64,000 nt of DNA from Erysipelotrichaceae bacterium (GTDB taxonomy: Bacteria > Bacillota_I > Bacilli_A > Erysipelotrichales > Erysipelotrichaceae): assembly GCA_022772735.1 (NCBI GenBank), contig JALEZD010000019.1, forward strand, positions 1 through 64,000, given 5' to 3'. The notes under the pieces were generated by a model. That model ran no database searches and was not told where the DNA came from. It worked only from the letters and a program-made list of their open reading frames with translations. Shown piece by piece: positions 1 through 64,000 of the stretch. Every line of letters starts with the position of its first letter. The stretch's first letter is position 1. A program made the position numbers and the translations under genes.

Positions 1-1459
1 ATAAAACATACCTCATACAAAAATTTTTTAATTGTTTGTTTTGGAATCATTTGAAACAACATAGCTATAAAACCCTTCGATAGTAGCTTTTTTAATATCG
101 ATAGTTTTGGAATCATTTGAAACAACATAGCTATAAAACATTTGAACACTTGATTCATGCCCAACACCTGTTTTGGAATCATTTGAAACAACATAGCTAT
201 AAAACAGCTTTCCAGCAACTGTAACAGGTCGTGTTGTTTTGGAATCATTTGAAACAACATAGCTATAAAACTTGATGTTCCGCTTATAGTGGTGAGAAGA
301 GGTTTTGGAATCATTTGAAACAACATAGCTATAAAACACCAAAGTAAGAGAGCTTTATTCTAGATAGGTTTTGGAATCATTTGAAACAACATAGCTATAA
401 AACTCAGCATTTGTCCACTCGCCTCGTATGAATGTTTTGGAATCATTTGAAACAACATAGCTATAAAACAACCAAGTGCCGATTTGATTAATAAAGTTAG
501 TTTTGGAATCATTTGAAACAACATAGCTATAAAACTGAAGCTCTATCCATAGATTTTTTGTTTCCGTTTTGGAATCATTTGAAACAACATAGCTATAAAA
601 CACTTTCAGGAGCATACATATGAGACCAAGCGTTTTGGAATCATTTGAAACAACATAGCTATAAAACTTGTCTAAAAGCCAAGTTAAGCCATTTATAGTT
701 TTGGAATCATTTGAAACAACATAGCTATAAAACAAGAATTTAGAAAACAATTATTAGCTATTTGTTTTGGAATCATTTGAAACAACATAGCTATAAAACC
801 TTGTATTTGGGTCTTTTTGTAAATTTATAGTTTTGGAATCATTTGAAACAACATAGCTATAAAACTAGTATTTTTAATCGATTATAAAAAGGAGGGTTTT
901 GGAATCATTTGAAACAACATAGCTATAAAACAAAGAACTAACACCACTTGATGAAGAATATGTTTTGGAATCATTTGAAACAACATAGCTATAAAACTAT
1001 ATAAACAAGACAAAGTTGCAAGTGTTTGTTTTGGAATCATTTGAAACAACATAGCTATAAAACTTTATTAGTACCTTACAATTAAAACCATCAGTTTTGG
1101 AATCATTTGAAACAACATAGCTATAAAACTCACTTTTTTTCACATCTCGTTGAACTGCTGTTTTGGAATCATTTGAAACAACATAGCTATAAAACACAAC
1201 ACACGGATACCCCGTTGTATCTGGAGTTTTGGAATCATTTGAAACAACATAGCTATAAAACTCAACACTAACAATTAAACCATCACCAATAGTTTTGGAA
1301 TCATTTGAAACAACATAGCTATAAAACTACGGAGAAGTGACAACAAAAGAAGTTTATGTTTTGGAATCATTTGAAACAACATAGCTATAAAACGTAATTG
1401 TAAAGGACATATATGCTTTTCATGTTTTGGAATCATTTGAAACAACATAGCTATAAAAC
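1..1459 (-). CRISPR. Type II-A CRISPR array, 22 full repeats, continues past left edge
   Basis: Full 36-bp repeats start at 38 and recur every 66 bp up to 1424-1459. The last 7 bases of a further repeat lie at 1-7, so the array continues outside the window. All 22 visible spacers (8-37 to 1394-1423) are 30 bp and the repeats look identical. On the minus strand the repeat begins GTTTTATAGCTATG and ends TGATTCCAAAAC, which is the S. pyogenes-type repeat. Transcription is therefore leftward, the newest spacers are at the right end, and the oldest, often degenerate, end is not seen. The array follows csn2 on the same strand. The 66-bp period is divisible by three, so long spurious reading frames run through it. 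Confidence 0.99.
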
Positions 1460-1539
1460 CTCGTACAATTTTTGAGGCTTCTTAATCGCGCTACTAATTC
1501 TAGCAAATTTTCAGTAATCAAATGTTCCTTTTTATACAT
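1460..1539 (-). promoter_or_regulatory. CRISPR leader
   Basis: This 80-bp stretch separates csn2 from the first repeat. Read on the minus strand, it ends GTACGAG directly against the repeat. TACGAG matches the leader-anchoring sequence that Cas1-Cas2 of type II-A systems uses to choose the leader end for integration. A possible -10 (minus strand TAGAAT, 1502-1497) would start transcription about 30 nt before the first repeat. The -35 is not clear. Confidence 0.8.
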
Positions 1540-2196
1540 TTATTCATGTCTTGAGAGATAAAAGTCATCATCAATCAAGTAATAATTTACATCATCTAAA
1601 GCTAATGTTTCAATAAATAATACTTTTTTATTTATTAATGATATATATTCTATAATAGATTTTATTTCATTTTCACTTAAAAATGCAAATGAATTTATAA
1701 ATATTAATAATTTCTTTCTAGATAAATATTTATATACTTGTATTATTTCAACGATTTTTTCATAAAATGTATCACTTAACGTCTCAATTTTAACCCCAAG
1801 TGATTCAATCAACTCTAAAATAGTTATTTCATCATATTCTAAATCCAATTCATTTTCTAATAATTCATAACTGATTAAATCTGTAATAGTCGATGAAAGG
1901 TTTTCTATCATTGTTTTAACTTCAGGCTTACTGTTTAATTGATTCTCTAAATCTTCATATATCAGTTTTAATACATTCTTTGAATTTACATCATATCCTA
2001 GTATATCTGTCACAATCATAACATCAGAATTTTTTACTTCTCTAAAATCTTTTTCATAAATCTTTAATGATCTTTCTTCACTATAAAAGTATAGTTCCCT
2101 AACGACTCTAGTAAACATATATTTATTTGAGAATACAATAACAGTTCCATTTTGAATTTCAATTGGCTCGTCAATCATTGGAAATCTAATTTTCAT
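1540..2196 (-). CDS. csn2: Csn2, type II-A adaptation protein
   Basis: Csn2 forms a ring-shaped tetramer that binds free double-stranded DNA ends and works with Cas1, Cas2 and Cas9 during spacer acquisition. Its presence defines subtype II-A. The call rests on position (last cas gene, directly before the leader), size (218 aa, like the short Csn2 family) and a typical beta-rich start ([14 protein letters not shown]) followed by a largely helical, acidic body. I choose the ATG at 2196 because AGGTG lies 6 nt upstream. A GTG three codons earlier (2205) is possible but would overlap that ribosome-binding site. The start overlaps the end of cas2, so translation is probably coupled. Confidence 0.88.
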
Positions 2197-2521
2197 ACTT
2201 TTCACCTAGATAAACTATTCTTTCTTCTGTATTTGAAATGCTTGAATTACAATCTCCACATAAATAAATCATCTTTGAAAACTGCTTTTCTGTAACAGTT
2301 AAAATACTTATTTTACCTTTAGAAGGATTATTATTATAAATTCTCTTAATCATTGCTAGATTTGCCGTTCCATTTAAAACTAACTTACTATATACAGAAA
2401 ATTGGTGCATAATAAATCCTTCATTAATCAAAAACTTTCTAAAAACTCTATATGCCTTCCTATCACTTGATGTTTCAACAGGCATATCAAACATTAAAAT
2501 TAATCTCATAAATCTACTCAT
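2186..2521 (-). CDS. cas2: CRISPR-associated endoribonuclease-fold protein Cas2
   Basis: Cas2 is the structural dimer at the centre of the Cas1-Cas2 integrase that inserts new spacers at the leader end. The protein has 111 aa with the usual ferredoxin-like beginning [11 protein letters not shown]; the conserved Asp is D12. A short loop and the strand [13 protein letters not shown] follow. The start codon overlaps the cas1 stop as ATGA, the classic coupled arrangement. The length is normal for type II Cas2 and nothing is missing. Confidence 0.96.
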
Positions 2522-3384
2522 ATTTTAAATTCTGGCAAATTTTTATCTTCGTTATTTAGTGACTTTACAAGTTTTTTCGTGTATTCCGATATAATATTAT
2601 TCAAATACATTTCTTTTTCATTAAAAATAAATTTTTTATTTATTTCTTCAAATAATGCCTTCTTCATATCTGGAAATGTTGTATATCTATTTTTATAAAT
2701 TGCATTATCTACAATAACTCTAAATGGCTCCATAAAATCACATGCTAAATTAAATTGATTAAATTGATTCGCATGTTTTAATCCTATTTGTGTTACACAC
2801 CCAGATGCAACAATTTCTCTAGCAAACATACTCATTATTATTGAATATCCATAATCTAATCCAGCATTAACATCTGTTGGACTATCTCTACAAAAATCAT
2901 TGCCAAACAACGTATTGAAATATATACGTGCTGCATGACCTTCCCTATTTGTTGGATCTAGTTTTTCTAAATTATTGTATAGTTCTTCTATTGATTCTGC
3001 TTTTTTGAGAAATTTTAAATTATTCAAATAAGCTATTTGATTACTAATTTTTTGAGAAATTATTTCAGTCCATACATGTGCCTTAAAGTCTTCATTCCAC
3101 AAAATTTGTTTTGACAACTGTAGACTACAGTCATGTTTAGCATAATATGGGCAAAGAAAGGATGATGGCAATCTCTTATCATCGCAGAAAATAACCAAAA
3201 TTTTTTCATCAATCAATCTTTTTAAAAGCATTGTAGTGACTGAAATATCCGTTGTTTCAAATAAGATTGTATCAATTTCAGAAAGGTGAATCATTTCAGT
3301 TTCTTCTATACTTTTAAACACAAGATGGTTGTTTTTGTATGAAACCTTTGAGTGCTTATTGATAATTAATGTTCTCCATCCCAT
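2518..3384 (-). CDS. cas1: CRISPR integrase Cas1
   Basis: Cas1 is the metal-dependent integrase that joins prespacers to the leader-proximal repeat. The 288-aa protein has the N-terminal beta domain ([16 protein letters not shown]) and the helical catalytic domain. The metal ligands are visible: E148 in NREGHAAR, H204 in QIGLKHANQ and E219 in CDFMEPFR, at almost the same positions as in S. pyogenes Cas1. It lies 5 nt after the cas9 stop and overlaps cas2 by 4 nt, so the four cas genes form one leftward operon. It appears intact, so adaptation should be functional. Confidence 0.97.
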
Positions 3385-3389
3385 AAAAA

Positions 3390-6300
3390 TTATTTCCTCA
3401 AATCAATTCTTGTTTCAAAAATTCCAGTACATGATTTAAAAACAATTACTCCATTTGAACATTCTGATGTGGAATTATATCTTTTTCTATCTATATCTTT
3501 GTCAAAAAATTTGAATGCACTTGCTGCACCTGTAGATGTAAAAGACATTAAATTAACAAATGACTTAGCAATAACTTTTATATTTTCATTATTTTTTGCT
3601 TCAAATATTTGCTTTATAATGTTTAGATTGCTTTCTGCATCTAGATATTTACTTGAAAAATCACAAACAATTTTAAAAAGCTCTTTAAATAGATATCTAT
3701 TATCTTCTAAATACCTAACACTCTCATAACTATCTATATCTTCACACTTTGTGCAGTGATAGATTAATTTAACAAATTTTTCACTTAAAACAAAGTTATT
3801 CGCCTTTTGTAATTCATTACCACTTGCAACATACCTCTGTTTTCCATCATCAAATTCAAATAAAGTATACTTAGGTAATTTATAAAAATACTTTATATTA
3901 TTAAAACCTTTTGATTTTAAAAATTCAATTTCATTCCTACAATAATCTTCTTTTTCTAAAATACTTATGCTAACTAGTTTTATCTTTTCTTTGTTTTTAT
4001 CTATGTATTTTAAGGCAACTGCAAATGCAGTTTTTGGATTATCAAAACCACCGTACTTCAATATATCAAGACCTTTTTTTCTCTCAATTGAGACTCCTTT
4101 TTCTTTTTTTGACCAAGCTGTTAAATTTGAAAAAGCTCCCTTTTGTATTTCTGTTTTCTTAACTATATTTATTTGACTATTGTAAATGACTTTTTTAATA
4201 ATATGTAAACTTGAGTCTCTATCCCATAGTATTTCACCACTTTCCGAATTTAATATTGTATCCTTAGAGAAAAATCTCATTAAATTTGAAAACAAATTCT
4301 TTCTTGCGGTTGCTTTATTTTCATTATGTAAATTTATTTTAGTATATTCTCCATAAACAAACTCTGGCATTAATTTTGGATAAACTTTTAATAATGATAT
4401 TCCAATAACTGCATTTAAATATGCATCATGTGCATGATGAAAATTATTAATTTCTCTAACTTTATAAATCTCAAAAGTTTCTCTAAATTCTGATGCCATT
4501 GCAGATTTAAGCGTAATGATTTTAGTCTGCTTATTTTCCTTGTTTAAATTAAATCTTTCATCAAGTATTCTCGCAACATTTTTAGTAATTTGTCTTGTTT
4601 CAACTAATTGTCTTTTGATAAATCCTGCTTTATCATCGTCAGTTAATCCACCTCTTAGCGATTTAGTTAAATTGCTAAACTTCCTTTCACTAATAAGTCC
4701 ACATTCTTTTAACTTTTTCCAAAAGCCAATCATTTTATTAACTATATCTATGCTAGGTACATCATTAGTTTTTAATCTGTTCTTTTTATCAGAAACTAAT
4801 ACTTTGTTATCAATTGAATTATCCACAATAAAACTTCTAGGTATAATATGATCAACATCATAACTAGATAATTTATTAATATCTATTTCATCTCCAGTAT
4901 ACATATCCTTACCATTTTGAAGATAATATAAGTATAATTTTTCACTCTGTAAATCATTTTTATTTGTTAAAGGATTTTCTTTTAATAATTCACTTTCTAG
5001 TCGTTTTATTCCCTCTTCTATTTTTTTGAATCTTTCTCTAGATTGCTTTTTCCCATAGTCTGTAGTTTGATTTTCTCTTGCCATCTCAATAACAATATTT
5101 TTAGGCGCATATCCCATGACTTTAACAAGTTCATCAACTATTTTTAAACTTTGTAAAATACCTTTCTTTATTGCTGGACTACCTGCAATTTTATAAACTG
5201 TTTCTTCAATTGATTCCTTAATATTATTCTTATTTTCATCATCAATAACTTTTTTAAATATCAAATCATCATCATTTATCAACTGCATAAAGTTTCTATT
5301 AATTGGCCCTTTTGGTCCATCATCATCCATCAAATAATCTAAAATTGTTTTACCTGATGCATTATTTACTATTCCATTTATTAGTTTCTTTGATAGTCTT
5401 CCCCATCCAGTGTAATTCTTCTTAGATAAATCATTCAAAGTAGACTCTTTAAAAAGTTTGTTAAACTTTTCTAGCTGTTTTCTTTTCATTTTTTTATCAT
5501 CAAATATTGTTAATATTTTAATAATTTCTTCTAAACTTTCTTCTACATCATTAGAAATATTTTCGCAATCTAAAATATTTTTTACCTCATTAATTTTGTA
5601 CAAATCATGATATACAGAAAAATTAGAATTAAAACTTTCTTCAATACCTTCTATTGAAACAACATTAAGACCAAGCTCTAATTGTAAATATTTTTTTAAT
5701 TTATCCCCTGTAACTTTCCTATATTTTTTGAATAAATTATTAAATATTTTTAATTTTGTTTTAGAATCAAAAAGGTTTCTTTTTCCATTTTTATCAATAT
5801 ATGAAACTTTAGTTAATTCATTAAAAATCATATATTTTTGATAAATAATACTATTTTTAGGTAAAACCTTTTCATTTGATAAATATGTATCATTTAATGT
5901 CATTCTTTCAATGAAACTAATTGAAGATTTATTTATATCGACTAAATCATCAAAATTCCATGGTCTAATATTCCCCTCTTTTCTTGTTAGCCATGAAAAC
6001 TCACTACTAATACGAGGCCCTATATCAAGAGGTCCAACATAATAAGGAATTCTAAAAGTTAAAATATCACACATTTTATTTAGATTATCCTTTAAAAATG
6101 GATAATGAACTCCTTGATTTTTGATAATACTTCTAAATTCAGATAAATGAACTTGATTAGGTATAGACCCATTTTCATAACTTCTTTGTTTTTTTAAGAA
6201 GTTTTCGCTATCTATTTTTTCTATAAAATACTGTGCATCTTCTCTCTCAGAAAGTTTGTTTTTTACATATTTGTAAAATTTTTCTTGAGTTGTTTTCCCT

Positions 6301-7403
6301 TCAATATACCCTGCATATCCATCAAGTTTTTCATCTCTAAACATATTATTATATTCTTGTTTAGAAAAATTTTTATTGATGTATTTTTTAAATTTTTTCA
6401 AATCACTATTGTGCTCATTATATTTATTAATCATTGAATCAGATAATTTTGAACGAGAAAACTGTAAATCCTCACTAAAAATATCTGATAATATTATTGC
6501 ATTATAAACATTAAATGCACTTAAAAATAAGTCAATATAATCATCACCAATTATCGATAATAAACCATCTAAATCATCTTCATATGAGCTTGATGGTATT
6601 TGAACTTTTGCTTCATCATCTAAATTAAAAACACTTTTGAAATTACCTTGATTACCTACTATATACTTCAAAAATACACCAAATTTACCATTAGCTTTTT
6701 GATTCTTATAAAGTTTTACAACCTCTTCAACTTTTTTTGTTTTACTAACTTTACTAGTTAAAATTTTTGAAACATCTATAGAATTATCAATATATTCTTC
6801 ACTATTGTCTAAGTATATAACTTTGTTAAACTCATCAACAAACTTTTTAAATGTATTATTGACAGATATATCTTCTAAATTTAGCTCTCCTTCAATTAAA
6901 AAGTTACCTCTGAATTTAACAATATGCGCTAAAGCCAAATAAATAAGTCGTATATCAGCCTTTTCATCTGTTTCTATTAGGTGTTTTCTCAAATGATAAA
7001 TAGTTTTAAATTTATTATGAAATTCCCTTTCTTCAGCTTCTGTTTTAAAAATTGTATATTTTTCAAATTTTTTATCATCTTCAGTAAAGAAACTCTCATC
7101 TAGTCTATGAAAAAAGCTTTCATCAATTTTACCAATTTCATTAGAAAATATTTCTCTAAGATAGTTTAATCGATTTCTTCTTCTGGTGTACCTTCTTCTT
7201 GTAGTGCGTGCAATCCTTCTATCTGCTGCAGTTTTTCCTTCATCAAAAAGTTCTACACCAATTAAATTCTTTTTCTTATACTTTTTATCTGTATTTCCTA
7301 AAACTTTAACTTTTTTGGATGGTACATTATAGTCATCATAAATCACAGAATATCCAACTGAATTTGTACCAATGTCTAACCCTATTGTATAATCCTTTCG
7401 CAT
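3390..7403 (-). CDS. cas9: Cas9, RNA-guided DNA endonuclease (SpCas9-like, type II-A)
   Basis: This is the crRNA:tracrRNA-guided nuclease that cuts both strands of the target. At 1337 aa it is close to S. pyogenes Cas9 (1368 aa). RuvC-I is at the N-terminus (D10 in [11 protein letters not shown]). The Arg-rich bridge helix lies around residues 60-90. RuvC-II has E773 (VIEMAREN), HNH has H852 ([10 protein letters not shown]), and RuvC-III has H990 and D993 ([10 protein letters not shown]). The C-terminal PAM domain keeps DRKRYNST with R1306 and R1308, equivalent to SpCas9 R1333 and R1335, and ends FETRIDLRK. All catalytic residues are present. The ribosome-binding site GGAGGG lies just upstream, and the promoter shares the 7404-7481 gap with the tracrRNA. 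Confidence 0.99.
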
Positions 7404-7414
7404 AAACCCTCCAT

Positions 7415-7428
7415 TGTAAGCGCTTAAA
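7415..7428. promoter_or_regulatory. cre-like palindrome in the cas9 5' untranslated region
   Basis: TGTAAGCGCTTAAA matches the CcpA operator consensus TGWAANCGNTNWCA at all but one of the defined positions (A instead of C near the end). It contains the perfect palindrome TAAGCGCTTA and lies 12-25 bp upstream of the cas9 start, next to the ribosome-binding site. A perfect cre site occurs elsewhere in the window (50230-50243), so the genome probably has a CcpA-like regulator. Function here is inferred. Confidence 0.4.
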
Positions 7429-7446
7429 TAATATTTTATGTTTATA

Positions 7447-7475
7447 TTGATTTTTTTTGATTATTATTTTATACT
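7447..7475 (+). promoter_or_regulatory. tracrRNA promoter
   Basis: TTGATT (7447-7452), a 17-bp spacer and TATACT (7470-7475). The expected start, about 7 nt after the -10, is 7482, exactly the first base of the anti-repeat. Confidence 0.85.
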
Positions 7476-7481
7476 GTCTAT

Positions 7482-7566
7482 GGAATCATTTGAAACAACA
7501 TAGCGAGTTAAAATAAGATTATTCGTAATCAACATTTGTGGCACTGTTTCGGTGCACTTTTTTATT
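7482..7566 (+). ncRNA. tracrRNA
   Basis: This is the trans-activating RNA that pairs with each repeat, recruits RNase III and forms the Cas9 guide scaffold. Bases 7482-7504 are a perfect 23-nt complement of the minus-strand repeat. They are followed by the bulge GAG and the lower-stem strand TTAAAAT, the same layout as in S. pyogenes. Next come a nexus hairpin (GATTA, loop TTCG, TAATC; 7517-7530), a very short linker where S. pyogenes has its second hairpin, and the terminator hairpin GCACTG-TTT-CGGTGC (7541-7555) followed by T-rich sequence. It is divergent to cas9. Confidence 0.97.
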
Positions 7567-7696
7567 ATAAAAGCATTATTTATCTAACTAAATAATATCA
7601 AACTTTTTTATTTTTTACATATATATTTAATACATACTTCATACAAAATATAAAATGTGGTATATTTATAACATTATATTTATAAGGGGATTCATC

Positions 7697-9070
7697 ATGA
7701 ATAAAAATACTACAAAAATAACTTTTAAAGAGGCAATATTTGTTTCAATTATAGTGCTTGCTATACTTGGAGGAATAATGATTTTTATTCCAAATGCCAC
7801 ACCACATATTGCAATAATTTCTGCAATGATATTCTTAATTATATATGGGTTAGTAAAAAAAGTTTCATTTAATATAATGCAAGAAGGAATGATAAAATCT
7901 GTAAATACTGGAATGGGTGCTATATATTTATTCTTCTTCATTGGAATTTTAATATCTTCATTAATGATGTCAGGTGCTATTCCAACACTAATGTACTTAG
8001 GATTAAACACAATATCTTCAAACACATTTTACTTATCTACTTTTATTATCACTTCAATTATCGGTGTTGCGATTGGCAGCAGTTTAACAACCGTATCAAC
8101 AATAGGAGTTGCTCTTATGGGTATTGCTGTTGCTTTTGAAGCAAACATTGCAATTACTGCTGGTGCAATTGTATCAGGTGCTTTTTTTGGAGATAAAATG
8201 TCTCCTCTATCTGATACAACAAATATTGCCGCAAGTATTGTCGGTGTTGAACTTTTTGACCATATTAAAAACATGGCAAAAACAACTATACCTGTTTTCA
8301 TTATTTCCTCAATAATTTATCTAATACTATCATTAAACATAAGTATTCCAGATATTGCAAATATAGAAAGCTTCAAAAATGATATACTTTCTACAGGATT
8401 AGTTCATTGGTATTCTCTTTTACCTTTTCTCATTTTATTAATACTTGCAATTTTAAAAGTTAATTCTGTAGTATCAATGATAATCACAACAATAATTAGC
8501 ACACTATTATCTTTTATATCAAATTCATATTCACTTACAGATTTATCAACTTATTTCTACTCTGGATTTTCAATGAGTAATTTACCAGATAGTGTAGTAT
8601 CGCTTATTTCTAGAGGTGGATTATCAAGTATGTTTTTTACAACTACAGTAGTAATTCTTGCGCTTAGTTTAGGTGGACTGCTATTCTCACTTGGAATTAT
8701 TTCAACAATATTAGACAAAACAAAAAACTTTTTAACTACTCCTTTTAAAGCAACATTATGTGTTGCTCTTACTGCGGTAGGTATAAACTATATTGTAGGT
8801 GAACAATATCTAAGTATTTTATTAACAGGTGAAACTTTTAAAAGCGTTTATGAAAATTTGAATTTACACCCTAAAAATTTATCACGAACACTTGAAGATG
8901 CAGGAACAGTCATTAATCCACTTGTACCTTGGAGTGTATGTGGAACATTTATTGCTAGTACTTTGAATATTTCTGTACTATCATATGTTCCATTTGCATT
9001 CTTCTGCATTGGAAGTGTACTATTCACAATATTATCTGGATTAAATAAAAAATCTTTAACAAAAAACTAA
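7697..9070 (+). CDS. nhaC: Na+/H+ antiporter, NhaC family
   Basis: This multi-pass membrane antiporter of the NhaC/IT superfamily exchanges sodium, or an organic ion pair, for protons. It has 457 aa and about eleven hydrophobic segments. The signature GAFFGDKMSPLSDTTN, with its acidic transport residues, is around residue 170, and a second half-repeat includes GGLSSMFFTTT and DAGTVINPLVPW. I choose the ATG at 7697 because GGGGA lies 6 nt upstream; an in-frame ATG at 7655 has no good ribosome-binding site. It is monocistronic and ends in a strong two-way terminator. NhaC relatives include malate/lactate exchangers, so the substrate is not certain. Confidence 0.85.
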   Translation: MNKNTTKITFKEAIFVSIIVLAILGGIMIFIPNATPHIAIISAMIFLIIYGLVKKVSFNIMQEGMIKSVNTGMGAIYLFFFIGILISSLMMSGAIPTLMYLGLNTISSNTFYLSTFIITSIIGVAIGSSLTTVSTIGVALMGIAVAFEANIAITAGAIVSGAFFGDKMSPLSDTTNIAASIVGVELFDHIKNMAKTTIPVFIISSIIYLILSLNISIPDIANIESFKNDILSTGLVHWYSLLPFLILLILAILKVNSVVSMIITTIISTLLSFISNSYSLTDLSTYFYSGFSMSNLPDSVVSLISRGGLSSMFFTTTVVILALSLGGLLFSLGIISTILDKTKNFLTTPFKATLCVALTAVGINYIVGEQYLSILLTGETFKSVYENLNLHPKNLSRTLEDAGTVINPLVPWSVCGTFIASTLNISVLSYVPFAFFCIGSVLFTILSGLNKKSLTKN

Positions 9071-9082
9071 ATATAAAAATTT

Positions 9083-9122
9083 AAAAAGGTAGACCAAACA
9101 TACAGTTTATTAGTCTACCTTT
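9083..9122. terminator. Bidirectional terminator between nhaC and divIC
   Basis: An 11-bp stem AAAAGGTAGAC/GTCTACCTTTT encloses an 18-nt loop. The A-rich left arm and T-rich right arm let it serve both converging genes. The last base of the stem is the first base of the divIC stop codon. Confidence 0.85.
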
Positions 9123-9451
9123 TATTCATTAACACTTGATGGTAAATAGAAAATTTCCTCACCATCTTTTGTAAGCATATAATTACCTCTTGCATAACTT
9201 TGGACATAATTTGGATCTTCTAGCTTACCTTTTTGAGAAGTCAATCTAACATTTTCATCCTTTATCTCTTGAAGTTGTTTTTCAACTTGAGCTAATTGTT
9301 GTTTTAATTCTATTGTTTTATAAATTTCTGAAAAAACACTATAACTAAAGAAAATTCCAACTCCAAACACAAACAAAACAATCAACTTAAAAATAGGTGT
9401 CATTTGTCTTTTTCTACGTTTTTTTACTACTCTTCTTCTTACTTCACTCAT
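9122..9451 (-). CDS. divIC: Septum formation initiator DivIC/FtsL-like protein
   Basis: A bitopic divisome protein that partners FtsL and DivIB/FtsQ at the septum. The 109 residues comprise a very basic cytoplasmic start (RRRVVKKRRKRQ), one membrane helix (about 22-42, LIVLFVFGVGIFFSYSVF), and an extracellular coiled coil (IELKQQLAQVEKQLQEIKD) ending in the DivIC-type element NYVQSYARGNYMLTKDGE. It is the last gene of the pth-mfd-rqcP-divIC operon, the same order as in B. subtilis but without yabP and yabQ. The ribosome-binding site is AAGGAAGAG. Confidence 0.88.
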   Translation of the reverse strand: MSEVRRRVVKKRRKRQMTPIFKLIVLFVFGVGIFFSYSVFSEIYKTIELKQQLAQVEKQLQEIKDENVRLTSQKGKLEDPNYVQSYARGNYMLTKDGEEIFYLPSSVNE

Positions 9452-9509
9452 TGTTATCTCTTCCTTAGTGTAATACCAATTATATCTGAAATTATTATAT
9501 TATCAACGA

Positions 9510-9770
9510 TTAATCATTAATAAATTCATCACTAACAATTTCATAAGAGTTTTTTGCATCTTCTTTTTTCATAATATCCATAATATCTAAAACCCTTACA
9601 ATTATTTTTCTATTACCAAAAGTTATGCCAACCAAATCACCTACTTTAACCTCATGTGATGGCTTAACAATCTTGTTATTAATTTCAATTCTTTGATTAT
9701 CTGCTAATTCTTTTGACACGCTTCTTCTTTTCAAAATTCTTGATACTTTCAAAAACTTATCAATCCTCAT
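9510..9770 (-). CDS. rqcP: RqcP (YabO), S4-domain ribosome quality-control factor
   Basis: This small RNA-binding protein works with RqcH on the 50S subunit to add Ala tails to stalled nascent chains. Its 86 residues are essentially one S4 domain (MRIDKFLKVSRILKRRSVSKELADN) plus a short tail. It starts inside the mfd coding end (11-bp overlap) and is followed by divIC. The Hsp15 family is the other S4 family of this size, but the neighbourhood (pth-mfd-x-divIC) identifies it as RqcP. Confidence 0.9.
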   Translation of the reverse strand: MRIDKFLKVSRILKRRSVSKELADNQRIEINNKIVKPSHEVKVGDLVGITFGNRKIIVRVLDIMDIMKKEDAKNSYEIVSDEFIND

Positions 9771-12700
9771 TTAAAGCCTCCTCACTTTTTAAAATCACAT
9801 CAAAAATAACTCTAAATTTATCATTTATTTTTGGAATTCTTACAATTATTTTGTTATCAATATATTTTAATGTAATGTCTTTACTAATTCCAGTAAATAT
9901 TTCAAATAGCTTTATTCCATTTAACCTATCAGAATATTCTTTAGTAAAAATAACTTCACTAATTCCTTTTATTTCTCTATACTTTTCAACAAAATTATAG
10001 CTAATTAAAATCTCTAATTTTTTCTTATCAAATAACGATGAAACAACCTTTGGTAACTTGCCATATTCATCTATAACACTATTTCTTAAATTTTCTAAAT
10101 CTTCTAATGAAGTCATCTTATCAATATCTTGATACATACTTATTTTATCAAAATCATCTGGAGTAAAATTTTTAGGTAAATAACCATCAACGGCTACATT
10201 AATAACCTCTTTATCTTCTTTAATTGAAATTTCTTCTCCTTTTTCTTGTTTAATAGCATCTTCAAGCATTTCAATATACATATCAATTCCAACAGTATCA
10301 ATAAATCCTGATTGTTCTGGTCCAAGCATATCTCCAGCACCCCTGATAGTTAAATCCCTCATCGCAATTTTGTACCCACTTCCTAATTGGGCAAACTCTT
10401 TTATTGCTTTTAATCTCTTACTTGCAATTTCAGTTATCTCTTTTTTACTTGGAATCATTAAATATGCATATGCAATTCTGTTTGATCTTCCAACTCTACC
10501 CTTAATTTGATAAAGTTGTGATAAACCAAATCTGTCTGCATTCTCAATTATTATAGTATTTGCATTAGGAATATCTATTCCAGTTTCTATTATTGTTGTA
10601 CATATCAAAACATTACATTCGTTGAATGTAAATTTCATCATTACATCTTCAATTTCATCTCTATCCATCTTTCCATGTGCAACATTAACCCTAGCATCAG
10701 GAATCAACTTCTGAATTTTTCTTGCGACATTATATATTTCATCTACATTATTAAAAAGATAAAATACTTGTCCATCTCTTGAAAGTTCTCTTTCGATGAC
10801 TTCCTTAATCAAATTATTGTTCTTTTCAACAACATATGTTTGTACAGGATATCTATTATCTGGAGGTGTTTCTAATTGAGATAATTGTCTTACACCTACA
10901 AGAGACATTTGTAATGTTCTAGGAATAGGTGTTGCGGATAATGAAATAACATCTAAAGAACTCTTCATTTCTTTTATTTTTTCTTTATGTTCAACACCAA
11001 ATCTCTGCTCTTCATCAATTATTAAAAGTCCTAAATCTTTAAACTCAACATCTTTACTTAATATTCTGTGTGTACCAATTATAATATCAACTTTACCATC
11101 ATTTAAGTCTTTAATAATTTGTTTTTGATTAGATGCAATCACAAACCTATTTAAAACTTTAATATTTACAGGATAATCTTTAAATCTATGTTTAAATGTA
11201 TTGAAATGTTGTTGAGATAAAATGGTTGTAGGGCATAAAAATGCAACTTGCTTGTTTTCACTAACTGCTTTAAATGCAGCTCTAATCGCAACCTCAGTTT
11301 TCCCAAAACCAACATCTCCTATAATAAGTCTATCCATTGGTTTTTCATTTTGCATATCTTTTTTTACATCTTCAACAGCCTTTTTTTGATCTATTGTTAA
11401 TTCATACTCAAAAGAATCTTCAAATTCTTTTTGATATTCACTATCTTCTTTATATGCATATCCAATATTATTTTCCCTACTTGAATAAAGTTTAACTAAT
11501 CTCTTTGCTAAATCTGCAACATTTTCCTTTATTTTTTGTTTAGTATTTTCCCAATCATTACTTCCTAACTTGTTTAATTTTGGAATAACCCCTTCTCTAG
11601 AAACAAACTTTCTAACAAGTCTAAATTGTTCAAGTGGAACAAGTAGTTCTGCATTACCTTTATATACGACTTTTAAAAAATCTCTATGAATCCCTTGTAC
11701 TTCTCGTGTTTCAATGCCAATATATTGCCCAACTCCATGTGTATTATGAACAATATAATCACCCCTTTTTAATTCTTGATGGTTATTTATTACTTCTGCA
11801 TTTTTAAATTTATTCGCATATTTATTAACTGAAGATTTAATTTCAAATAAGTCTTGAGAGCTGATTATTGTTATGTTTTCTAAATTTGCTCTAAAACCTT
11901 GAAAAATATTATCAAAAACAATATTTATACCTTCTTTAATATCCTCATTATCTAAAATTAGATTATATGGTATATTTAATTCTCCACACGCATTAATAAC
12001 CTTTTCCATTTCTTTATCATTTAAAAACATTAATATTCTATTTTCGTTTTTAACTATTATTTTTAACAAATTATTTAAATTTTCTTTAGGTAAATCTAAC
12101 TCTTCAATACCAGAACAATTATTCCCATAATAGTTTATTTGTATTAACTTGTTATTTGGAATTATTCTATGAAAGTCATGCATTAGTGCATATCTAGGCA
12201 ACAATTTTTTCTCTTGAACCATATCTTGAACATATGATGTTGTTTCTTCTAAAATTTTATTGAGCGTAGAATTAATAAGTTCAAGCGAATCAACTATTAT
12301 TAAAGGTTGATTAATATAATCAAAAATACTTCCTGTTTTATCCACAAAAGTATAATAAGAATATAAATAATTTTCTTTTATATGATTATTTATGTATTCT
12401 AAATCCATTTCTATTTTAGATTTTAAAAGTTCATCATTTAAACTAGAAATAAGTTGTTTAGCTTTTAAATTTATTGAGTCTATATCATTTTCATCAAATA
12501 AAATATCACTGGCTGGAATAAAAGTAACTTCATCAATATTTTTAATTGTTTTTTGAGTATTTATATCAAAAAATCTAATGCTTTCAATATATGTATCAAA
12601 AAATTCAATTCTTACAGGATATTCATTATTCATTGAATAAAAATCAATAATACCTCCTCTTATCGCAAATGTTAAAGGAGTATCTATATGTGAAACTTGA

Positions 12701-13185
12701 CTATATCCACTTTTAATTAAAGTATCTTTTAAAAATGACATACTAATTTCTTGATCTACCTTTAAATTAATAATGTTACTTTTAAAAAGCTCTACTCTTG
12801 GTAACTGTCTAATTATTGCAGCCGTATGTGTAACAATAACCTTGTTATCATCATTTAATAACTTATAAAGCACTTCAATTTTTGAAGCCATATTCTCTGG
12901 TGAAGATGCTATAGCTTCCACTCTTAAAGATTCTTCAACAGAAAAAAGAACAACATCATCTTTAAGTAGTGTACTTAATCTTTCATAAATTCTTTGTGCG
13001 TTATATAAATTGTTTTTTATAATCAATATTGGTCTTTTTCTTAATTTAAAGCTAGCTGATATAATAATCGCTTCTTCAATTAGTGAATTACTAACTAATT
13101 CATTATTTTCATTAATAAGATTTTTTACTGCTGGATTTTCTTCAAATAAACTTAATAATCTATCTATCATATTAGTTAAACTCAT
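9760..13185 (-). CDS. mfd: Transcription-repair coupling factor Mfd
   Basis: An ATP-dependent translocase that pushes stalled RNA polymerase off damaged DNA and recruits UvrA. It has 1141 aa, full length for the family. A degenerate UvrB-like domain is at the N-terminus. The RNA-polymerase-interacting domain begins around 480 (RGDYIVHNTHGVGQYIGIE). The RecG-like helicase motor includes Walker A IIGDVGFGKTEVA, DEEQ box LLIIDEEQRFG and motif VI QIKGRVGRS. The UvrA-masking domain is C-terminal. The start overlaps the pth stop by 14 bp. The ribosome-binding site is weak, consistent with coupled translation. Confidence 0.97.
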   Translation of the reverse strand: MSLTNMIDRLLSLFEENPAVKNLINENNELVSNSLIEEAIIISASFKLRKRPILIIKNNLYNAQRIYERLSTLLKDDVVLFSVEESLRVEAIASSPENMASKIEVLYKLLNDDNKVIVTHTAAIIRQLPRVELFKSNIINLKVDQEISMSFLKDTLIKSGYSQVSHIDTPLTFAIRGGIIDFYSMNNEYPVRIEFFDTYIESIRFFDINTQKTIKNIDEVTFIPASDILFDENDIDSINLKAKQLISSLNDELLKSKIEMDLEYINNHIKENYLYSYYTFVDKTGSIFDYINQPLIIVDSLELINSTLNKILEETTSYVQDMVQEKKLLPRYALMHDFHRIIPNNKLIQINYYGNNCSGIEELDLPKENLNNLLKIIVKNENRILMFLNDKEMEKVINACGELNIPYNLILDNEDIKEGINIVFDNIFQGFRANLENITIISSQDLFEIKSSVNKYANKFKNAEVINNHQELKRGDYIVHNTHGVGQYIGIETREVQGIHRDFLKVVYKGNAELLVPLEQFRLVRKFVSREGVIPKLNKLGSNDWENTKQKIKENVADLAKRLVKLYSSRENNIGYAYKEDSEYQKEFEDSFEYELTIDQKKAVEDVKKDMQNEKPMDRLIIGDVGFGKTEVAIRAAFKAVSENKQVAFLCPTTILSQQHFNTFKHRFKDYPVNIKVLNRFVIASNQKQIIKDLNDGKVDIIIGTHRILSKDVEFKDLGLLIIDEEQRFGVEHKEKIKEMKSSLDVISLSATPIPRTLQMSLVGVRQLSQLETPPDNRYPVQTYVVEKNNNLIKEVIERELSRDGQVFYLFNNVDEIYNVARKIQKLIPDARVNVAHGKMDRDEIEDVMMKFTFNECNVLICTTIIETGIDIPNANTIIIENADRFGLSQLYQIKGRVGRSNRIAYAYLMIPSKKEITEIASKRLKAIKEFAQLGSGYKIAMRDLTIRGAGDMLGPEQSGFIDTVGIDMYIEMLEDAIKQEKGEEISIKEDKEVINVAVDGYLPKNFTPDDFDKISMYQDIDKMTSLEDLENLRNSVIDEYGKLPKVVSSLFDKKKLEILISYNFVEKYREIKGISEVIFTKEYSDRLNGIKLFEIFTGISKDITLKYIDNKIIVRIPKINDKFRVIFDVILKSEEALNED

Positions 13186-13726
13186 TCATAACTTTCATAA
13201 TGGGTTTACTAATAAATGCATATGCTGCATCCGCAGATTTATTAAATGCATTTTCATATAAATCTTGTTTATCTTTATCAAGTTTCCCCAACACATAATC
13301 TACAACAGGAATATTAGGATTTTTATCAATACCTATTCTAATTCTTGCAATATCTTGTGTATGTAATAAATCTATAATATTTTTCATACCCTTTTGTCCT
13401 CCAGCAGAACCACTCATTCTTATTCTAATATTACCTATTGGTAAATCTAAATCATCATGCAAAATAATTATGTCTTCAACATTTATTTTATAAAAATTTA
13501 CAGCCTGTAATACTGCTTCTCCTGATAAGTTCATATATGTTTGTGGCTTCATTAACATTACTTGTTCACCATTTACTTTTGTAATTGCGATTAATGATTT
13601 GAATTTATTTTGATTAATTTCAACACCTAATTTATTTGCTAAAATATCAATTGCTTCAAAACCACAATTATGTCTAGTTTTATTATATTTTACTCCTGGA
13701 TTTCCAAGTCCTACTATTAATTTCAT
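13172..13726 (-). CDS. pth: Peptidyl-tRNA hydrolase
   Basis: Hydrolyses the ester bond of peptidyl-tRNAs that drop off ribosomes. It has 184 aa with the active-site residues N9 (GLGNPG), H19 (TRHNCGFEAID) and the catalytic Asp in ILHDDLDLPIG, plus the substrate-binding stretch GSAGGQKGMKNI. The ATG at 13726 is chosen because AAAGAGGT stands upstream and the protein then begins MKLIVGLGNPG like its relatives. The frame stays open another 16 codons upstream, which I discard. It is the first gene of the operon continuing to divIC. Confidence 0.97.
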   Translation of the reverse strand: MKLIVGLGNPGVKYNKTRHNCGFEAIDILANKLGVEINQNKFKSLIAITKVNGEQVMLMKPQTYMNLSGEAVLQAVNFYKINVEDIIILHDDLDLPIGNIRIRMSGSAGGQKGMKNIIDLLHTQDIARIRIGIDKNPNIPVVDYVLGKLDKDKQDLYENAFNKSADAAYAFISKPIMKVMNEFN

Positions 13727-13851
13727 ATATACCTCTTTCAATAACCAATAATATAATACCAAATATTTTATCATTCACGAAAACATCACATAATATTCAT
13801 TGATTTATTTATACTATTTAGTATATTTATAGTAGTCCAAGGAGAACGTAT

Positions 13852-14670
13852 ATGAAAAAAGATTGGATATTAAGATTTATTAAAGGAATGTTTATTGGAT
13901 CTGGATTTATTTTACCTGGAGTTAGTGGTGGTGCTTTAGCTGCAATTTTTGGTATTTATGAAAGAATTATTGAATTTCTTGCGAATATAACCAAAAATTT
14001 TAAAGAAAATGTATTATTTTTTTTTCCAATTGGACTTGGAGCCGTCTTTGGAATTATATTATTTTCTTATGGAGTAAGTTTTTTACTTGGAAACTATGAA
14101 ATAATAATGATGTGGTTTTTTGTAGGTTGTATTGTTGGAACAATACCTTCATTATGGAAAGAAGCAGGAAAAAACGGTAGAACTAAAAGAGAAATAATAA
14201 TATTTATTACATCATTTGTTTTAGGTATAATTGGACTTTATTTAGGTAATAATATTGCGAATGGGAACGTTGATCAAAACTTTTTTACATGGATTATCGC
14301 AGGAATGCTTATATCATTAGGAATGATTGTTCCAGGACTTAGTCCATCAAATTTCATTGTATATATGGGAATGTATAAGTCTATGTCTGATGGATTTAAA
14401 AGTTTAGATTTTTCAATTATTTTACCAATATTAATTGGTATGGGCTTATCAATAATATTATTTTCAAAACTTGTTCATTTCATTTTTAAAAAAGCTTATC
14501 CTCAATTATTCCACTTTATTATCGGAATAGTATTTGCTTCAACGGTTATGATTATTCCAACTTCATATCCTAATTTTGATTTATTGGGTTATTTATCTTG
14601 TGTTGTTTTATTTATACTAGGTACTGGACTTGGATATTGGATGAGTATTTTAGAAGAAAAATATAAATAA
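13852..14670 (+). CDS. DUF368 membrane protein, polyprenyl-phosphate transporter family
   Basis: DUF368 proteins have been shown to carry undecaprenyl phosphate back across the membrane for cell-wall synthesis (PopT-type). The 272-aa protein has about eight to nine hydrophobic helices and the two inverted family signatures: GSGFILPGVSGGALAAIFG near residue 17, and GMIVPGLSPSNFIVYMG near residue 160. Such paired pseudo-symmetric motifs are expected for this fold. The ribosome-binding site AAGGAGA precedes the ATG. It is a single gene divergent from pth. Family membership is clear; the lipid substrate is inferred. Confidence 0.85.
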   Translation: MKKDWILRFIKGMFIGSGFILPGVSGGALAAIFGIYERIIEFLANITKNFKENVLFFFPIGLGAVFGIILFSYGVSFLLGNYEIIMMWFFVGCIVGTIPSLWKEAGKNGRTKREIIIFITSFVLGIIGLYLGNNIANGNVDQNFFTWIIAGMLISLGMIVPGLSPSNFIVYMGMYKSMSDGFKSLDFSIILPILIGMGLSIILFSKLVHFIFKKAYPQLFHFIIGIVFASTVMIIPTSYPNFDLLGYLSCVVLFILGTGLGYWMSILEEKYK

Positions 14671-14693
14671 CTATTTAATATACTTTATCAAAT

Positions 14694-14754
14694 AAAAAGA
14701 GAAATCATTTGAATTAAATTTTAAATAATTTTATTCATTTAATTTCTCTTTTTT
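14694..14754 (+). terminator. Terminator after the DUF368 gene
   Basis: Arms AAAAAGAGAAAT (14694-14705) and ATTTCTCTTTTT (14742-14753) can pair across an AT-rich loop. The rest of the gap to 14839 is AT-rich and I see nothing further in it. Confidence 0.65.
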
Positions 14755-14839
14755 AACGATATTAACTTATAATGGTAAAAATAATACAATTTTATAAGTT
14801 ACTTTATTTATAAAATATTAAAATAATGGAACTAATATT

Positions 14840-15295
14840 TTATACAATAATATTTCCATTTGCATCTGCTGGTTTAAAGCAAGCAATTATAAATTCAATA
14901 AAAGCTATAATTGCAGGAATAAATGTCCATGAAAATATAACAAATAAAATACCTGAACCAATTTTTCCTGCATAAAATTTATGAACTCCTAAGCCACCAA
15001 GGAAAAACGCTAAAACAAGATATACCACTTTGTTTACAACTTTTCCAGAAGCGTAAATTGGACTTTGTGAATTTGATTGTTGTGTTTGATTAACATTAAT
15101 ATTTAACCCACCATTTGGAAAATCATTTTTCTTTTCTACTTTGCTTACAATTGTTTTTGTTTCTGTTTTGAAAATTTCTACTTCATCCCCAATATGAGGA
15201 ACAAAATTTAAATCACTTGTGCGAACGTCTTCGATAGTATTGTAGTCTGTTCCGATAGATACGATATCTGATGTAATACCAATAATTTTTGCCAT
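14840..15295 (-). CDS. TM2-domain membrane protein with an N-terminal soluble domain
   Basis: A 151-aa protein. The first ~60 residues form a soluble beta-rich part (AKIIGITSDIVSIGTDYNTIEDV). A Gln/Asn/Ser-rich linker follows, then a TM2 domain from about 90: a helix, the conserved turn FLGGLGVHKFYAGKIGSGIL, and a second helix ending in a Lys/Pro tail. TM2 proteins are common and mostly of unknown function. The ATG at 15295 has a near-perfect AAGGAGG upstream; the frame continues upstream without support. It appears monocistronic. No function is claimed beyond the domain. Confidence 0.8.
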   Translation of the reverse strand: MAKIIGITSDIVSIGTDYNTIEDVRTSDLNFVPHIGDEVEIFKTETKTIVSKVEKKNDFPNGGLNINVNQTQQSNSQSPIYASGKVVNKVVYLVLAFFLGGLGVHKFYAGKIGSGILFVIFSWTFIPAIIAFIEFIIACFKPADANGNIIV

Positions 15296-15430
15296 AATTT
15301 CCTCCTTATAAAAAGATATAGAAATTATATATATATATATATGCGTCAATAGTAGCGACAAACTTTTTTCCTCATTTCATTTAAAGTAAATTTTATTTTC
15401 TTAAATTCTCTTTTTTAAAATTAATTAGAA

Positions 15431-16192
15431 TTAAATTTCTATCATATTATCAATAATATATACTGTTAAAAAGTAAAATAATATTATACAAATAATATTG
15501 ATAAAAAATGTTGGAACAAGTATATCAGATACAAGCATAAAATTATCAGATGCTACAATTGAACCTATAAAACTTGTTTCAAGGAATGGACTTGTAACAA
15601 ACGATATTAAAAATTCTAATAAAACATATAACAATATACCAAATGCCATTTTATTTTTTCTTGTATATTTTGTTTGTACTGCAGTTATTACAAAGAATAT
15701 TTTAATAACAAAAACAAATAAACCTAATACAATATTTAAAACAAACAAAGTTACATTATAATCTGTAAAAAACAAATGAATCAATTTACCTATTGTTTCA
15801 AACGCAACAGAAATAATATACATAATATTTTGTTCAAATAATGGAATAAATGATATAAATGTTCCTAGAAGTAATACAAATAATGCAATTACATACCATA
15901 AAGCTGAAGTAAATATTTTTGATAGTACTATTTTGTGTGTACTAACAGGTAAAGTTAATGTTAAATATCCAGAATCACTAAACATTGATGAATTGTAAAA
16001 CTTAATTACATTAGTTACTACCAAAACCAAAAGTGTAACCACAAATGTTGTAATAATTCCTCTTACAATTATATCTAATAAACCGCTACCCATTAAAAAT
16101 GAGCTAAAAAAACATATAACTAAAAATACAGAAAATATAAAACCATAAGCTCTATAACTTTGTGTAAAATCATACTTAAGTAATTTTACCAT
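15431..16192 (-). CDS. ABC-2-type transporter permease
   Basis: A membrane subunit of 253 aa with six predicted helices: two in the first 70 residues, a pair around 90-130, one near 160 and a C-terminal one near 225-245. The conserved element SDSGYLTLTLPVSTHKIVLSKI after helix 2 is typical of ABC-2 permeases in YtrA-type operons. It overlaps the ATPase gene by 7 bp and is last in the gntR-ATPase-permease operon. Related operons answer cell-wall antibiotics such as bacitracin or ramoplanin; the substrate here is unknown. Confidence 0.8.
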   Translation of the reverse strand: MVKLLKYDFTQSYRAYGFIFSVFLVICFFSSFLMGSGLLDIIVRGIITTFVVTLLVLVVTNVIKFYNSSMFSDSGYLTLTLPVSTHKIVLSKIFTSALWYVIALFVLLLGTFISFIPLFEQNIMYIISVAFETIGKLIHLFFTDYNVTLFVLNIVLGLFVFVIKIFFVITAVQTKYTRKNKMAFGILLYVLLEFLISFVTSPFLETSFIGSIVASDNFMLVSDILVPTFFINIICIILFYFLTVYIIDNMIEI

Positions 16193-16890
16193 TTGAATTC
16201 CTCCCTAAATATTTCATCAATAGATTTATTTCTTTCAAGTCTTAATTCTTCAGCGTCTTTATGTAAAATAATTTCTCCTTCTTTTACAAATATTACTTGA
16301 TCAAACACTCTTTCAATATCACTTATTAAATGAGTTGAAAATAAAACTAAACTTTCTGGTGAGTAATTATTTAATATTGTATCTAAAACTACCTCTCTTG
16401 ATGCAGGGTCAACTCCTCCAATAGGTTCATCTAGTATGTATATTTTTGCATTTCTACTCATCACAAGTATTAATCTCATTTTCTCTTTCATCCCTTTTGA
16501 AAGTTCTTTTACTCTCATATTAGGACTAAGATTCATTTTATACATAAGATTCATTGCTTTTTCAACATCGAAATCCTCATACAAATCTTCAAAAATACTT
16601 AATGTGTCTTTAATCTTCATCCAACTTTGAAAATAATCAACATCAGGTAAATATGAAATAATACCTTTTGACTTTACTCCATGTTTTTCACCATCAATTA
16701 ATATTTCACCAGTATAGTCTTTTAATAATCCATTTATTAATTTTATTATTGTTGTTTTACCAGCACCATTTGGACCAAGTAAGCCAACAATTCTTCCTGA
16801 ACTCACACTAAAGTTAACATTATTTAAAGCAACTTTTTTCCCATATTTTTTATTTACATTTTTAAATTCTATTAAAACTTTTTCTTCCAT
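16186..16890 (-). CDS. ABC transporter ATP-binding protein (YtrB-like)
   Basis: The ATPase subunit partners the neighbouring permease. It has 234 aa with Walker A GLLGPNGAGKTT near residue 35, a signature region VKELSKGMKEKMRLIL (degenerate LSKGM in place of LSGGQ, common in this subfamily), Walker B KIYILDEPIGGVDP and the switch His in LVLFSTHLISDIE. It starts 2 nt after the gntR stop, so all three genes are probably co-transcribed and under control of that repressor. Confidence 0.92.
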   Translation of the reverse strand: MEEKVLIEFKNVNKKYGKKVALNNVNFSVSSGRIVGLLGPNGAGKTTIIKLINGLLKDYTGEILIDGEKHGVKSKGIISYLPDVDYFQSWMKIKDTLSIFEDLYEDFDVEKAMNLMYKMNLSPNMRVKELSKGMKEKMRLILVMSRNAKIYILDEPIGGVDPASREVVLDTILNNYSPESLVLFSTHLISDIERVFDQVIFVKEGEIILHKDAEELRLERNKSIDEIFREEFKW

Positions 16891-16892
16891 TT

Positions 16893-17246
16893 CTATTCCT
16901 CCATAATCATTAATACAGCTTTATCCTTTGAAATTCCTAAACCTTCCATTTCATTTAGAAATTTACTTACTTTTTCTTTAGCTACTATATCTTTTATTTC
17001 ATCAATCTTTTCTTTTGATGCATTAATAAATCTTCCTGAAGTACTTTCAGATTTCATTAGCCCTTCTTTTTCAAGTTCACTTAATGCTTTTTGTATAGTA
17101 TTAGGATTAACTCCATAAAATAAAGCTAAGTTTCTTACTGAATCAACCTGATCTCCTGTTTTTAACTTTTCAGAAATTAATTGTGCTTTAATATCATCAA
17201 TTATTTGCATATAAATGGGAAATTTATCATTAAACGAAAATGTCAT
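16893..17246 (-). CDS. GntR-family repressor, YtrA subfamily
   Basis: A short GntR regulator of 117 aa: winged helix at about 10-75 (KFPIYMQIIDDIKAQLISEKLKTGDQ, then GVNPNTIQKALSELEKEGL) and a ~40-residue helical dimerisation tail. The absence of a larger effector domain is characteristic of YtrA regulators, which usually autorepress their own ABC operon. The ribosome-binding site is AAAGGAGA. The inverted repeat at 17265-17286 is the likely operator. Confidence 0.9.
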   Translation of the reverse strand: MTFSFNDKFPIYMQIIDDIKAQLISEKLKTGDQVDSVRNLALFYGVNPNTIQKALSELEKEGLMKSESTSGRFINASKEKIDEIKDIVAKEKVSKFLNEMEGLGISKDKAVLMIMEE

Positions 17247-17264
17247 ATATTCTCCTTTCTATTT

Positions 17265-17286
17265 TTGTATTACTCTACTAATACAA
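17265..17286. promoter_or_regulatory. Probable YtrA-type operator and promoter of the gntR-ABC operon
   Basis: The perfect 8-bp inverted repeat TTGTATTA-N6-TAATACAA lies just upstream of the gntR ribosome-binding site. On the minus strand a perfect -35 TTGACA (17312-17307) sits 18 bp before a TATTGT -10 that overlaps the repeat, so a bound dimer would block the promoter. A second small inverted repeat, AAGTTG-N8-CAACTT, covers the -35. Confidence 0.6.
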
Positions 17287-17346
17287 TATTACATTAAGTT
17301 GTTTTTTGTCAACTTTAATGTTTTAATTTTATAAAAGGAAGATGTT

Positions 17347-18108
17347 ATGAAAAAAATTTTATTAATATTATTATCATTACTAATTTTTATTTTAATAATT
17401 GGTATTACTAGTAAATTTATACATAATTCAAAAAATAATGAAGTTGAAGAATTACATAGTGAAACACCTATTCCAACAGAAAATACAAGTATTGATGAGC
17501 CTGAAAATAATGAAAAAACTGTTGAATATGATCCATCATTATTTACCGATTTAAATAGTATTCTTATTCTTGCGAATAAAAGTCATCCACTACCTGAAGA
17601 CTATGAACCAAGTGATCTTGTAACTCCAAATGTTAAAGTAAATAAAAGCGGTTTATCATTAAGAAAAGAGGCAAGTGATGCAATTGAAGAAATGTTCAAT
17701 GCTGCAAAAGAAGAGGGTATTAATTTAGTTTTGGGGTCATCTTATAGATCATATTCATATCAAGCTTCATTATTTAGTAGATATGTTGCAAAAGATGGTG
17801 AAGAAAAAGCTGCAAAGTACAGTTCTAAACCTGGTCAATCTGAACATCAAACAGGACTTGCAGCTGATATTAGTGATGAAAGTGGTGAAAACTTTTTAAA
17901 ACAAAGTTTTAAAGATACTAAAGAAGGTATTTGGTTAAAAGATAATTCTTACAAATTTGGATATATTTTAAGATATCCTGAAGGTAAAGAAGAAATAACT
18001 GGATATATGTTTGAACCTTGGCATTTTAGATATATAGGAAAAGAAGAAGCATTAAAAGTATATAATTCTGGATTGTGCTTTGAAGAATTTTATAAAATTT
18101 TAGATTAA
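17347..18108 (+). CDS. D,D-carboxypeptidase, VanY/M15B family, membrane-anchored
   Basis: A zinc peptidase that trims the terminal D-Ala of peptidoglycan stem peptides outside the cell. It has 253 aa: a signal-anchor helix (about 3-25), an acidic low-complexity linker (EVEELHSETPIPTENT) and the M15B domain from about 95. The domain includes LGSSYRSYSYQASLF, the zinc motif SEHQTGLAADI (His and Asp ligands) and the third ligand in EPWHFRYIG. All catalytic features are intact. It is transcribed divergently from the gntR-ABC operon, a cell-envelope-stress type, so both may respond to wall damage (inference). Confidence 0.9.
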   Translation: MKKILLILLSLLIFILIIGITSKFIHNSKNNEVEELHSETPIPTENTSIDEPENNEKTVEYDPSLFTDLNSILILANKSHPLPEDYEPSDLVTPNVKVNKSGLSLRKEASDAIEEMFNAAKEEGINLVLGSSYRSYSYQASLFSRYVAKDGEEKAAKYSSKPGQSEHQTGLAADISDESGENFLKQSFKDTKEGIWLKDNSYKFGYILRYPEGKEEITGYMFEPWHFRYIGKEEALKVYNSGLCFEEFYKILD

Positions 18109-18135
18109 AAAAGTTCCGTTTATTTGGAACTTTTT
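18108..18135. terminator. Bidirectional terminator between the carboxypeptidase gene and gpmA
   Basis: Arms AAAAAGTTCC and GGAACTTTTT enclose an 8-nt loop between two converging genes. Confidence 0.9.
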
Positions 18136-18141
18136 ATATTT

Positions 18142-18828
18142 TTATAGATAATATTTTTTCGCAACACTTAAATCATCATTTAATTCATAAACAAGTGGTT
18201 GTCCTGTTGGAATTTCAACTTCCATAATTTCATCATCACTTAATTTATCTAAATGTTTAACAAGTGCTCTTAAAGAGTTTCCATGTGCAGCAATTAAAAC
18301 ATTTTTTCCTTCTTTTAATGCTTTTACAATGTTATCTTCATAGAAAGGTAAAACTCTTTCTAATGTTATTTTTAGATTTTCTCCCATTGGAATACTTGAT
18401 GTTTCAAGTTTTGAATATGCACGATGATTTGTGCTTGATTTTGGATCATCTGCTTCAAGTAATGGTGGAAGTGTATCATATGATCTTCTCCATAACTTAA
18501 CTTGATCAGCACCATATTTTTCTGCTGTTTGTTCTTTGTTTAAACCTTGTAAAGCCCCATAGTGTCTTTCATTTAAACGATATGTTTTGTATTCAGGTAA
18601 ATATAATTGATCACTATATTCTAGTACATAATGTAAAGTTTTGATTGCTCTTTTTAATACAGATGTATAACAAACATCAAAAAGAATTCCTGCTTCTTTG
18701 ATTTTTTTACCAGCATCTATAGCTTGTTGAACACCATTTTCAGATAAATCAACATCCATCCATCCAGTAAATTGATTGCTTAAATTCCATTCACTTTGAC
18801 CATGTCTTACTAATACTAATTTTTTCAT
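18142..18828 (-). CDS. gpmA: 2,3-bisphosphoglycerate-dependent phosphoglycerate mutase
   Basis: This glycolytic enzyme interconverts 3- and 2-phosphoglycerate through a phosphohistidine. Its 228 residues show the catalytic [10 protein letters not shown] (H9), the family insert [12 protein letters not shown], the substrate loop [12 protein letters not shown], and the second active-site His in [11 protein letters not shown]. The length fits the dPGM family rather than short broad-specificity phosphatases. The ribosome-binding site is GGAGG. It appears monocistronic with a shared terminator downstream. Confidence 0.96.
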
Positions 18829-18942
18829 TTTAAGTCCTCCATATCTAGTTTATACTATAGTAATTTAAAACTCAATTAATATGTTATAATTTGTGAGTTA
18901 ATTAATAAGTGTTATTTATACATATTAAAATTCCCGTTTTAA

Positions 18943-18971
18943 TTGACTTTTATCTAATCGTTTTGTATTAT
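18943..18971 (+). promoter_or_regulatory. rpmH operon promoter
   Basis: TTGACT (18943-18948), 17 bp, TATTAT (18966-18971). The mRNA would start near 18978, about 40 nt before rpmH. The 18829-19017 gap has no perfect DnaA boxes. Confidence 0.75.
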
Positions 18972-19017
18972 ATACTAGCATTGTTCGATTATTGTATAAA
19001 AACTGGAGGTGCTAAAT

Positions 19018-19152
19018 ATGAAAAGAACATATCAACCTAGCAAAAGAAAACACCAAAAGACTCACGGATTCAGAGCTCGTATGGCAACAGTAGGTGGCCG
19101 TAAGGTTCTTGCAAGACGCCGTGCTAAAGGTAGAAAGACATTGTCTGTTTAG
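19018..19152 (+). CDS. rpmH: 50S ribosomal protein bL34
   Basis: This 44-aa, extremely basic ribosomal protein begins [18 protein letters not shown] and ends [12 protein letters not shown], the standard bL34 sequence. Ribosome-binding site ACTGGAGGT. The gene is visibly richer in G+C (CGT, CGC and GGC codons) than its neighbours, as expected for a highly expressed gene. It is first of the rpmH-rnpA-yidC-jag group, with a terminator hairpin starting at its stop codon. Confidence 0.99.
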
Positions 19153-19175
19153 CCACCTATTTGGTGGCTTTTTTT
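19152..19175 (+). terminator. Terminator/attenuator between rpmH and rnpA
   Basis: GCCACC-TATTT-GGTGGC followed by seven T, starting at the last base of the rpmH stop. It probably lets most transcripts stop after rpmH while some read into rnpA, matching the very different amounts needed. Confidence 0.9.
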
Positions 19176-19183
19176 GAATTATT

Positions 19184-19516
19184 ATGAAAAAACTTTATAG
19201 AATTAAAAAAAATGAAGAATTTCAAAAAATAATTTCTAAAAAACAATCTGTTGCCAATAAAAATTTTGTTATTTATTTTGTTCAAAAATCTATGCCTTTT
19301 GCTAGAGTTGGAATATCAGTCAGTAAAAAACTTGGAACTGCAGTAGATAGAAATTTGTATAAAAGAAGATTAAGAATGTTAATCAATGATTTAATTAGTT
19401 TTGATGATTATGAATATGATTTAATTATAATCATTAGAAATTCATTTATTAATTCAACTTTTTTAGATAATAAAAAACAGTTGGAAAATATAATTAAAAA
19501 AGTTAAAATTAAGTGA
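19184..19516 (+). CDS. rnpA: Ribonuclease P protein component
   Basis: The protein cofactor of the tRNA 5'-processing ribozyme. At 110 aa and very basic, it carries the family signature VGISVSKKLGTAVDRNLYKRRLR around residues 45-65 and the preceding FVIYFVQ strand. Its start lies 8 nt after the rpmH terminator T-run, with no clear Shine-Dalgarno, so low expression is plausible. The next gene, yidC, starts 22 nt on. Confidence 0.96.
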   Translation: MKKLYRIKKNEEFQKIISKKQSVANKNFVIYFVQKSMPFARVGISVSKKLGTAVDRNLYKRRLRMLINDLISFDDYEYDLIIIIRNSFINSTFLDNKKQLENIIKKVKIK

Positions 19517-19538
19517 AAAACAAAGTAGGAGAAAAGTA

Positions 19539-20420
19539 ATGAAATTTAAAAATAAAAAATTATTAATATTACTTCTATTAGTTGCATCAGCTCTTTTCCT
19601 TTCAGGATGTGCTGCTCCAACAGATGAAGCTGGAAAAATTATTAGAATTACTACAGAAACAACATTTAAACACATATTTGAAACAGAAGGTTGGTTTAAT
19701 ACAATATTTGTATATCCTCTTTCTCAAGCAATTAACTATCTTGCACCAAAAACTGGTGTTGCACTTGCGATTACAATTGTTACTGTTATAGTAAATGCAT
19801 TTATACTACTATTTACATTAAAGTCAACAATTCAAACTCAACAAATGCAAATGCTTCAACCTGAAATGGATAAAATTAATAAAAAATATGAAGGTAAAAC
19901 AGATGAAGCTTCTAAGATGAAACAAGCTCAAGAACTTCAAGCTCTTTATAAAAAATATAATATTAATCCTTTTGGTGCAATTTTAACAACTTTTATACAA
20001 TTACCTATCATTATGGCAATGTATCAATCAGTTCAAAGATCACAAGCTGTTTATGAAGGTTCTTTCTGGGGACTAAGTTTAGCACAAGCTCCTCTTGATG
20101 GTATTAAAGCTGGTCAATTCTTATACATTTTATTATTTGTTATAATGCTTATTACTCAAATTGGCTCAATGATGTTACCTCAATATTTAAATAAGAAAAA
20201 GATTATCAAAGAAGCTGAATTACATCATAAAAAACCTGAAATACCAAAAAATCCTAATCAAAATATGATGTACTATATGATGATTCCAATTTTATGGTTG
20301 TCAATCACATGGCCAGCAGCTATGACTGTATATTGGATTATTAACTCTTTAATAATGATTTCAAAAACATTAATTGTTCAAAATATTATTTCAAATCATC
20401 AAAAAGAAGGACAATATTAA
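19539..20420 (+). CDS. yidC: Membrane protein insertase YidC (Oxa1/SpoIIIJ type), lipoprotein
   Basis: Inserts and folds membrane proteins, alone or with SecYEG. The 293-aa Gram-positive form has a lipoprotein signal (LLLLVASALFLSGC, lipid-modified Cys near 24), then five membrane helices: LAPKTGVALAITIVTVIV near 70, the coiled cytoplasmic hairpin (MDKINKKYEGKTDEASKMKQ), FGAILTTFIQLPIIMAMY, LYILLFVIMLITQIG, and the final pair MMIPILWLSITWPAAMTVYWIINSLI. It is followed after 1 nt by jag, as in most Bacillota. Confidence 0.96.
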   Translation: MKFKNKKLLILLLLVASALFLSGCAAPTDEAGKIIRITTETTFKHIFETEGWFNTIFVYPLSQAINYLAPKTGVALAITIVTVIVNAFILLFTLKSTIQTQQMQMLQPEMDKINKKYEGKTDEASKMKQAQELQALYKKYNINPFGAILTTFIQLPIIMAMYQSVQRSQAVYEGSFWGLSLAQAPLDGIKAGQFLYILLFVIMLITQIGSMMLPQYLNKKKIIKEAELHHKKPEIPKNPNQNMMYYMMIPILWLSITWPAAMTVYWIINSLIMISKTLIVQNIISNHQKEGQY

Positions 20421-20421
20421 T

Positions 20422-21033
20422 ATGAAACAATATACTGCAAAAAATTTAAATGATGTATTAGCTCTTGCAGCTCAAGATAAAAATTGTAGTTTAGAAGATT
20501 TAAATTATGAAATCATTGAAGAGAAAAAAGGTATATTAGGTATTGGTAATTCAGTCACAATAAAAGCATACACATTAAATGATGTTAAAGAATTTTTATT
20601 CGATTATTTAGGTAACTTTTTTACAGAGATAGATTACGAAATTGAAGTTGAGATAACTGAAATTGAAAATGGTTTTAAGGTAAAATTAAATTCAGATAAT
20701 AATGCAAAACTTATTGGACATAATGGAAGAACTTTACACGCTATAAATACTGTTGTAAAAAGTGCTGTAAATAATTATTTTAAGAAAAAGTATAATCTAT
20801 TAATTGATATAAATAATTATAAAGATGAAAGATATAAAAAAGTAAAATCTATGGCTATTAGAATAGCTAAAAATGTTAAAAGAACAAAAATAGATGCAGT
20901 ACTTGATCCTATGCCAAATGATGAAAGAAAAATTATTCATCAAGCACTTACAAACTTTGAAAATATAAAAACTGAAAGTGAAGGCGAAGGTAAAAATAGA
21001 CATCTAAAAATTATGTATGTTGAATCAAAATAA
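20422..21033 (+). CDS. jag: RNA-binding protein Jag/KhpB
   Basis: A KhpA partner that binds RNA and influences cell elongation. Its 203 residues contain an N-terminal Jag domain (MKQYTAKNLNDVLALAAQ), a type II KH domain (LIGHNGRTLHAINTVVKSA) and a C-terminal R3H domain (MPNDERKIIHQAL). I use the ATG at 20422, 10 nt after AGAAGGA. An ATG 16 codons upstream lies inside yidC and adds a non-conserved stretch. It is the end of the operon, with a terminator directly after. Confidence 0.93.
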   Translation: MKQYTAKNLNDVLALAAQDKNCSLEDLNYEIIEEKKGILGIGNSVTIKAYTLNDVKEFLFDYLGNFFTEIDYEIEVEITEIENGFKVKLNSDNNAKLIGHNGRTLHAINTVVKSAVNNYFKKKYNLLIDINNYKDERYKKVKSMAIRIAKNVKRTKIDAVLDPMPNDERKIIHQALTNFENIKTESEGEGKNRHLKIMYVESK

Positions 21034-21067
21034 AAGAAGTTTAGATATTTTCTAATCTTCTTTTTTT
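21032..21067. terminator. Terminator between jag and the converging acetyltransferase gene
   Basis: AAAAGAAG (21032-21039) pairs with CTTCTTTT (21057-21064), with an inner stem TTAGA/TCTAA, followed by more T. It overlaps both gene ends and can act in both directions. Confidence 0.85.
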
Positions 21068-21498
21068 TATCTTCTATAATACATATCAATATGTGGAATA
21101 TTATCTTCTAAATAAATATCTGATTCTTTTTTTAAACCTATTTGATTATAATATTTTTCTAAATGTGCTTGAGCTTGTGCATAAATGTCATAATTTGGAT
21201 AAATTTCATCACAAATTTCTTTTACCTTATTTAATAGTTCATTCCCTAGCCTTTTTCCACGATAATTTTTATTTACTATTACTCTTCCTAATTTTATATA
21301 TTTATCTGTTTCTATAAGCCTAAAATAAGCTATTATTTTATTATCTTCTTCTTTAAATACATGAATACAATTTTTATCATCTAAATCTATTTCTTGATAT
21401 GGACAATTTTGTTCTACAACAAAAATAGAAACTCTTTCTATCATAATATTAAGTAATTCTATTGTTGATAATTCGTGTAATCTTTTTATTTTCCACAT
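21067..21498 (-). CDS. GNAT acetyltransferase, ElaA family
   Basis: An N-acetyltransferase-fold protein of 143 aa. The ElaA-type signature VSIFVVEQNCPYQEIDLDD is at about 27-45. The acetyl-CoA-binding motif A is LGRVIVNKNYRGKRLGNELL (R/Q-x-x-G-x-G/A) and the C-terminal element is YAQAQAHLEKYYNQIGL. The acceptor substrate of ElaA is not established. It is a single gene between the jag terminator and oriC. Confidence 0.85.
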   Translation of the reverse strand: MWKIKRLHELSTIELLNIMIERVSIFVVEQNCPYQEIDLDDKNCIHVFKEEDNKIIAYFRLIETDKYIKLGRVIVNKNYRGKRLGNELLNKVKEICDEIYPNYDIYAQAQAHLEKYYNQIGLKKESDIYLEDNIPHIDMYYRR

Positions 21499-21559
21499 TT
21501 TATTTTCCTCCCATAATTATATATTGCATTTTTTAACAATATATAAACATTTTAACATA

Positions 21560-21850
21560 AATAGTTTTCAACAATTGTGGATATTTGTGGAAAAGTATTA
21601 TTTATCCTTTATTTATGCCACTTTTTTAATGTTTATATTTCAAAAAAATTTATACAAATTTTTAAGTTATACAACTTTCCACAATTTTTTTGTATGTAGA
21701 TAAATTTATAAACATTTTTTAAACAAATAAAAGTTGTGGATAAATGTGGAAAACTTATAAATAATAGTTTATTTAGTATAATTTTATAAAACTATTATTG
21801 TGGATAAATAAAATTGTAATAATTTTATGCTAGAAATTGTGGATAAATAG
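21560..21850. other. oriC: Replication origin oriC, part 1 (DnaA-box cluster upstream of dnaA)
   Basis: Three perfect DnaA boxes TGTGGATAA lie at 21735-21743, 21799-21807 and 21838-21846. Near-matches are TGTGGATAT (21576), TGTGGAAAA (21586 and 21745) and a reversed TTTCCACA (21676). The whole 21499-21895 gap is about 400 bp of very AT-rich DNA with no gene. Base skew changes sign here: the plus strand is C-rich to the left (13 C to 3 G at 19801-19860) and G-rich to the right (16 G to 10 C at 22261-22320). Confidence 0.95.
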
Positions 21851-21895
21851 CTATATTATAGTAATGCACTATTTGTTTTTTATGAGGTAATAATT

Positions 21896-23257
21896 ATGTT
21901 AGACAACAGTATTTTTCTAAAAAATATATGGAATAAAACTTTAGAATTAATAAAAAAAGAAAATGCAATTGATACTCAAATAATAGATGCATTCTTCACT
22001 GGTGCTACACTTGTTGAAGTAAATGAAGTTAAAGCTATTATTAAAGTAGAAAATGTTATTTCTCTTTCAATATTAAATAATGATATTGAAATAATTAAAG
22101 TTTATATACAAGAAGCATTGGAACTTACTAAACCTATAAATGTTGAAATTGTAACAGAATACGAATTTAATAAAATTCCAAAAATTAATGACATTCAAAT
22201 AACTCAAGTCTTTGATGGTGAATTTTTAGGAAATGATAGAACTTTCGATAATTTTGTAGTTGGTGATTGTAATAGAGAAAGTCATGCGGCAGCTCTTGCA
22301 AGTGCATATAACCCTGGTAAATTTTTTAATCCACTTTTTATATATGGTAATTCTGGATTAGGAAAAACTCATTTATTATTTGCGATTGGAAATTATGTTA
22401 AAAAATTAGATAAAACAAAAAAAATATATTATACAGATTCTCTTAAATTTGTTGAAACTGTTGCGGATAATATAAAAAATGGAAGTATAGATTCTTTTAA
22501 AAAATACATGTATGGAATAGATGTTTTATTGATTGATGACATTCAATTTCTTGCGAATAAAGAAAAATCACACGAAGTATTTTTTACAATATTTAACGAA
22601 TTAGTTAATAACGGAAAACAAATATGTATTGTATCTGATAGACTTCCACAAGAAATTAAGGGATTAGAAAATAGACTTATTAGTAGATTTAATTCAGGAT
22701 TATCTGTAGGTATAGATTCTCCTGAATTTGAAACATCTTTAGCTATATTAAAAATGAAATTACAAAATACTGGTTTTGATCAAAATACAATAGATAATGA
22801 TGCTTTATCTTTAATAGCATCTAATTTTAGTAAAGATGTAAGAAGTTTAGAAGGTGCTTTAAATAGAGTTTTATTTTATTCTATACAATTTAAAAAAGAA
22901 GATGGAAGAATTGATTTAGAACTCGCAAGTAATGCTTTAAAAGGTCAAACAATAGTTTCTGATAAATCTGGATTAAGTCCTAAAAAAATAATAAAAGTTG
23001 TTTCTGAATATTATTGTCTTAGTAAGCAACAAATTACATCTAAAACTAGAACAAAAAATATTGCAATGGCAAGACATATTTCTATTTACTTATGTAGAAA
23101 ATTACTTGACTTACCTTATATAAAAATAGGTGAAGAATTTGGTGGTAGAGATCATTCAACTGTAATGAGTGCCTGTGAAAAAGTAGAAAATCAAATTAAA
23201 ATTAATGCTTCATATAAACAAGCAATAAATGAAATAGAAAATTTAATTAATCAATGA
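21896..23257 (+). CDS. dnaA: Chromosomal replication initiator DnaA
   Basis: An AAA+ protein that binds DnaA boxes, melts oriC and loads the helicase. It has 453 aa: an N-terminal interaction domain, linker, then the AAA+ domain with Walker A YGNSGLGKTHLL, Walker B VLLIDDIQFLANKE and sensor motifs (ISRFNSGLSV). The C-terminal DNA-binding domain includes the signature GGRDHSTVMSACEKV. GAGGT lies upstream of the ATG. DnaA boxes on both sides suggest autoregulation. Confidence 0.99.
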   Translation: MLDNSIFLKNIWNKTLELIKKENAIDTQIIDAFFTGATLVEVNEVKAIIKVENVISLSILNNDIEIIKVYIQEALELTKPINVEIVTEYEFNKIPKINDIQITQVFDGEFLGNDRTFDNFVVGDCNRESHAAALASAYNPGKFFNPLFIYGNSGLGKTHLLFAIGNYVKKLDKTKKIYYTDSLKFVETVADNIKNGSIDSFKKYMYGIDVLLIDDIQFLANKEKSHEVFFTIFNELVNNGKQICIVSDRLPQEIKGLENRLISRFNSGLSVGIDSPEFETSLAILKMKLQNTGFDQNTIDNDALSLIASNFSKDVRSLEGALNRVLFYSIQFKKEDGRIDLELASNALKGQTIVSDKSGLSPKKIIKVVSEYYCLSKQQITSKTRTKNIAMARHISIYLCRKLLDLPYIKIGEEFGGRDHSTVMSACEKVENQIKINASYKQAINEIENLINQ

Positions 23258-23404
23258 TTTATCTACAATTTATTAACTTTTAAACCACACATAAAAATGA
23301 TAAAATTATACTGTTATTAAGCTATATATTAAAGTTTTCCACATTTCCACATACATAGTATTAATAAATCTTATTTAAATAAATATATATAAAGGAGAAT
23401 TCAA
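23258..23404. other. oriC: Replication origin oriC, part 2 (dnaA-dnaN intergenic region)
   Basis: TTATCTACA (23259-23267), TTTTCCACA (23335-23343) and ATTTCCACA (23343-23351) are DnaA boxes with one or two changes, in the opposite orientation to the upstream cluster. They are followed by an almost pure A/T stretch (about 23360-23393) suited to DNA unwinding. This matches the bipartite origin layout of B. subtilis. Confidence 0.8.
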
Positions 23405-24529
23405 ATGAACTTTAAAATTTCAAAAAATGTTTTATATAACTCTTTACAATTAGTTTCAAAAGCTATTTCTAATAATTCACCTTTACCAGCATTATCAGGT
23501 ATAAAAATAGATGTTGAAAAAAATTCAATAACTCTTACAGGTAGTGATGCAGAAATTAGTATTAAAAAAGTTTTAACTAATGAAGAAATAGAAAATTTAA
23601 ATTTAATAATTATTGAAGAAGGTAGTATAGTAATTGAATCTAGATATTTATTAGAAATTGTTAGAAAAATAGATTCAAGTGAAATAAATTTTGAAATTGT
23701 AGATGGTTCATTAATTAAAATTACAGGTAAATCTGTAGAATATAAAATAAATGGAATTAGAAGTAGTGAATATCCTTTAATAGATTTTAATAAACCAAAT
23801 ACTACATTTAAAATAAATTCTTTAATACTTCAAAAAGTTATTAATCAAACAACATTTGCGACAAGTGATAAAGAAATAAGACAAGTATTAACAGGAGTAA
23901 ATTTTAATTTAAAAGATAAAAATTTAGAATGTGTTGCGACTGATAGTTTTAGATTAGCTAAAAAAACTATAAAAGTTGATAGTGATTTAAATTTTAATAT
24001 AACAATCCCTTCAAAAAGTTTAAATGAATTATCTAAAGCTATAGAAAAAGATGAAGATATTGAAATTTCTATAAATAATAAACTTGCTCAATTTTATATT
24101 AATAATACATTAATTCAAACAAGATTAATTGAAGGAGCATATCCAGAAACTAATAGATTGATACCTACAGTTTTCAAAACAGAAATAACTTTGGATTCTA
24201 GAGAAATGGTTAGTGCTATTGATAGAGCAATTTTTATAAAAAATGAAGGTGTTTCAATAATTAAATTATCAATAAATAAAGAAAACATGATTATTTCCAG
24301 CAAATCTCAAGAAGTAGGATCATTACAAGAAATTATTGTTCCTGAAAATATTAAAGGTGATAATATAGATATTAGTTTCAGTGGAAATTATGTATTAGAT
24401 GCAATTAGATATTTAAATGCAAATAAGATAAAAATAAATTTTAGTGGAGAAATGAAACCATTTATAATTGAAAATTTAGATGATAGTTCAATTCTACAAT
24501 TAGTTTTACCAGTTAGAACTTATAATTAG
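23405..24529 (+). CDS. dnaN: DNA polymerase III sliding clamp (beta subunit)
   Basis: The ring-shaped dimer that tethers the replicase to DNA. Its 374 residues form three repeats of the clamp fold. Recognisable parts are the start MNFKISKNVLYNSLQLVSKAI, the motif GVNFNLKDKNLECVATDSFRLA at mid-protein, and the C-terminus IENLDDSSILQLVLPVRTYN, the conserved hydrophobic-pocket end. Ribosome-binding site AAAGGAGA. A terminator follows at once. Confidence 0.98.
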   Translation: MNFKISKNVLYNSLQLVSKAISNNSPLPALSGIKIDVEKNSITLTGSDAEISIKKVLTNEEIENLNLIIIEEGSIVIESRYLLEIVRKIDSSEINFEIVDGSLIKITGKSVEYKINGIRSSEYPLIDFNKPNTTFKINSLILQKVINQTTFATSDKEIRQVLTGVNFNLKDKNLECVATDSFRLAKKTIKVDSDLNFNITIPSKSLNELSKAIEKDEDIEISINNKLAQFYINNTLIQTRLIEGAYPETNRLIPTVFKTEITLDSREMVSAIDRAIFIKNEGVSIIKLSINKENMIISSKSQEVGSLQEIIVPENIKGDNIDISFSGNYVLDAIRYLNANKIKINFSGEMKPFIIENLDDSSILQLVLPVRTYN

Positions 24530-24548
24530 CTCTTTTAAGAGCTTTTTT
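24528..24548 (+). terminator. Terminator after dnaN
   Basis: AGCTCT-TTTA-AGAGCT followed by six T, beginning inside the dnaN stop codon. A fresh -10 TATAAT (24656-24661) then serves yaaA-recF-gyrBA. Confidence 0.88.
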
Positions 24549-24692
24549 AATTTTAAATTAGTTTTAAACAATTTTTTATTAAATACATATTGGTATATAA
24601 TAAAAAAATAATTTTGAAATATAGGGCTTTATTTTAGTTATAATCCGTTTTGTGGTATAATTAATAAGGGTTTTTACCCAATTGGAGAATAT

Positions 24693-24892
24693 ATGACAAA
24701 AATACATACTGATTACATTACACTAGGTCAACTTTTAAAAGTAGAAAACATTTTTTCTACAGGTGGAGAAGTTAAAATGTTAATTTCTACATTAGATATA
24801 AAAGTTAATGGTGAAAATGAAAATAGAAGAGGAAGAAAACTTTATCCAAATGATGAAGTAGTAGTTCAAGGAAAAAAATTTAAAATTGAAAA

Positions 24893-24896
<4 letters not shown>
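24693..24896 (+). CDS. yaaA: S4-domain protein YaaA
   Basis: A 67-aa RNA-binding S4-domain protein always found between dnaN and recF in Bacillota. It has been linked to 50S assembly, but its role is poorly known. Motifs: ITLGQLLKVENIFSTGGEVK and the RNA-binding VNGENENRRGRKLYPNDEV. It overlaps recF by 4 bp (ATGA) and is preceded by GGAG. Confidence 0.93.
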
Positions 24897-27924
<3,028 letters not shown>

Positions 27925-27938
27925 GAAAGAGGTAAAAA

Positions 27939-30398
27939 ATGGAAGAAAAATTTAATCATGGAAAAATAAAAGAAACTGATTTATCTCATGAGATGCGTAC
28001 TTCATTCTTAGATTATTCGATGAGTGTAATTGTATCAAGAGCATTACCAGATGTTAGAGATGGATTAAAACCAGTTCATAGAAGAGTTTTATATGCAATG
28101 AATGATTTGGGTATTGTTGCAGATAAACCACATAAAAAATCCGCAAGAATTGTAGGAGAAGTAATTGGTAAATATCACCCTCATGGTGATAGTGCTGTTT
28201 ATGAAACAATGGTAAGAATGGCACAAGATTTTAGTTATAGATATCCACTTGTAGATGGACATGGAAATTTTGGTTCTATTGATGGTGATGGAGCTGCTGC
28301 AATGCGTTATACAGAAGCTAGAATGTCAAAAATTTCAATGGAACTTGTAAAGGATATCCAAAAAGATACTATTGATTGGAATGATAACTATGATGGTGAA
28401 GAAAAAGAACCTGCAGTATTACCATCTAGATTTCCTAATCTTTTGGTAAATGGTGGTACAGGAATTGCTGTTGGTATGGCAACAAATATGCCACCACATA
28501 ATATGAAAGAAACAATAAATGCAGTAATTGCTCAAATAGATAATCCTGATATAAGTGTGTTAGAACTTATGGAAAAATATATTTATGGTCCTGATTTTCC
28601 GACTGGTTCATATATTTTAGGAAGATCAGGAATAAAACAAGCTTTTGAAACAGGAAAAGGTAGTATAGTAATGCGTGCAAAAAGTGAGGTTGATGAATTA
28701 GATAATGGTAAACCTCGCATAATTATTACTGAAATACCATACATGGTTAATAAAGCTATGCTTGTTGAAAAAATAGCTAGTCTTGTTAGGGATAAAGCTA
28801 TTGATGGAATAACAGATTTACGTGATGAATCTAATAGAAGTGGAATTAGAATTGTAATTGAATGTAGAAAAGATGTTCAACCTGAAGTTTTATTAAATCA
28901 ACTATATAGATTAACTTCTCTTCAAACTACATTTGGAGTAAATAATATTGTTTTAGTAAATGGAACACCAATGCAACTTGGATTAAAAGATTTATTACAA
29001 TATTATATTAACCATCAAATTGATGTTACAGAAAGAAGAACAAAATATGAACTAAAAAAAGCACAAGATAGAGCACATATTTTAGAAGGTTTAATTATTG
29101 CGTTAGATAATCTTGATGAAATTATTAATACAATTAGAAATTCAAAAGATACAAATGAAGCTTTACCGGCATTAATAAATAATTTTGGATTAACAGAAGT
29201 TCAAGCCAGAGCAATTTTAGAAATGCAATTAAGAAGACTTACTGGACTTGAGAGACAAAAAATATTAGATGAATTTAATGAATTAATGATAATTATTACA
29301 GACTTAAAAGATATTTTATCAAATCATAGTAGAGTTTTAGATATTATTAAAACAGAATTAATGGAAATTAGTGAAAAATATGGTGATAATAGAAGATCTG
29401 AAATAATTGATGCAGATATTGATATGGAAGATGAAGATTTAATTCCTGTAGAAGATATTGTTGTTACAATGACAATAAATGGATATATAAAACGAATTGC
29501 ATCTGATACATATAGAGTTCAAAATCGAGGTGGTAAAGGTGTAAAGGGAATGAGTGTTAATGAGGATGATGTAATTGATCAATTAGTAAGTATGTCAACT
29601 CATGATTATTTATTGTTATTCACAAATTTTGGTAAGGTTTATAGAATAAAAGGATTTAAAGTTCCAAATTCTAGTAGAAATGGAAAAGGAATTCCTGTTG
29701 TTAATTTATTAAATCTTGATAAAAACGAAAAAGTATCTGCACTTGTTCCAATAAAAAAAGAAAATGAAGAATATAAATATCTATTCTTTGTAACTAAAAA
29801 TGGAACTGTTAAAAGAGTATCTGTTGATGAGTTTGAAAGTATAAGACAAAATGGTAAGATTGCAATTACTATGGATGAAGATGATGAACTTGTAAGAGTA
29901 AAACAAACAACAGGTAATGATGAAATAATTATTGCTGGTTCAAATGGACATGCAGTAAGATTTAATGAAAATGCAGTTAGAGTTATGGGAAGAGTTGCTA
30001 GAGGGGTTAAAGGTTTCAATACGAATGGTTCAAATGTTATTGGAATGGCTACAAGTAATGAAGGTAACTTTATATTAACTATTACTGAAAATGGATATGG
30101 TAAAAAATCTTCATTAGATGATTATAGATTAACTAATAGGGGTACTAAAGGTGTTATAACTGTTAAAATAACAGAAAAAACTGGAAGTTTAATATCTATG
30201 AGAGCTGTAAAAGGTGATGAAGATTGTTTGATTGTTACAGATGATGGAATAATTATCAGAATTTCATTAAATCAGGTTTCAACATATGGAAGAAATTCTC
30301 AAGGTGTAAGAGTAATAAATGTTTCTGAAGAATCACGAGTTTCAAGAATTGCAATAGTAGATTCAAGTGAAGAAACTAATGAAGAACTAGGTGAATAA
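27939..30398 (+). CDS. gyrA: DNA gyrase subunit A
   Basis: The breakage-reunion subunit. It has 819 aa with the catalytic tyrosine Y124 in [10 protein letters not shown] and six C-terminal beta-propeller blades that wrap DNA. The GyrA-box is represented by [11 protein letters not shown], which marks gyrase rather than topoisomerase IV. The quinolone-determining loop reads [10 protein letters not shown] with S85 and E89, the usual susceptible-type residues in Gram-positive gyrase. The tail is acidic ([22 protein letters not shown]). Confidence 0.99.
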
Positions 30399-30412
30399 CT
30401 TAGTTCTTTTTA
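30383..30412 (+). terminator. Terminator after gyrA
   Basis: AAGAACTA/TAGTTCTT stem overlapping the gyrA stop, followed by T residues. Confidence 0.75.
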
Positions 30413-30469
30413 ATTTGTATTTGTAAAAGAAAAAATAGAGGTCTATAATCTTTATCTGGAGGTATAATT

Positions 30470-30835
30470 ATGAAATGTATGTTTATTATTTTAAATAATA
30501 CCGAAAAACTTGATGATTTGCTTAAAGCATTAGGTGATAACGGTATTAATGGTGCAACAATATTTGAAAGTACAGGAATGGCACATAAATTATTAAATAA
30601 TGATGATAATTATTTGAGATTTATAGGTTCATTAAAGGCAATTTTGAATCCTGATAGAGAAAATAATGTGACAATCTGTATTGTTTTAACTGATGAACAA
30701 GTTTTATTAGCTAGAGCTGCAGTACATCATATTCTTGGAGATTTATCAAAACCAGATACTGGAATATTATTTACAATGCCAATTGATTATATTGAAGGTG
30801 GTTCATTTGGAATTTATGGAAGTATATCAAAATGA
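30470..30835 (+). CDS. PII-like signalling protein
   Basis: A 121-aa protein with the length and strand order of the PII/ferredoxin-like trimer family: MKCMFIILNNTEKLDDLLKA as strand 1 and helix 1, INGATIFESTGMAHKLL in place of the T-loop region, then VTICIVLTDEQVLLARAAVHHILG. The classical T-loop sequence with its modified Tyr is absent, so it is a PII-like rather than a GlnB/GlnK protein. Such proteins bind nucleotides or small ligands and act on a transporter encoded beside them. It overlaps the following antiporter gene by 4 bp, which is the main evidence for its target. Ribosome-binding site TGGAGG. Confidence 0.7.
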   Translation: MKCMFIILNNTEKLDDLLKALGDNGINGATIFESTGMAHKLLNNDDNYLRFIGSLKAILNPDRENNVTICIVLTDEQVLLARAAVHHILGDLSKPDTGILFTMPIDYIEGGSFGIYGSISK

Positions 30836-32007
30836 GTAATTTAATTAATTCAGTTTATATACAAATTTCATTAGTATTTATCACAGGTTTATTATTTACT
30901 AAAATATCTAACAAATTAAAGCTACCTTCAGTTACAGGATATTTAGTAGGTGGATTATTACTTGGACCATATGTTTTAAATATTATTACAAAGGAAACAG
31001 TTGAAAATTTAGAAATATTTTCTAATATAGCATTAGGTTTTATAGCTTTTTCAATAGGGAATGAATTTAAATTAAGTTATTTTAAAAGAGTTGGAGTAAT
31101 GCCTATTGTAATAGCATGTCTTGAATCATTTTTTGCGGTATTATATGTTTTTATAGCAATGATTTTATTCAAACAGTCTTTTCAATTTTCTTTGATGATA
31201 GGTGCTATTGCAGCAGCTACAGCTCCAGCAGCAACTATTATGGTAATTAAACAATATAAAGCAAAAGGACCTGTTACAGAAACATTATTAAGTGTTGTGG
31301 CAATTGATGATGCAACTGCATTAATTTTATTTGGTTTTGCTCTAGCAATAGTTAATAGTGGTTCTTCTAACAACTCAAATTTATTTTTAATGTTATTATC
31401 ACCTTTACTTGAATTGTTTATTTCTTTTATCATAGGAGTAATTATTGGGATAATTTTTTCTTATATTATTAATTTCTTTAAAGAAAACTCGATAAGAAAT
31501 CCTCTTATTATTAGTATTGTTTTAATGTCATTGGGAATTTCAAATTATTTTAAAGCAAGTACATTGATGGTTTGTATGATTGTTGGTGCAGTATTTTGTA
31601 ATTTATCTAATAAATCAGATGAAATTATAAATTTATCAGAAAAAATGACTCCAGCATTATTTATGATGTTTTTTGTGTTAAGTGGAGCAGAATTAAATAT
31701 ATTAATATTACCAACAATAGGTTTTATAGGTGTAGTATATGTTATTTCAAGAATAATAGGTAAGTGTTTTGGAGCTTACTTAGGCGCAAAATTATGTAGT
31801 GCAAATGAAAATATTCAAAAATATTTAGGACCATGTTTAATTCCTCAAGCTGGGGTTGCTATAGGTTTGTCTTTAGTTGCAGAGAGTGCAGTTTCAGAAC
31901 ATGGTTCTACAATTAGAGCTATTATACTTTGTGCAACATTAATATATGAAATTTTTGGACCTTTCATTACAAAAGTATCTTTAACTAAAGCTAAAGAAAT
32001 AATTTAA
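30832..32007 (+). CDS. Cation:proton antiporter, CPA2 family
   Basis: A Na+/H+ or K+/H+ exchanger of 391 aa with about 12-13 helices. The start LFTKISNKLKLPSVTGYLVGGLLLGPYVLN is the CPA2 hallmark. The core ion site is VVAIDDATALILFGF with an adjacent Asp pair, which suggests electrogenic exchange. There is no C-terminal TrkA-N/RCK domain, so control may instead come from the PII-like protein encoded just before it. Translation of the two is coupled (ATGA). Confidence 0.88.
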   Translation: MSNLINSVYIQISLVFITGLLFTKISNKLKLPSVTGYLVGGLLLGPYVLNIITKETVENLEIFSNIALGFIAFSIGNEFKLSYFKRVGVMPIVIACLESFFAVLYVFIAMILFKQSFQFSLMIGAIAAATAPAATIMVIKQYKAKGPVTETLLSVVAIDDATALILFGFALAIVNSGSSNNSNLFLMLLSPLLELFISFIIGVIIGIIFSYIINFFKENSIRNPLIISIVLMSLGISNYFKASTLMVCMIVGAVFCNLSNKSDEIINLSEKMTPALFMMFFVLSGAELNILILPTIGFIGVVYVISRIIGKCFGAYLGAKLCSANENIQKYLGPCLIPQAGVAIGLSLVAESAVSEHGSTIRAIILCATLIYEIFGPFITKVSLTKAKEII

Positions 32008-32028
32008 TAAGTGATATGATTACATTAT

Positions 32029-32120
32029 TTGACAAGTTAGCTTAAACTAACTATCATATATATGTGATATTAGCTCACATATATAGAACAACAAGGAGAT
32101 AGTTTTATAACTATCTTTTT
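32029..32120 (+). ncRNA. Candidate small RNA or structured leader with its own promoter and operator
   Basis: Perfect -35 TTGACA (32029-32034), 17-bp spacer, -10 TATCAT (32052-32057). The spacer is filled by the inverted repeat AGTTAG-CTTAAA-CTAACT, a possible operator. Downstream are a 10-bp hairpin (arms 32058-32067 and 32075-32084) and an intrinsic terminator GATAGTT-TTAT-AACTATC with five T (32098-32120). A transcript from about 32064 would be about 57 nt, with no reading frame of note. The hairpins could instead terminate the antiporter transcript. Confidence 0.45.
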
Positions 32121-32178
32121 GTGTTATTGAATATAATTTCAAATTAATATATCATTATCTAGATAATTGGAGAAAAAT

Positions 32179-32964
32179 ATGAATAAAATAAAAATGATTG
32201 TAACTGATATGGATGGAACACTTTTAAACAGTAAAAAAGAGATGCATTCTGAAACATTAAGTATTATAGATAAATTAATAAAATCTAATATTAAATTTGT
32301 AGTGGCTAGTGGAAGACAATATTTTAATCTTTATAATAGATTTAATGATGATAGAATTATTTATGTCGCTGAAAATGGTAGTTTTATATTTAAGAATAAT
32401 GAAATATTTAGTTTTAGTGCTTTAAATAAAAATATTGTAAAAGAAATCTTAAAAATAGTAGATACTATTGATAACACACATGTTATTATTTCAGGTAAAA
32501 AATCATCATATACAAAAAGTATTGATGATTTTATTGAAAAGCATTTTAGAGAATATTATAGCAAGATTGAAATAATTAGTAATTTTGAAGATATTGATGA
32601 TGAAATTTGCAAGATTGCAATTTTTAATTTGGATGGAACTGAAAAAAATGTATATCCTCATTTATCAAAGTATTCAAAAGATTATAGTGTTACTGTTTCT
32701 AGTTTTGAATGGTTAGATGTTTTTGATTTGAATATAAATAAAGGTGAAGCAATAAATTTGTTAAAAGAAGAGTTTAATTTAAAAAATGATGAAATTATGA
32801 TTTTTGGAGATTATTTAAATGATTTAGAGATGTACAGCGTTTCTAGTGAAACATATGCTATGGAAAATGCTCATCCACAAATAAAAGAAGTTGCAAAATA
32901 TATTGCACCTTCTAATGATGAGTTTGGAGTAATTAGTGTTATCAAAGAAAAATTTAATATTTAA
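32179..32964 (+). CDS. HAD-superfamily hydrolase, Cof/IIB type
   Basis: Probably a sugar-phosphate or cofactor phosphatase. Its 261 residues show the nucleophile motif VTDMDGTLLNS, motif II VVASGRQYFNL, the IIB cap domain, and motifs III/IV with the conserved Lys (INKGEAINLLKEEFN) and MIFGDYLNDLEMY. The ATG at 32179 follows GGAGA; an in-frame TTG 12 nt earlier overlaps that ribosome-binding site. Substrate cannot be read from sequence. Its stop overlaps the stop of the converging lipoprotein gene. Confidence 0.9.
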   Translation: MNKIKMIVTDMDGTLLNSKKEMHSETLSIIDKLIKSNIKFVVASGRQYFNLYNRFNDDRIIYVAENGSFIFKNNEIFSFSALNKNIVKEILKIVDTIDNTHVIISGKKSSYTKSIDDFIEKHFREYYSKIEIISNFEDIDDEICKIAIFNLDGTEKNVYPHLSKYSKDYSVTVSSFEWLDVFDLNINKGEAINLLKEEFNLKNDEIMIFGDYLNDLEMYSVSSETYAMENAHPQIKEVAKYIAPSNDEFGVISVIKEKFNI

Positions 32965-33842
32965 TAAGTATTATTTAACCTATAACCATTTTCAGTTTTA
33001 ACTAAAATAATTCTTTGTAATTCATTTGATACATCTTGATCAAAAGTAATAACTAAATCAATCAACAAATTATTATTTTCTTCTTTTGTTGCAATAATTC
33101 TTGATGTATCATAAGGTAAACTTTCAGCTATAGTCGTATCTGTTTCATAACAATACAATTTACCATCAATTTCTTTAAAAATAGGATCTTCACTATTAAA
33201 TGCAATATTATAATATTTTTCAAGAAATTCAGTCGTAAAAATACTTTCTACTTTTTGTTTTATATCAGATATACTATTAAATGTGTAATTACCATTATTT
33301 TCAACTGTGTAGAATCCTTTATCAGTTTCACTTTCTTTACCAAGTTGAATACCAACGCCATAAAGATATGCAAAAGTTTCTATATTATATTCTAATAGAT
33401 TGTCTAATGTTTTCTTTATTTCAGAGAATTGAGGATTATCTATTTTTATTGTTTCTAGTTTAACTTCAAAATTCACTTCTCCATTTAACCAAAAATTATT
33501 TCCATAATTAAAAATTTCAAATACCATATTATAATCACCAATATCATATGTTCCAATATAAACAGCACTTGTAATTTTATTTTGTGGATTTATTTCTTTT
33601 AATTCCTTAAGTGAAGTAATATTTTTTATATTTTCAACATTTATTGGTAATGGTTTAATTGTAGTATTCCACTCAACTTCTCTATCTTTTATTAAATTTG
33701 AATTATAATCATCAATACACTGGTTAATCATTAGTAAAATTTTTTCTTCATTTGTTAGTTCGACAGTTTCGTTTTTTATATTTTTATTTTGGCATCCCAA
33801 GATAAATATTATTGAAAATAAAATTAATAGTATTTTTTTCAT
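32961..33842 (-). CDS. Lipoprotein of unknown function
   Basis: A 293-aa protein with a lipoprotein signal (MKKILLILFSIIFILGC, Cys at 17). The mature part starts with an Asn/Lys-rich stretch and continues as a mixed alpha/beta domain with several Thr/Ile-rich strands (SAVYIGTYDIGDYNMVFEIF, SRIIATKEENNNLLIDLVITF). I recognise no family. It is the only gene on the minus strand between the antiporter and fhs, and ends 4 bp inside the HAD hydrolase gene without a visible terminator. Confidence 0.8.
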   Translation of the reverse strand: MKKILLILFSIIFILGCQNKNIKNETVELTNEEKILLMINQCIDDYNSNLIKDREVEWNTTIKPLPINVENIKNITSLKELKEINPQNKITSAVYIGTYDIGDYNMVFEIFNYGNNFWLNGEVNFEVKLETIKIDNPQFSEIKKTLDNLLEYNIETFAYLYGVGIQLGKESETDKGFYTVENNGNYTFNSISDIKQKVESIFTTEFLEKYYNIAFNSEDPIFKEIDGKLYCYETDTTIAESLPYDTSRIIATKEENNNLLIDLVITFDQDVSNELQRIILVKTENGYRLNNTY

Positions 33843-33880
33843 TAAACTTTCCTCATTTTATCAAATTATACCATGTAATA

Positions 33881-34140
33881 TTGACAATTTAGTTACAAAT
33901 CTTTTAAAATAGCAATACAAAGCTATGAAAAAGGCTAAGTAAATACATGTAATTTTTAGAGAAATGATGTTTGGTGCAAATCATTAATTAATTGTATTGA
34001 AATCTACCTTTGAGTTGAAGTAAAACTTCACGGGGCATCCGTTATATGTATTGAGTGATTAAATTGTTTCACGTGAAACAATTTAATAATAAGGGTGGCA
34101 ACACGGGTTATATCGTCCCTATTTATATAGGGATTTTTTA
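33881..34140 (+). promoter_or_regulatory. Promoter and serine T-box riboswitch controlling serS
   Basis: Promoter TTGACA (33881-33886), 18 bp, TAAAAT (33905-33910). The leader RNA starts near 33917. Stem I is closed by AATACATGTAA pairing with TTATATGTATT. The specifier is UCU, a serine codon, at 34003-34005, in the usual context before ACCTTTGAG. The T-box AGGGTGGCAACACGG is at 34092-34106. The terminator is TCCCTAT-TTAT-ATAGGGA plus six T (34116-34139). Uncharged tRNA-Ser should stabilise the antiterminator and switch serS on. The stem just before the T-box is the parS palindrome at 34061-34084. Confidence 0.95.
34061..34084. other. parS: parS centromere site 1, inside the serS T-box leader
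   Basis: The 16-bp core TGTTTCACGTGAAACA (34065-34080) is a perfect match to the ParB/Spo0J-binding site. It is extended to a 24-bp perfect palindrome. Its place about 12 kb from oriC fits chromosome segregation. parA/parB are not in the window. Confidence 0.93.
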
Positions 34141-34156
34141 TTTGGAGGAGAAGTAC

Positions 34157-35434
34157 ATGTTAGATATTAAATTGATAAGAGAAAATCCGGATTTAGTTAA
34201 AGAAAACATAAAAAAGAAATTTCAAGATAGCAAACTAAACTTAGTGGATGAAGTTATTGAACTAGATAGTAAATATAGACTTACAAAAACTAAAGCTGAT
34301 GACCTTAGATCTGAGAGAAATAGCAGTTCAAAAAACATTGGATTACTTATGAGAGAAGGTAAAAAAGAAGAAGCAGAATTGATAAAATCAAGAATAAGCG
34401 AAATTAATAGTGAAATTGAAAAATTAGAAGTTGAAGAAGAGCATTTATCAAAAGAAATAAAAAATAGAATGTTGGTTATACCAAATATAATTGATGAGAG
34501 TGTTCCAATTGGTAAAGATGACAGCGAAAATGTAGAAATTGAAAAATTTGGAGAACCACTTTTAAAAAGTTTTGATGTTCCATATCACACAGATATTATG
34601 GAAAGACTAAATGGCATAGATTTAGATGCTGCAAGAAAAACAAGTGGTAATGGATTTTACTATTTAATGGGTGATGTAGCTAGATTACATTCTGCAATTT
34701 TATCTTATGCAAGAGATTTTATGATTGATAGAGGTTTTACATATGTAATACCTCCATATATGATACATAGCAATATAGTAACCGGAGTTATGAGTTTTTC
34801 AGAAATGGAAAATATGATGTATAAAATTGAAGGTGAAGATTTATATTTGATTGGTACAAGTGAACATTCAATGATTGGAAAATATATTGATACAATTATC
34901 AATGAAAATACTTTGCCTCAAACATTAACAAGTTATTCTCCGTGTTTTAGAAAAGAAGTTGGTGCACATGGAATAGAAGAAAGAGGAGTTTATAGAATTC
35001 ATCAATTTGAAAAACAAGAAATGATTGTTGTATGTAAACCAGAAGATTCTATGTATTGGTACAATCAATTGTGGAAAAATACTGTAGATTTCTTTAGAAC
35101 TTTGGATATACCAGTTAGAACATTAGAGTGTTGTTCAGGTGATTTGGCAGATTTAAAAGTAAAAAGTTGTGATGTTGAGGCATGGTCACCAAGACAAAAG
35201 AAATACTTTGAAATAGGAAGTTGTTCTAATTTGGGTGATGCACAGGCTAGAAGACTTGGGATAAGAGTTAATGGTGAAAATGGAAAATATTTTGCGCATA
35301 CTTTAAATAATACAGTCGTAGCACCTCCAAGAATGTTAATTGCATTTTTAGAAAATAATTTAAATGAAGATGGAAGTGTAAATATTCCTGAAGCATTAAG
35401 ACCATATATGGGCAATAAACAAAAGATAGGATAA
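34157..35434 (+). CDS. serS: Seryl-tRNA synthetase
   Basis: A class II synthetase that charges tRNA-Ser. It has 425 aa: an N-terminal antiparallel coiled-coil arm (about 30-105, rich in Lys/Glu heptads) that grips the long variable arm of tRNA-Ser, then the catalytic core with motif 2 SPCFRKEVGAHG and motif 3 VVAPPRMLIAFLEN. The ATG at 34157 follows GGAGGAG. The frame is open further upstream, but that part is the T-box leader. Controlled by the T-box; ends against the second parS site. Confidence 0.98.
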   Translation: MLDIKLIRENPDLVKENIKKKFQDSKLNLVDEVIELDSKYRLTKTKADDLRSERNSSSKNIGLLMREGKKEEAELIKSRISEINSEIEKLEVEEEHLSKEIKNRMLVIPNIIDESVPIGKDDSENVEIEKFGEPLLKSFDVPYHTDIMERLNGIDLDAARKTSGNGFYYLMGDVARLHSAILSYARDFMIDRGFTYVIPPYMIHSNIVTGVMSFSEMENMMYKIEGEDLYLIGTSEHSMIGKYIDTIINENTLPQTLTSYSPCFRKEVGAHGIEERGVYRIHQFEKQEMIVVCKPEDSMYWYNQLWKNTVDFFRTLDIPVRTLECCSGDLADLKVKSCDVEAWSPRQKKYFEIGSCSNLGDAQARRLGIRVNGENGKYFAHTLNNTVVAPPRMLIAFLENNLNEDGSVNIPEALRPYMGNKQKIG

Positions 35435-36015
35435 TGTTTCACGTGAAACAAATTGTTTTAGAAACAGAAAGATTAATAATACGCAGTTTTAATGAAAGCG
35501 ATCTAGATTATATATTTGAAATATTTAGTGATTTAGAAGTAAATAAATATTTACCTTGGTTTCCATTAAAGACAAAAGAAGATGCTTTATTGTTTTATAA
35601 CAAAAATTATGTTGAAAGTAAAAATAAATATAGTTTTGCGATATGTTTAAAAGAAAATAATATTCCTATAGGATATATAAATGTTTTAACAGAGGATAGT
35701 TACGATTTTGGTTATGGTCTTTTGAAAAAATATTGGAATAAAGGTATAACAAGTGAAGCGTGTATTAAGGTTATAGAGTTTATAAAAAGTTTAGGGATAC
35801 CTTTTATAACTGCAACACATGATGTAAATAATATTCATAGTGGAAATGTTATGAAAAAATTAGGAATGAAATATAAATACTCTTATGAAGAAAATTGGCA
35901 ACCAAAAAATATTTTAGTTACATTTAGAATGTATCAAATGAATTTTAAAGATGAAAATTATGTTTATTTAAAATATTGGGATATTTCAAATAAAAAATAT
36001 ATTGAATCAATTTAG
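35434..36015 (+). CDS. GNAT acetyltransferase, RimJ/RimL type
   Basis: A 193-aa N-acetyltransferase: LETERLIIRSFNESDLDYIFEIFSD at the N-terminus, the GYGLLKKYWNKGITSEAC acetyl-CoA loop, and the ATHDVNNIHSGNVMKKLGMKY motif typical of ribosomal-protein-acetyltransferase relatives. The target is unknown. The ATG at 35434 shares a base with the serS stop, and its first codons (MFHVKQ) are simply the translation of the parS site. The natural product may start there, with AGGAT upstream, or this extension may be a by-product of the parS position. Confidence 0.85.
   Translation: MFHVKQIVLETERLIIRSFNESDLDYIFEIFSDLEVNKYLPWFPLKTKEDALLFYNKNYVESKNKYSFAICLKENNIPIGYINVLTEDSYDFGYGLLKKYWNKGITSEACIKVIEFIKSLGIPFITATHDVNNIHSGNVMKKLGMKYKYSYEENWQPKNILVTFRMYQMNFKDENYVYLKYWDISNKKYIESI
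35435..35450. other. parS: parS centromere site 2, at the serS-acetyltransferase junction
   Basis: A second exact TGTTTCACGTGAAACA, 1370 bp from the first. It occupies the first codons of the acetyltransferase gene. Two close copies near the origin would nucleate ParB spreading. Confidence 0.93.
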
Positions 36016-36035
36016 TTTTTGAAACTATTAGTGTG

Positions 36036-36064
36036 TTGAATTAATTTTGTAATTTAGTTATAAT
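36036..36064 (+). promoter_or_regulatory. Promoter of the SRP RNA
   Basis: TTGAAT (36036-36041), 17-bp spacer, TATAAT (36059-36064); the expected start is close to 36070. Confidence 0.88.
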
Positions 36065-36068
36065 ACCT

Positions 36069-36146
36069 ATGGTACAACAAGTATGTATAGAACTTGGTCA
36101 GGATCGGAAGATAGCAGCCATACAAACCTCTACTTGTGTGTACCAT
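36069..36146 (+). ncRNA. ffs: 4.5S signal recognition particle RNA, short bacterial type
   Basis: About 78 nt. The conserved Ffh-binding domain GGTCAGGATCGGAAGATAGC (36096-36115), with GGAA tetraloop, is followed by AGCC. The closing stem ATGGTACA/TGTACCAT brackets it. The RNA lacks the Alu domain of the long B. subtilis form. It lies upstream of tadA and dnaX, the usual Bacillota place. No separate T-rich terminator is seen, so tadA may be co-transcribed. Confidence 0.95.
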
Positions 36147-36166
36147 TTTATTTAGGTGATATTAAA

Positions 36167-36622
36167 ATGAAAATAGAGTACATGGAATTTGCTTTAAAAC
36201 AGGCAGAAATCGCAAAAAGTTGTGATGAAGTCCCTATAGGTTGCGTAATTGTAAAAGATGATGAAATTATTTCATATGGATATAATTTAAGGCATACAAG
36301 TAAACAATCTACAGCGCATGCAGAAATTATTGCGATAAACAAAGCATGTGAAAAATTAAATTCTTGGCAATTAAATGATTGTGATTTATACGTAACTTTA
36401 GAACCTTGTCCAATGTGCGCAGGTGCAATAATGCAATCAAGAATTAAAAATGTTTATTTTGGCGCATATGATAAAAAAGGTGGAAGTTATGGAAGTAATT
36501 TTAATCTAAATGAAGTTAAAAATTTAAATCATTATCCTAATGTTGTTGGTGGTGTTTTAAAAGAAGAATGTGGAAAAATACTAAGGGATTTTTTTAAAGA
36601 AAAAAGAAAAAGTGATAAGTAA
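36167..36622 (+). CDS. tadA: tRNA-specific adenosine deaminase
   Basis: Converts A34 to inosine in the anticodon of tRNA-Arg. Its 151 residues have the cytidine-deaminase zinc site: H51 and E53 in STAHAEIIAI, C81 and C84 in LEPCPMCAGAI. The C-terminal FNLNEVKNLNHYPNVVGG is typical of TadA. The ATG at 36167 follows AGGTGAT; upstream in-frame ATGs lie within the SRP RNA and are discarded. Confidence 0.96.
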   Translation: MKIEYMEFALKQAEIAKSCDEVPIGCVIVKDDEIISYGYNLRHTSKQSTAHAEIIAINKACEKLNSWQLNDCDLYVTLEPCPMCAGAIMQSRIKNVYFGAYDKKGGSYGSNFNLNEVKNLNHYPNVVGGVLKEECGKILRDFFKEKRKSDK

Positions 36623-36691
36623 TTATTAAAGTTTGTTTTCAAAAATAAAATTTAATGTTATATAAGAACAATATAAATTAAATTTATCTAT

Positions 36692-36719
36692 AAAATGGGT
36701 TGTTGTAAACTCATTTTTT
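36692..36719 (+). terminator. Terminator between tadA and dnaX
   Basis: AAAATGGGTT (36692-36701) pairs with AACTCATTTT (36708-36717), then T. A TATAAT (36767-36772) upstream of dnaX suggests a separate promoter. Confidence 0.75.
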
Positions 36720-36793
36720 ATTTAATTCATTTTAATTTGAGAATATGAAATATTGGTAGTTTTTGGTATAATTATTCAGCAGGAGAACAAACA

Positions 36794-38443
36794 ATGGCAT
36801 ATAAAGCATTATATAGAAAATATAGACCAAAAAATTTTGAAGAAGTTGTTGGACAAGATTATATAATTAAAACATTAAAACATGCGATTGAAGAAAATAA
36901 GATTGCACATGCTTATTTGTTTTGTGGAACAAGAGGTACTGGAAAAACAAGTGTTGCAAAAATATTTGCGAAAAGTGTGAATTGTTTAAGTGATATTAAA
37001 CCTTGTAATAAGTGTGAAAATTGTATACAAAGTGATGAAGGTGTTAATCCGGATATTATAGAGATGGATGCAGCTAGTAATAATGGTGTTGATGAAATAA
37101 GAGATATAATTGAGAATTTAAAATATTCACCCATTAATTCTAAATATAAGGTTTATATAATTGATGAAGTTCATATGCTTTCAAAAGGAGCGTTTAATGC
37201 GTTATTAAAAACTCTTGAAGAACCTCCTGAGTATGTTATTTTTATTTTAGCAACTACAGAACCACATAAGGTTTTACCAACAATTATTTCTAGATGTCAA
37301 AGATATGATTTTTTGAAAGTAGAAAAAGAATTTATTATAAAACGAATAGAAATAATTGCTGAAAAAGAAAATATTGAAATAAACGAAGAAGCAAAAAATT
37401 TAATATCAACACTTGCGAGTGGGGGTATGAGGGATGCTTTAAGTATTTTAGATCAATGTGTTGCATATTCAAATGGAATTATAACAGGTGATGATGTTAA
37501 AATACTATATGGTTTAACAACAGTAGAAGATAAGTTTAATATTATTTTAGATATTGCAAATAAGAATACAAAAAAGCTTCTTGAAACATTAAAAGAAATG
37601 AATATTAGAGGGGTAGATTTTAAAAAATTAGGCAGTGAATTAATAGAAATATTTAAAGAAACTATAATATACGCTTATTCAAATGATAAAAATCTTTTGA
37701 GATTTATAGATGAAGATATTGCAAAAAAAATCTTATCTCTTTATAACTCTGACGAACTTTTAAGTATGATAGATATACTTATGAAAACAAGTGAATCTTA
37801 TGTAAATGCAGTAAATGTTTATAATTACTTTGAAGTTGCTTGTTTAAAACTATTAAGCATAAAAAACAGTTTAGAAGTAGCAAATAAGTCAAAAGAAGAA
37901 AAGCCAATTATAAAACAAGAAGAAATAATCCATGAAGAAACTAAAGTGGATTTGTCAAATAAACAATTAGTATTTGATGATGAAACAATATTACAATTAT
38001 TAGTTCAATGTGATAAAGAAAATAAAAAACAAGATACTTATTTATTTTCAATGTTGAATAATTATAGATTTGAAATGGAAAGTGCAAAATATGTGAATAT
38101 TTTAAATAAAACAAAAGTATTCGCAAGTGGTAAAGATTGTGTAATAGTTACAGGTTCAATTGAATCAATCATAAATAATTTAAATGATACATCTATGAAT
38201 ATAGAATTATATGAATTTATAAAAAACAAATTAAATATTGATAAAATGATTTATGGTATAAGTGATTTACAACAACAAAGAGTATCTGAACTTTTTATGA
38301 GTAGAAAAAAAGAAAATACATTACCTAATCCGTTATTAATAAAAAAACACATTATTGAAAAAAAAGAAGATGAAAGTGATTTAGAAAAGCTTTATGATTT
38401 GTTTGGAAAAGAAAATATAGAAATTATTGAGGAGGAAAAATAA
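36794..38443 (+). CDS. dnaX: DNA polymerase III gamma/tau subunit
   Basis: The clamp-loader ATPase that organises the replisome. It has 549 aa: Walker A FCGTRGTGKTSVAK near residue 40, the four-Cys zinc module CLSDIKPCNKCENC, Walker B VYIIDEVHMLS, the SRC motif IISRCQRYDF, then a C-terminal part with Lys/Glu-rich linker and the tau-type domain. Ribosome-binding site CAGGAG. It heads the dnaX-ybaB-recR cluster. Confidence 0.97.
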   Translation: MAYKALYRKYRPKNFEEVVGQDYIIKTLKHAIEENKIAHAYLFCGTRGTGKTSVAKIFAKSVNCLSDIKPCNKCENCIQSDEGVNPDIIEMDAASNNGVDEIRDIIENLKYSPINSKYKVYIIDEVHMLSKGAFNALLKTLEEPPEYVIFILATTEPHKVLPTIISRCQRYDFLKVEKEFIIKRIEIIAEKENIEINEEAKNLISTLASGGMRDALSILDQCVAYSNGIITGDDVKILYGLTTVEDKFNIILDIANKNTKKLLETLKEMNIRGVDFKKLGSELIEIFKETIIYAYSNDKNLLRFIDEDIAKKILSLYNSDELLSMIDILMKTSESYVNAVNVYNYFEVACLKLLSIKNSLEVANKSKEEKPIIKQEEIIHEETKVDLSNKQLVFDDETILQLLVQCDKENKKQDTYLFSMLNNYRFEMESAKYVNILNKTKVFASGKDCVIVTGSIESIINNLNDTSMNIELYEFIKNKLNIDKMIYGISDLQQQRVSELFMSRKKENTLPNPLLIKKHIIEKKEDESDLEKLYDLFGKENIEIIEEEK

Positions 38444-38444
38444 A

Positions 38445-38753
38445 ATGGATTTAACAAGATTAATGCAACAAGCTCAAAAAATGCAAAATCAATTAGGAAA
38501 AATTGAAAAAGAATTAGCTGAATCAAATTTTGAAGGTTTAGCTGGTGGTGATGGTGTAAAGGTGGTTATTAATGGTAAAAATGAAGTTTTAAGTATTGAT
38601 ATAAAAGATGAATTATTAGATAAAGAAAACAAGGAAATGTTACAAGATTTATTGTTAATTGCATTTAATAATGCAATAAAAAATTCTAATGAAACAAGAG
38701 ATTCAAAAATGAAATCTGTTACAGGTGGAATTAGTATTCCTGGGATATTTTAA
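38445..38753 (+). CDS. ybaB: Nucleoid-associated protein, YbaB/EbfC family
   Basis: A dimeric DNA-binding protein of 102 aa, starting MDLTRLMQQAQKMQNQLGKI with the central GLAGGDGVKVVINGKNEV and the C-terminal ETRDSKMKSVTGGISIPG of the family. The ATG at 38445 has GGAGG upstream; an earlier in-frame ATG lies in dnaX and is not used. One base overlaps recR (TAATG). Confidence 0.95.
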   Translation: MDLTRLMQQAQKMQNQLGKIEKELAESNFEGLAGGDGVKVVINGKNEVLSIDIKDELLDKENKEMLQDLLLIAFNNAIKNSNETRDSKMKSVTGGISIPGIF

Positions 38754-39340
38754 TGTATCCTGAAACTTTAACTAAGTTGATTGACTGTTTTATGATGTTG
38801 CCAGGAGTTGGCAGTAAAACAGCAGAAAGATATGCTTTATTAATGATTGAAAAAGATGAAGAAGAAATCACAAGATTTATTGAAGCACTTAAAGATATAA
38901 AAACTAAAATACATGAATGTAAAATTTGTGGTAATTTATGTGAAGATGAAGAATGTTTAGTTTGTAGGGATAAAACAAGAAATAAAAAACAGATTTTAGT
39001 TGTTCAATCAAGCAAAGATGTAATTGCATTAGAAAAAACTTTAGAATATCATGGGGTATATCATGTTTTAAAAGGTTTAATTTCACAAACTAAAGGTATT
39101 TTACCTGAAGACTTAAATATAAAAAGTTTATTAGATAGAGTAGATGACGCTGAAGAAGTTATTATTGCGACAAATCCTACATTGGAAGGAGAAACAACTG
39201 CATTATATCTTGATAAATTACTGTCATCTAAAAATATTCTTACTACAAGAATTGCACATGGAATACCTATGGGTGGACATTTGGACTATGCAGATGAATT
39301 AACCTTAATTAAAGCTTTAGAAGGTAGAAAAAAGATGTAG
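38753..39340 (+). CDS. recR: Recombination protein RecR
   Basis: The clamp-like partner of RecO in RecA loading. Its 195 residues have the N-terminal helix-hairpin-helix (MMLPGVGSKTAERYAL), the zinc finger with C56, C59, C68 and C71 (CKICGNLCEDEECLVC) and the Toprim domain (IATNPTLEGETTALYLDKLL, TRIAHGIPMGGHLDYADELT). Complete. It forms the classical dnaX-ybaB-recR cluster. Confidence 0.97.
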   Translation: MYPETLTKLIDCFMMLPGVGSKTAERYALLMIEKDEEEITRFIEALKDIKTKIHECKICGNLCEDEECLVCRDKTRNKKQILVVQSSKDVIALEKTLEYHGVYHVLKGLISQTKGILPEDLNIKSLLDRVDDAEEVIIATNPTLEGETTALYLDKLLSSKNILTTRIAHGIPMGGHLDYADELTLIKALEGRKKM

Positions 39341-39348
39341 GTGATATG

Positions 39349-41004
39349 ATGAATAATGATTTACTAATTGCAAAAGCTAATAAAATGGAATTAATAGATG
39401 TAATTGCAAAAAAAATTAATATTCCTGAAAAGTATTTAGAAAAATATGGTAACTATAAAGCAAAAATAGACAATGATATTTTTGAAATAATAAAAGATAA
39501 TAAAGATGGTAAATTGATTTTAGTAACTGCAATTAATCCGACAAAAGCAGGAGAAGGAAAGTCAACTATAACAATTGGTTTAGCAGATGGTTTAAATAAA
39601 ATAAATAAAGATGTAATCGCATGTTTAAGAGAACCATCTTTAGGACCTGTTTTTGGTTTAAAAGGTGGTGCAACAGGAGGAGGATATTCTCAAGTTGTTC
39701 CTATGGAAGATATAAATTTACATTTTACAGGTGATATGCATGCAATAACTACTGCAAATAATTTAGTTTCTGCAATTTTAGATAATCATATTTATCAAGG
39801 TAATAGTTTAAACATTAATCCAGAAAAAATTGTATGGAAAAGATGTTTAGATATGAACGATAGAACATTAAGAGAAATTACTATTGCTCAAAATAAAAAA
39901 ACAAATGGTATTGAAAGAAAAGACGGATTTGTAATAACTGTTGCAACAGAAATAATGGCAATACTTTGCTTATCAAAGGATATTTTTGAGTTTGAGGAAA
40001 AAGTTAAAAAGTGTATTGTTGCATATACCTTTGATGGTAAAGAAGTTACTATTGAAGATTTAGGAGTCAGTGGGGCATTATCAATAATTATGAAAGATGC
40101 CCTAAAACCTAATTTAGTTCAAACATTAGAACATACACCTGTTTTTATGCATGGAGGACCTTTTGCGAATATTGCACATGGATGTAATTCTATTATTGCA
40201 ACAAAAACAGCATTAAAACTTGCGGATTATGTTGTTACAGAAGCAGGCTTTGGTGGTGATCTTGGTGCAGAAAAGTTTTTGGATATTAAATGTAGAATTT
40301 CCAAGATAAAGCCAAATGCAGTTGTTATTGTTGCAACAATTAGAGCTTTAAAAATGCATGGAGGACTAATTGAGGATATAGAAGATGTTGAAAGTTTAAC
40401 AGGTGGATTTGAAAACTTAAAAAAGCATGTTGAAAATATTAAACAATTCAATTTACCTTATGTTGTTGCATTGAACAAATTTTATAAAGATACTGATAAA
40501 GAAATTGAAACTTTTAAACAACTTTGCCATCAATCAGGTTTCTCATTTGAAATTTGTGAAGGATGGGAAAAAGGTGGTGCAGGTATGATTGAATTGGCAC
40601 AAAATGTTATTGAAAAGTGTAATATTGATAATGATTTCAAATTTGTATATGAATTAGAGGATAGTATTAAAGATAAAATAAATAAGATTGCATTAAATAT
40701 TTATGGTGCAACAAAAGTTAATTATAGTGAAGAAGCGTTAAACAAAATAAATGAATTTGAAAATAAATTTAATAAGCTGCCTATATGTATGGCAAAAACC
40801 CCATTGTCATTAAGTGATAATCCCAAATTAATTGGTAGACCAATTGATTTTGAAATTAATGTAAAAAACATAAGTATATCTGCTGGGGCAGGATTTATAG
40901 TTGTTTATACAGGGAATATTATGACTATGCCTGGGTTACCTGAGAAACCAGCAGCATTATCAATGGGGATTGATGAAAATAAAGAAACATATGGGTTATT
41001 TTAA
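39349..41004 (+). CDS. fhs: Formate-tetrahydrofolate ligase
   Basis: ATP-dependent formation of 10-formyl-tetrahydrofolate from formate, feeding one-carbon metabolism. It has 551 aa with the P-loop-like TAINPTKAGEGKSTITIGL near residue 65 and the family blocks EPSLGPVFGLKGGATGGGYSQ-type and FGGDLGAEKFLDIKCR. The C-terminal region is GAGFIVVYTGNIMTMPGLP. Two ATGs stand next to each other (39346 and 39349); the second is better spaced from AGGTG. Starts 8 nt after recR. Confidence 0.96.
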   Translation: MNNDLLIAKANKMELIDVIAKKINIPEKYLEKYGNYKAKIDNDIFEIIKDNKDGKLILVTAINPTKAGEGKSTITIGLADGLNKINKDVIACLREPSLGPVFGLKGGATGGGYSQVVPMEDINLHFTGDMHAITTANNLVSAILDNHIYQGNSLNINPEKIVWKRCLDMNDRTLREITIAQNKKTNGIERKDGFVITVATEIMAILCLSKDIFEFEEKVKKCIVAYTFDGKEVTIEDLGVSGALSIIMKDALKPNLVQTLEHTPVFMHGGPFANIAHGCNSIIATKTALKLADYVVTEAGFGGDLGAEKFLDIKCRISKIKPNAVVIVATIRALKMHGGLIEDIEDVESLTGGFENLKKHVENIKQFNLPYVVALNKFYKDTDKEIETFKQLCHQSGFSFEICEGWEKGGAGMIELAQNVIEKCNIDNDFKFVYELEDSIKDKINKIALNIYGATKVNYSEEALNKINEFENKFNKLPICMAKTPLSLSDNPKLIGRPIDFEINVKNISISAGAGFIVVYTGNIMTMPGLPEKPAALSMGIDENKETYGLF

Positions 41005-41014
41005 AAAGTAAATT

Positions 41015-41055
41015 AAAATGACAACTTTCTATTGTTTAGAAAATTGTCATTTTTT
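41015..41055. terminator. Bidirectional terminator between fhs and the flavoprotein gene
   Basis: AAAATGACAA (41015-41024) pairs with TTGTCATTTT (41044-41053); an inner pairing CTTTCT/AGAAA extends the hairpin. Confidence 0.85.
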
Positions 41056-41056
41056 A

Positions 41057-43009
41057 TTATTCCATAATTGATTTTCCAGCAATTCTACCAAAAACAATTA
41101 TATCAGGAAGTGCATTTCCACCAACTCTATTACCAGCATGTATTCCTCCAGTAACTTCACCTGCGGCATATAAACCTTTAATTATATTACCGTCTTTATC
41201 TAATACTTGAGCTTTTTCATTAATATTTACTCCACCCATAGTATGATGTATTGATGGTGTTCTAGGGGTTGCCCAGAATGGTCCAACATCAATTTTACTT
41301 CCGATTTTAACTTTGTTAAATTCAGTATCAACTTGTGTTTCAGTATAGCTATTGTATTTATCAATGGTTTCTTTTAATGCTGCAGGATCTATTCCTATTT
41401 TTTCAGCCAATTCTTCAATTGTATCTGCAGTGTAAACATCATTATTTTTAATCATGTCATCAATAGAATTTCCCCAGAAGTTTTGACCACCCATTTCAGG
41501 GTTACCAGCACTTTCTTGGTCACATATTATGTAAAACATTGAATCAGTTTGGTTTAATGCAGCTTTAGCTAAAACATCTCTAGATTCATATTCAGAAACA
41601 AATCTTTTACCTTCTTTATTAACAAAAACTTGATTTTCAGCACTTGTCCATAATCCTAAACCTAATGAGCCATCTCTTGGGGAAGAACTTGGCATTAATT
41701 GTATATATCCCATTCCAACAAGATTTGCATTAACTTCAAGTGCCATATTTATTCCATCACCAGTTAATAAAGTAGAATTTGTTGTTTTCATGTTTTTGTG
41801 TAGTATTCCCCAGTAGTTATCATATTCCATAGCCATTTCAGGGTTTGCACCAAAACCACCAGTTGCTAGAATAACGCCTTTGCTTGCATTGATTGTTACC
41901 TTTGTTCCATCAGATTGTGTTGCAGTTACACCACTGACAATTCCATCTTTCATTATCAAATGTTCACCACGAGTATCAAGCATTATTTCTGTATTTGTTT
42001 TATCAAGAGCATTTTTTAATGGATTAATAAAACCATGACCAACACTAGTACTTAAACCATGGCATCTTGGCCACAAACCTCCTAATACAGTACCAACTTC
42101 ATCAGAAATTTTTGTACTTTCATCATGAGAAACTAACCAATTTAAAGCATCTAATGATTGAGATGTTAATACATTAACTAAAGTATAGTTACCAAATATT
42201 TTTGTTTTATCTAAGCCTTCTCTTAATCCTCCTTTGTATGTTTGATATGTATGTAATTCAATTGAATCAAATAGTTTTGACTTATCTGTTTTTAAATATT
42301 CTTGTATTTGTTTTTTTAGTATATCAAATGATTCTTGATATTCCTTTTCTATTGTACTTGTATCAGTATTTAAAATGTTTTGTAATTCAACAATTTGACT
42401 ATCATCCATTTTTAATGCTGATTGTCGTGATTCATCAACAGCGTTATAACCGCCCCCAGCACGTAAAGTATTACCACCAATTGCAGAACCTTTTTCTATA
42501 ACAATTATATCTTTTGCACCGTTTTCACTAGCACTAACAGCTGCGGCTAATCCAGCACCTCCAGCACCAACAACTACAACTTCAACATTTTTGATAATAT
42601 CTTCTTTTGGTCCTTTTTTCTCTGATGTTTTACTTAAAAAAGAAGAAACATCACCACCTGCTTTTTCGATACATTGTTTTACTGCTTCAATAATTGCATT
42701 ACTTGTGTAAGTTGCACCAGATATTACATCTACATTTAACGATTGATTTTGAATGATCTGTGCAGGTATTTTTTCTAATGCAGGATCTGCAATACCAGGT
42801 GTTTCATTGTGTTTTGTAATTTCGATATTATCAATGCTTGATTCTGAAAATGTAACATTAACAACAACATCACCACCATTACCTTTAGCAACACCCTCAA
42901 ATGTTCCTGATTCAAATTTTTTATTCAAATCAGTTTTTGTGTTACTTTGACAACCTAAAATTGAAAAACATAATAGTATTGTCAAAATAAATTTAAATGT
43001 CTTTTTCAT
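41057..43009 (-). CDS. Secreted FMN/FAD reductase lipoprotein (fumarate/urocanate reductase family) 1
   Basis: An extracytoplasmic flavoprotein that probably reduces an unsaturated carboxylate as electron acceptor. It has 650 aa: a lipoprotein signal (ILLCFSILGC), an FMN-binding domain (about 35-115) with the flavin-attachment motif DVISGATYTS, and a FAD-binding reductase domain starting VVVVGAGGAGLAAA and ending GGIHAGNRVGGNALPDIIVFG with the catalytic-type Arg. The ATG at 43009 follows AAGGAGGG. It lies 59 nt after a MerR regulator on the same strand. The exact substrate (fumarate, urocanate or other) cannot be told. Confidence 0.88.
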   Translation of the reverse strand: MKKTFKFILTILLCFSILGCQSNTKTDLNKKFESGTFEGVAKGNGGDVVVNVTFSESSIDNIEITKHNETPGIADPALEKIPAQIIQNQSLNVDVISGATYTSNAIIEAVKQCIEKAGGDVSSFLSKTSEKKGPKEDIIKNVEVVVVGAGGAGLAAAVSASENGAKDIIVIEKGSAIGGNTLRAGGGYNAVDESRQSALKMDDSQIVELQNILNTDTSTIEKEYQESFDILKKQIQEYLKTDKSKLFDSIELHTYQTYKGGLREGLDKTKIFGNYTLVNVLTSQSLDALNWLVSHDESTKISDEVGTVLGGLWPRCHGLSTSVGHGFINPLKNALDKTNTEIMLDTRGEHLIMKDGIVSGVTATQSDGTKVTINASKGVILATGGFGANPEMAMEYDNYWGILHKNMKTTNSTLLTGDGINMALEVNANLVGMGYIQLMPSSSPRDGSLGLGLWTSAENQVFVNKEGKRFVSEYESRDVLAKAALNQTDSMFYIICDQESAGNPEMGGQNFWGNSIDDMIKNNDVYTADTIEELAEKIGIDPAALKETIDKYNSYTETQVDTEFNKVKIGSKIDVGPFWATPRTPSIHHTMGGVNINEKAQVLDKDGNIIKGLYAAGEVTGGIHAGNRVGGNALPDIIVFGRIAGKSIME

Positions 43010-43068
43010 CTTTCCCTCCTTGTGATTATATTGACATTTAAATGGTAAACCATGGTGTAACCCAATAG

Positions 43069-43881
43069 TCAATCGTATATTTTAAAAGAAATACTATGAA
43101 AATTTATTCTTTCAGAAGAATTTAAACTCATGACCATATAACTTAAAATATGGTTACCAGTTTTATAACCTAATGATGTAACTTTATTCATATATGGGTC
43201 AATTAGTTTTTTATCAAATATTTCGTTATCTTTTTTCTCTACTATAAACTCAATATATTTTCCTTCTTCAAAATAAATGAAGTTATTTTTATCAAAGCCA
43301 AGTTTATCAATTAATTTTGCGGGTATCATAATGCCAAGCTCATGATTTATAGTAGTATTATCAATGAAATTTTCTAAATTGATTTTTCTGTAATGACGAG
43401 TTATTGGCATATATTCAATAAGTTTTTTAACAATTTGATCATCATAAGTTGAAGATTTATTTAATACCCCATCATATTTGTCAAATAGTACAGTATAAAG
43501 ATAGTAACTCTCTCTATAAAAAATATTATAGTCAACTTTTTTGGTTATTATTTGCAGGCTATTTTTAAAAATTGTGGCTTCCACCATTGAATATTCTAAA
43601 AATAATTCTTTAATTTCTATATCAGAAATGATTTGATTGATTTCTGTTTCAAAATCATTAACTTGTGATAAATCAAGTAGCTTTTTACATTTGCTTAAAG
43701 GAAAGCCAAAAGATTTATAGTTAACAACAAGCATAAGCCGTCTTAAATCGATATCTCTGTAGTAATAGTAGTTATTCTTTTCATTTCTAATAGGGTGTAA
43801 TAATCCAATGTTTGTATAATGACGTATTGTGTCAATACTTAAACCAGAAATATTTGATAATCCTTTTATTGTCATTTTCAT
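43069..43881 (-). CDS. MerR-family transcription regulator
   Basis: A 270-aa protein with an N-terminal MerR winged helix (MTIKGLSNISGLSIDTIRHYTNIGLL) and the wing YYYYRDIDLRRLMLV. Instead of a short metal-binding tail it has a ~190-aa C-terminal domain resembling a ligand-sensing AraC-effector-like fold (DKLGFDKNNFIYFEEGKYIEFIV). It precedes the flavoprotein gene on the same strand and probably activates it in response to its substrate. AGGAGG stands 7 nt before the ATG. Confidence 0.88.
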   Translation of the reverse strand: MKMTIKGLSNISGLSIDTIRHYTNIGLLHPIRNEKNNYYYYRDIDLRRLMLVVNYKSFGFPLSKCKKLLDLSQVNDFETEINQIISDIEIKELFLEYSMVEATIFKNSLQIITKKVDYNIFYRESYYLYTVLFDKYDGVLNKSSTYDDQIVKKLIEYMPITRHYRKINLENFIDNTTINHELGIMIPAKLIDKLGFDKNNFIYFEEGKYIEFIVEKKDNEIFDKKLIDPYMNKVTSLGYKTGNHILSYMVMSLNSSERINFHSISFKIYD

Positions 43882-43893
43882 AAAAAAACCTCC

Positions 43894-43927
43894 TAAAAAA
43901 ATTAAACGCTGAATTTACTCAGCGTTT
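43894..43927 (-). terminator. Terminator after the SPFH gene
   Basis: AAACGCTGA-N6-TCAGCGTTT overlaps the SPFH stop. In the minus direction it is followed by AATTTTTTT and then directly by the merR ribosome-binding site. Confidence 0.85.
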
Positions 43928-44763
43928 AAACTATCTAGAATAATAGATGAATTACTATCTGTTACAGTAGGTAATTTGCCATCCCATTTTTGAATTGTCA
44001 TTTTTCTTAATAAAGCATCACTTAATGATTCAGTTTCAATTTTATTTGCTTGAGCTTCGATTTCTTTTTGTTTTAATTCTAATTCAGCTAGCTTAACTTT
44101 ATTTTCTTGTTCAATTAATAATTTTTCTTGTTCAGCTTTTGCTCTTTCAACAGATTGTTCAGCTACTTTCTTTTGCTCTACTGCACTTTCATATTCATCA
44201 CTAAAATCATGGTTTGTAATAGAAATATTAGATAATAAAATACCATATTTTTCTAAATCGTCTTTTAAATCTTCATAAATTATAGAAGAAATTTCAGCTC
44301 TTTTACTTACAAATTCTTCTATTGTATATTTTGAGACCGTAGATTGAACAATTTCTCTTGTTCGTGGATTAATAAGTTGTGAAGGGTATTCACTTCTAAA
44401 AGAGCGATAAAGTTTTTCTGGATCAGTAATACTAACTTGTACACTTAATTCAACATTTATTGTTTGCATATCTTTTGTAGAAACTTCTAGAGAAGTTCCT
44501 TTGTCTAAGTCATAACCTTTTTCAAAATAATAAGTGTTTTCTCTTATAGTAAGTAGAGTTGCTTTTTCAATAAATGGAATAATGAAGAAAGCACCTTCAC
44601 CTTCAATTCTATTTAATTTTCCAAGACGTGAAACAACTGCAACTTGACCAGTTTCCACTGTTTTAAATGATTTTAATGCTGAAAAACCACATAGTAAAAC
44701 TATAATAACTAAACCAATTTTTTTAAAGTTTATTGAAAAACTCTTGTTAATGTTATTGTTCAT
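43915..44763 (-). CDS. SPFH/prohibitin-domain membrane protein (HflC-like)
   Basis: A membrane-anchored band-7 protein of 282 aa: one helix near the N-terminus (IGLVIIVLLCGFSALKSF), the SPFH domain (VETGQVAVVSRLGKLNRIEGEGAFFIIPF, later VELSVQVSITDPEKLYRSF), then a long Ala/Glu/Lys coiled coil (about 195-250) for ring assembly. Such proteins scaffold membrane microdomains or regulate FtsH-type proteases. HflK is not encoded beside it. It is a single gene divergent from the PUA-like/mnmG operon. Confidence 0.85.
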   Translation of the reverse strand: MNNNINKSFSINFKKIGLVIIVLLCGFSALKSFKTVETGQVAVVSRLGKLNRIEGEGAFFIIPFIEKATLLTIRENTYYFEKGYDLDKGTSLEVSTKDMQTINVELSVQVSITDPEKLYRSFRSEYPSQLINPRTREIVQSTVSKYTIEEFVSKRAEISSIIYEDLKDDLEKYGILLSNISITNHDFSDEYESAVEQKKVAEQSVERAKAEQEKLLIEQENKVKLAELELKQKEIEAQANKIETESLSDALLRKMTIQKWDGKLPTVTDSNSSIILDSLNAE

Positions 44764-44870
44764 ATTTCCTCCAACAATTTGTTATTTAACATATATATTT
44801 ATAACTCAATTTTATGTTAAGCACAATAGATGAAAATATGATAACATTATAATAAATAAGGGAAAAATAT

Positions 44871-45743
44871 ATGTCATCAATAGCTTATGTTGCGGATAAC
44901 AAAATACTTGAATTTCATAGAATAAATGGAAATAGTTCCATAAATTTTTGGCGTTATTCTACCAAAGGGTTTACAAATTTTAAACAAGGAGATTTATTGT
45001 TTTTTCTAACAAGAGGTAGAAGTAAACAAAAAGAAAAAGCGATAGTTGGATATGGTAGATGTAAAGAAATAAATAAACTACCAGTAAAACAAGTATGGCA
45101 AAGATATGAAAAGAAAAATGGTTTTTCAAATTATGAAGAATTTAATGAATATGTAATTAAAAATTCAGAAGGTAAAATTAAATATTTAAGTAACATTTAT
45201 TTAGAAGAAGTCGTATTTTTTCAAAATGAAATATTATTAAGTGATTTTAATTTTGAATTATCGAATCATCTTGTAAGTTATACATATCTAGATAAAAATC
45301 AAGATATAACTTCAAAAATATTAGAAAATGGAATAATTGATATTTGGAGTATTGCTGCAAATAAAACAGAAGAAGACATAATTGAAAACTCAAAGATTAT
45401 TCATGAATTGAATTTAATTGTTGATAAATTTAATACTTTGAAAAAAGTTAATATAAAAAAAGCACATTCACTTTTAAGTAGATTAGAAAATTTTAGTCTA
45501 TTAAAAGAAAACAGGATAGAATATTACAATATAAAAGATAAAGTTTTAACTATCGCATTACCTTTTATTTGTAATAGTAAAAACTATGATGAAAAATTTA
45601 AAATGTTGATAGGGCATATTATAATTTTGAAATATTATTTAAATTTGTCTAATATAGTTGTAAAATTTAAGATTGTATCAGATATAGATATTAAATTTGA
45701 AAGTGAAAAAATTTTAAGGGAAATAAACGATGATAAATTATGA
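44871..45743 (+). CDS. Protein of unknown function with a PUA/EVE-like N-terminal domain
   Basis: 290 aa, not assigned to a named family with confidence. The N-terminal ~120 residues (SINFWRYSTKGFTNFKQGDLLFF, then KAIVGYGRC) have the pattern of PUA-like folds such as EVE/ASCH, which bind modified bases: an F-W-R-x-S/P-T element, G-D followed by a hydrophobic strand, and a V-G-Y-G strand. The C-terminal ~140 residues are helical and Lys/Ile-rich. It overlaps mnmG by 14 bp, so the two are co-translated and a role with tRNA or modified nucleic acid is plausible but unproven. Confidence 0.55.
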   Translation: MSSIAYVADNKILEFHRINGNSSINFWRYSTKGFTNFKQGDLLFFLTRGRSKQKEKAIVGYGRCKEINKLPVKQVWQRYEKKNGFSNYEEFNEYVIKNSEGKIKYLSNIYLEEVVFFQNEILLSDFNFELSNHLVSYTYLDKNQDITSKILENGIIDIWSIAANKTEEDIIENSKIIHELNLIVDKFNTLKKVNIKKAHSLLSRLENFSLLKENRIEYYNIKDKVLTIALPFICNSKNYDEKFKMLIGHIIILKYYLNLSNIVVKFKIVSDIDIKFESEKILREINDDKL

Positions 45744-47589
45744 TGTAATAGTAGTTGGTGGAGGACACGCAGGAATTGAAGCTTCTTTAATTTGTGCAAG
45801 AAATAATATTAAAACAGCTTTGATAAGTTTATCAATTGAAAATATTGGTAAAATGCCATGTAATCCATCAGTTGGTGGACCAGCAAAGGGTATAGTTGTA
45901 AGAGAAATTGATGCGCTTGGTGGTCAAATGGGTATAACTGCTGATAAAACAGCACTGCAATTTAAAATATTAAATACTAATAAAGGTCCAGGTGTTAGAG
46001 CACTTAGAGTTCAATCAGATAAAATTGAATATGCAAAATACATGCAAAAAACAGTTTTAAACCAAGAAAATTTAACAGTTATTGAAGGTATGGTAACTGG
46101 ATTAAATATTGTTGATTCAAAAGTGGAAGGAATAAAATTTAGTGATGGTTCAATATTAAAAAGTAAAATTGTTATTTTAACAACTGGTACTTATATGGCG
46201 TCTGTTAATATGATTTCTTCAGATGTTGTAAGTGGTGGACCTGACAATGAGCCTACGACAAACGAGTTATCTAAATCGTTGATTGATGCTGGGTTAAAAT
46301 TATTTAGATTAAAAACAGGTACTCCACCTAGAGTTTTGACAAATACGATTGATTTTTCAAAAACAGAATATCAACCAGGAAGTGATGAATTTGTTTGTTT
46401 CAGTAACAAAACAAAAGAAATTTTACCGTTTGAAAAACAAGTTGCTTGTTATTTAACATATACTAATGATGAAACACATAAAATCATTATGGATAATTTA
46501 AATAAATCAAGTATGTATTCGGGAGTTGTTAAAGGGGTTGGTCCAAGATATTGTCCTTCTATTGAAGATAAACTTGTAAGATTTAACGATAAGCCAAGAC
46601 ATCAACTGTTTTTAGAGCCTGAATCACTTAGCTTAGATACAACTTATGTTCAAGGTTTTTCATCTTCTTTACCAAAAGATGTACAAGAAAGAATGCTTAA
46701 AACATTACCAGGTTTAGAAAATGCAGTAATAAGTAAGTATGCTTATGCAATTGAATATGATGCGATTGATCCATTACAAATGAAACCTTCAATGGAAAAT
46801 AAAATAATAGAAAATTTATTTACTGCTGGTCAAATAAATGGGACATCTGGTTATGAAGAGGCTGCAGGACAAGGCTTAATGGCTGGAATTAATGCGATAA
46901 TGAAACTTAGAGGAGAAATGCCATTTATTTTATCTAGAGATGAAGCGTATATTGGGGTTATGATTGATGATTTAGTTACAAAAGGAACTAATGAACCATA
47001 TCGTTTACTTACTTCTCGTGCAGAATTTAGATTATTATTAAGACATGACAATGCTGATCAAAGATTGACTCAAAAAGCTTATGATTTAAAACTAATTAGT
47101 GAAGAAAGCTACAATTTGTTTAAAGAGAAGATTGAAAAAATAAATGATATTAAAGAGCGTTTAAGAAATATTAGATTTTCAGTAAATAGTGAAGTTAATG
47201 AGTTGTTAGAAAGTTTGGATTATGAAAGATTAAGCGATGGAATTAGTGGCTATGATTTAATAAAAAGACCTCTTATTACCTGTGAAAATATTAAAAAGTA
47301 TTTAGATTTTGAAATTGATGATGAAATAGGAAAACAAGTAGATATTGAAGTTAAATATGAAGGGTATATTGTTAAAGCAAAAAAAGAAGCACAAAAATTA
47401 TTAGAAATGGATAAAGTTAAATTACCAAGTGATTTAAATTATGACAATATTGATAATTTATCTTTAGAAGGAAGACAAAAACTAAATAAGATAAAGCCTT
47501 TAACTATAGGACAAGCTTCAAGGATTTCAGGAGTAAATCCAGCAGATATTGCGATACTTGCAATGTATTTAAAAGGTAGGGGTAAATAG
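45730..47589 (+). CDS. mnmG: tRNA uridine 5-carboxymethylaminomethyl modification enzyme MnmG (GidA)
   Basis: The FAD-dependent partner of MnmE that modifies U34 of several tRNAs. Its 619 residues show the FAD motif VVVGGGHAGIEASL, the family signatures MPCNPSVGGPAKGIVVREIDALGG-type and GPRYCPSIEDKLVRF, and the C-terminal MnmE-binding helical domain (GISGYDLIKRPL). Full length. mnmE and rsmG, its usual neighbours, are not in the window; instead it follows the PUA-like gene. Confidence 0.97.
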   Translation: MINYDVIVVGGGHAGIEASLICARNNIKTALISLSIENIGKMPCNPSVGGPAKGIVVREIDALGGQMGITADKTALQFKILNTNKGPGVRALRVQSDKIEYAKYMQKTVLNQENLTVIEGMVTGLNIVDSKVEGIKFSDGSILKSKIVILTTGTYMASVNMISSDVVSGGPDNEPTTNELSKSLIDAGLKLFRLKTGTPPRVLTNTIDFSKTEYQPGSDEFVCFSNKTKEILPFEKQVACYLTYTNDETHKIIMDNLNKSSMYSGVVKGVGPRYCPSIEDKLVRFNDKPRHQLFLEPESLSLDTTYVQGFSSSLPKDVQERMLKTLPGLENAVISKYAYAIEYDAIDPLQMKPSMENKIIENLFTAGQINGTSGYEEAAGQGLMAGINAIMKLRGEMPFILSRDEAYIGVMIDDLVTKGTNEPYRLLTSRAEFRLLLRHDNADQRLTQKAYDLKLISEESYNLFKEKIEKINDIKERLRNIRFSVNSEVNELLESLDYERLSDGISGYDLIKRPLITCENIKKYLDFEIDDEIGKQVDIEVKYEGYIVKAKKEAQKLLEMDKVKLPSDLNYDNIDNLSLEGRQKLNKIKPLTIGQASRISGVNPADIAILAMYLKGRGK

Positions 47590-47621
47590 TAATTACAATT
47601 TCTTTTTAAAAATGTATAATT

Positions 47622-47649
47622 AAACTATGAAAAAATTCATAGTTTTTTT
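47622..47649 (+). terminator. mnmG terminator hairpin overlapping the next start codon
   Basis: AAACTATGAA-AAAA-TTCATAGTTT followed by four T. The ATG of the following lipoprotein gene (47627) is inside the left arm. A TATAAT at 47615-47620 would place a transcription start at that ATG. Confidence 0.75.
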
Positions 47650-48775
47650 AATGTCATTATTTTTATTAGGGGGATGCTTTATGCTTAAAAAAGTTGAAGT
47701 TCCTAATTTTTATAATACAGAAATTAGGAGTATTTGGTTTAGTTATATTGATTATAGAGATTATATGCAAAATCTAGATAAGAAAGAATTTACTAAGAAA
47801 GCAAAAGATATTGTTACAAATATATACAATTTAAAATTTAATACAATATATGTTCATGCAGTTTCTTTTACAGACGCATTTTATGAATCAAAAATATATC
47901 CTAAAACACAAATATTACCTAATGTTGAGTATGATCCATTAGAAATATTTATTAATGAAGCTCATAAGAAGGGAATAAGGGTGGAAGCTTGGATAAATCC
48001 GATGAGGTCTATTAAAACAGAAGAAGTAAATAATTTGAATGATGATTTTATAGTAAAAAAATGGATAAATGAAAATAAACCTTATATAAAAATGGTTAAT
48101 GATAGATATTATTTAAATCCTGCATATAAAGAAGTAAAAGATTTAATTGTAAGTGTTGTTGATGAAATCACTTCAAACTATAAAGTTGATGGAATACATA
48201 TGGATGATTATTTTTATCCAGAAAATGCAGATGAAAGTTTTGATAGTGAAGTTTTATGTACTGGATGTGATGTTGCAGAATTTAGAAAAAACAATGTAAA
48301 TGAAATGGTTTCTTTAATAAATCAAAGTGTAAAAAAGAAAAATCTCATTTTTGGTATTAGTCCTTCTGGTAATATGGAATACTCAATAAATACAATATAT
48401 GGTGATTTTAATATGTGGGTGGATACAGGAATAGTTGATTATTTGATTCCACAAATATATTGGGGATATGACCATCCAACAAAACCATATTTAAAAACTC
48501 TTGAAGAATGGAAAAATGTTGTATTAGATAGCGATGTAAAACTTATTGTAGGACTTGCTGGATATAAAATTGGAGTTGAAGATAGTTATGCTGGTGATGG
48601 AAAAGATGAATGGATTAATAATAGTGATATTTTATCAAAACAATATATGGATGCAGTTAACATGAGCTGTCATGGAGTTTCAATTTTTGCATATAATTCA
48701 TTATTTTTTCCAAAAGAAGAATTAAAGTCACACGTTGAAAATGAAATAAATAGTTTAAAAACGAATTTGAAATAA
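47627..48775 (+). CDS. Glycosyl-hydrolase-like (GHL10/DUF187) lipoprotein
   Basis: A surface lipoprotein of 382 aa: signal MKKFIVFLMSLFLLGGC (Cys at 17), then a TIM-barrel domain of the YngK/GHL10 family (EIRSIWFSYIDYRDY, KFNTIYVHAVSFTDAFYESK, GIRVEAWINPMR, VDGIHMDDYFYP with acidic active-site candidates, DYLIPQIYWGYDHP). Likely acts on a polysaccharide, possibly peptidoglycan; the substrate is unknown. An alternative later ATG (MLKKVEVPNF) has GGGGG upstream but would remove the lipobox. Confidence 0.85.
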   Translation: MKKFIVFLMSLFLLGGCFMLKKVEVPNFYNTEIRSIWFSYIDYRDYMQNLDKKEFTKKAKDIVTNIYNLKFNTIYVHAVSFTDAFYESKIYPKTQILPNVEYDPLEIFINEAHKKGIRVEAWINPMRSIKTEEVNNLNDDFIVKKWINENKPYIKMVNDRYYLNPAYKEVKDLIVSVVDEITSNYKVDGIHMDDYFYPENADESFDSEVLCTGCDVAEFRKNNVNEMVSLINQSVKKKNLIFGISPSGNMEYSINTIYGDFNMWVDTGIVDYLIPQIYWGYDHPTKPYLKTLEEWKNVVLDSDVKLIVGLAGYKIGVEDSYAGDGKDEWINNSDILSKQYMDAVNMSCHGVSIFAYNSLFFPKEELKSHVENEINSLKTNLK

Positions 48776-48797
48776 AATCTAGTTATCTAGATTTTTT
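48774..48797 (+). terminator. Terminator after the GHL10 gene
   Basis: AAAATCTAG-TTAT-CTAGATTTT with more T. Confidence 0.85.
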
Positions 48798-48839
48798 TAT
48801 TTAAATTAATATATAATAAAGCAATTAAGGGGTGTTTAT

Positions 48840-50195
48840 ATGGAAAGAGAAAAATTAGCTTCCAGATTGGGATTTATTTTACTTAGTGCAGGTTGTGCAA
48901 TTGGTATTGGGAATGTTTGGAAGTTTCCATATGTTGTTGGACAATATGGTGGGGGAGCTTTTGTTTTATTTTATTTGTTGTTTTTATTAATTTTTGGTGT
49001 CCCAATTTTAACAATGGAGTTTTCAATGGGTAGAGCAGCACAAAAAAGCCCTGTTAAACTTTATCAGGTTTTACAAAAACCAAATCATAAATGGCACATA
49101 CATGGATATGTTTGTATGTTTGCGAATTATTTGTTAATGATGTTTTATACTGTTGTTACTGGGTGGATGCTTTATTATTTATATGCATCAATTACAGGGT
49201 TATATATAGGATTAGATAGCAATCAAACAGTAAGTTTTTTTACAAATATGCTTTTAGATTATAAAGCGATGCTAATATGTACAATTACTGTTATTATCAG
49301 TGGTTTTTTGATTATTTCAGTTGGACTTGTAAAAGGTTTAGAAAAAGTAACAAAAGTAATGATGGTTTTACTTATAGTATTAATGTTAACTCTTGCAATA
49401 AATAGTATATTTTTAAAAGGTGGTATGGAAGGTTTAATATTTTATTTAAAACCTGATTTTAATAAAGTTAAAGAAATTGGGATTTTAAATGTAATCATTA
49501 GAGCAATGACTCAATCTTTTTTTACACTTAGTTTGGGTATTGGAGCAATGGCAATATTTGGAAGCTATATTGATAAAAAACATTCACTATTAAATGAGTC
49601 AGTTAATGTTGCAGTTTTAGATACATTTGTTGCGCTTTGTTCTGGACTAATTATATTTCCTGCTTGTTTTGCATACAACATTAATGTTGATAGTGGACCT
49701 AGTTTGTTGTTTATCACATTACCTAATGTTTTTAATAATCTTGTTGCAGGAAGATTGTGGGGATCACTTTTTTTCTTGTTTATGCTTTTTGCAGCATATT
49801 CAACTGTTCTAGCAGTATTTGAAAATATTATTTCATGCTGTATGGATTTATTTAAAATAAGTAGAAAGAAAGCATGTTATATTAATATGATTTTATTGAT
49901 TGTACTTTCTTTACCATGTGCATTAGGTTTTAATTTATTAAGCAATATTCAACCATTAGGTGTGGGAAGTACTATTTTAGATTTAGAAGATTATTTGGTG
50001 AGTAATATACTATTACCGCTTGGATCATTAATATTTTTAATTTTCTGTACTAGTAAATATGGTTGGGGATACGATAATTTCACACAAGAAGCAAATACAG
50101 GAAAAGGAATGAAACTACAAAAGTGGATGAAATTTTATTTGAAGTATGTATTACCGATACTTTTGATAGTTGTATTTATATTAGGATTAATATAA
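48840..50195 (+). CDS. Neurotransmitter:sodium symporter family amino-acid transporter
   Basis: An Na+-coupled uptake system of the LeuT/MhsT family, 451 aa with 11-12 helices. TM1 carries the unwound ion-binding signature AGCAIGIGNVWKFPYVVGQYGGGAF. Later blocks include TQSFFTLSLGIGAMAIFGSY (TM6 region). Short 11-helix forms such as this carry hydrophobic or aromatic amino acids in known cases; the substrate here is inferred only at that level. Ribosome-binding site AAGGGG; single gene. Confidence 0.93.
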   Translation: MEREKLASRLGFILLSAGCAIGIGNVWKFPYVVGQYGGGAFVLFYLLFLLIFGVPILTMEFSMGRAAQKSPVKLYQVLQKPNHKWHIHGYVCMFANYLLMMFYTVVTGWMLYYLYASITGLYIGLDSNQTVSFFTNMLLDYKAMLICTITVIISGFLIISVGLVKGLEKVTKVMMVLLIVLMLTLAINSIFLKGGMEGLIFYLKPDFNKVKEIGILNVIIRAMTQSFFTLSLGIGAMAIFGSYIDKKHSLLNESVNVAVLDTFVALCSGLIIFPACFAYNINVDSGPSLLFITLPNVFNNLVAGRLWGSLFFLFMLFAAYSTVLAVFENIISCCMDLFKISRKKACYINMILLIVLSLPCALGFNLLSNIQPLGVGSTILDLEDYLVSNILLPLGSLIFLIFCTSKYGWGYDNFTQEANTGKGMKLQKWMKFYLKYVLPILLIVVFILGLI

Positions 50196-50229
50196 CTTTT
50201 AATTTTTTAAAATTAGAGGTTATTCCATA

Positions 50230-50266
50230 TGTAAGCGTTTACTTTTTTTGCTGTTTGTTATATAAT
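50230..50266 (+). promoter_or_regulatory. Promoter with a perfect cre site upstream of the bacteriocin-like cassette
   Basis: TGTAAGCGTTTACT (50230-50243) matches the CcpA-operator consensus at every defined position. Its last six bases are the -35 TTTACT (50238-50243), followed after 17 bp by TATAAT (50261-50266). CcpA binding would cover the -35 and repress the cassette when preferred sugars are present. Confidence 0.75.
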
Positions 50267-50325
50267 GCTAGTAAGATAAGATTCAATACTTTAACATAGA
50301 TAAAATATGCAAAGGAGGAAACGAT

Positions 50326-50739
50326 ATGAAAAAAATATGTTTGTATTTAGTCTTTATTATTAGCTTTTTTATAATAAATGTTTTTGCTAAAGTTTCAATG
50401 TGGAAATTTACATCAAATACTTGGGCGAGAAGTGAGCATGGTGATGAACCTTGGGCTGATAAATATTATGGGACAGTTTCTATTAATGGAAATGAACCAT
50501 TTTGGAGCGAAGGAAAAAGGAAATTTGCAACAATGATAAAGCTAACTTATGATGTTCAGGGTACTATAACAGTTTTGGAGGCATATGCTGATGGCATAAA
50601 TACAGTTGTAAAAGATGTCGTTGTTGAAGATAAATGGAATTTTAGTAATAAAAAATCTACCGTTAAATGTAAAGTAGAAACAATCACATTACCCGGAAAT
50701 GCTTTCCCATTTTCAATAAATAATAAACTGGATAAATAA
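50326..50739 (+). CDS. Secreted lactococcin 972-like peptide, probable bacteriocin
   Basis: A 137-aa secreted protein: signal peptide of about 21 residues (MKKICLYLVFIISFFIINVFA, cleaved before KVSMW). The mature part has Trp/His/Gly-rich segments (WARSEHGDEPWADKYYGTV, then FWSEGKRKFATMI) that recall the H...TV...G-x-x-A-x-AT pattern of lactococcin 972. The C-terminal half is longer than in lactococcin 972, so it is a distant or variant member. The downstream genes (membrane proteins and an ABC ATPase) are the usual lactococcin 972 immunity/export set. Strong ribosome-binding site AAAGGAGG. Confidence 0.5.
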   Translation: MKKICLYLVFIISFFIINVFAKVSMWKFTSNTWARSEHGDEPWADKYYGTVSINGNEPFWSEGKRKFATMIKLTYDVQGTITVLEAYADGINTVVKDVVVEDKWNFSNKKSTVKCKVETITLPGNAFPFSINNKLDK

Positions 50740-51702
50740 ATGCTTAAAAGCAATATTAGAATATTTTGTTTTTGTATAATATTTACAATACAATTAATAG
50801 TTTCAAACTTGTTTATTCATGCTAAATTAACTTTACCTAATGAAAATGGGTATTATGATAAGTATTTTTTTGCTGATGATATACATTTATATAATCCCAA
50901 TAATATAGAATTTGTTTCAAAGGAAAAACTTTTAAAATATGAAGATTTAATAGTTTTAGCTTCTTATAAAAATAATGATGATTTATCTATTTATGATGTA
51001 ACTGGAAAGTTTTTAAACTATTTTAGTGTAATATGGGATGAGAATAGATACTTTAGCAAAAAGGATTATAAAAACAGTTTAAATGTTTACATCAATGTTG
51101 CTGAAACTTCTGATGGATGTAAATATGATTTGAATACAATAGTATGTCTTTTTGATTCTGAAGATTTACCATCAAAAACTAAAGTCCCTAAGATAAAAAA
51201 TTTCTTTTATGAAACAAAAAATATAAATGACATTTATATATCTGGTAAATATAAAAAAGAAGCTGCAGATATACTTTTGAGTGATGGATTCGTGATAAAG
51301 GAAAATACTCATTTGAGTATTATTAAAACTATACTTAGCTTACTAAGTGGTTTTAGAAATGTTTTTTTGATAATAGTTTGTTTGATAAATAACTTTAGTA
51401 TATTTTTAGTTTTAATCATAAATATAAAAAGTGAAGAAAACAAACAAAAAATTAGATTTTTACTTGGAGAGTCATATAAAATTTTTCTAAAAAACCATAT
51501 ATTAACCTTTACTTTTAACATATCGTTATTTTTAAGTATCATTTGTTTATTAGTGTTATTTTTAAAAAATAGTACTAATATTATTTATTTGGATTATAAA
51601 AATATATTTAATATTTATTTATTTTATATGTTATTTATATCAACAAGCAATTTCATTTTTAAGACTATATCTTACAGAAAGATAGAGAGTGATATAGGAT
51701 GA
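50740..51702 (+). CDS. Bacteriocin-associated membrane protein, half 1 (FtsX/MacB-like)
   Basis: A 320-aa membrane protein with one N-terminal helix (RIFCFCIIFTIQLIVSNLFI), a ~180-aa extracytoplasmic domain (DIHLYNPNNIEFVSKEKLL, LNTIVCLFDSEDLPSK) and three C-terminal helices: the one-plus-three topology of FtsX/MacB-type permeases. It starts directly after the peptide stop (TAAATG) with no good ribosome-binding site, so translation is coupled. It resembles the DUF1430 'bacteriocin-associated integral membrane protein', which is normally one protein about twice this size. Confidence 0.6.
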   Translation: MLKSNIRIFCFCIIFTIQLIVSNLFIHAKLTLPNENGYYDKYFFADDIHLYNPNNIEFVSKEKLLKYEDLIVLASYKNNDDLSIYDVTGKFLNYFSVIWDENRYFSKKDYKNSLNVYINVAETSDGCKYDLNTIVCLFDSEDLPSKTKVPKIKNFFYETKNINDIYISGKYKKEAADILLSDGFVIKENTHLSIIKTILSLLSGFRNVFLIIVCLINNFSIFLVLIINIKSEENKQKIRFLLGESYKIFLKNHILTFTFNISLFLSIICLLVLFLKNSTNIIYLDYKNIFNIYLFYMLFISTSNFIFKTISYRKIESDIG

Positions 51703-52604
51703 AATATTTGTTATTTTTAAAAAAAGATATATTTAAAGATAAAATGTTGTATATATTGCTTTGTTCAATATTCTTTTTTACAACGATAATTTATCTTGCG
51801 ACTTATTATTCACTTGCTGCAGACATAAATAATAGAAATGAGATTTTAACATATTTTACAACAGCAGATGATATAAATGAAACAGACAGAAAAGAACTCT
51901 TAAATTTATTCAACAAGCCTTTAAGAAATAGTTTTATAAAAAATATTGATAAATGTGAACTTAAATTAATTGGTGATTACAGCTTAACTAACAAAGATTA
52001 TAATGATTTAGAAAATAAAGAGAAAATAATTAAATTATTAAATGAAGCACGAAAGAATTCTAAATTTGAAGAAAGTTATATAAATTTTAGTGACTGTAAA
52101 ACTTTTAAATTGATAAGTATAGATGAAAAAAATATTAATAATATAAATAAAATAGAGTTTAAAATTATTCTTAATAATATAAAAATAGAAAAAAATGATA
52201 AATTGGAAAACTATAATAAATTTGATTATGTACATATAAATTTAATAGAAAATGATTCAAAAATATCTTTTACTAATTTTAGTTTACTTATATTAATGTT
52301 TTTAAACTTTATATACAATTTACTAATATTAAAAATAATTTTTAAATATCTCGTAGTAAAAAAATTAGATGAATACAAAATATATATATTGTATGGAGAA
52401 ACATTTAAAAATATATGTATTAGAAATTTATTGTATATAATGAGTTGTTTTGTTTTGGTGAATATATTGAGTTACAAATTTTATCAAAAAAATATACTAT
52501 TATCTAATTTAATATTAGTAATACAATGTATGAGTGTATATTTTATTATGATTAAAGAGCTAGCTAAATATTATAACGTCCTAAAAGGAGATAGGTATGA
52601 TTGA
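51699..52604 (+). CDS. Bacteriocin-associated membrane protein, half 2 (FtsX/MacB-like)
   Basis: 301 aa with the same one-plus-three layout: N-terminal helix (MLYILLCSIFFFTTIIYLATYYSL), a soluble extracytoplasmic domain of about 165 residues, and three C-terminal helices with a short cytoplasmic loop carrying DEYKIYILYGETFKNI. The matching loop in half 1 reads KQKIRFLLGESYKIF, so both halves show the R/Y-x-LLYGE/LLGES coupling element that contacts the ATPase. It overlaps half 1 by 4 bp and the ATPase gene by 8 bp. Together the halves probably form a heterodimeric permease. Confidence 0.6.
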   Translation: MKYLLFLKKDIFKDKMLYILLCSIFFFTTIIYLATYYSLAADINNRNEILTYFTTADDINETDRKELLNLFNKPLRNSFIKNIDKCELKLIGDYSLTNKDYNDLENKEKIIKLLNEARKNSKFEESYINFSDCKTFKLISIDEKNINNINKIEFKIILNNIKIEKNDKLENYNKFDYVHINLIENDSKISFTNFSLLILMFLNFIYNLLILKIIFKYLVVKKLDEYKIYILYGETFKNICIRNLLYIMSCFVLVNILSYKFYQKNILLSNLILVIQCMSVYFIMIKELAKYYNVLKGDRYD

Positions 52605-53274
52605 ATTATGTAATGTTGAAAGAATATTTGAAAAATCAAAGCCATCAATAATTGCACTAAAAAATATAAATTTAAAAATAAATAAAGGAGAAAAAGTAAT
52701 TATTATAGGGGATAGTGGTGCTGGTAAAAGTACTTTATTAAAAATAATAGGACTAGCAGATTTAAACTATAAAGGAATATATAATTTTAATGGTGAAAAT
52801 ATTAAAGTATTAAAAAATGATAAATTATCACGATATAGAAATAAAGTTATCGTTTCTACATATCAAGATTTTTTATTAATAGAAGATGAAACTGTTTTTG
52901 AAAATTTAGAAATACCATTACTTTATGCAGATGTAAAAAATCATAAAGAACTGGTAAAAAATATAAGTGATTTTTTTGAGATTGAACATCTACTTTATAG
53001 GAGGGTTGATGAATTATCTAGAGGTGAAAAACAAAGAGTTGCGATTGTTAGATCTTTAATTAATAACCCAGAAATTATAATTTTAGATGAACCTACAAGC
53101 TCGTTAAATAATGAAATTTCTAAAAAGTTTATCAATAAGATTTATGAATATGTCAATAAGAACAATAAAACATTAATTGTCAGTACTCACAATCTAGAAC
53201 GAGTTGCAAGAGGGGAATATAGATTGATAAGAATAGATAATGGTGAAATAACCCAAGACTTTAATATTATTTAA
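52597..53274 (+). CDS. ABC transporter ATP-binding protein of the bacteriocin cassette
   Basis: A LolD/MacB-type ATPase of 225 aa: Walker A IIGDSGAGKSTLLK near residue 40, Q-loop STYQDFLLIEDETVFENL, signature VDELSRGEKQRVAIVRSL, Walker B EIIILDEPTSSLN and the switch His in LIVSTHNLE. The type that pairs with FtsX/MacB permeases and is found in lactococcin 972 operons. Role: export of or immunity to the peptide. Ribosome-binding site AAGGAG. The operon ends in the terminator at its 3' end. Confidence 0.9.
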   Translation: MIELCNVERIFEKSKPSIIALKNINLKINKGEKVIIIGDSGAGKSTLLKIIGLADLNYKGIYNFNGENIKVLKNDKLSRYRNKVIVSTYQDFLLIEDETVFENLEIPLLYADVKNHKELVKNISDFFEIEHLLYRRVDELSRGEKQRVAIVRSLINNPEIIILDEPTSSLNNEISKKFINKIYEYVNKNNKTLIVSTHNLERVARGEYRLIRIDNGEITQDFNII

Positions 53275-53285
53275 AGTCTTTTTTG
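53255..53285 (+). terminator. Terminator of the bacteriocin-like cassette
   Basis: AAGACTTTAA-TATTAT-TTAAAGTCTT plus T, overlapping the end of the ATPase gene. Confidence 0.88.
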
Positions 53286-53368
53286 TTCAATATATTAAAA
53301 AATATGGCAAGATAATAAAAAATAAATAGATTGTGAATGTGATAATATTAGCATATATGGAGGGATAT

Positions 53369-55135
53369 ATGAGAAATTTATTTAAATTACTTGTAGTATT
53401 TACAATGTCACTAAGTTTAATGGCTTGTGGGAAAAAAGTTGTAAATGAAGGTTTAAAAGATGGAACATTTACTGGAAGTGGAAAAGGTAATAATGGGCCA
53501 ATTAGTGTTGAAGTTAGTGTAAAGGATAAAAAAATTGCAGGAATAACTTTAAAAGAACATGCTGAAACAAAAGGTTTGGGAGATGTTGCAATGGATTCAA
53601 TAATCAAATTGATTGTTGAAAATAACAGTACAAATTGTGACGTTGTATCAGGTGCTACAAATTCAAGTAATGGTTTAATTGAAGCAGTTAGAAATGGTTT
53701 AATTGAGGCTGGCGCAACAGAAGAATATTTTAAAAATGAAAAGAAAATTGAAACTGTAAAAACTGAATTAGAAGATGAATATACATTTGATGTAGTAATT
53801 GTTGGTGCTGGTGGAGCTGGTTTAAGTGCTGCCATAGAAGCTGCCAATGCAGGCGCAAGTGTTGTCGTATTAGAAAAAACTCCAGCTGCTGGAGGTAATA
53901 CATTAATCTCTGGGGGAGGTATTAATGCTCCTCAAACAAAACAACAAATTGCTAAAAATATTGAAGATAGTGCTGATTTATTTTACTCTGACACTTTAAA
54001 AGGTGGGGATAATAAAGGTGATGAAGCTCTTGTAAGAACTCTTGCAGATAATGCAAATAGTGCTGCAGAATGGTTAGTAAATGATGTAAAAGTTGAATTT
54101 TTAAGTGATAGGGTTCAACAATTTGGTGGTCACAGTGTCGCAAGAGCCTTAATTCCTGTAGGAAATAAAGGTGTTGAATTAATAAACAAAATGCTTGCAG
54201 TAACAGATAAACTTGGTGTTCAAGTTATGTATGATACACAAGCAGAATCAATTGAAACAAAAGATAACAAAATTGTTGGTGTTAAAGCTAAAAACAATGG
54301 AAAAGAAATAATGTTTAATGCAAATAAAGGTGTAATTATTGCATCTGGTGGATTTGCATCAAATGTTGAAATGAGAAAACAATATAACTCAAATTATGAT
54401 GAAAGATTTATGTCAACTGCTACAAACAGCAGTACAGGTGATGGAATTATAATGGCTCAAAATGTTGGCGCAGATGTAGTTGGAATGGAATATATCCAGG
54501 TTTATCCAACATGTAATCCATTAACTGGAATAATATCTTATGTTGCTAATTCAAGATTTGATGGTGCATTATTATTTAATCAAGAAGGTAAACGTTTTGT
54601 TAATGAAATGGGAAGACGTGATGATATTTCAAATGCAATTTTAGATCAAAGTGGAAGTGTTGGTTATTTAGTATGGGGACAAGAAATTGAAACTGTAGGA
54701 AATATGACAAAAATGCATGAAGTTGAATTTGAAAACTTCAAAAAAGATGATTTAATTTATGTTGCAGATACTCTTGAAGATGCTGCAAAACACTACAATT
54801 TAGATGTAGAAACATTTGTAAAAACAATCGAAGATTATAATAAATCAATTGAAGATGAAAAAGACGAAGAATTTAATAAAGGTGGTGCTTTAAGACCAAT
54901 TAAAGAAGGACCATATTATATTCAAAAGGTTGTTCCAAGTGCTCACCATACAATGGGTGGATTAAAAATCAACACAATGGCTCAAGTTTTAGACACTAAA
55001 GGTAATGTAATTGAAGGATTATATGCCGCAGGTGAAGTAACTGGTGGAATCCATGGAACAAACAGACTTGGTGGAAATGCAATTACTGATATAATCGTAT
55101 TTGGTAGAATTGCTGGTCAAAATATTGTAAAGTAA
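53369..55135 (+). CDS. Secreted FMN/FAD reductase lipoprotein (fumarate/urocanate reductase family) 2
   Basis: A second extracytoplasmic flavin reductase, 588 aa: lipoprotein signal (MRNLFKLLVVFTMSLSLMAC), FMN-binding domain with attachment motif DVVSGATNSS, FAD motif VVIVGAGGAGLSAAIEAA, and C-terminal GGIHGTNRLGGNAITDIIVFG. It is about 60 residues shorter than its paralogue at 41057-43009, which has an extra insert after the FAD motif, so the substrates probably differ. The ATG at 53369 follows GGAGGG. A two-component system follows and probably controls it. Confidence 0.9.
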   Translation: MRNLFKLLVVFTMSLSLMACGKKVVNEGLKDGTFTGSGKGNNGPISVEVSVKDKKIAGITLKEHAETKGLGDVAMDSIIKLIVENNSTNCDVVSGATNSSNGLIEAVRNGLIEAGATEEYFKNEKKIETVKTELEDEYTFDVVIVGAGGAGLSAAIEAANAGASVVVLEKTPAAGGNTLISGGGINAPQTKQQIAKNIEDSADLFYSDTLKGGDNKGDEALVRTLADNANSAAEWLVNDVKVEFLSDRVQQFGGHSVARALIPVGNKGVELINKMLAVTDKLGVQVMYDTQAESIETKDNKIVGVKAKNNGKEIMFNANKGVIIASGGFASNVEMRKQYNSNYDERFMSTATNSSTGDGIIMAQNVGADVVGMEYIQVYPTCNPLTGIISYVANSRFDGALLFNQEGKRFVNEMGRRDDISNAILDQSGSVGYLVWGQEIETVGNMTKMHEVEFENFKKDDLIYVADTLEDAAKHYNLDVETFVKTIEDYNKSIEDEKDEEFNKGGALRPIKEGPYYIQKVVPSAHHTMGGLKINTMAQVLDTKGNVIEGLYAAGEVTGGIHGTNRLGGNAITDIIVFGRIAGQNIVK

Positions 55136-55159
55136 AAGGTAGTTATTAAACTACCTTTT
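55134..55159 (+). terminator. Hairpin between the reductase and kinase genes
   Basis: AAAAGGTAGTT-ATTA-AACTACCTTTT, an 11-bp stem directly after the reductase stop. It ends 6 nt before the kinase ATG and has only four T, so it may be a leaky terminator or a translation control element. Confidence 0.6.
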
Positions 55160-55165
55160 GTGTAT

Positions 55166-56737
55166 ATGAAGAAAATAGAAAATGTAATTTTAAAACCTAT
55201 CTTTTTTGTTTTGATGACAATAATATTTATTATTGTTGGTTTTTCATATTTCATTTTTAATGGAATTGTTAGTAGTAAGTTCAATAACTTGATTAATACA
55301 GTTTTAATATCAAAACAAAACGAGATTGAACAATTTTTAATTAATAAAATTGATGAAATTGATAGACTCTCATATTTATATGATAGCAAGTTAAATTTAG
55401 AAGAAAATTTATATAATTTAAAAAAGATAAATGATGTTACAAAAGAATATGAATCACTAGGTATTTCAGATAGTGATGGGAATATTAAACTTACAACAGG
55501 AGTTAGTTTTAATATTTCTAATAGGGAATATTTTAAAAATTTTAAAGATAATAATCTTGATTTTGTAATGTCTAATGTTATTGTTTCAAAAGAAAATGAT
55601 GAAAAAATTGTTATTTTTTTAAAAAGGCTAGAGGAAAATAAAATTTTAAGTGCTGCAATAAATATTAATTATATTAATGAGGTAATATCTTTAACGGATG
55701 AATTTAAATTTCCAATAAAAATTGATGATAAAAATAATAATGAAGTAATGAAAAGTGGTGATATTTCAGGAATAAATAATGTTTATGAATCAAAAATACA
55801 TAAAAGTCCTGATTGGGTTTTAAAAATATATGTACCGATAACTTATTTTAAAATGACACAATACATCATTAATTTTAGTTTGGTTTTAATCGCAATATTA
55901 TCTTACTTTATAACAAGAAGTATAATAAGAAAACAGATAAAGAAAAGTATTACTCCAATAAATGAGCTTTCTTTAAAAATGTCTACAATAAAAAATGATT
56001 TTAATGAAATAAACATCGAATCAGATGTGTATGAAATTATTAACTTAAAAGATAGCTATAATAAAATGATAAATAGAATAAATAAACTTATTGAAGATAT
56101 TGAAAGAAGTGAAAAAGAAAAAAAAGATAGTGATTATCAAGCATTGCTTGAACAAATTAAACCACATTTTTTATATAACACACTTGAAACAATTCAATCT
56201 ATGGCAATTGATTATGATGATGATAAACTGGAAAAGGCTATAAGTTTATTAGGTAGATATTTTAGATTGAGTCTAAGTGGACATTCTAAATTTATTTCTA
56301 TTAGTGATGAAATAAATTTATCTAAGTCTTATATTGAATTACAAAAGTTACGATATGGAGACAAATTAAATTTAATAGTCACAAACAATTTAGATAAAGA
56401 ACACATGATTTTGAAATTTACTATTCAACCTTTACTTGAAAATGCAATTTATCATGGAATAAAACAGTTGGATTATAAAAGCGATATTGAATTAATTATT
56501 GAAGAAGATATTGATAATATAATTATTAAAGTTGTTAATGATACAAATTATGATAATGAAAAAATATTAAGCGCAAAAAACAATTTAAATTATCATGATA
56601 AGTTAAAAGGAAATGGTCTATATAATGTCAATGAAAGATTGAAGTTGCATTTTAATAAGGAATGTATAGATATTTTCAAGGAAAATAATAAAGTAGTAGT
56701 TTTAGTGAAATTCCCCAAAATAAGAGGTAACATATGA
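55166..56737 (+). CDS. Sensor histidine kinase, YesM/LytS type
   Basis: A membrane sensor of 523 aa: helix 1 at about 10-32, an extracytoplasmic sensing domain of about 200 residues (Cache-like), helix 2 (about 233-253, FSLVLIAILSYFITRSII), a HAMP-like linker and coiled coil, the His-kinase domain with phospho-acceptor QALLEQIKPHFLYNTLETI and ATPase motif QPLLENAIYHGIKQL. The start is uncertain: the ATG at 55166 (a GTG lies two codons before) has no ribosome-binding site except one buried in the preceding hairpin. It overlaps its response regulator by 4 bp. Confidence 0.92.
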   Translation: MKKIENVILKPIFFVLMTIIFIIVGFSYFIFNGIVSSKFNNLINTVLISKQNEIEQFLINKIDEIDRLSYLYDSKLNLEENLYNLKKINDVTKEYESLGISDSDGNIKLTTGVSFNISNREYFKNFKDNNLDFVMSNVIVSKENDEKIVIFLKRLEENKILSAAININYINEVISLTDEFKFPIKIDDKNNNEVMKSGDISGINNVYESKIHKSPDWVLKIYVPITYFKMTQYIINFSLVLIAILSYFITRSIIRKQIKKSITPINELSLKMSTIKNDFNEINIESDVYEIINLKDSYNKMINRINKLIEDIERSEKEKKDSDYQALLEQIKPHFLYNTLETIQSMAIDYDDDKLEKAISLLGRYFRLSLSGHSKFISISDEINLSKSYIELQKLRYGDKLNLIVTNNLDKEHMILKFTIQPLLENAIYHGIKQLDYKSDIELIIEEDIDNIIIKVVNDTNYDNEKILSAKNNLNYHDKLKGNGLYNVNERLKLHFNKECIDIFKENNKVVVLVKFPKIRGNI

Positions 56738-57438
56738 GAGTTTTAATTGTTGATGATGAAGTAAACATTGTTGAAGGAATAGAAAAAAGAATAAAAAGAT
56801 TTAATGAAACTATTGAAGTTTATAAAGCATATAGAGCCAATGAAGCAATTGATATAATTAAAAAAAATCAAATAGACGTTTGTTTTGTAGATATAAATAT
56901 GCCAGAAATGACAGGATTAGATATGATATCTAAGATAGAAAAAAACATAGATTTTGTAATTATTAGTGGTTATGAAAGTTTTGAATATGCAAAAAAAGCA
57001 ATTGATTTAAGAGTTTATTCATATATTGTTAAACCTATTGATAAAGATGAATTTAATGATGTAATTAAAAAGTTATTTAATAAATATAATGGTATGGATT
57101 ATAGTGATAATGTTAGAAAAATTATTAATATAATAAATGAAGGATATTTTGATATGGATTTTTCATTAAGTGTTTTATCAAAAAAGGTAATGCTTAGTGA
57201 AAGTTATATATGTAGAATAATAAAAAAAGAGTTAAATTTAACATTTATAGATTTGTTAAATAAAATAAGAATCGAAGAAGCAAAGAAAATAATAAATGAT
57301 GAAAAAGGTTCTCTTAATTTTAAAACATTGTATGCAAAGGTAGGATTTTCATCTCAACAATATTTTAATGTAATATTTAAAAAATATGAAAATAAAACTC
57401 CAAGTGAATATATAAAAAAAGAAGTTAAATACTTATAA
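56734..57438 (+). CDS. Response regulator with AraC-type DNA-binding domain (YesN-like)
   Basis: The partner of the preceding kinase. Its 234 residues comprise a receiver domain (VDDEVNIVEGIEKRI, phospho-acceptor D53 in VCFVDINMPEMTG, conserved Lys in YIVKPIDKDEF) and an AraC double helix-turn-helix (about 135-234, SLSVLSKKVMLSESYICRIIKKELN, VGFSSQQYFNVIFKKYENKTPSEY). It is shorter than most YesN proteins because it lacks the central linker. It probably activates the adjacent reductase gene in response to the extracellular acceptor. Confidence 0.92.
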   Translation: MRVLIVDDEVNIVEGIEKRIKRFNETIEVYKAYRANEAIDIIKKNQIDVCFVDINMPEMTGLDMISKIEKNIDFVIISGYESFEYAKKAIDLRVYSYIVKPIDKDEFNDVIKKLFNKYNGMDYSDNVRKIINIINEGYFDMDFSLSVLSKKVMLSESYICRIIKKELNLTFIDLLNKIRIEEAKKIINDEKGSLNFKTLYAKVGFSSQQYFNVIFKKYENKTPSEYIKKEVKYL

Positions 57439-57455
57439 GGTTAACTTCTTTTTTT
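57415..57455. terminator. Bidirectional terminator overlapping two converging gene ends
   Basis: AAGAAGTTAA/TTAACTTCTT stem with A- and T-runs outside. The stop codons of the response regulator and the editing-domain gene both lie within it. Confidence 0.85.
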
Positions 57456-57907
57456 GTAGCTTTAATAAATTTTTTAAATTCATTTGGAGTAATACTTATT
57501 GATTCATCATTAACACTTGGGCAAAAAATTAACAAATCACAATTAAATAAATCTTCATCAAAATAATAATGAACATTTTCTTTGGTAAAAATCATAGTAA
57601 GTGGATTAACACAACCTGGAGTCAAATTTAATATTTCATTTAATCTTTCTGGACTGGTAAATGACAATCTTGTAGAACCTATTTTCTCTTGAAGAGCTTT
57701 TAAATCAATATCTTTTTGTCCAAATGTAAGTATGTGATAATAATTGATTCTTTTTTTATCACATAAAAATAAATTTTTACAGTGTTCACCTTTTATATCA
57801 TTTGTATATAAATAAGAATCTTCCATCGTTAGTAGTGGTGGATGAGTGAAAAAGTTATAATTGATATTATTTTCTTCTAAAAAATTTTTAATTTGAATAT
57901 TTTTCAT
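57425..57907 (-). CDS. YbaK/ProX-type aminoacyl-tRNA deacylase
   Basis: A free-standing editing-domain protein (160 aa) of the PrdX/ProXp-ala group, which hydrolyses Ala- or related mischarged tRNA-Pro. Motifs: the N-terminal FLEENNINYNFFTHPPLLTMEDS, GEHCKNLFLCDKKRINYYHILTF with the conserved Lys-Asn-Leu-Phe, GSTRLSFTSPERLNEIL and the LTPGCVNPLTMIF loop. The substrate tRNA is inferred from the subfamily. Its 3' end overlaps the response regulator by 14 bp. Confidence 0.85.
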   Translation of the reverse strand: MKNIQIKNFLEENNINYNFFTHPPLLTMEDSYLYTNDIKGEHCKNLFLCDKKRINYYHILTFGQKDIDLKALQEKIGSTRLSFTSPERLNEILNLTPGCVNPLTMIFTKENVHYYFDEDLFNCDLLIFCPSVNDESISITPNEFKKFIKATKKEVNLISI

Positions 57908-57975
57908 TATTATGCTCCTTAAACTTTTTAATTAATAGTATTATAGTATATAATTATCGTAGTTTGGAGAAATTT

Positions 57976-58791
57976 ATGAAATGTATTTTTATTGATATTG
58001 ATGGAACATTGTATGATCACAAAAATAATCAAGTTTTAGATTCATCTTATGAAGCAATTAAACTTGCAAAAAATAATGGTCATAAAGTTATTATTTGCAC
58101 AGGTAGGTCTATTTGCGAATCTAAAAAATTTTTAAATTTAGATGTTGATGGATTTGTTTTTTGTGCAGGAGCTATAGTTTATGCAGATGATAAATTACTA
58201 TATAGAAATCCTTTCAGTGTTGAAAGTGTATATGCTATTGCAGATAAATTAGAAAACTTAAATTTGGGTTTTTGTTTAGAGGGTGAAGCTGGAGGCTATT
58301 TTAATGATTATGGTTTAGAGTTTATATTAAAATATTTTAATCATAATAATAAGGATGATGGTTTAAAAGTTGCAAGTGATAATGGTTTTTATACTATTGA
58401 TTATTGGGATAAAAGGGATGCAATAGGTAAAATGTGTATTTATGCAAAAACAAAAGAGGAAATAGCTAAGGCTGATTTTTTATTGGATAAGTATGCTTTG
58501 ACAACAACTTTAAATGATGATGAAAAACAACTTCATTGTAGAGAATTAAGTATGAGGGAACATCATAAGTCTTTTGGTGCAAAACTTGTTTTAGATTATT
58601 TTAATCTTACATTTTCAGATGCCATTGCAATAGGTGATAGTGATAATGATATTGAAGTTTTAAGGGATTGTGCATTGGGAATAGCAATGGGCAATGCATC
58701 AGAAAGTGCTAAAAATGTTTCTGATTACATCACAGATGATGTAAGTAATCATGGAATTTATAATGCACTTAAAAAATTTAATATAATATAA
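57976..58791 (+). CDS. HAD-superfamily hydrolase, Cof/IIB type
   Basis: A second Cof-type phosphatase, 271 aa: nucleophile motif FIDIDGTLYDH, motif II VIICTGRSICES, cap domain in the middle, and IAIGDSDNDIEVLRDCALGIAMGNA at the end. The ATG at 57976 follows GGAGA; the upstream TTG overlaps that site. The last codon meets the operator-like palindrome before bioY. Substrate unknown. Confidence 0.92.
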   Translation: MKCIFIDIDGTLYDHKNNQVLDSSYEAIKLAKNNGHKVIICTGRSICESKKFLNLDVDGFVFCAGAIVYADDKLLYRNPFSVESVYAIADKLENLNLGFCLEGEAGGYFNDYGLEFILKYFNHNNKDDGLKVASDNGFYTIDYWDKRDAIGKMCIYAKTKEEIAKADFLLDKYALTTTLNDDEKQLHCRELSMREHHKSFGAKLVLDYFNLTFSDAIAIGDSDNDIEVLRDCALGIAMGNASESAKNVSDYITDDVSNHGIYNALKKFNII

Positions 58792-58819
58792 AATATACTT
58801 TGACATTCAAAGTATATTT
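58791..58819. promoter_or_regulatory. Operator-like palindrome upstream of bioY, also a terminator hairpin
   Basis: Arms AAATATACTTTGA and TCAAAGTATATTT around CAT. The core CTTTGACATTCAAAG differs by one base from CTTTGATATTCAAAG before acpP. A TATAAT lies at 58782-58787. It is followed by T residues, so it can also end the HAD hydrolase transcript. Confidence 0.6.
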
Positions 58820-58851
58820 TTTTAAAATTATTGATATGTTTAGGAGGAAAT

Positions 58852-59361
58852 ATGAATACTAAATCTTTAATAAATATATCAATGTTTGCATCTTTGATTG
58901 CTGTAGGGGCATTTATTAAAATTCCATTTTTTATTGTGCCAATTACATTACAAACATTATTTGTTGTATTATCAGGCCTTTTTTTAAAAAAAGATGAAGC
59001 AATTATGAGTGTAATTTTATACCTGTTTGTTGGTTTAATAGGATTTCCTGTTTTTTCTAGAGGAGGGGGATTAACATATATTTTTCAACCATCGTTTGGA
59101 TATTTAATTGGCTTTATATTTTGCGTATTTATTATTGGAAAATACAAAGATAAATATGCATTTATTTCTAGTTTAATTGGAATAGGTTTTATATATATTA
59201 TTGGTTGTCTTTATTTTATTTTTATACAATATATAAATCTAGGTAAAGTTTATGAAGTGGGTTGGTTATTTTACAATTTATTTATTATATTTTTGCCAGG
59301 AGATATCATATCTTGTTATGTTGCATATATTGCATATAAAAGAATAAAAAATGTTATTTAG
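58852..59361 (+). CDS. bioY: Biotin transporter substrate-binding component BioY
   Basis: The membrane S-component that captures biotin, alone or with an ECF energy module. It has 169 aa and six helices with family motifs ISMFASLIAVGAFIKIPF, VPITLQTLFVVLSGLFL and FVGLIGFPVFSRGGG; FLPGDIISCYVAYIAYK is the C-terminal signature. The ATG at 58852 follows AGGAGG. Biotin is the cofactor of AccB, encoded directly downstream, so import and use are side by side. Confidence 0.95.
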   Translation: MNTKSLINISMFASLIAVGAFIKIPFFIVPITLQTLFVVLSGLFLKKDEAIMSVILYLFVGLIGFPVFSRGGGLTYIFQPSFGYLIGFIFCVFIIGKYKDKYAFISSLIGIGFIYIIGCLYFIFIQYINLGKVYEVGWLFYNLFIIFLPGDIISCYVAYIAYKRIKNVI

Positions 59362-59386
59362 TGTACTTTTTACAAGTACATTTTTT
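59362..59386 (+). terminator. Terminator after bioY
   Basis: TGTACTT-N5-AAGTACA followed by six T. Confidence 0.9.
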
Positions 59387-59429
59387 AATATTTACATGTT
59401 AACTTTCACACAACATACACAATACTCTA

Positions 59430-59481
59430 TTTACTTTGATAATCAAACAATATATAATGATAACACTTTGATATTCAAAGT
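59430..59481 (+). promoter_or_regulatory. Promoter of the fatty-acid operon with two operator palindromes
   Basis: -35 TTTACT (59430-59435), 17 bp, -10 TATAAT (59453-59458). The palindrome TTTGATAATCAAA (59435-59447) covers the spacer, and CTTTGATATTCAAAG (59466-59480) lies at the transcription start. The TTTGA...TCAAA pattern resembles operators of FabT, the MarR-type fatty-acid repressor of streptococci and lactococci. Confidence 0.7.
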
Positions 59482-59496
59482 ATTATGGAGGAATTT

Positions 59497-59721
59497 ATGT
59501 TAGAACAAGTAAAAAAAGTTTTGGTTGAATCAATTAATGTAGATGAAAATCTAATTACACCTGAAGCAAGTTTGAGTGATGATTTAGGTATTGATTCTCT
59601 TTCAGCAGTTGAATTGTCATTAGAATTAGAATCAAATTTCCAAATAAGAATAGAAGATGAAGAGCTGGCAAACTTAAAAACAGTTCAAGATATAATTGAC
59701 ATAATTGAATCAAAAAAATAG
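59497..59721 (+). CDS. acpP: Acyl carrier protein
   Basis: Carries growing acyl chains on phosphopantetheine. Its 74 acidic residues show the attachment Ser S34 in DDLGIDSLSAVEL. I use the ATG at 59497 because the upstream in-frame ATG (59485) overlaps the GGAGG ribosome-binding site. First gene of the operon, followed by a hairpin that probably reduces read-through. Confidence 0.96.
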   Translation: MLEQVKKVLVESINVDENLITPEASLSDDLGIDSLSAVELSLELESNFQIRIEDEELANLKTVQDIIDIIESKK

Positions 59722-59749
59722 TGAGCTGATATTTTTTGGCTCACTTTTT
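59720..59749 (+). terminator. Attenuator-like hairpin between acpP and accB
   Basis: AGTGAGC (59720-59726) pairs with GCTCACT (59739-59745), followed by five T. It would make acpP mRNA more abundant than the acc genes. Confidence 0.75.
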
Positions 59750-59764
59750 AAAAGGGGTAAATTT

Positions 59765-60175
59765 ATGGATTTAAATAATATTACTAAAATTATTGAAATA
59801 TTTGAGAACAGTAAAGTAGAGGATTTAGAGCTAGAATCAAAAGATTTTAAAATTAAATTGTCTAAAAAGAATATTTCAGAAACAAGCAATAAGGTTATTA
59901 ATGATGAAGATTCAGTAAAAAACGAAAAATATATTGAAATTAAATCTCCAATTGTAGGTACATATTATTGTGCTAATTCTCCTACATCAAAACCATTTGT
60001 AAATGTTGGAGAAAAGATTAAAGCTGGAGATACAATTTGTATTATTGAGGCTATGAAAGTTCTAAATGAAATAAAGTCAGATGTATCTGGAACTATAAAA
60101 GAAATTTTGGTTAAAGATGGTGAATTGGTTCAATTTGATCAAGTTTTAATTTTGGTTGGGGATAATAATGATTAA
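59765..60175 (+). CDS. accB: Biotin carboxyl carrier protein of acetyl-CoA carboxylase
   Basis: 136 aa: an N-terminal helix region, a short charged linker and the biotinyl domain with K98 in CIIEAMKVLNEI, preceded by the family thumb-containing IKSPIVGTYYCANSPTSKPF. The ATG at 59765 follows AAGGGG. Overlaps accC by 8 bp. Confidence 0.96.
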   Translation: MDLNNITKIIEIFENSKVEDLELESKDFKIKLSKKNISETSNKVINDEDSVKNEKYIEIKSPIVGTYYCANSPTSKPFVNVGEKIKAGDTICIIEAMKVLNEIKSDVSGTIKEILVKDGELVQFDQVLILVGDNND

Positions 60176-61535
60176 AAAAATATTGATTGCGAATAGAGGA
60201 GAAATCGCAGTAAGAATTATTAGATGTTGTAAGGAGATGGGTATTTCAACAGTTGCAATTTATTCAACTATCGATAAAAATGCTTTGCATACCCAACTTG
60301 CAGATGAAGCAGTTTGTATTGGTCCTCCAAAAGCTAGTGATAGTTATTTGAATATAAGAAATATTCTTCAAGCTGCAAGTAGTACAGGTTGTGATGCGAT
60401 ACATCCAGGTTTTGGCTTTTTAAGTGAAAATGCAAAATTTGCACGACTTGTAATAGAATGTGGATTTATATTTATAGGACCAAGTCCAGAAATCATTGAA
60501 AAAATGGGTAATAAAATAGAATCAAAAAATTTAATGTTAAAAGCAAATGTTCCTGTAATACCAGGAGGAAAAGAGAAATTAGTAAGTGTAAATGAGGGTA
60601 TATTAAAAGCTAAAGAAATTGGATATCCAGTTATTATAAAGGCAAGTAATGCTGGTGGTGGTAAAGGTATGAGAGTGGTACGATTTGAAGAAGAATTTGA
60701 GAAGTTGTACTATGCAGCTAAAAAAGAAGCATTATCTAATTTTAGTGATGATGAAATATATTTGGAAAAATATATAGAAAACCCAAAACACATCGAAGTT
60801 CAAATTATGGGTGATAAATATAAAAATGTTGTGCATCTTTATGAAAGAGATTGTTCTTTTCAAAGAAACAATCAAAAAATGATTGAAGAAGCACCATGTT
60901 TTGTACTAGATGAAAAAATAAGAAAAAAGATGTGTGAAGATGCCGTTAAAGCCTGTAAATACGTAGGTTATGATTCGGTTGGTACAATAGAATTTTTATT
61001 AGATAGTTCTGGTAAATACTATTTTATGGAAATGAATACTAGAATCCAAGTTGAACATCCAATCACAGAAATGGTTACAGGAATAGATATTGTAAAATAT
61101 CAAATAAAAATTGCAGATAATCAAAAATTAAATCTAAAACAAAGTGATATAAAACTAAATGGGTTTGCGCTTGAATGTAGAATTAATGCTGAAAATCCGA
61201 AAGATAATTTTAAGGCATCACCAGGGAAAATAAAATTTTTAAATTTACCTGCAGGGAAAGGGGTAAGAATTGAAACTTCTGCATATACAGGAGGAGAAAT
61301 ATCACCATTTTATGATTCTATGTTGGCTAAAATCATCACTTTTGCACCAACAAGATTAGAGTGCATTAAAAAAATGAGAATTGCACTTGAGGAACTTATT
61401 GTTGATGGAATTGATACAAATGAAGAATTTCATTATTTAATTTTACACAATAAAAAATTTGTTGATGGAAAATATAGTACAGGCTTTGCGAAGGAATTAA
61501 TTGAGGAGCTTAAACAAAGTGGAGAATTTATTTAA
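60168..61535 (+). CDS. accC: Biotin carboxylase subunit of acetyl-CoA carboxylase
   Basis: Carboxylates the biotin on AccB using ATP and bicarbonate. Its 455 residues have the ATP-grasp fold: MIKKILIANRGEIAVRIIR, the Gly-rich loop NAGGGKGMRVVR, VHLYERDCSFQRNNQKMIEE and the active-site MEMNTRIQVEHPITEM. The ATG at 60168 follows GGGGAT and lies inside the accB end. Complete. Confidence 0.97.
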   Translation: MIKKILIANRGEIAVRIIRCCKEMGISTVAIYSTIDKNALHTQLADEAVCIGPPKASDSYLNIRNILQAASSTGCDAIHPGFGFLSENAKFARLVIECGFIFIGPSPEIIEKMGNKIESKNLMLKANVPVIPGGKEKLVSVNEGILKAKEIGYPVIIKASNAGGGKGMRVVRFEEEFEKLYYAAKKEALSNFSDDEIYLEKYIENPKHIEVQIMGDKYKNVVHLYERDCSFQRNNQKMIEEAPCFVLDEKIRKKMCEDAVKACKYVGYDSVGTIEFLLDSSGKYYFMEMNTRIQVEHPITEMVTGIDIVKYQIKIADNQKLNLKQSDIKLNGFALECRINAENPKDNFKASPGKIKFLNLPAGKGVRIETSAYTGGEISPFYDSMLAKIITFAPTRLECIKKMRIALEELIVDGIDTNEEFHYLILHNKKFVDGKYSTGFAKELIEELKQSGEFI

Positions 61536-62391
61536 AAAAAGACAAGAAAGAATTGCATTATTTAAAAAAATGCAAGGGAAAAATAAAAGTACACCAATTA
61601 AAAAAGAAATTCCGGAAAATATTTTTAAGTCATGTGATAAATGCAATTATAGTATTCCTTATATGGAGCTAATTGAAAATAAATATGTTTGTCCAAGATG
61701 TTTTAATCATTTTACAATTTCCGCAAATGAAAGAATTAGACAAATAATAGATGTTGGAAGTTTTGAAGAATTTGATTCAGCATTAAAAACATTTAATAAA
61801 GATAAATTTATTGGATATGATGAAAAACTTAATAAATCAATGGAATCTACAGGACTTAATGAAGCTGTTATAACAGGTTTTGGGAAAATAAATGGTTATA
61901 AGTGCGCAATTGGAGTTATGGATTCAAGGTTTATGATGGGAAGTATGGGGAGTGTTGTTGGTGAAAAAATTACAAGACTCATTGAGTTTTCTGATAGAAA
62001 AGGACTTCCCTTAATAATATTTTGTGCAAGTGGAGGAGCTAGAATGCAAGAGGGAATAGTTTCTCTTATGCAGATGGTAAAAACAAGTGCAGCTTTAAAA
62101 AGATTAGATGAAAATGGTGGGTTATATATTTCAGTTATTACAAATCCAACAACAGGTGGTGTTAGTGCAAGTTTTGCAATGTTAGGGGATATTATCATAG
62201 CTGAACCTGATGCACTTATTGGTTTTGCAGGTAGAAGAGTAATTGAAAAAACAATTAATGAAGTTTTACCAGTAGAATTTCAAAAATCAGAATTTTTAAT
62301 GGAAAAGGGTTTTTTAGATATGATTGTTGAAAGAAAAAATCTGAAAGACATTTTAGGATCATTATTAAGAATTCATGGAGGTAACAGATGA
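61519..62391 (+). CDS. accD: Acetyl-CoA carboxylase carboxyltransferase subunit beta
   Basis: Transfers the carboxyl group to acetyl-CoA together with AccA. It has 290 aa: a zinc ribbon with C39, C42, C58 and C61 (CDKCNYSIPYM...YVCPRC), then a crotonase-like fold (GVMDSRFMMGSMGSVVGEK, IIFCASGGARMQEG, TNPTTGGVSASFAMLGD). The GTG at 61519, 11 nt after AGGAG, is the preferred start; a TTG at 61501 is in frame but lies on the ribosome-binding site. The stop overlaps accA (ATGA). Confidence 0.95.
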   Translation: MENLFKKRQERIALFKKMQGKNKSTPIKKEIPENIFKSCDKCNYSIPYMELIENKYVCPRCFNHFTISANERIRQIIDVGSFEEFDSALKTFNKDKFIGYDEKLNKSMESTGLNEAVITGFGKINGYKCAIGVMDSRFMMGSMGSVVGEKITRLIEFSDRKGLPLIIFCASGGARMQEGIVSLMQMVKTSAALKRLDENGGLYISVITNPTTGGVSASFAMLGDIIIAEPDALIGFAGRRVIEKTINEVLPVEFQKSEFLMEKGFLDMIVERKNLKDILGSLLRIHGGNR

Positions 62392-63173
62392 GTAGTTTGA
62401 GTGCATGGGATAGAGTCAATATCGCAAGGGATCATAATAGACTAAAATCACAAGATTATATTTCAGTATTATTTGATGAGTTTTATGAGATGCATGGAGA
62501 TAGATACTTTAAAGATGATAGTTCAATGATAACTGGTATAGCATCTTTTCATGGATTACCAGTTACAATAATTGCTCAATCAAAAGGGAAGGACACCAGT
62601 GAAAACTTAAAGAAAAATTTTGGTATGAATAATCCAGAAGGTTATAGAAAGGCTATACGAATTGCAAAACAGGCTGAAAAATTTAATAGACCGATAATTA
62701 CTTTTGTAGACACAAGTGGTGCATATCCAGGTAAGGGTGCAGAAGAAAGAGGTCAAGCAGAAGCAATCGCAAAATGTTTATTTACTTTTTCTTCATTAAA
62801 AGTTCCAATAATTTGCATTGTAATTAGTGAAGGTGGAAGTGGTGGTGCTTTAGCCCTTAGTGTTGGAGATAGAATAGTTATGTTAGAAAATGCAATATAT
62901 TCTATTTTAAGTCCAGAAGGTTTTGCATCCATTTTATGGAAAGATGTAAATAAGGCTAAAGAAGCTGCAGAGGCAATGAAATTAACTAGTTATGATTTAT
63001 ATAAAAAAAATATCGTTGACTTTATTGTTGAAGAATCAAGTAGTGATGTTAATCATGTCTTTACTCAAATTGATAATTATATATCAAAAGAGTTATCAAA
63101 ACTTTTAAGTAAAAATAAAAAAAAGTTAGTTAATGAAAGATACGAGAAATATCGAAAGATAGGAATAATGTGA
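62388..63173 (+). CDS. accA: Acetyl-CoA carboxylase carboxyltransferase subunit alpha
   Basis: Partner of AccD, 261 aa. Signature blocks are FDEFYEMHGDRYFKDDSSMITG, PITIFVDTSGAYPG-like (RPIITFVDTSGAYPGKGAEE), ISEGGSGGALALSVGDRIVM and SILSPEGFASILWKD. It is the short Gram-positive form. It ends in TGA sharing a base with the fabH start. Together with accB, accC and accD it completes acetyl-CoA carboxylase. Confidence 0.97.
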   Translation: MSSLSAWDRVNIARDHNRLKSQDYISVLFDEFYEMHGDRYFKDDSSMITGIASFHGLPVTIIAQSKGKDTSENLKKNFGMNNPEGYRKAIRIAKQAEKFNRPIITFVDTSGAYPGKGAEERGQAEAIAKCLFTFSSLKVPIICIVISEGGSGGALALSVGDRIVMLENAIYSILSPEGFASILWKDVNKAKEAAEAMKLTSYDLYKKNIVDFIVEESSSDVNHVFTQIDNYISKELSKLLSKNKKKLVNERYEKYRKIGIM

Positions 63174-64000
63174 TGTTTAATTTAGAAATAATTGGTAGTG
63201 GTGTTGCAACATTAAAAAACAAGTATACAAATAATGATTTTAAAAAATTTGTGGATACAAGTGATGAATGGATTTATTCAAGAACAGGAATAAAAACAAG
63301 GTATTTTACTGAAGATGAAAATACTAGTGATATTGGATATATTGCAGCATTAAAAGCTATTGAAGATGCGAATATTGATAAAAATGAAATAGATTTAATT
63401 ATTGTTGCAACAATGACACCTGATAACTTTACTCCATCTTGTGCTTGTTTAATTCAGGCTAAATTGGGATTAAATAATAAAAAAATTATGGCATTTGATG
63501 TTAATGCTGCTTGTAGTGGTTTTGTTTATGCTTTAGAAATAGCATCGAATATGCTAGAAAACTATAAATGTGCTCTTGTGATTGGTAGTGAAGTACTTAG
63601 TAAAATTATTGATTTTACAGATAGAAATACATGTGTTTTATTTGGAGATGGTGCAGGAGCAATAGTAGTTAAAAAAAGTTTGTTTGATAAAAAAATGTTA
63701 TTTTATTCAAATTGTATTGGTGATTTACAAGGTAAATTAATTGCAGAAAATATAAACAAAAATGGTAATTTTACATATCTTAAGATGGATGGTAAAGAAG
63801 TATTCAAATTTGCAGTAAATGCAATGGAGAAATCAATAAATTACATTTTAGAAAAACTAAATATTAAATTAGATGATATTGATTTAATAATTCCACATCA
63901 GGCAAATATTAGAATTATTGAATATGTTTGTAAAAAACTTAATGTTTCAATTGATAAGTTTTATATGAATATAGCTGAGTTTGGAAATACTAGTGCAGCT
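63173..64000 (+). CDS. fabH: Beta-ketoacyl-ACP synthase III, cut by the window edge
   Basis: Condenses acetyl-CoA with malonyl-ACP to start fatty-acid synthesis. 276 codons are visible, open to the right edge. The catalytic Cys C114 is in VNAACSGFVYALE, the His in IIPHQANIRI, and the Asn N272 in FGNTSAA, so all three catalytic residues lie within the window. The N-terminal DEWIYSRTGIKTR is the usual FabH motif. Overlaps accA by one base. The rest of the FASII genes presumably follow outside. Confidence 0.97.
   Translation, partial: MFNLEIIGSGVATLKNKYTNNDFKKFVDTSDEWIYSRTGIKTRYFTEDENTSDIGYIAALKAIEDANIDKNEIDLIIVATMTPDNFTPSCACLIQAKLGLNNKKIMAFDVNAACSGFVYALEIASNMLENYKCALVIGSEVLSKIIDFTDRNTCVLFGDGAGAIVVKKSLFDKKMLFYSNCIGDLQGKLIAENINKNGNFTYLKMDGKEVFKFAVNAMEKSINYILEKLNIKLDDIDLIIPHQANIRIIEYVCKKLNVSIDKFYMNIAEFGNTSAA

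Follow-up and report, generated by a model that had tools for sequence, protein, structure and literature searches.

Can one stretch of DNA serve both as a site of chromosome segregation and as a helix of a riboswitch? This question is raised by the leader of serS, the seryl-tRNA synthetase gene, in an Erysipelotrichaceae genome, where the binding site of the segregation protein ParB (parS) lies inside a T-box. T-boxes and parS are each well known already. Descriptions of chromosomal parS normally treat it as a DNA site and nothing more, whereas here it coincides with one helix of a transcribed riboswitch. Two reviews (PMC7583486; PMC7022226) do not mention parS within a riboswitch. In addition, the open-access literature searched yielded no account of a parS that forms a riboswitch helix, whether for T-boxes, for serS or for the Erysipelotrichaceae.

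The palindrome in the serS leader

The 64,000-nt window, which is the whole stretch of DNA that was analysed, is the origin region of a 1.79-Mb low-GC genome; its features are collected in Table 1. At one end of the window (38-7403), 20 kb from dnaA, lies a CRISPR array with 66-bp spacing and 22 matches to the Rfam family CRISPR-DR22, adjoined by a gene for a 1337-amino-acid Cas9-like protein and by smaller open reading frames.

The preliminary description of this DNA had read a UCU specifier, a T-box and a terminator in the serS leader, and all three were located. The leader matches the RF00230 model over its full length, scoring 119.9 bits where the gathering threshold is 93, and the specifier corresponds to the amino acid of the regulated gene. 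The putative promoter, called by consensus match only, lies directly 5' of the leader. Within the T-box sequence, UGGC at 34096-34099 could pair with the GCCA end of a tRNA. A T-box UGGC pairs with tRNA-Ser bearing G as the discriminator base.

Table 1. Features of the serS leader and its surroundings (window positions unless a contig is named)
Feature	Position	Strand	Basis or remark
Putative promoter of the serS transcription unit	33881..33910	+	TTGACA, 18-nt spacer, TAAAAT; 11/12 consensus matches
serS T-box riboswitch leader	33916..34123	+	Rfam RF00230, 119.9 bits, E 5.8e-26
Specifier codon UCU (serine)	34003..34005	+	read in the stem I specifier loop, GAAA-UCU-ACC
GAGUG, 5' purine element (RRRxG) of the tRNA-aminoacylation sensor	34053..34057	+	sequence; motif from PMC7583486
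30-bp perfect palindrome ATTAAATTGTTTCACGTGAAACAATTTAAT, T-box stem III as RNA	34058..34087	.	palindrome test, fold, Rfam alignment, flank covariation
parS TGTTTCACGTGAAACA, leader copy	34065..34080	.	exact 16-bp consensus match
AA, 3' part of the purine motif around stem III	34088..34089	+	sequence; motif from PMC7583486
T-box sequence GGGUGGCAACACGG	34093..34106	+	Rfam alignment
Intrinsic terminator, 3' of parS	34115..34140	+	8-bp stem 34115-34134, then T-run
serS, seryl-tRNA synthetase	34157..35434	+	TIGR00414, 417 bits, above cut-off
Second exact parS	35435..35450	.	exact match, directly after the serS stop
noc-like, parA, parB cluster	C18:80165-82572		on the contig shared with the serS leader
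Other window genes: dnaA, dnaN, recF, gyrB, gyrA, tadA, SRP RNA, dnaX, recR, mnmG			assigned, like serS, by their own sequences

A 24-bp perfect palindrome containing the exact ParB site had also been described at the place of stem III. The exact parS is present, and the Rfam alignment agrees with the placement, since the model puts its stem III on the palindrome. The palindrome is indeed perfect, but it is 30 bp long, and the 24 bp at 34061-34084 are its inner part. Similarly, the hairpin that had been expected as RNA is predicted by folding, with a stem of 13 bp instead of 12 and a 4-nt loop, both in the full leader and for the palindrome alone. No other perfect palindrome of 18 bp or more occurs in the window, and the longest one in 60 Markov-simulated windows measured 22 bp.

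The palindrome is framed exactly as stem III is in the motif of the T-box aminoacylation sensor, RRRxG-stem III-AA (PMC7583486): GAGUG directly precedes it and AA directly follows. The leader resembles other transcriptional T-boxes of the serS class in its stem I with a serine specifier, its stem II elements, its T-box/antiterminator, its terminator and a stem III held between RRRxG and AA. It differs from other serS T-boxes in the stem III itself, which in those is usually shorter and free in sequence, whereas here it consists of a fixed 16 bp, equal to parS, with covarying flanks.

parS sites in this genome and its relatives

Exact parS occurs only twice in the 1.79-Mb assembly, at 34065 and 35435, on either side of serS. 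For the exact 14-mer GTTTCACGTGAAAC, two copies were found against 0.003 expected from genome size and composition. The leader copy is about 12 kb from dnaA; in two relatives with single-contig genomes the distance is 9-11 kb. The ParB encoded by the noc-like, parA, parB cluster is homologous to Spo0J of B. subtilis (PDB 6sdk, E 2e-58), and ParB-family genes were present in all 55 genomes tested. The locus is like known chromosomal ParABS systems in the exact 16-bp consensus, the nearness to dnaA, the small number of copies and the genes for ParB, ParA and Noc. A chance origin of parS in the leader was rejected on the grounds of this genome count, the palindrome simulation and the reversed-pattern control of the family-wide count given below.

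In 45 related genomes, the exact 14-mer was counted between 0 and 4 times per genome and its reversed control never; the exact 14-mers adjoin serS wherever the position of serS is known. In one genome that is 95% complete (G607), the T-box stem is the single parS site even with one mismatch allowed. Allowing one mismatch adds a second site in two others (G280 and G303), about 400 bp from the leader parS. In G280 this is the parS-like sequence GTTCCACGTGAAAC at position 1767 of locus L300, downstream of the leader copy and within the serS coding sequence, where it encodes NVPRET.

Sites at the equivalent place after serS are common in relatives. In the genome studied here, the second parS encodes MFHVKQ, the first residues of a GNAT-like open reading frame (35434-36015) whose ATG overlaps the serS stop codon. 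To judge from this reading frame, the second copy may be doubly used too, as a DNA site and as coding sequence.

The arrangement of the leader is widespread in the family. A parS 4-34 nt upstream of a T-box sequence was found in 105 of 273 family genomes, a count that includes at least two cases outside stem III (G128 and G215), and the reversed-pattern control gave none. Among the good genomes of the family, 69 of 152 have the arrangement, and by genus it is present in 20 of 60; genomes named Solobacterium, Holdemania and Erysipelothrix are among the relatives that share it. A class-wide search detected it in four further families and, in each of two small orders, in three of four genomes. 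The distance from the start of parS to serS is 83-123 nt in the leaders retrieved, and the T-box comes 20-45 nt downstream of that start. Rfam confirmed the T-boxes of relatives with 97-137 bits and placed stem III on parS in the alignments printed. Nearly all leaders examined are serS T-boxes. Outside the class of the Erysipelotrichaceae, the collection scan showed no T-box consensus at other matches, among the matches listed. One actinomycetotal locus (L001) that fits the loose T-box pattern was set aside; it has two parS sites in a high-GC region and no adjoining serS.

The preliminary description had proposed a comparison of serS leaders to see whether stem III is parS in each relative. 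This holds for 96 distinct leaders, drawn from 23 genera, but not for every relative. A UCN codon stands at the position equivalent to the specifier in 77 of the 96, as counted with a simple pattern (UCC 55, UCU 13, UCA 6, UCG 3). These leaders share descent and one genus contributes 45 of them, so that sequence counts are not counts of independent events. Two Erysipelothrix-type genomes of genus g25 (G144 and G148; loci L312 and L313), which were missed by the exact patterns, have as stem III the sequence TGTTCCACGTGGAACA, a paired, symmetric double change of parS, and a further site, GTTTCACGTGGAAC, downstream of serS. The change in TGTTCCACGTGGAACA falls where ParB half-sites vary between GTTTCAC and GTTCCAC (PMC7022226).

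A further 44 serS T-boxes lack parS in the leader, and many of these loci carry it just after serS instead. Their stem III is unrelated in sequence, usually shorter, or missing, which argues that parS is not simply a requirement of the T-box; one clade, judging by its leader sequences, seems to have lost stem III. At locus L029 (G215), parS is retained between gyrA and serS and no T-box was detected there. At L242, the stem III contains what looks like a decayed parS. Either element can be lost while the other persists, and the many relatives with a serS T-box and no parS indicate that neither function requires the other. A genome of the clade whose serS leaders have no stem III (G128, locus L311) has an exact parS further upstream, at reverse-strand position 833, apparently in the stem IIA/B part of the leader; this region gave no Rfam match at the gathering score.

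When the presence of a parS-bearing T-box was mapped on a FastTree phylogeny of 146 SerRS proteins, 3 changes sufficed, against a mean of 41.7 for shuffled labels, which points to an ancient state lost several times. The arrangement was probably ancestral to several families of the class and lost a few times, its age being what we infer from a SerRS tree, which is not a species tree. The same type of leader is common to two SerRS lineages that are about 35% identical. The divergent SerRS (genus g58; families f7, f10, f18 and f25) has this low identity to the proteins of other family members, and its parS-bearing T-box leader is alike. This suggests either that the coding sequence was replaced under a conserved leader or that gene and leader were transferred together.

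Two probable roles for one sequence

These observations favour the reading that a single sequence at 34058-34087 does two independent things, loading ParB as DNA and forming T-box stem III as RNA; we put its probability at roughly 0.85. The suggestion in the preliminary description that a single sequence serves both segregation and tRNA sensing is in this way strongly supported by comparison across the 96 leaders, with the restriction that the 44 parS-free T-boxes set to it. Under the dual reading, ParB would load at the 16-bp core and spread, while the whole palindrome, once transcribed, would be the helix held between the two purine elements. This would be economical: a T-box needs a helix with pairing but free sequence, and the parS palindrome would supply one. 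We infer that ParB binds this site, that the stem also forms in vivo and that the leader copy performs both functions. From the anatomy, with the terminator downstream, the leader parS would be transcribed whichever state the switch is in; transcription from the serS promoter would reach the copy behind serS only on read-through.

This geometry also bears on a possible coupling of the two roles, in which ParB at the leader parS would act on RNA polymerase, or transcription of serS would remodel the ParB complex, so that segregation would respond to serine-tRNA status and vice versa. The preliminary description had raised one such effect, in which ParB at this site could impede elongation of the leader transcript. 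ParB could also, for example, slow the polymerase before stem III and the T-box are made and so give the tRNA time to bind. The position of parS between promoter and terminator, transcribed in either state while the second copy depends on read-through, would suit such coupling, as would the long conservation of the arrangement, and two parS sites of P. aeruginosa have neighbouring promoters that ParB represses (PMC7022226). Conservation is explicable without coupling, however, and relatives exist with the T-box and no leader parS, and with parS and no T-box. Moreover, loss of Spo0J in B. subtilis leaves the expression of genes next to parS unchanged (PMC7022226). We therefore consider coupling unlikely. 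If it were true, with ParB acting just ahead of the tRNA-sensing decision or with serS transcription during serine starvation remodelling the ParB complex, translation capacity would be linked to chromosome segregation via one sequence.

The comparison of core and flanks weighs on the next alternative, that parS merely sits in the leader as a DNA site, its palindrome tolerated by the T-box and its RNA hairpin not selected. The 16-bp core is exact in 88 of the 96 distinct leaders, a figure partly set by the leader search, which admitted few one-base core variants; independently of that search, the stem IIIs of other serS T-boxes bear no resemblance to this core. The variants are TGTTTCACGGGAAACA (three leaders), TGTTTCACGTGAAACG (two) and three singletons. 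Such one-sided core changes, which break a pair, are tolerated in these 8 leaders, as this alternative would allow, and so is the apparent complete loss of stem III in one serS T-box clade. Most of the 8 have an exact parS after serS, indicating that the leader copy can be dispensable.

The flanks point the other way. Positions 9, 10, 11, 12 and 15 from the dyad form Watson-Crick pairs in 89, 94, 72, 60 and 52% of leaders, against 50, 84, 38, 28 and 28% with shuffled partners, and at each position none of 500 shuffles reached the observed value. This compensatory pairing sets the T-box copy apart: across 113 further parS sites of the same loci, mostly just after serS, pairing was 69% at position 9 (shuffled 48%) and 53, 38 and 37% at positions 10-12 (shuffled 49, 31 and 30%). 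With one leader per genus and G-U pairs included, positions 9-12 were paired in 95, 95, 86 and 70%. Over all leaders, again with G-U, mean pairing was 85%, compared with 26-54% for slid partners. The stem is also framed by the conserved RRRxG and AA in 65 of 96 parS-type leaders under a strict definition and in 84 of 96 under a relaxed one, against 7 and 17 of 105 non-T-box parS sites. In addition, stem III was reported to be indispensable in the T-boxes studied (PMC7583486). A purely DNA-level site is accordingly very improbable. The exact core, taken with flank covariation that is specific to the T-box copy, looks like the outcome of two constraints, one on the core at the DNA level and one on the longer stem at the RNA level.

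The converse, that the palindrome is nothing but a stem III hairpin with a coincidental or functionless match to parS, has next to no probability. A stem III is a normal part of T-boxes and could be formed by any palindrome, but the identical 16 bp recurs in 23 genera, whereas the sequence of other stem IIIs varies freely. These 16 bp also equal the parS sites outside the T-box in their own genomes and are otherwise nearly absent from them, and in one genome (G272) both copies bear an identical one-base variant. That variant, GTTACACGTGAAAC, is shared by the T-box copy and the post-serS copy (locus L152) and breaks a pair of the RNA stem. An altered ParB specificity was considered as its cause and rejected, the helix-turn-helix stretch showing no obvious change relative to G271, which has exact sites; the shared variant therefore counts as modest evidence only.

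Sites away from the T-box touch on RNA as well. The non-T-box parS sites of L171 (at -288 from serS), L273, L274, L218, L240, L184 and L205 are long palindromes followed by T-runs and, by their sequences, look like intrinsic terminators. In this group, parS seems to have merged repeatedly with RNA hairpins. A known counterpart is found in Neisseria and Haemophilus, where pairs of uptake sequences act as transcription terminators. There too, one inverted repeat is read as DNA by a protein and acts as a hairpin in the transcript; the serS leader differs in that its RNA element is the sensing helix of a riboswitch and its DNA element a segregation site.

Under the dual reading, the same bases would make up a segregation site and a riboswitch helix in several bacterial families, and selection would have left separate signatures on the DNA and on the RNA. 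Such loci would offer natural tests of two questions: whether transcription through parS is tolerated or even exploited in ParB loading, and how a stem III of fixed sequence is accommodated by a riboswitch. They would also provide an example of DNA palindromes and RNA hairpins merging in evolution, and T-box annotations could guide the search for parS positions in poorly studied relatives.
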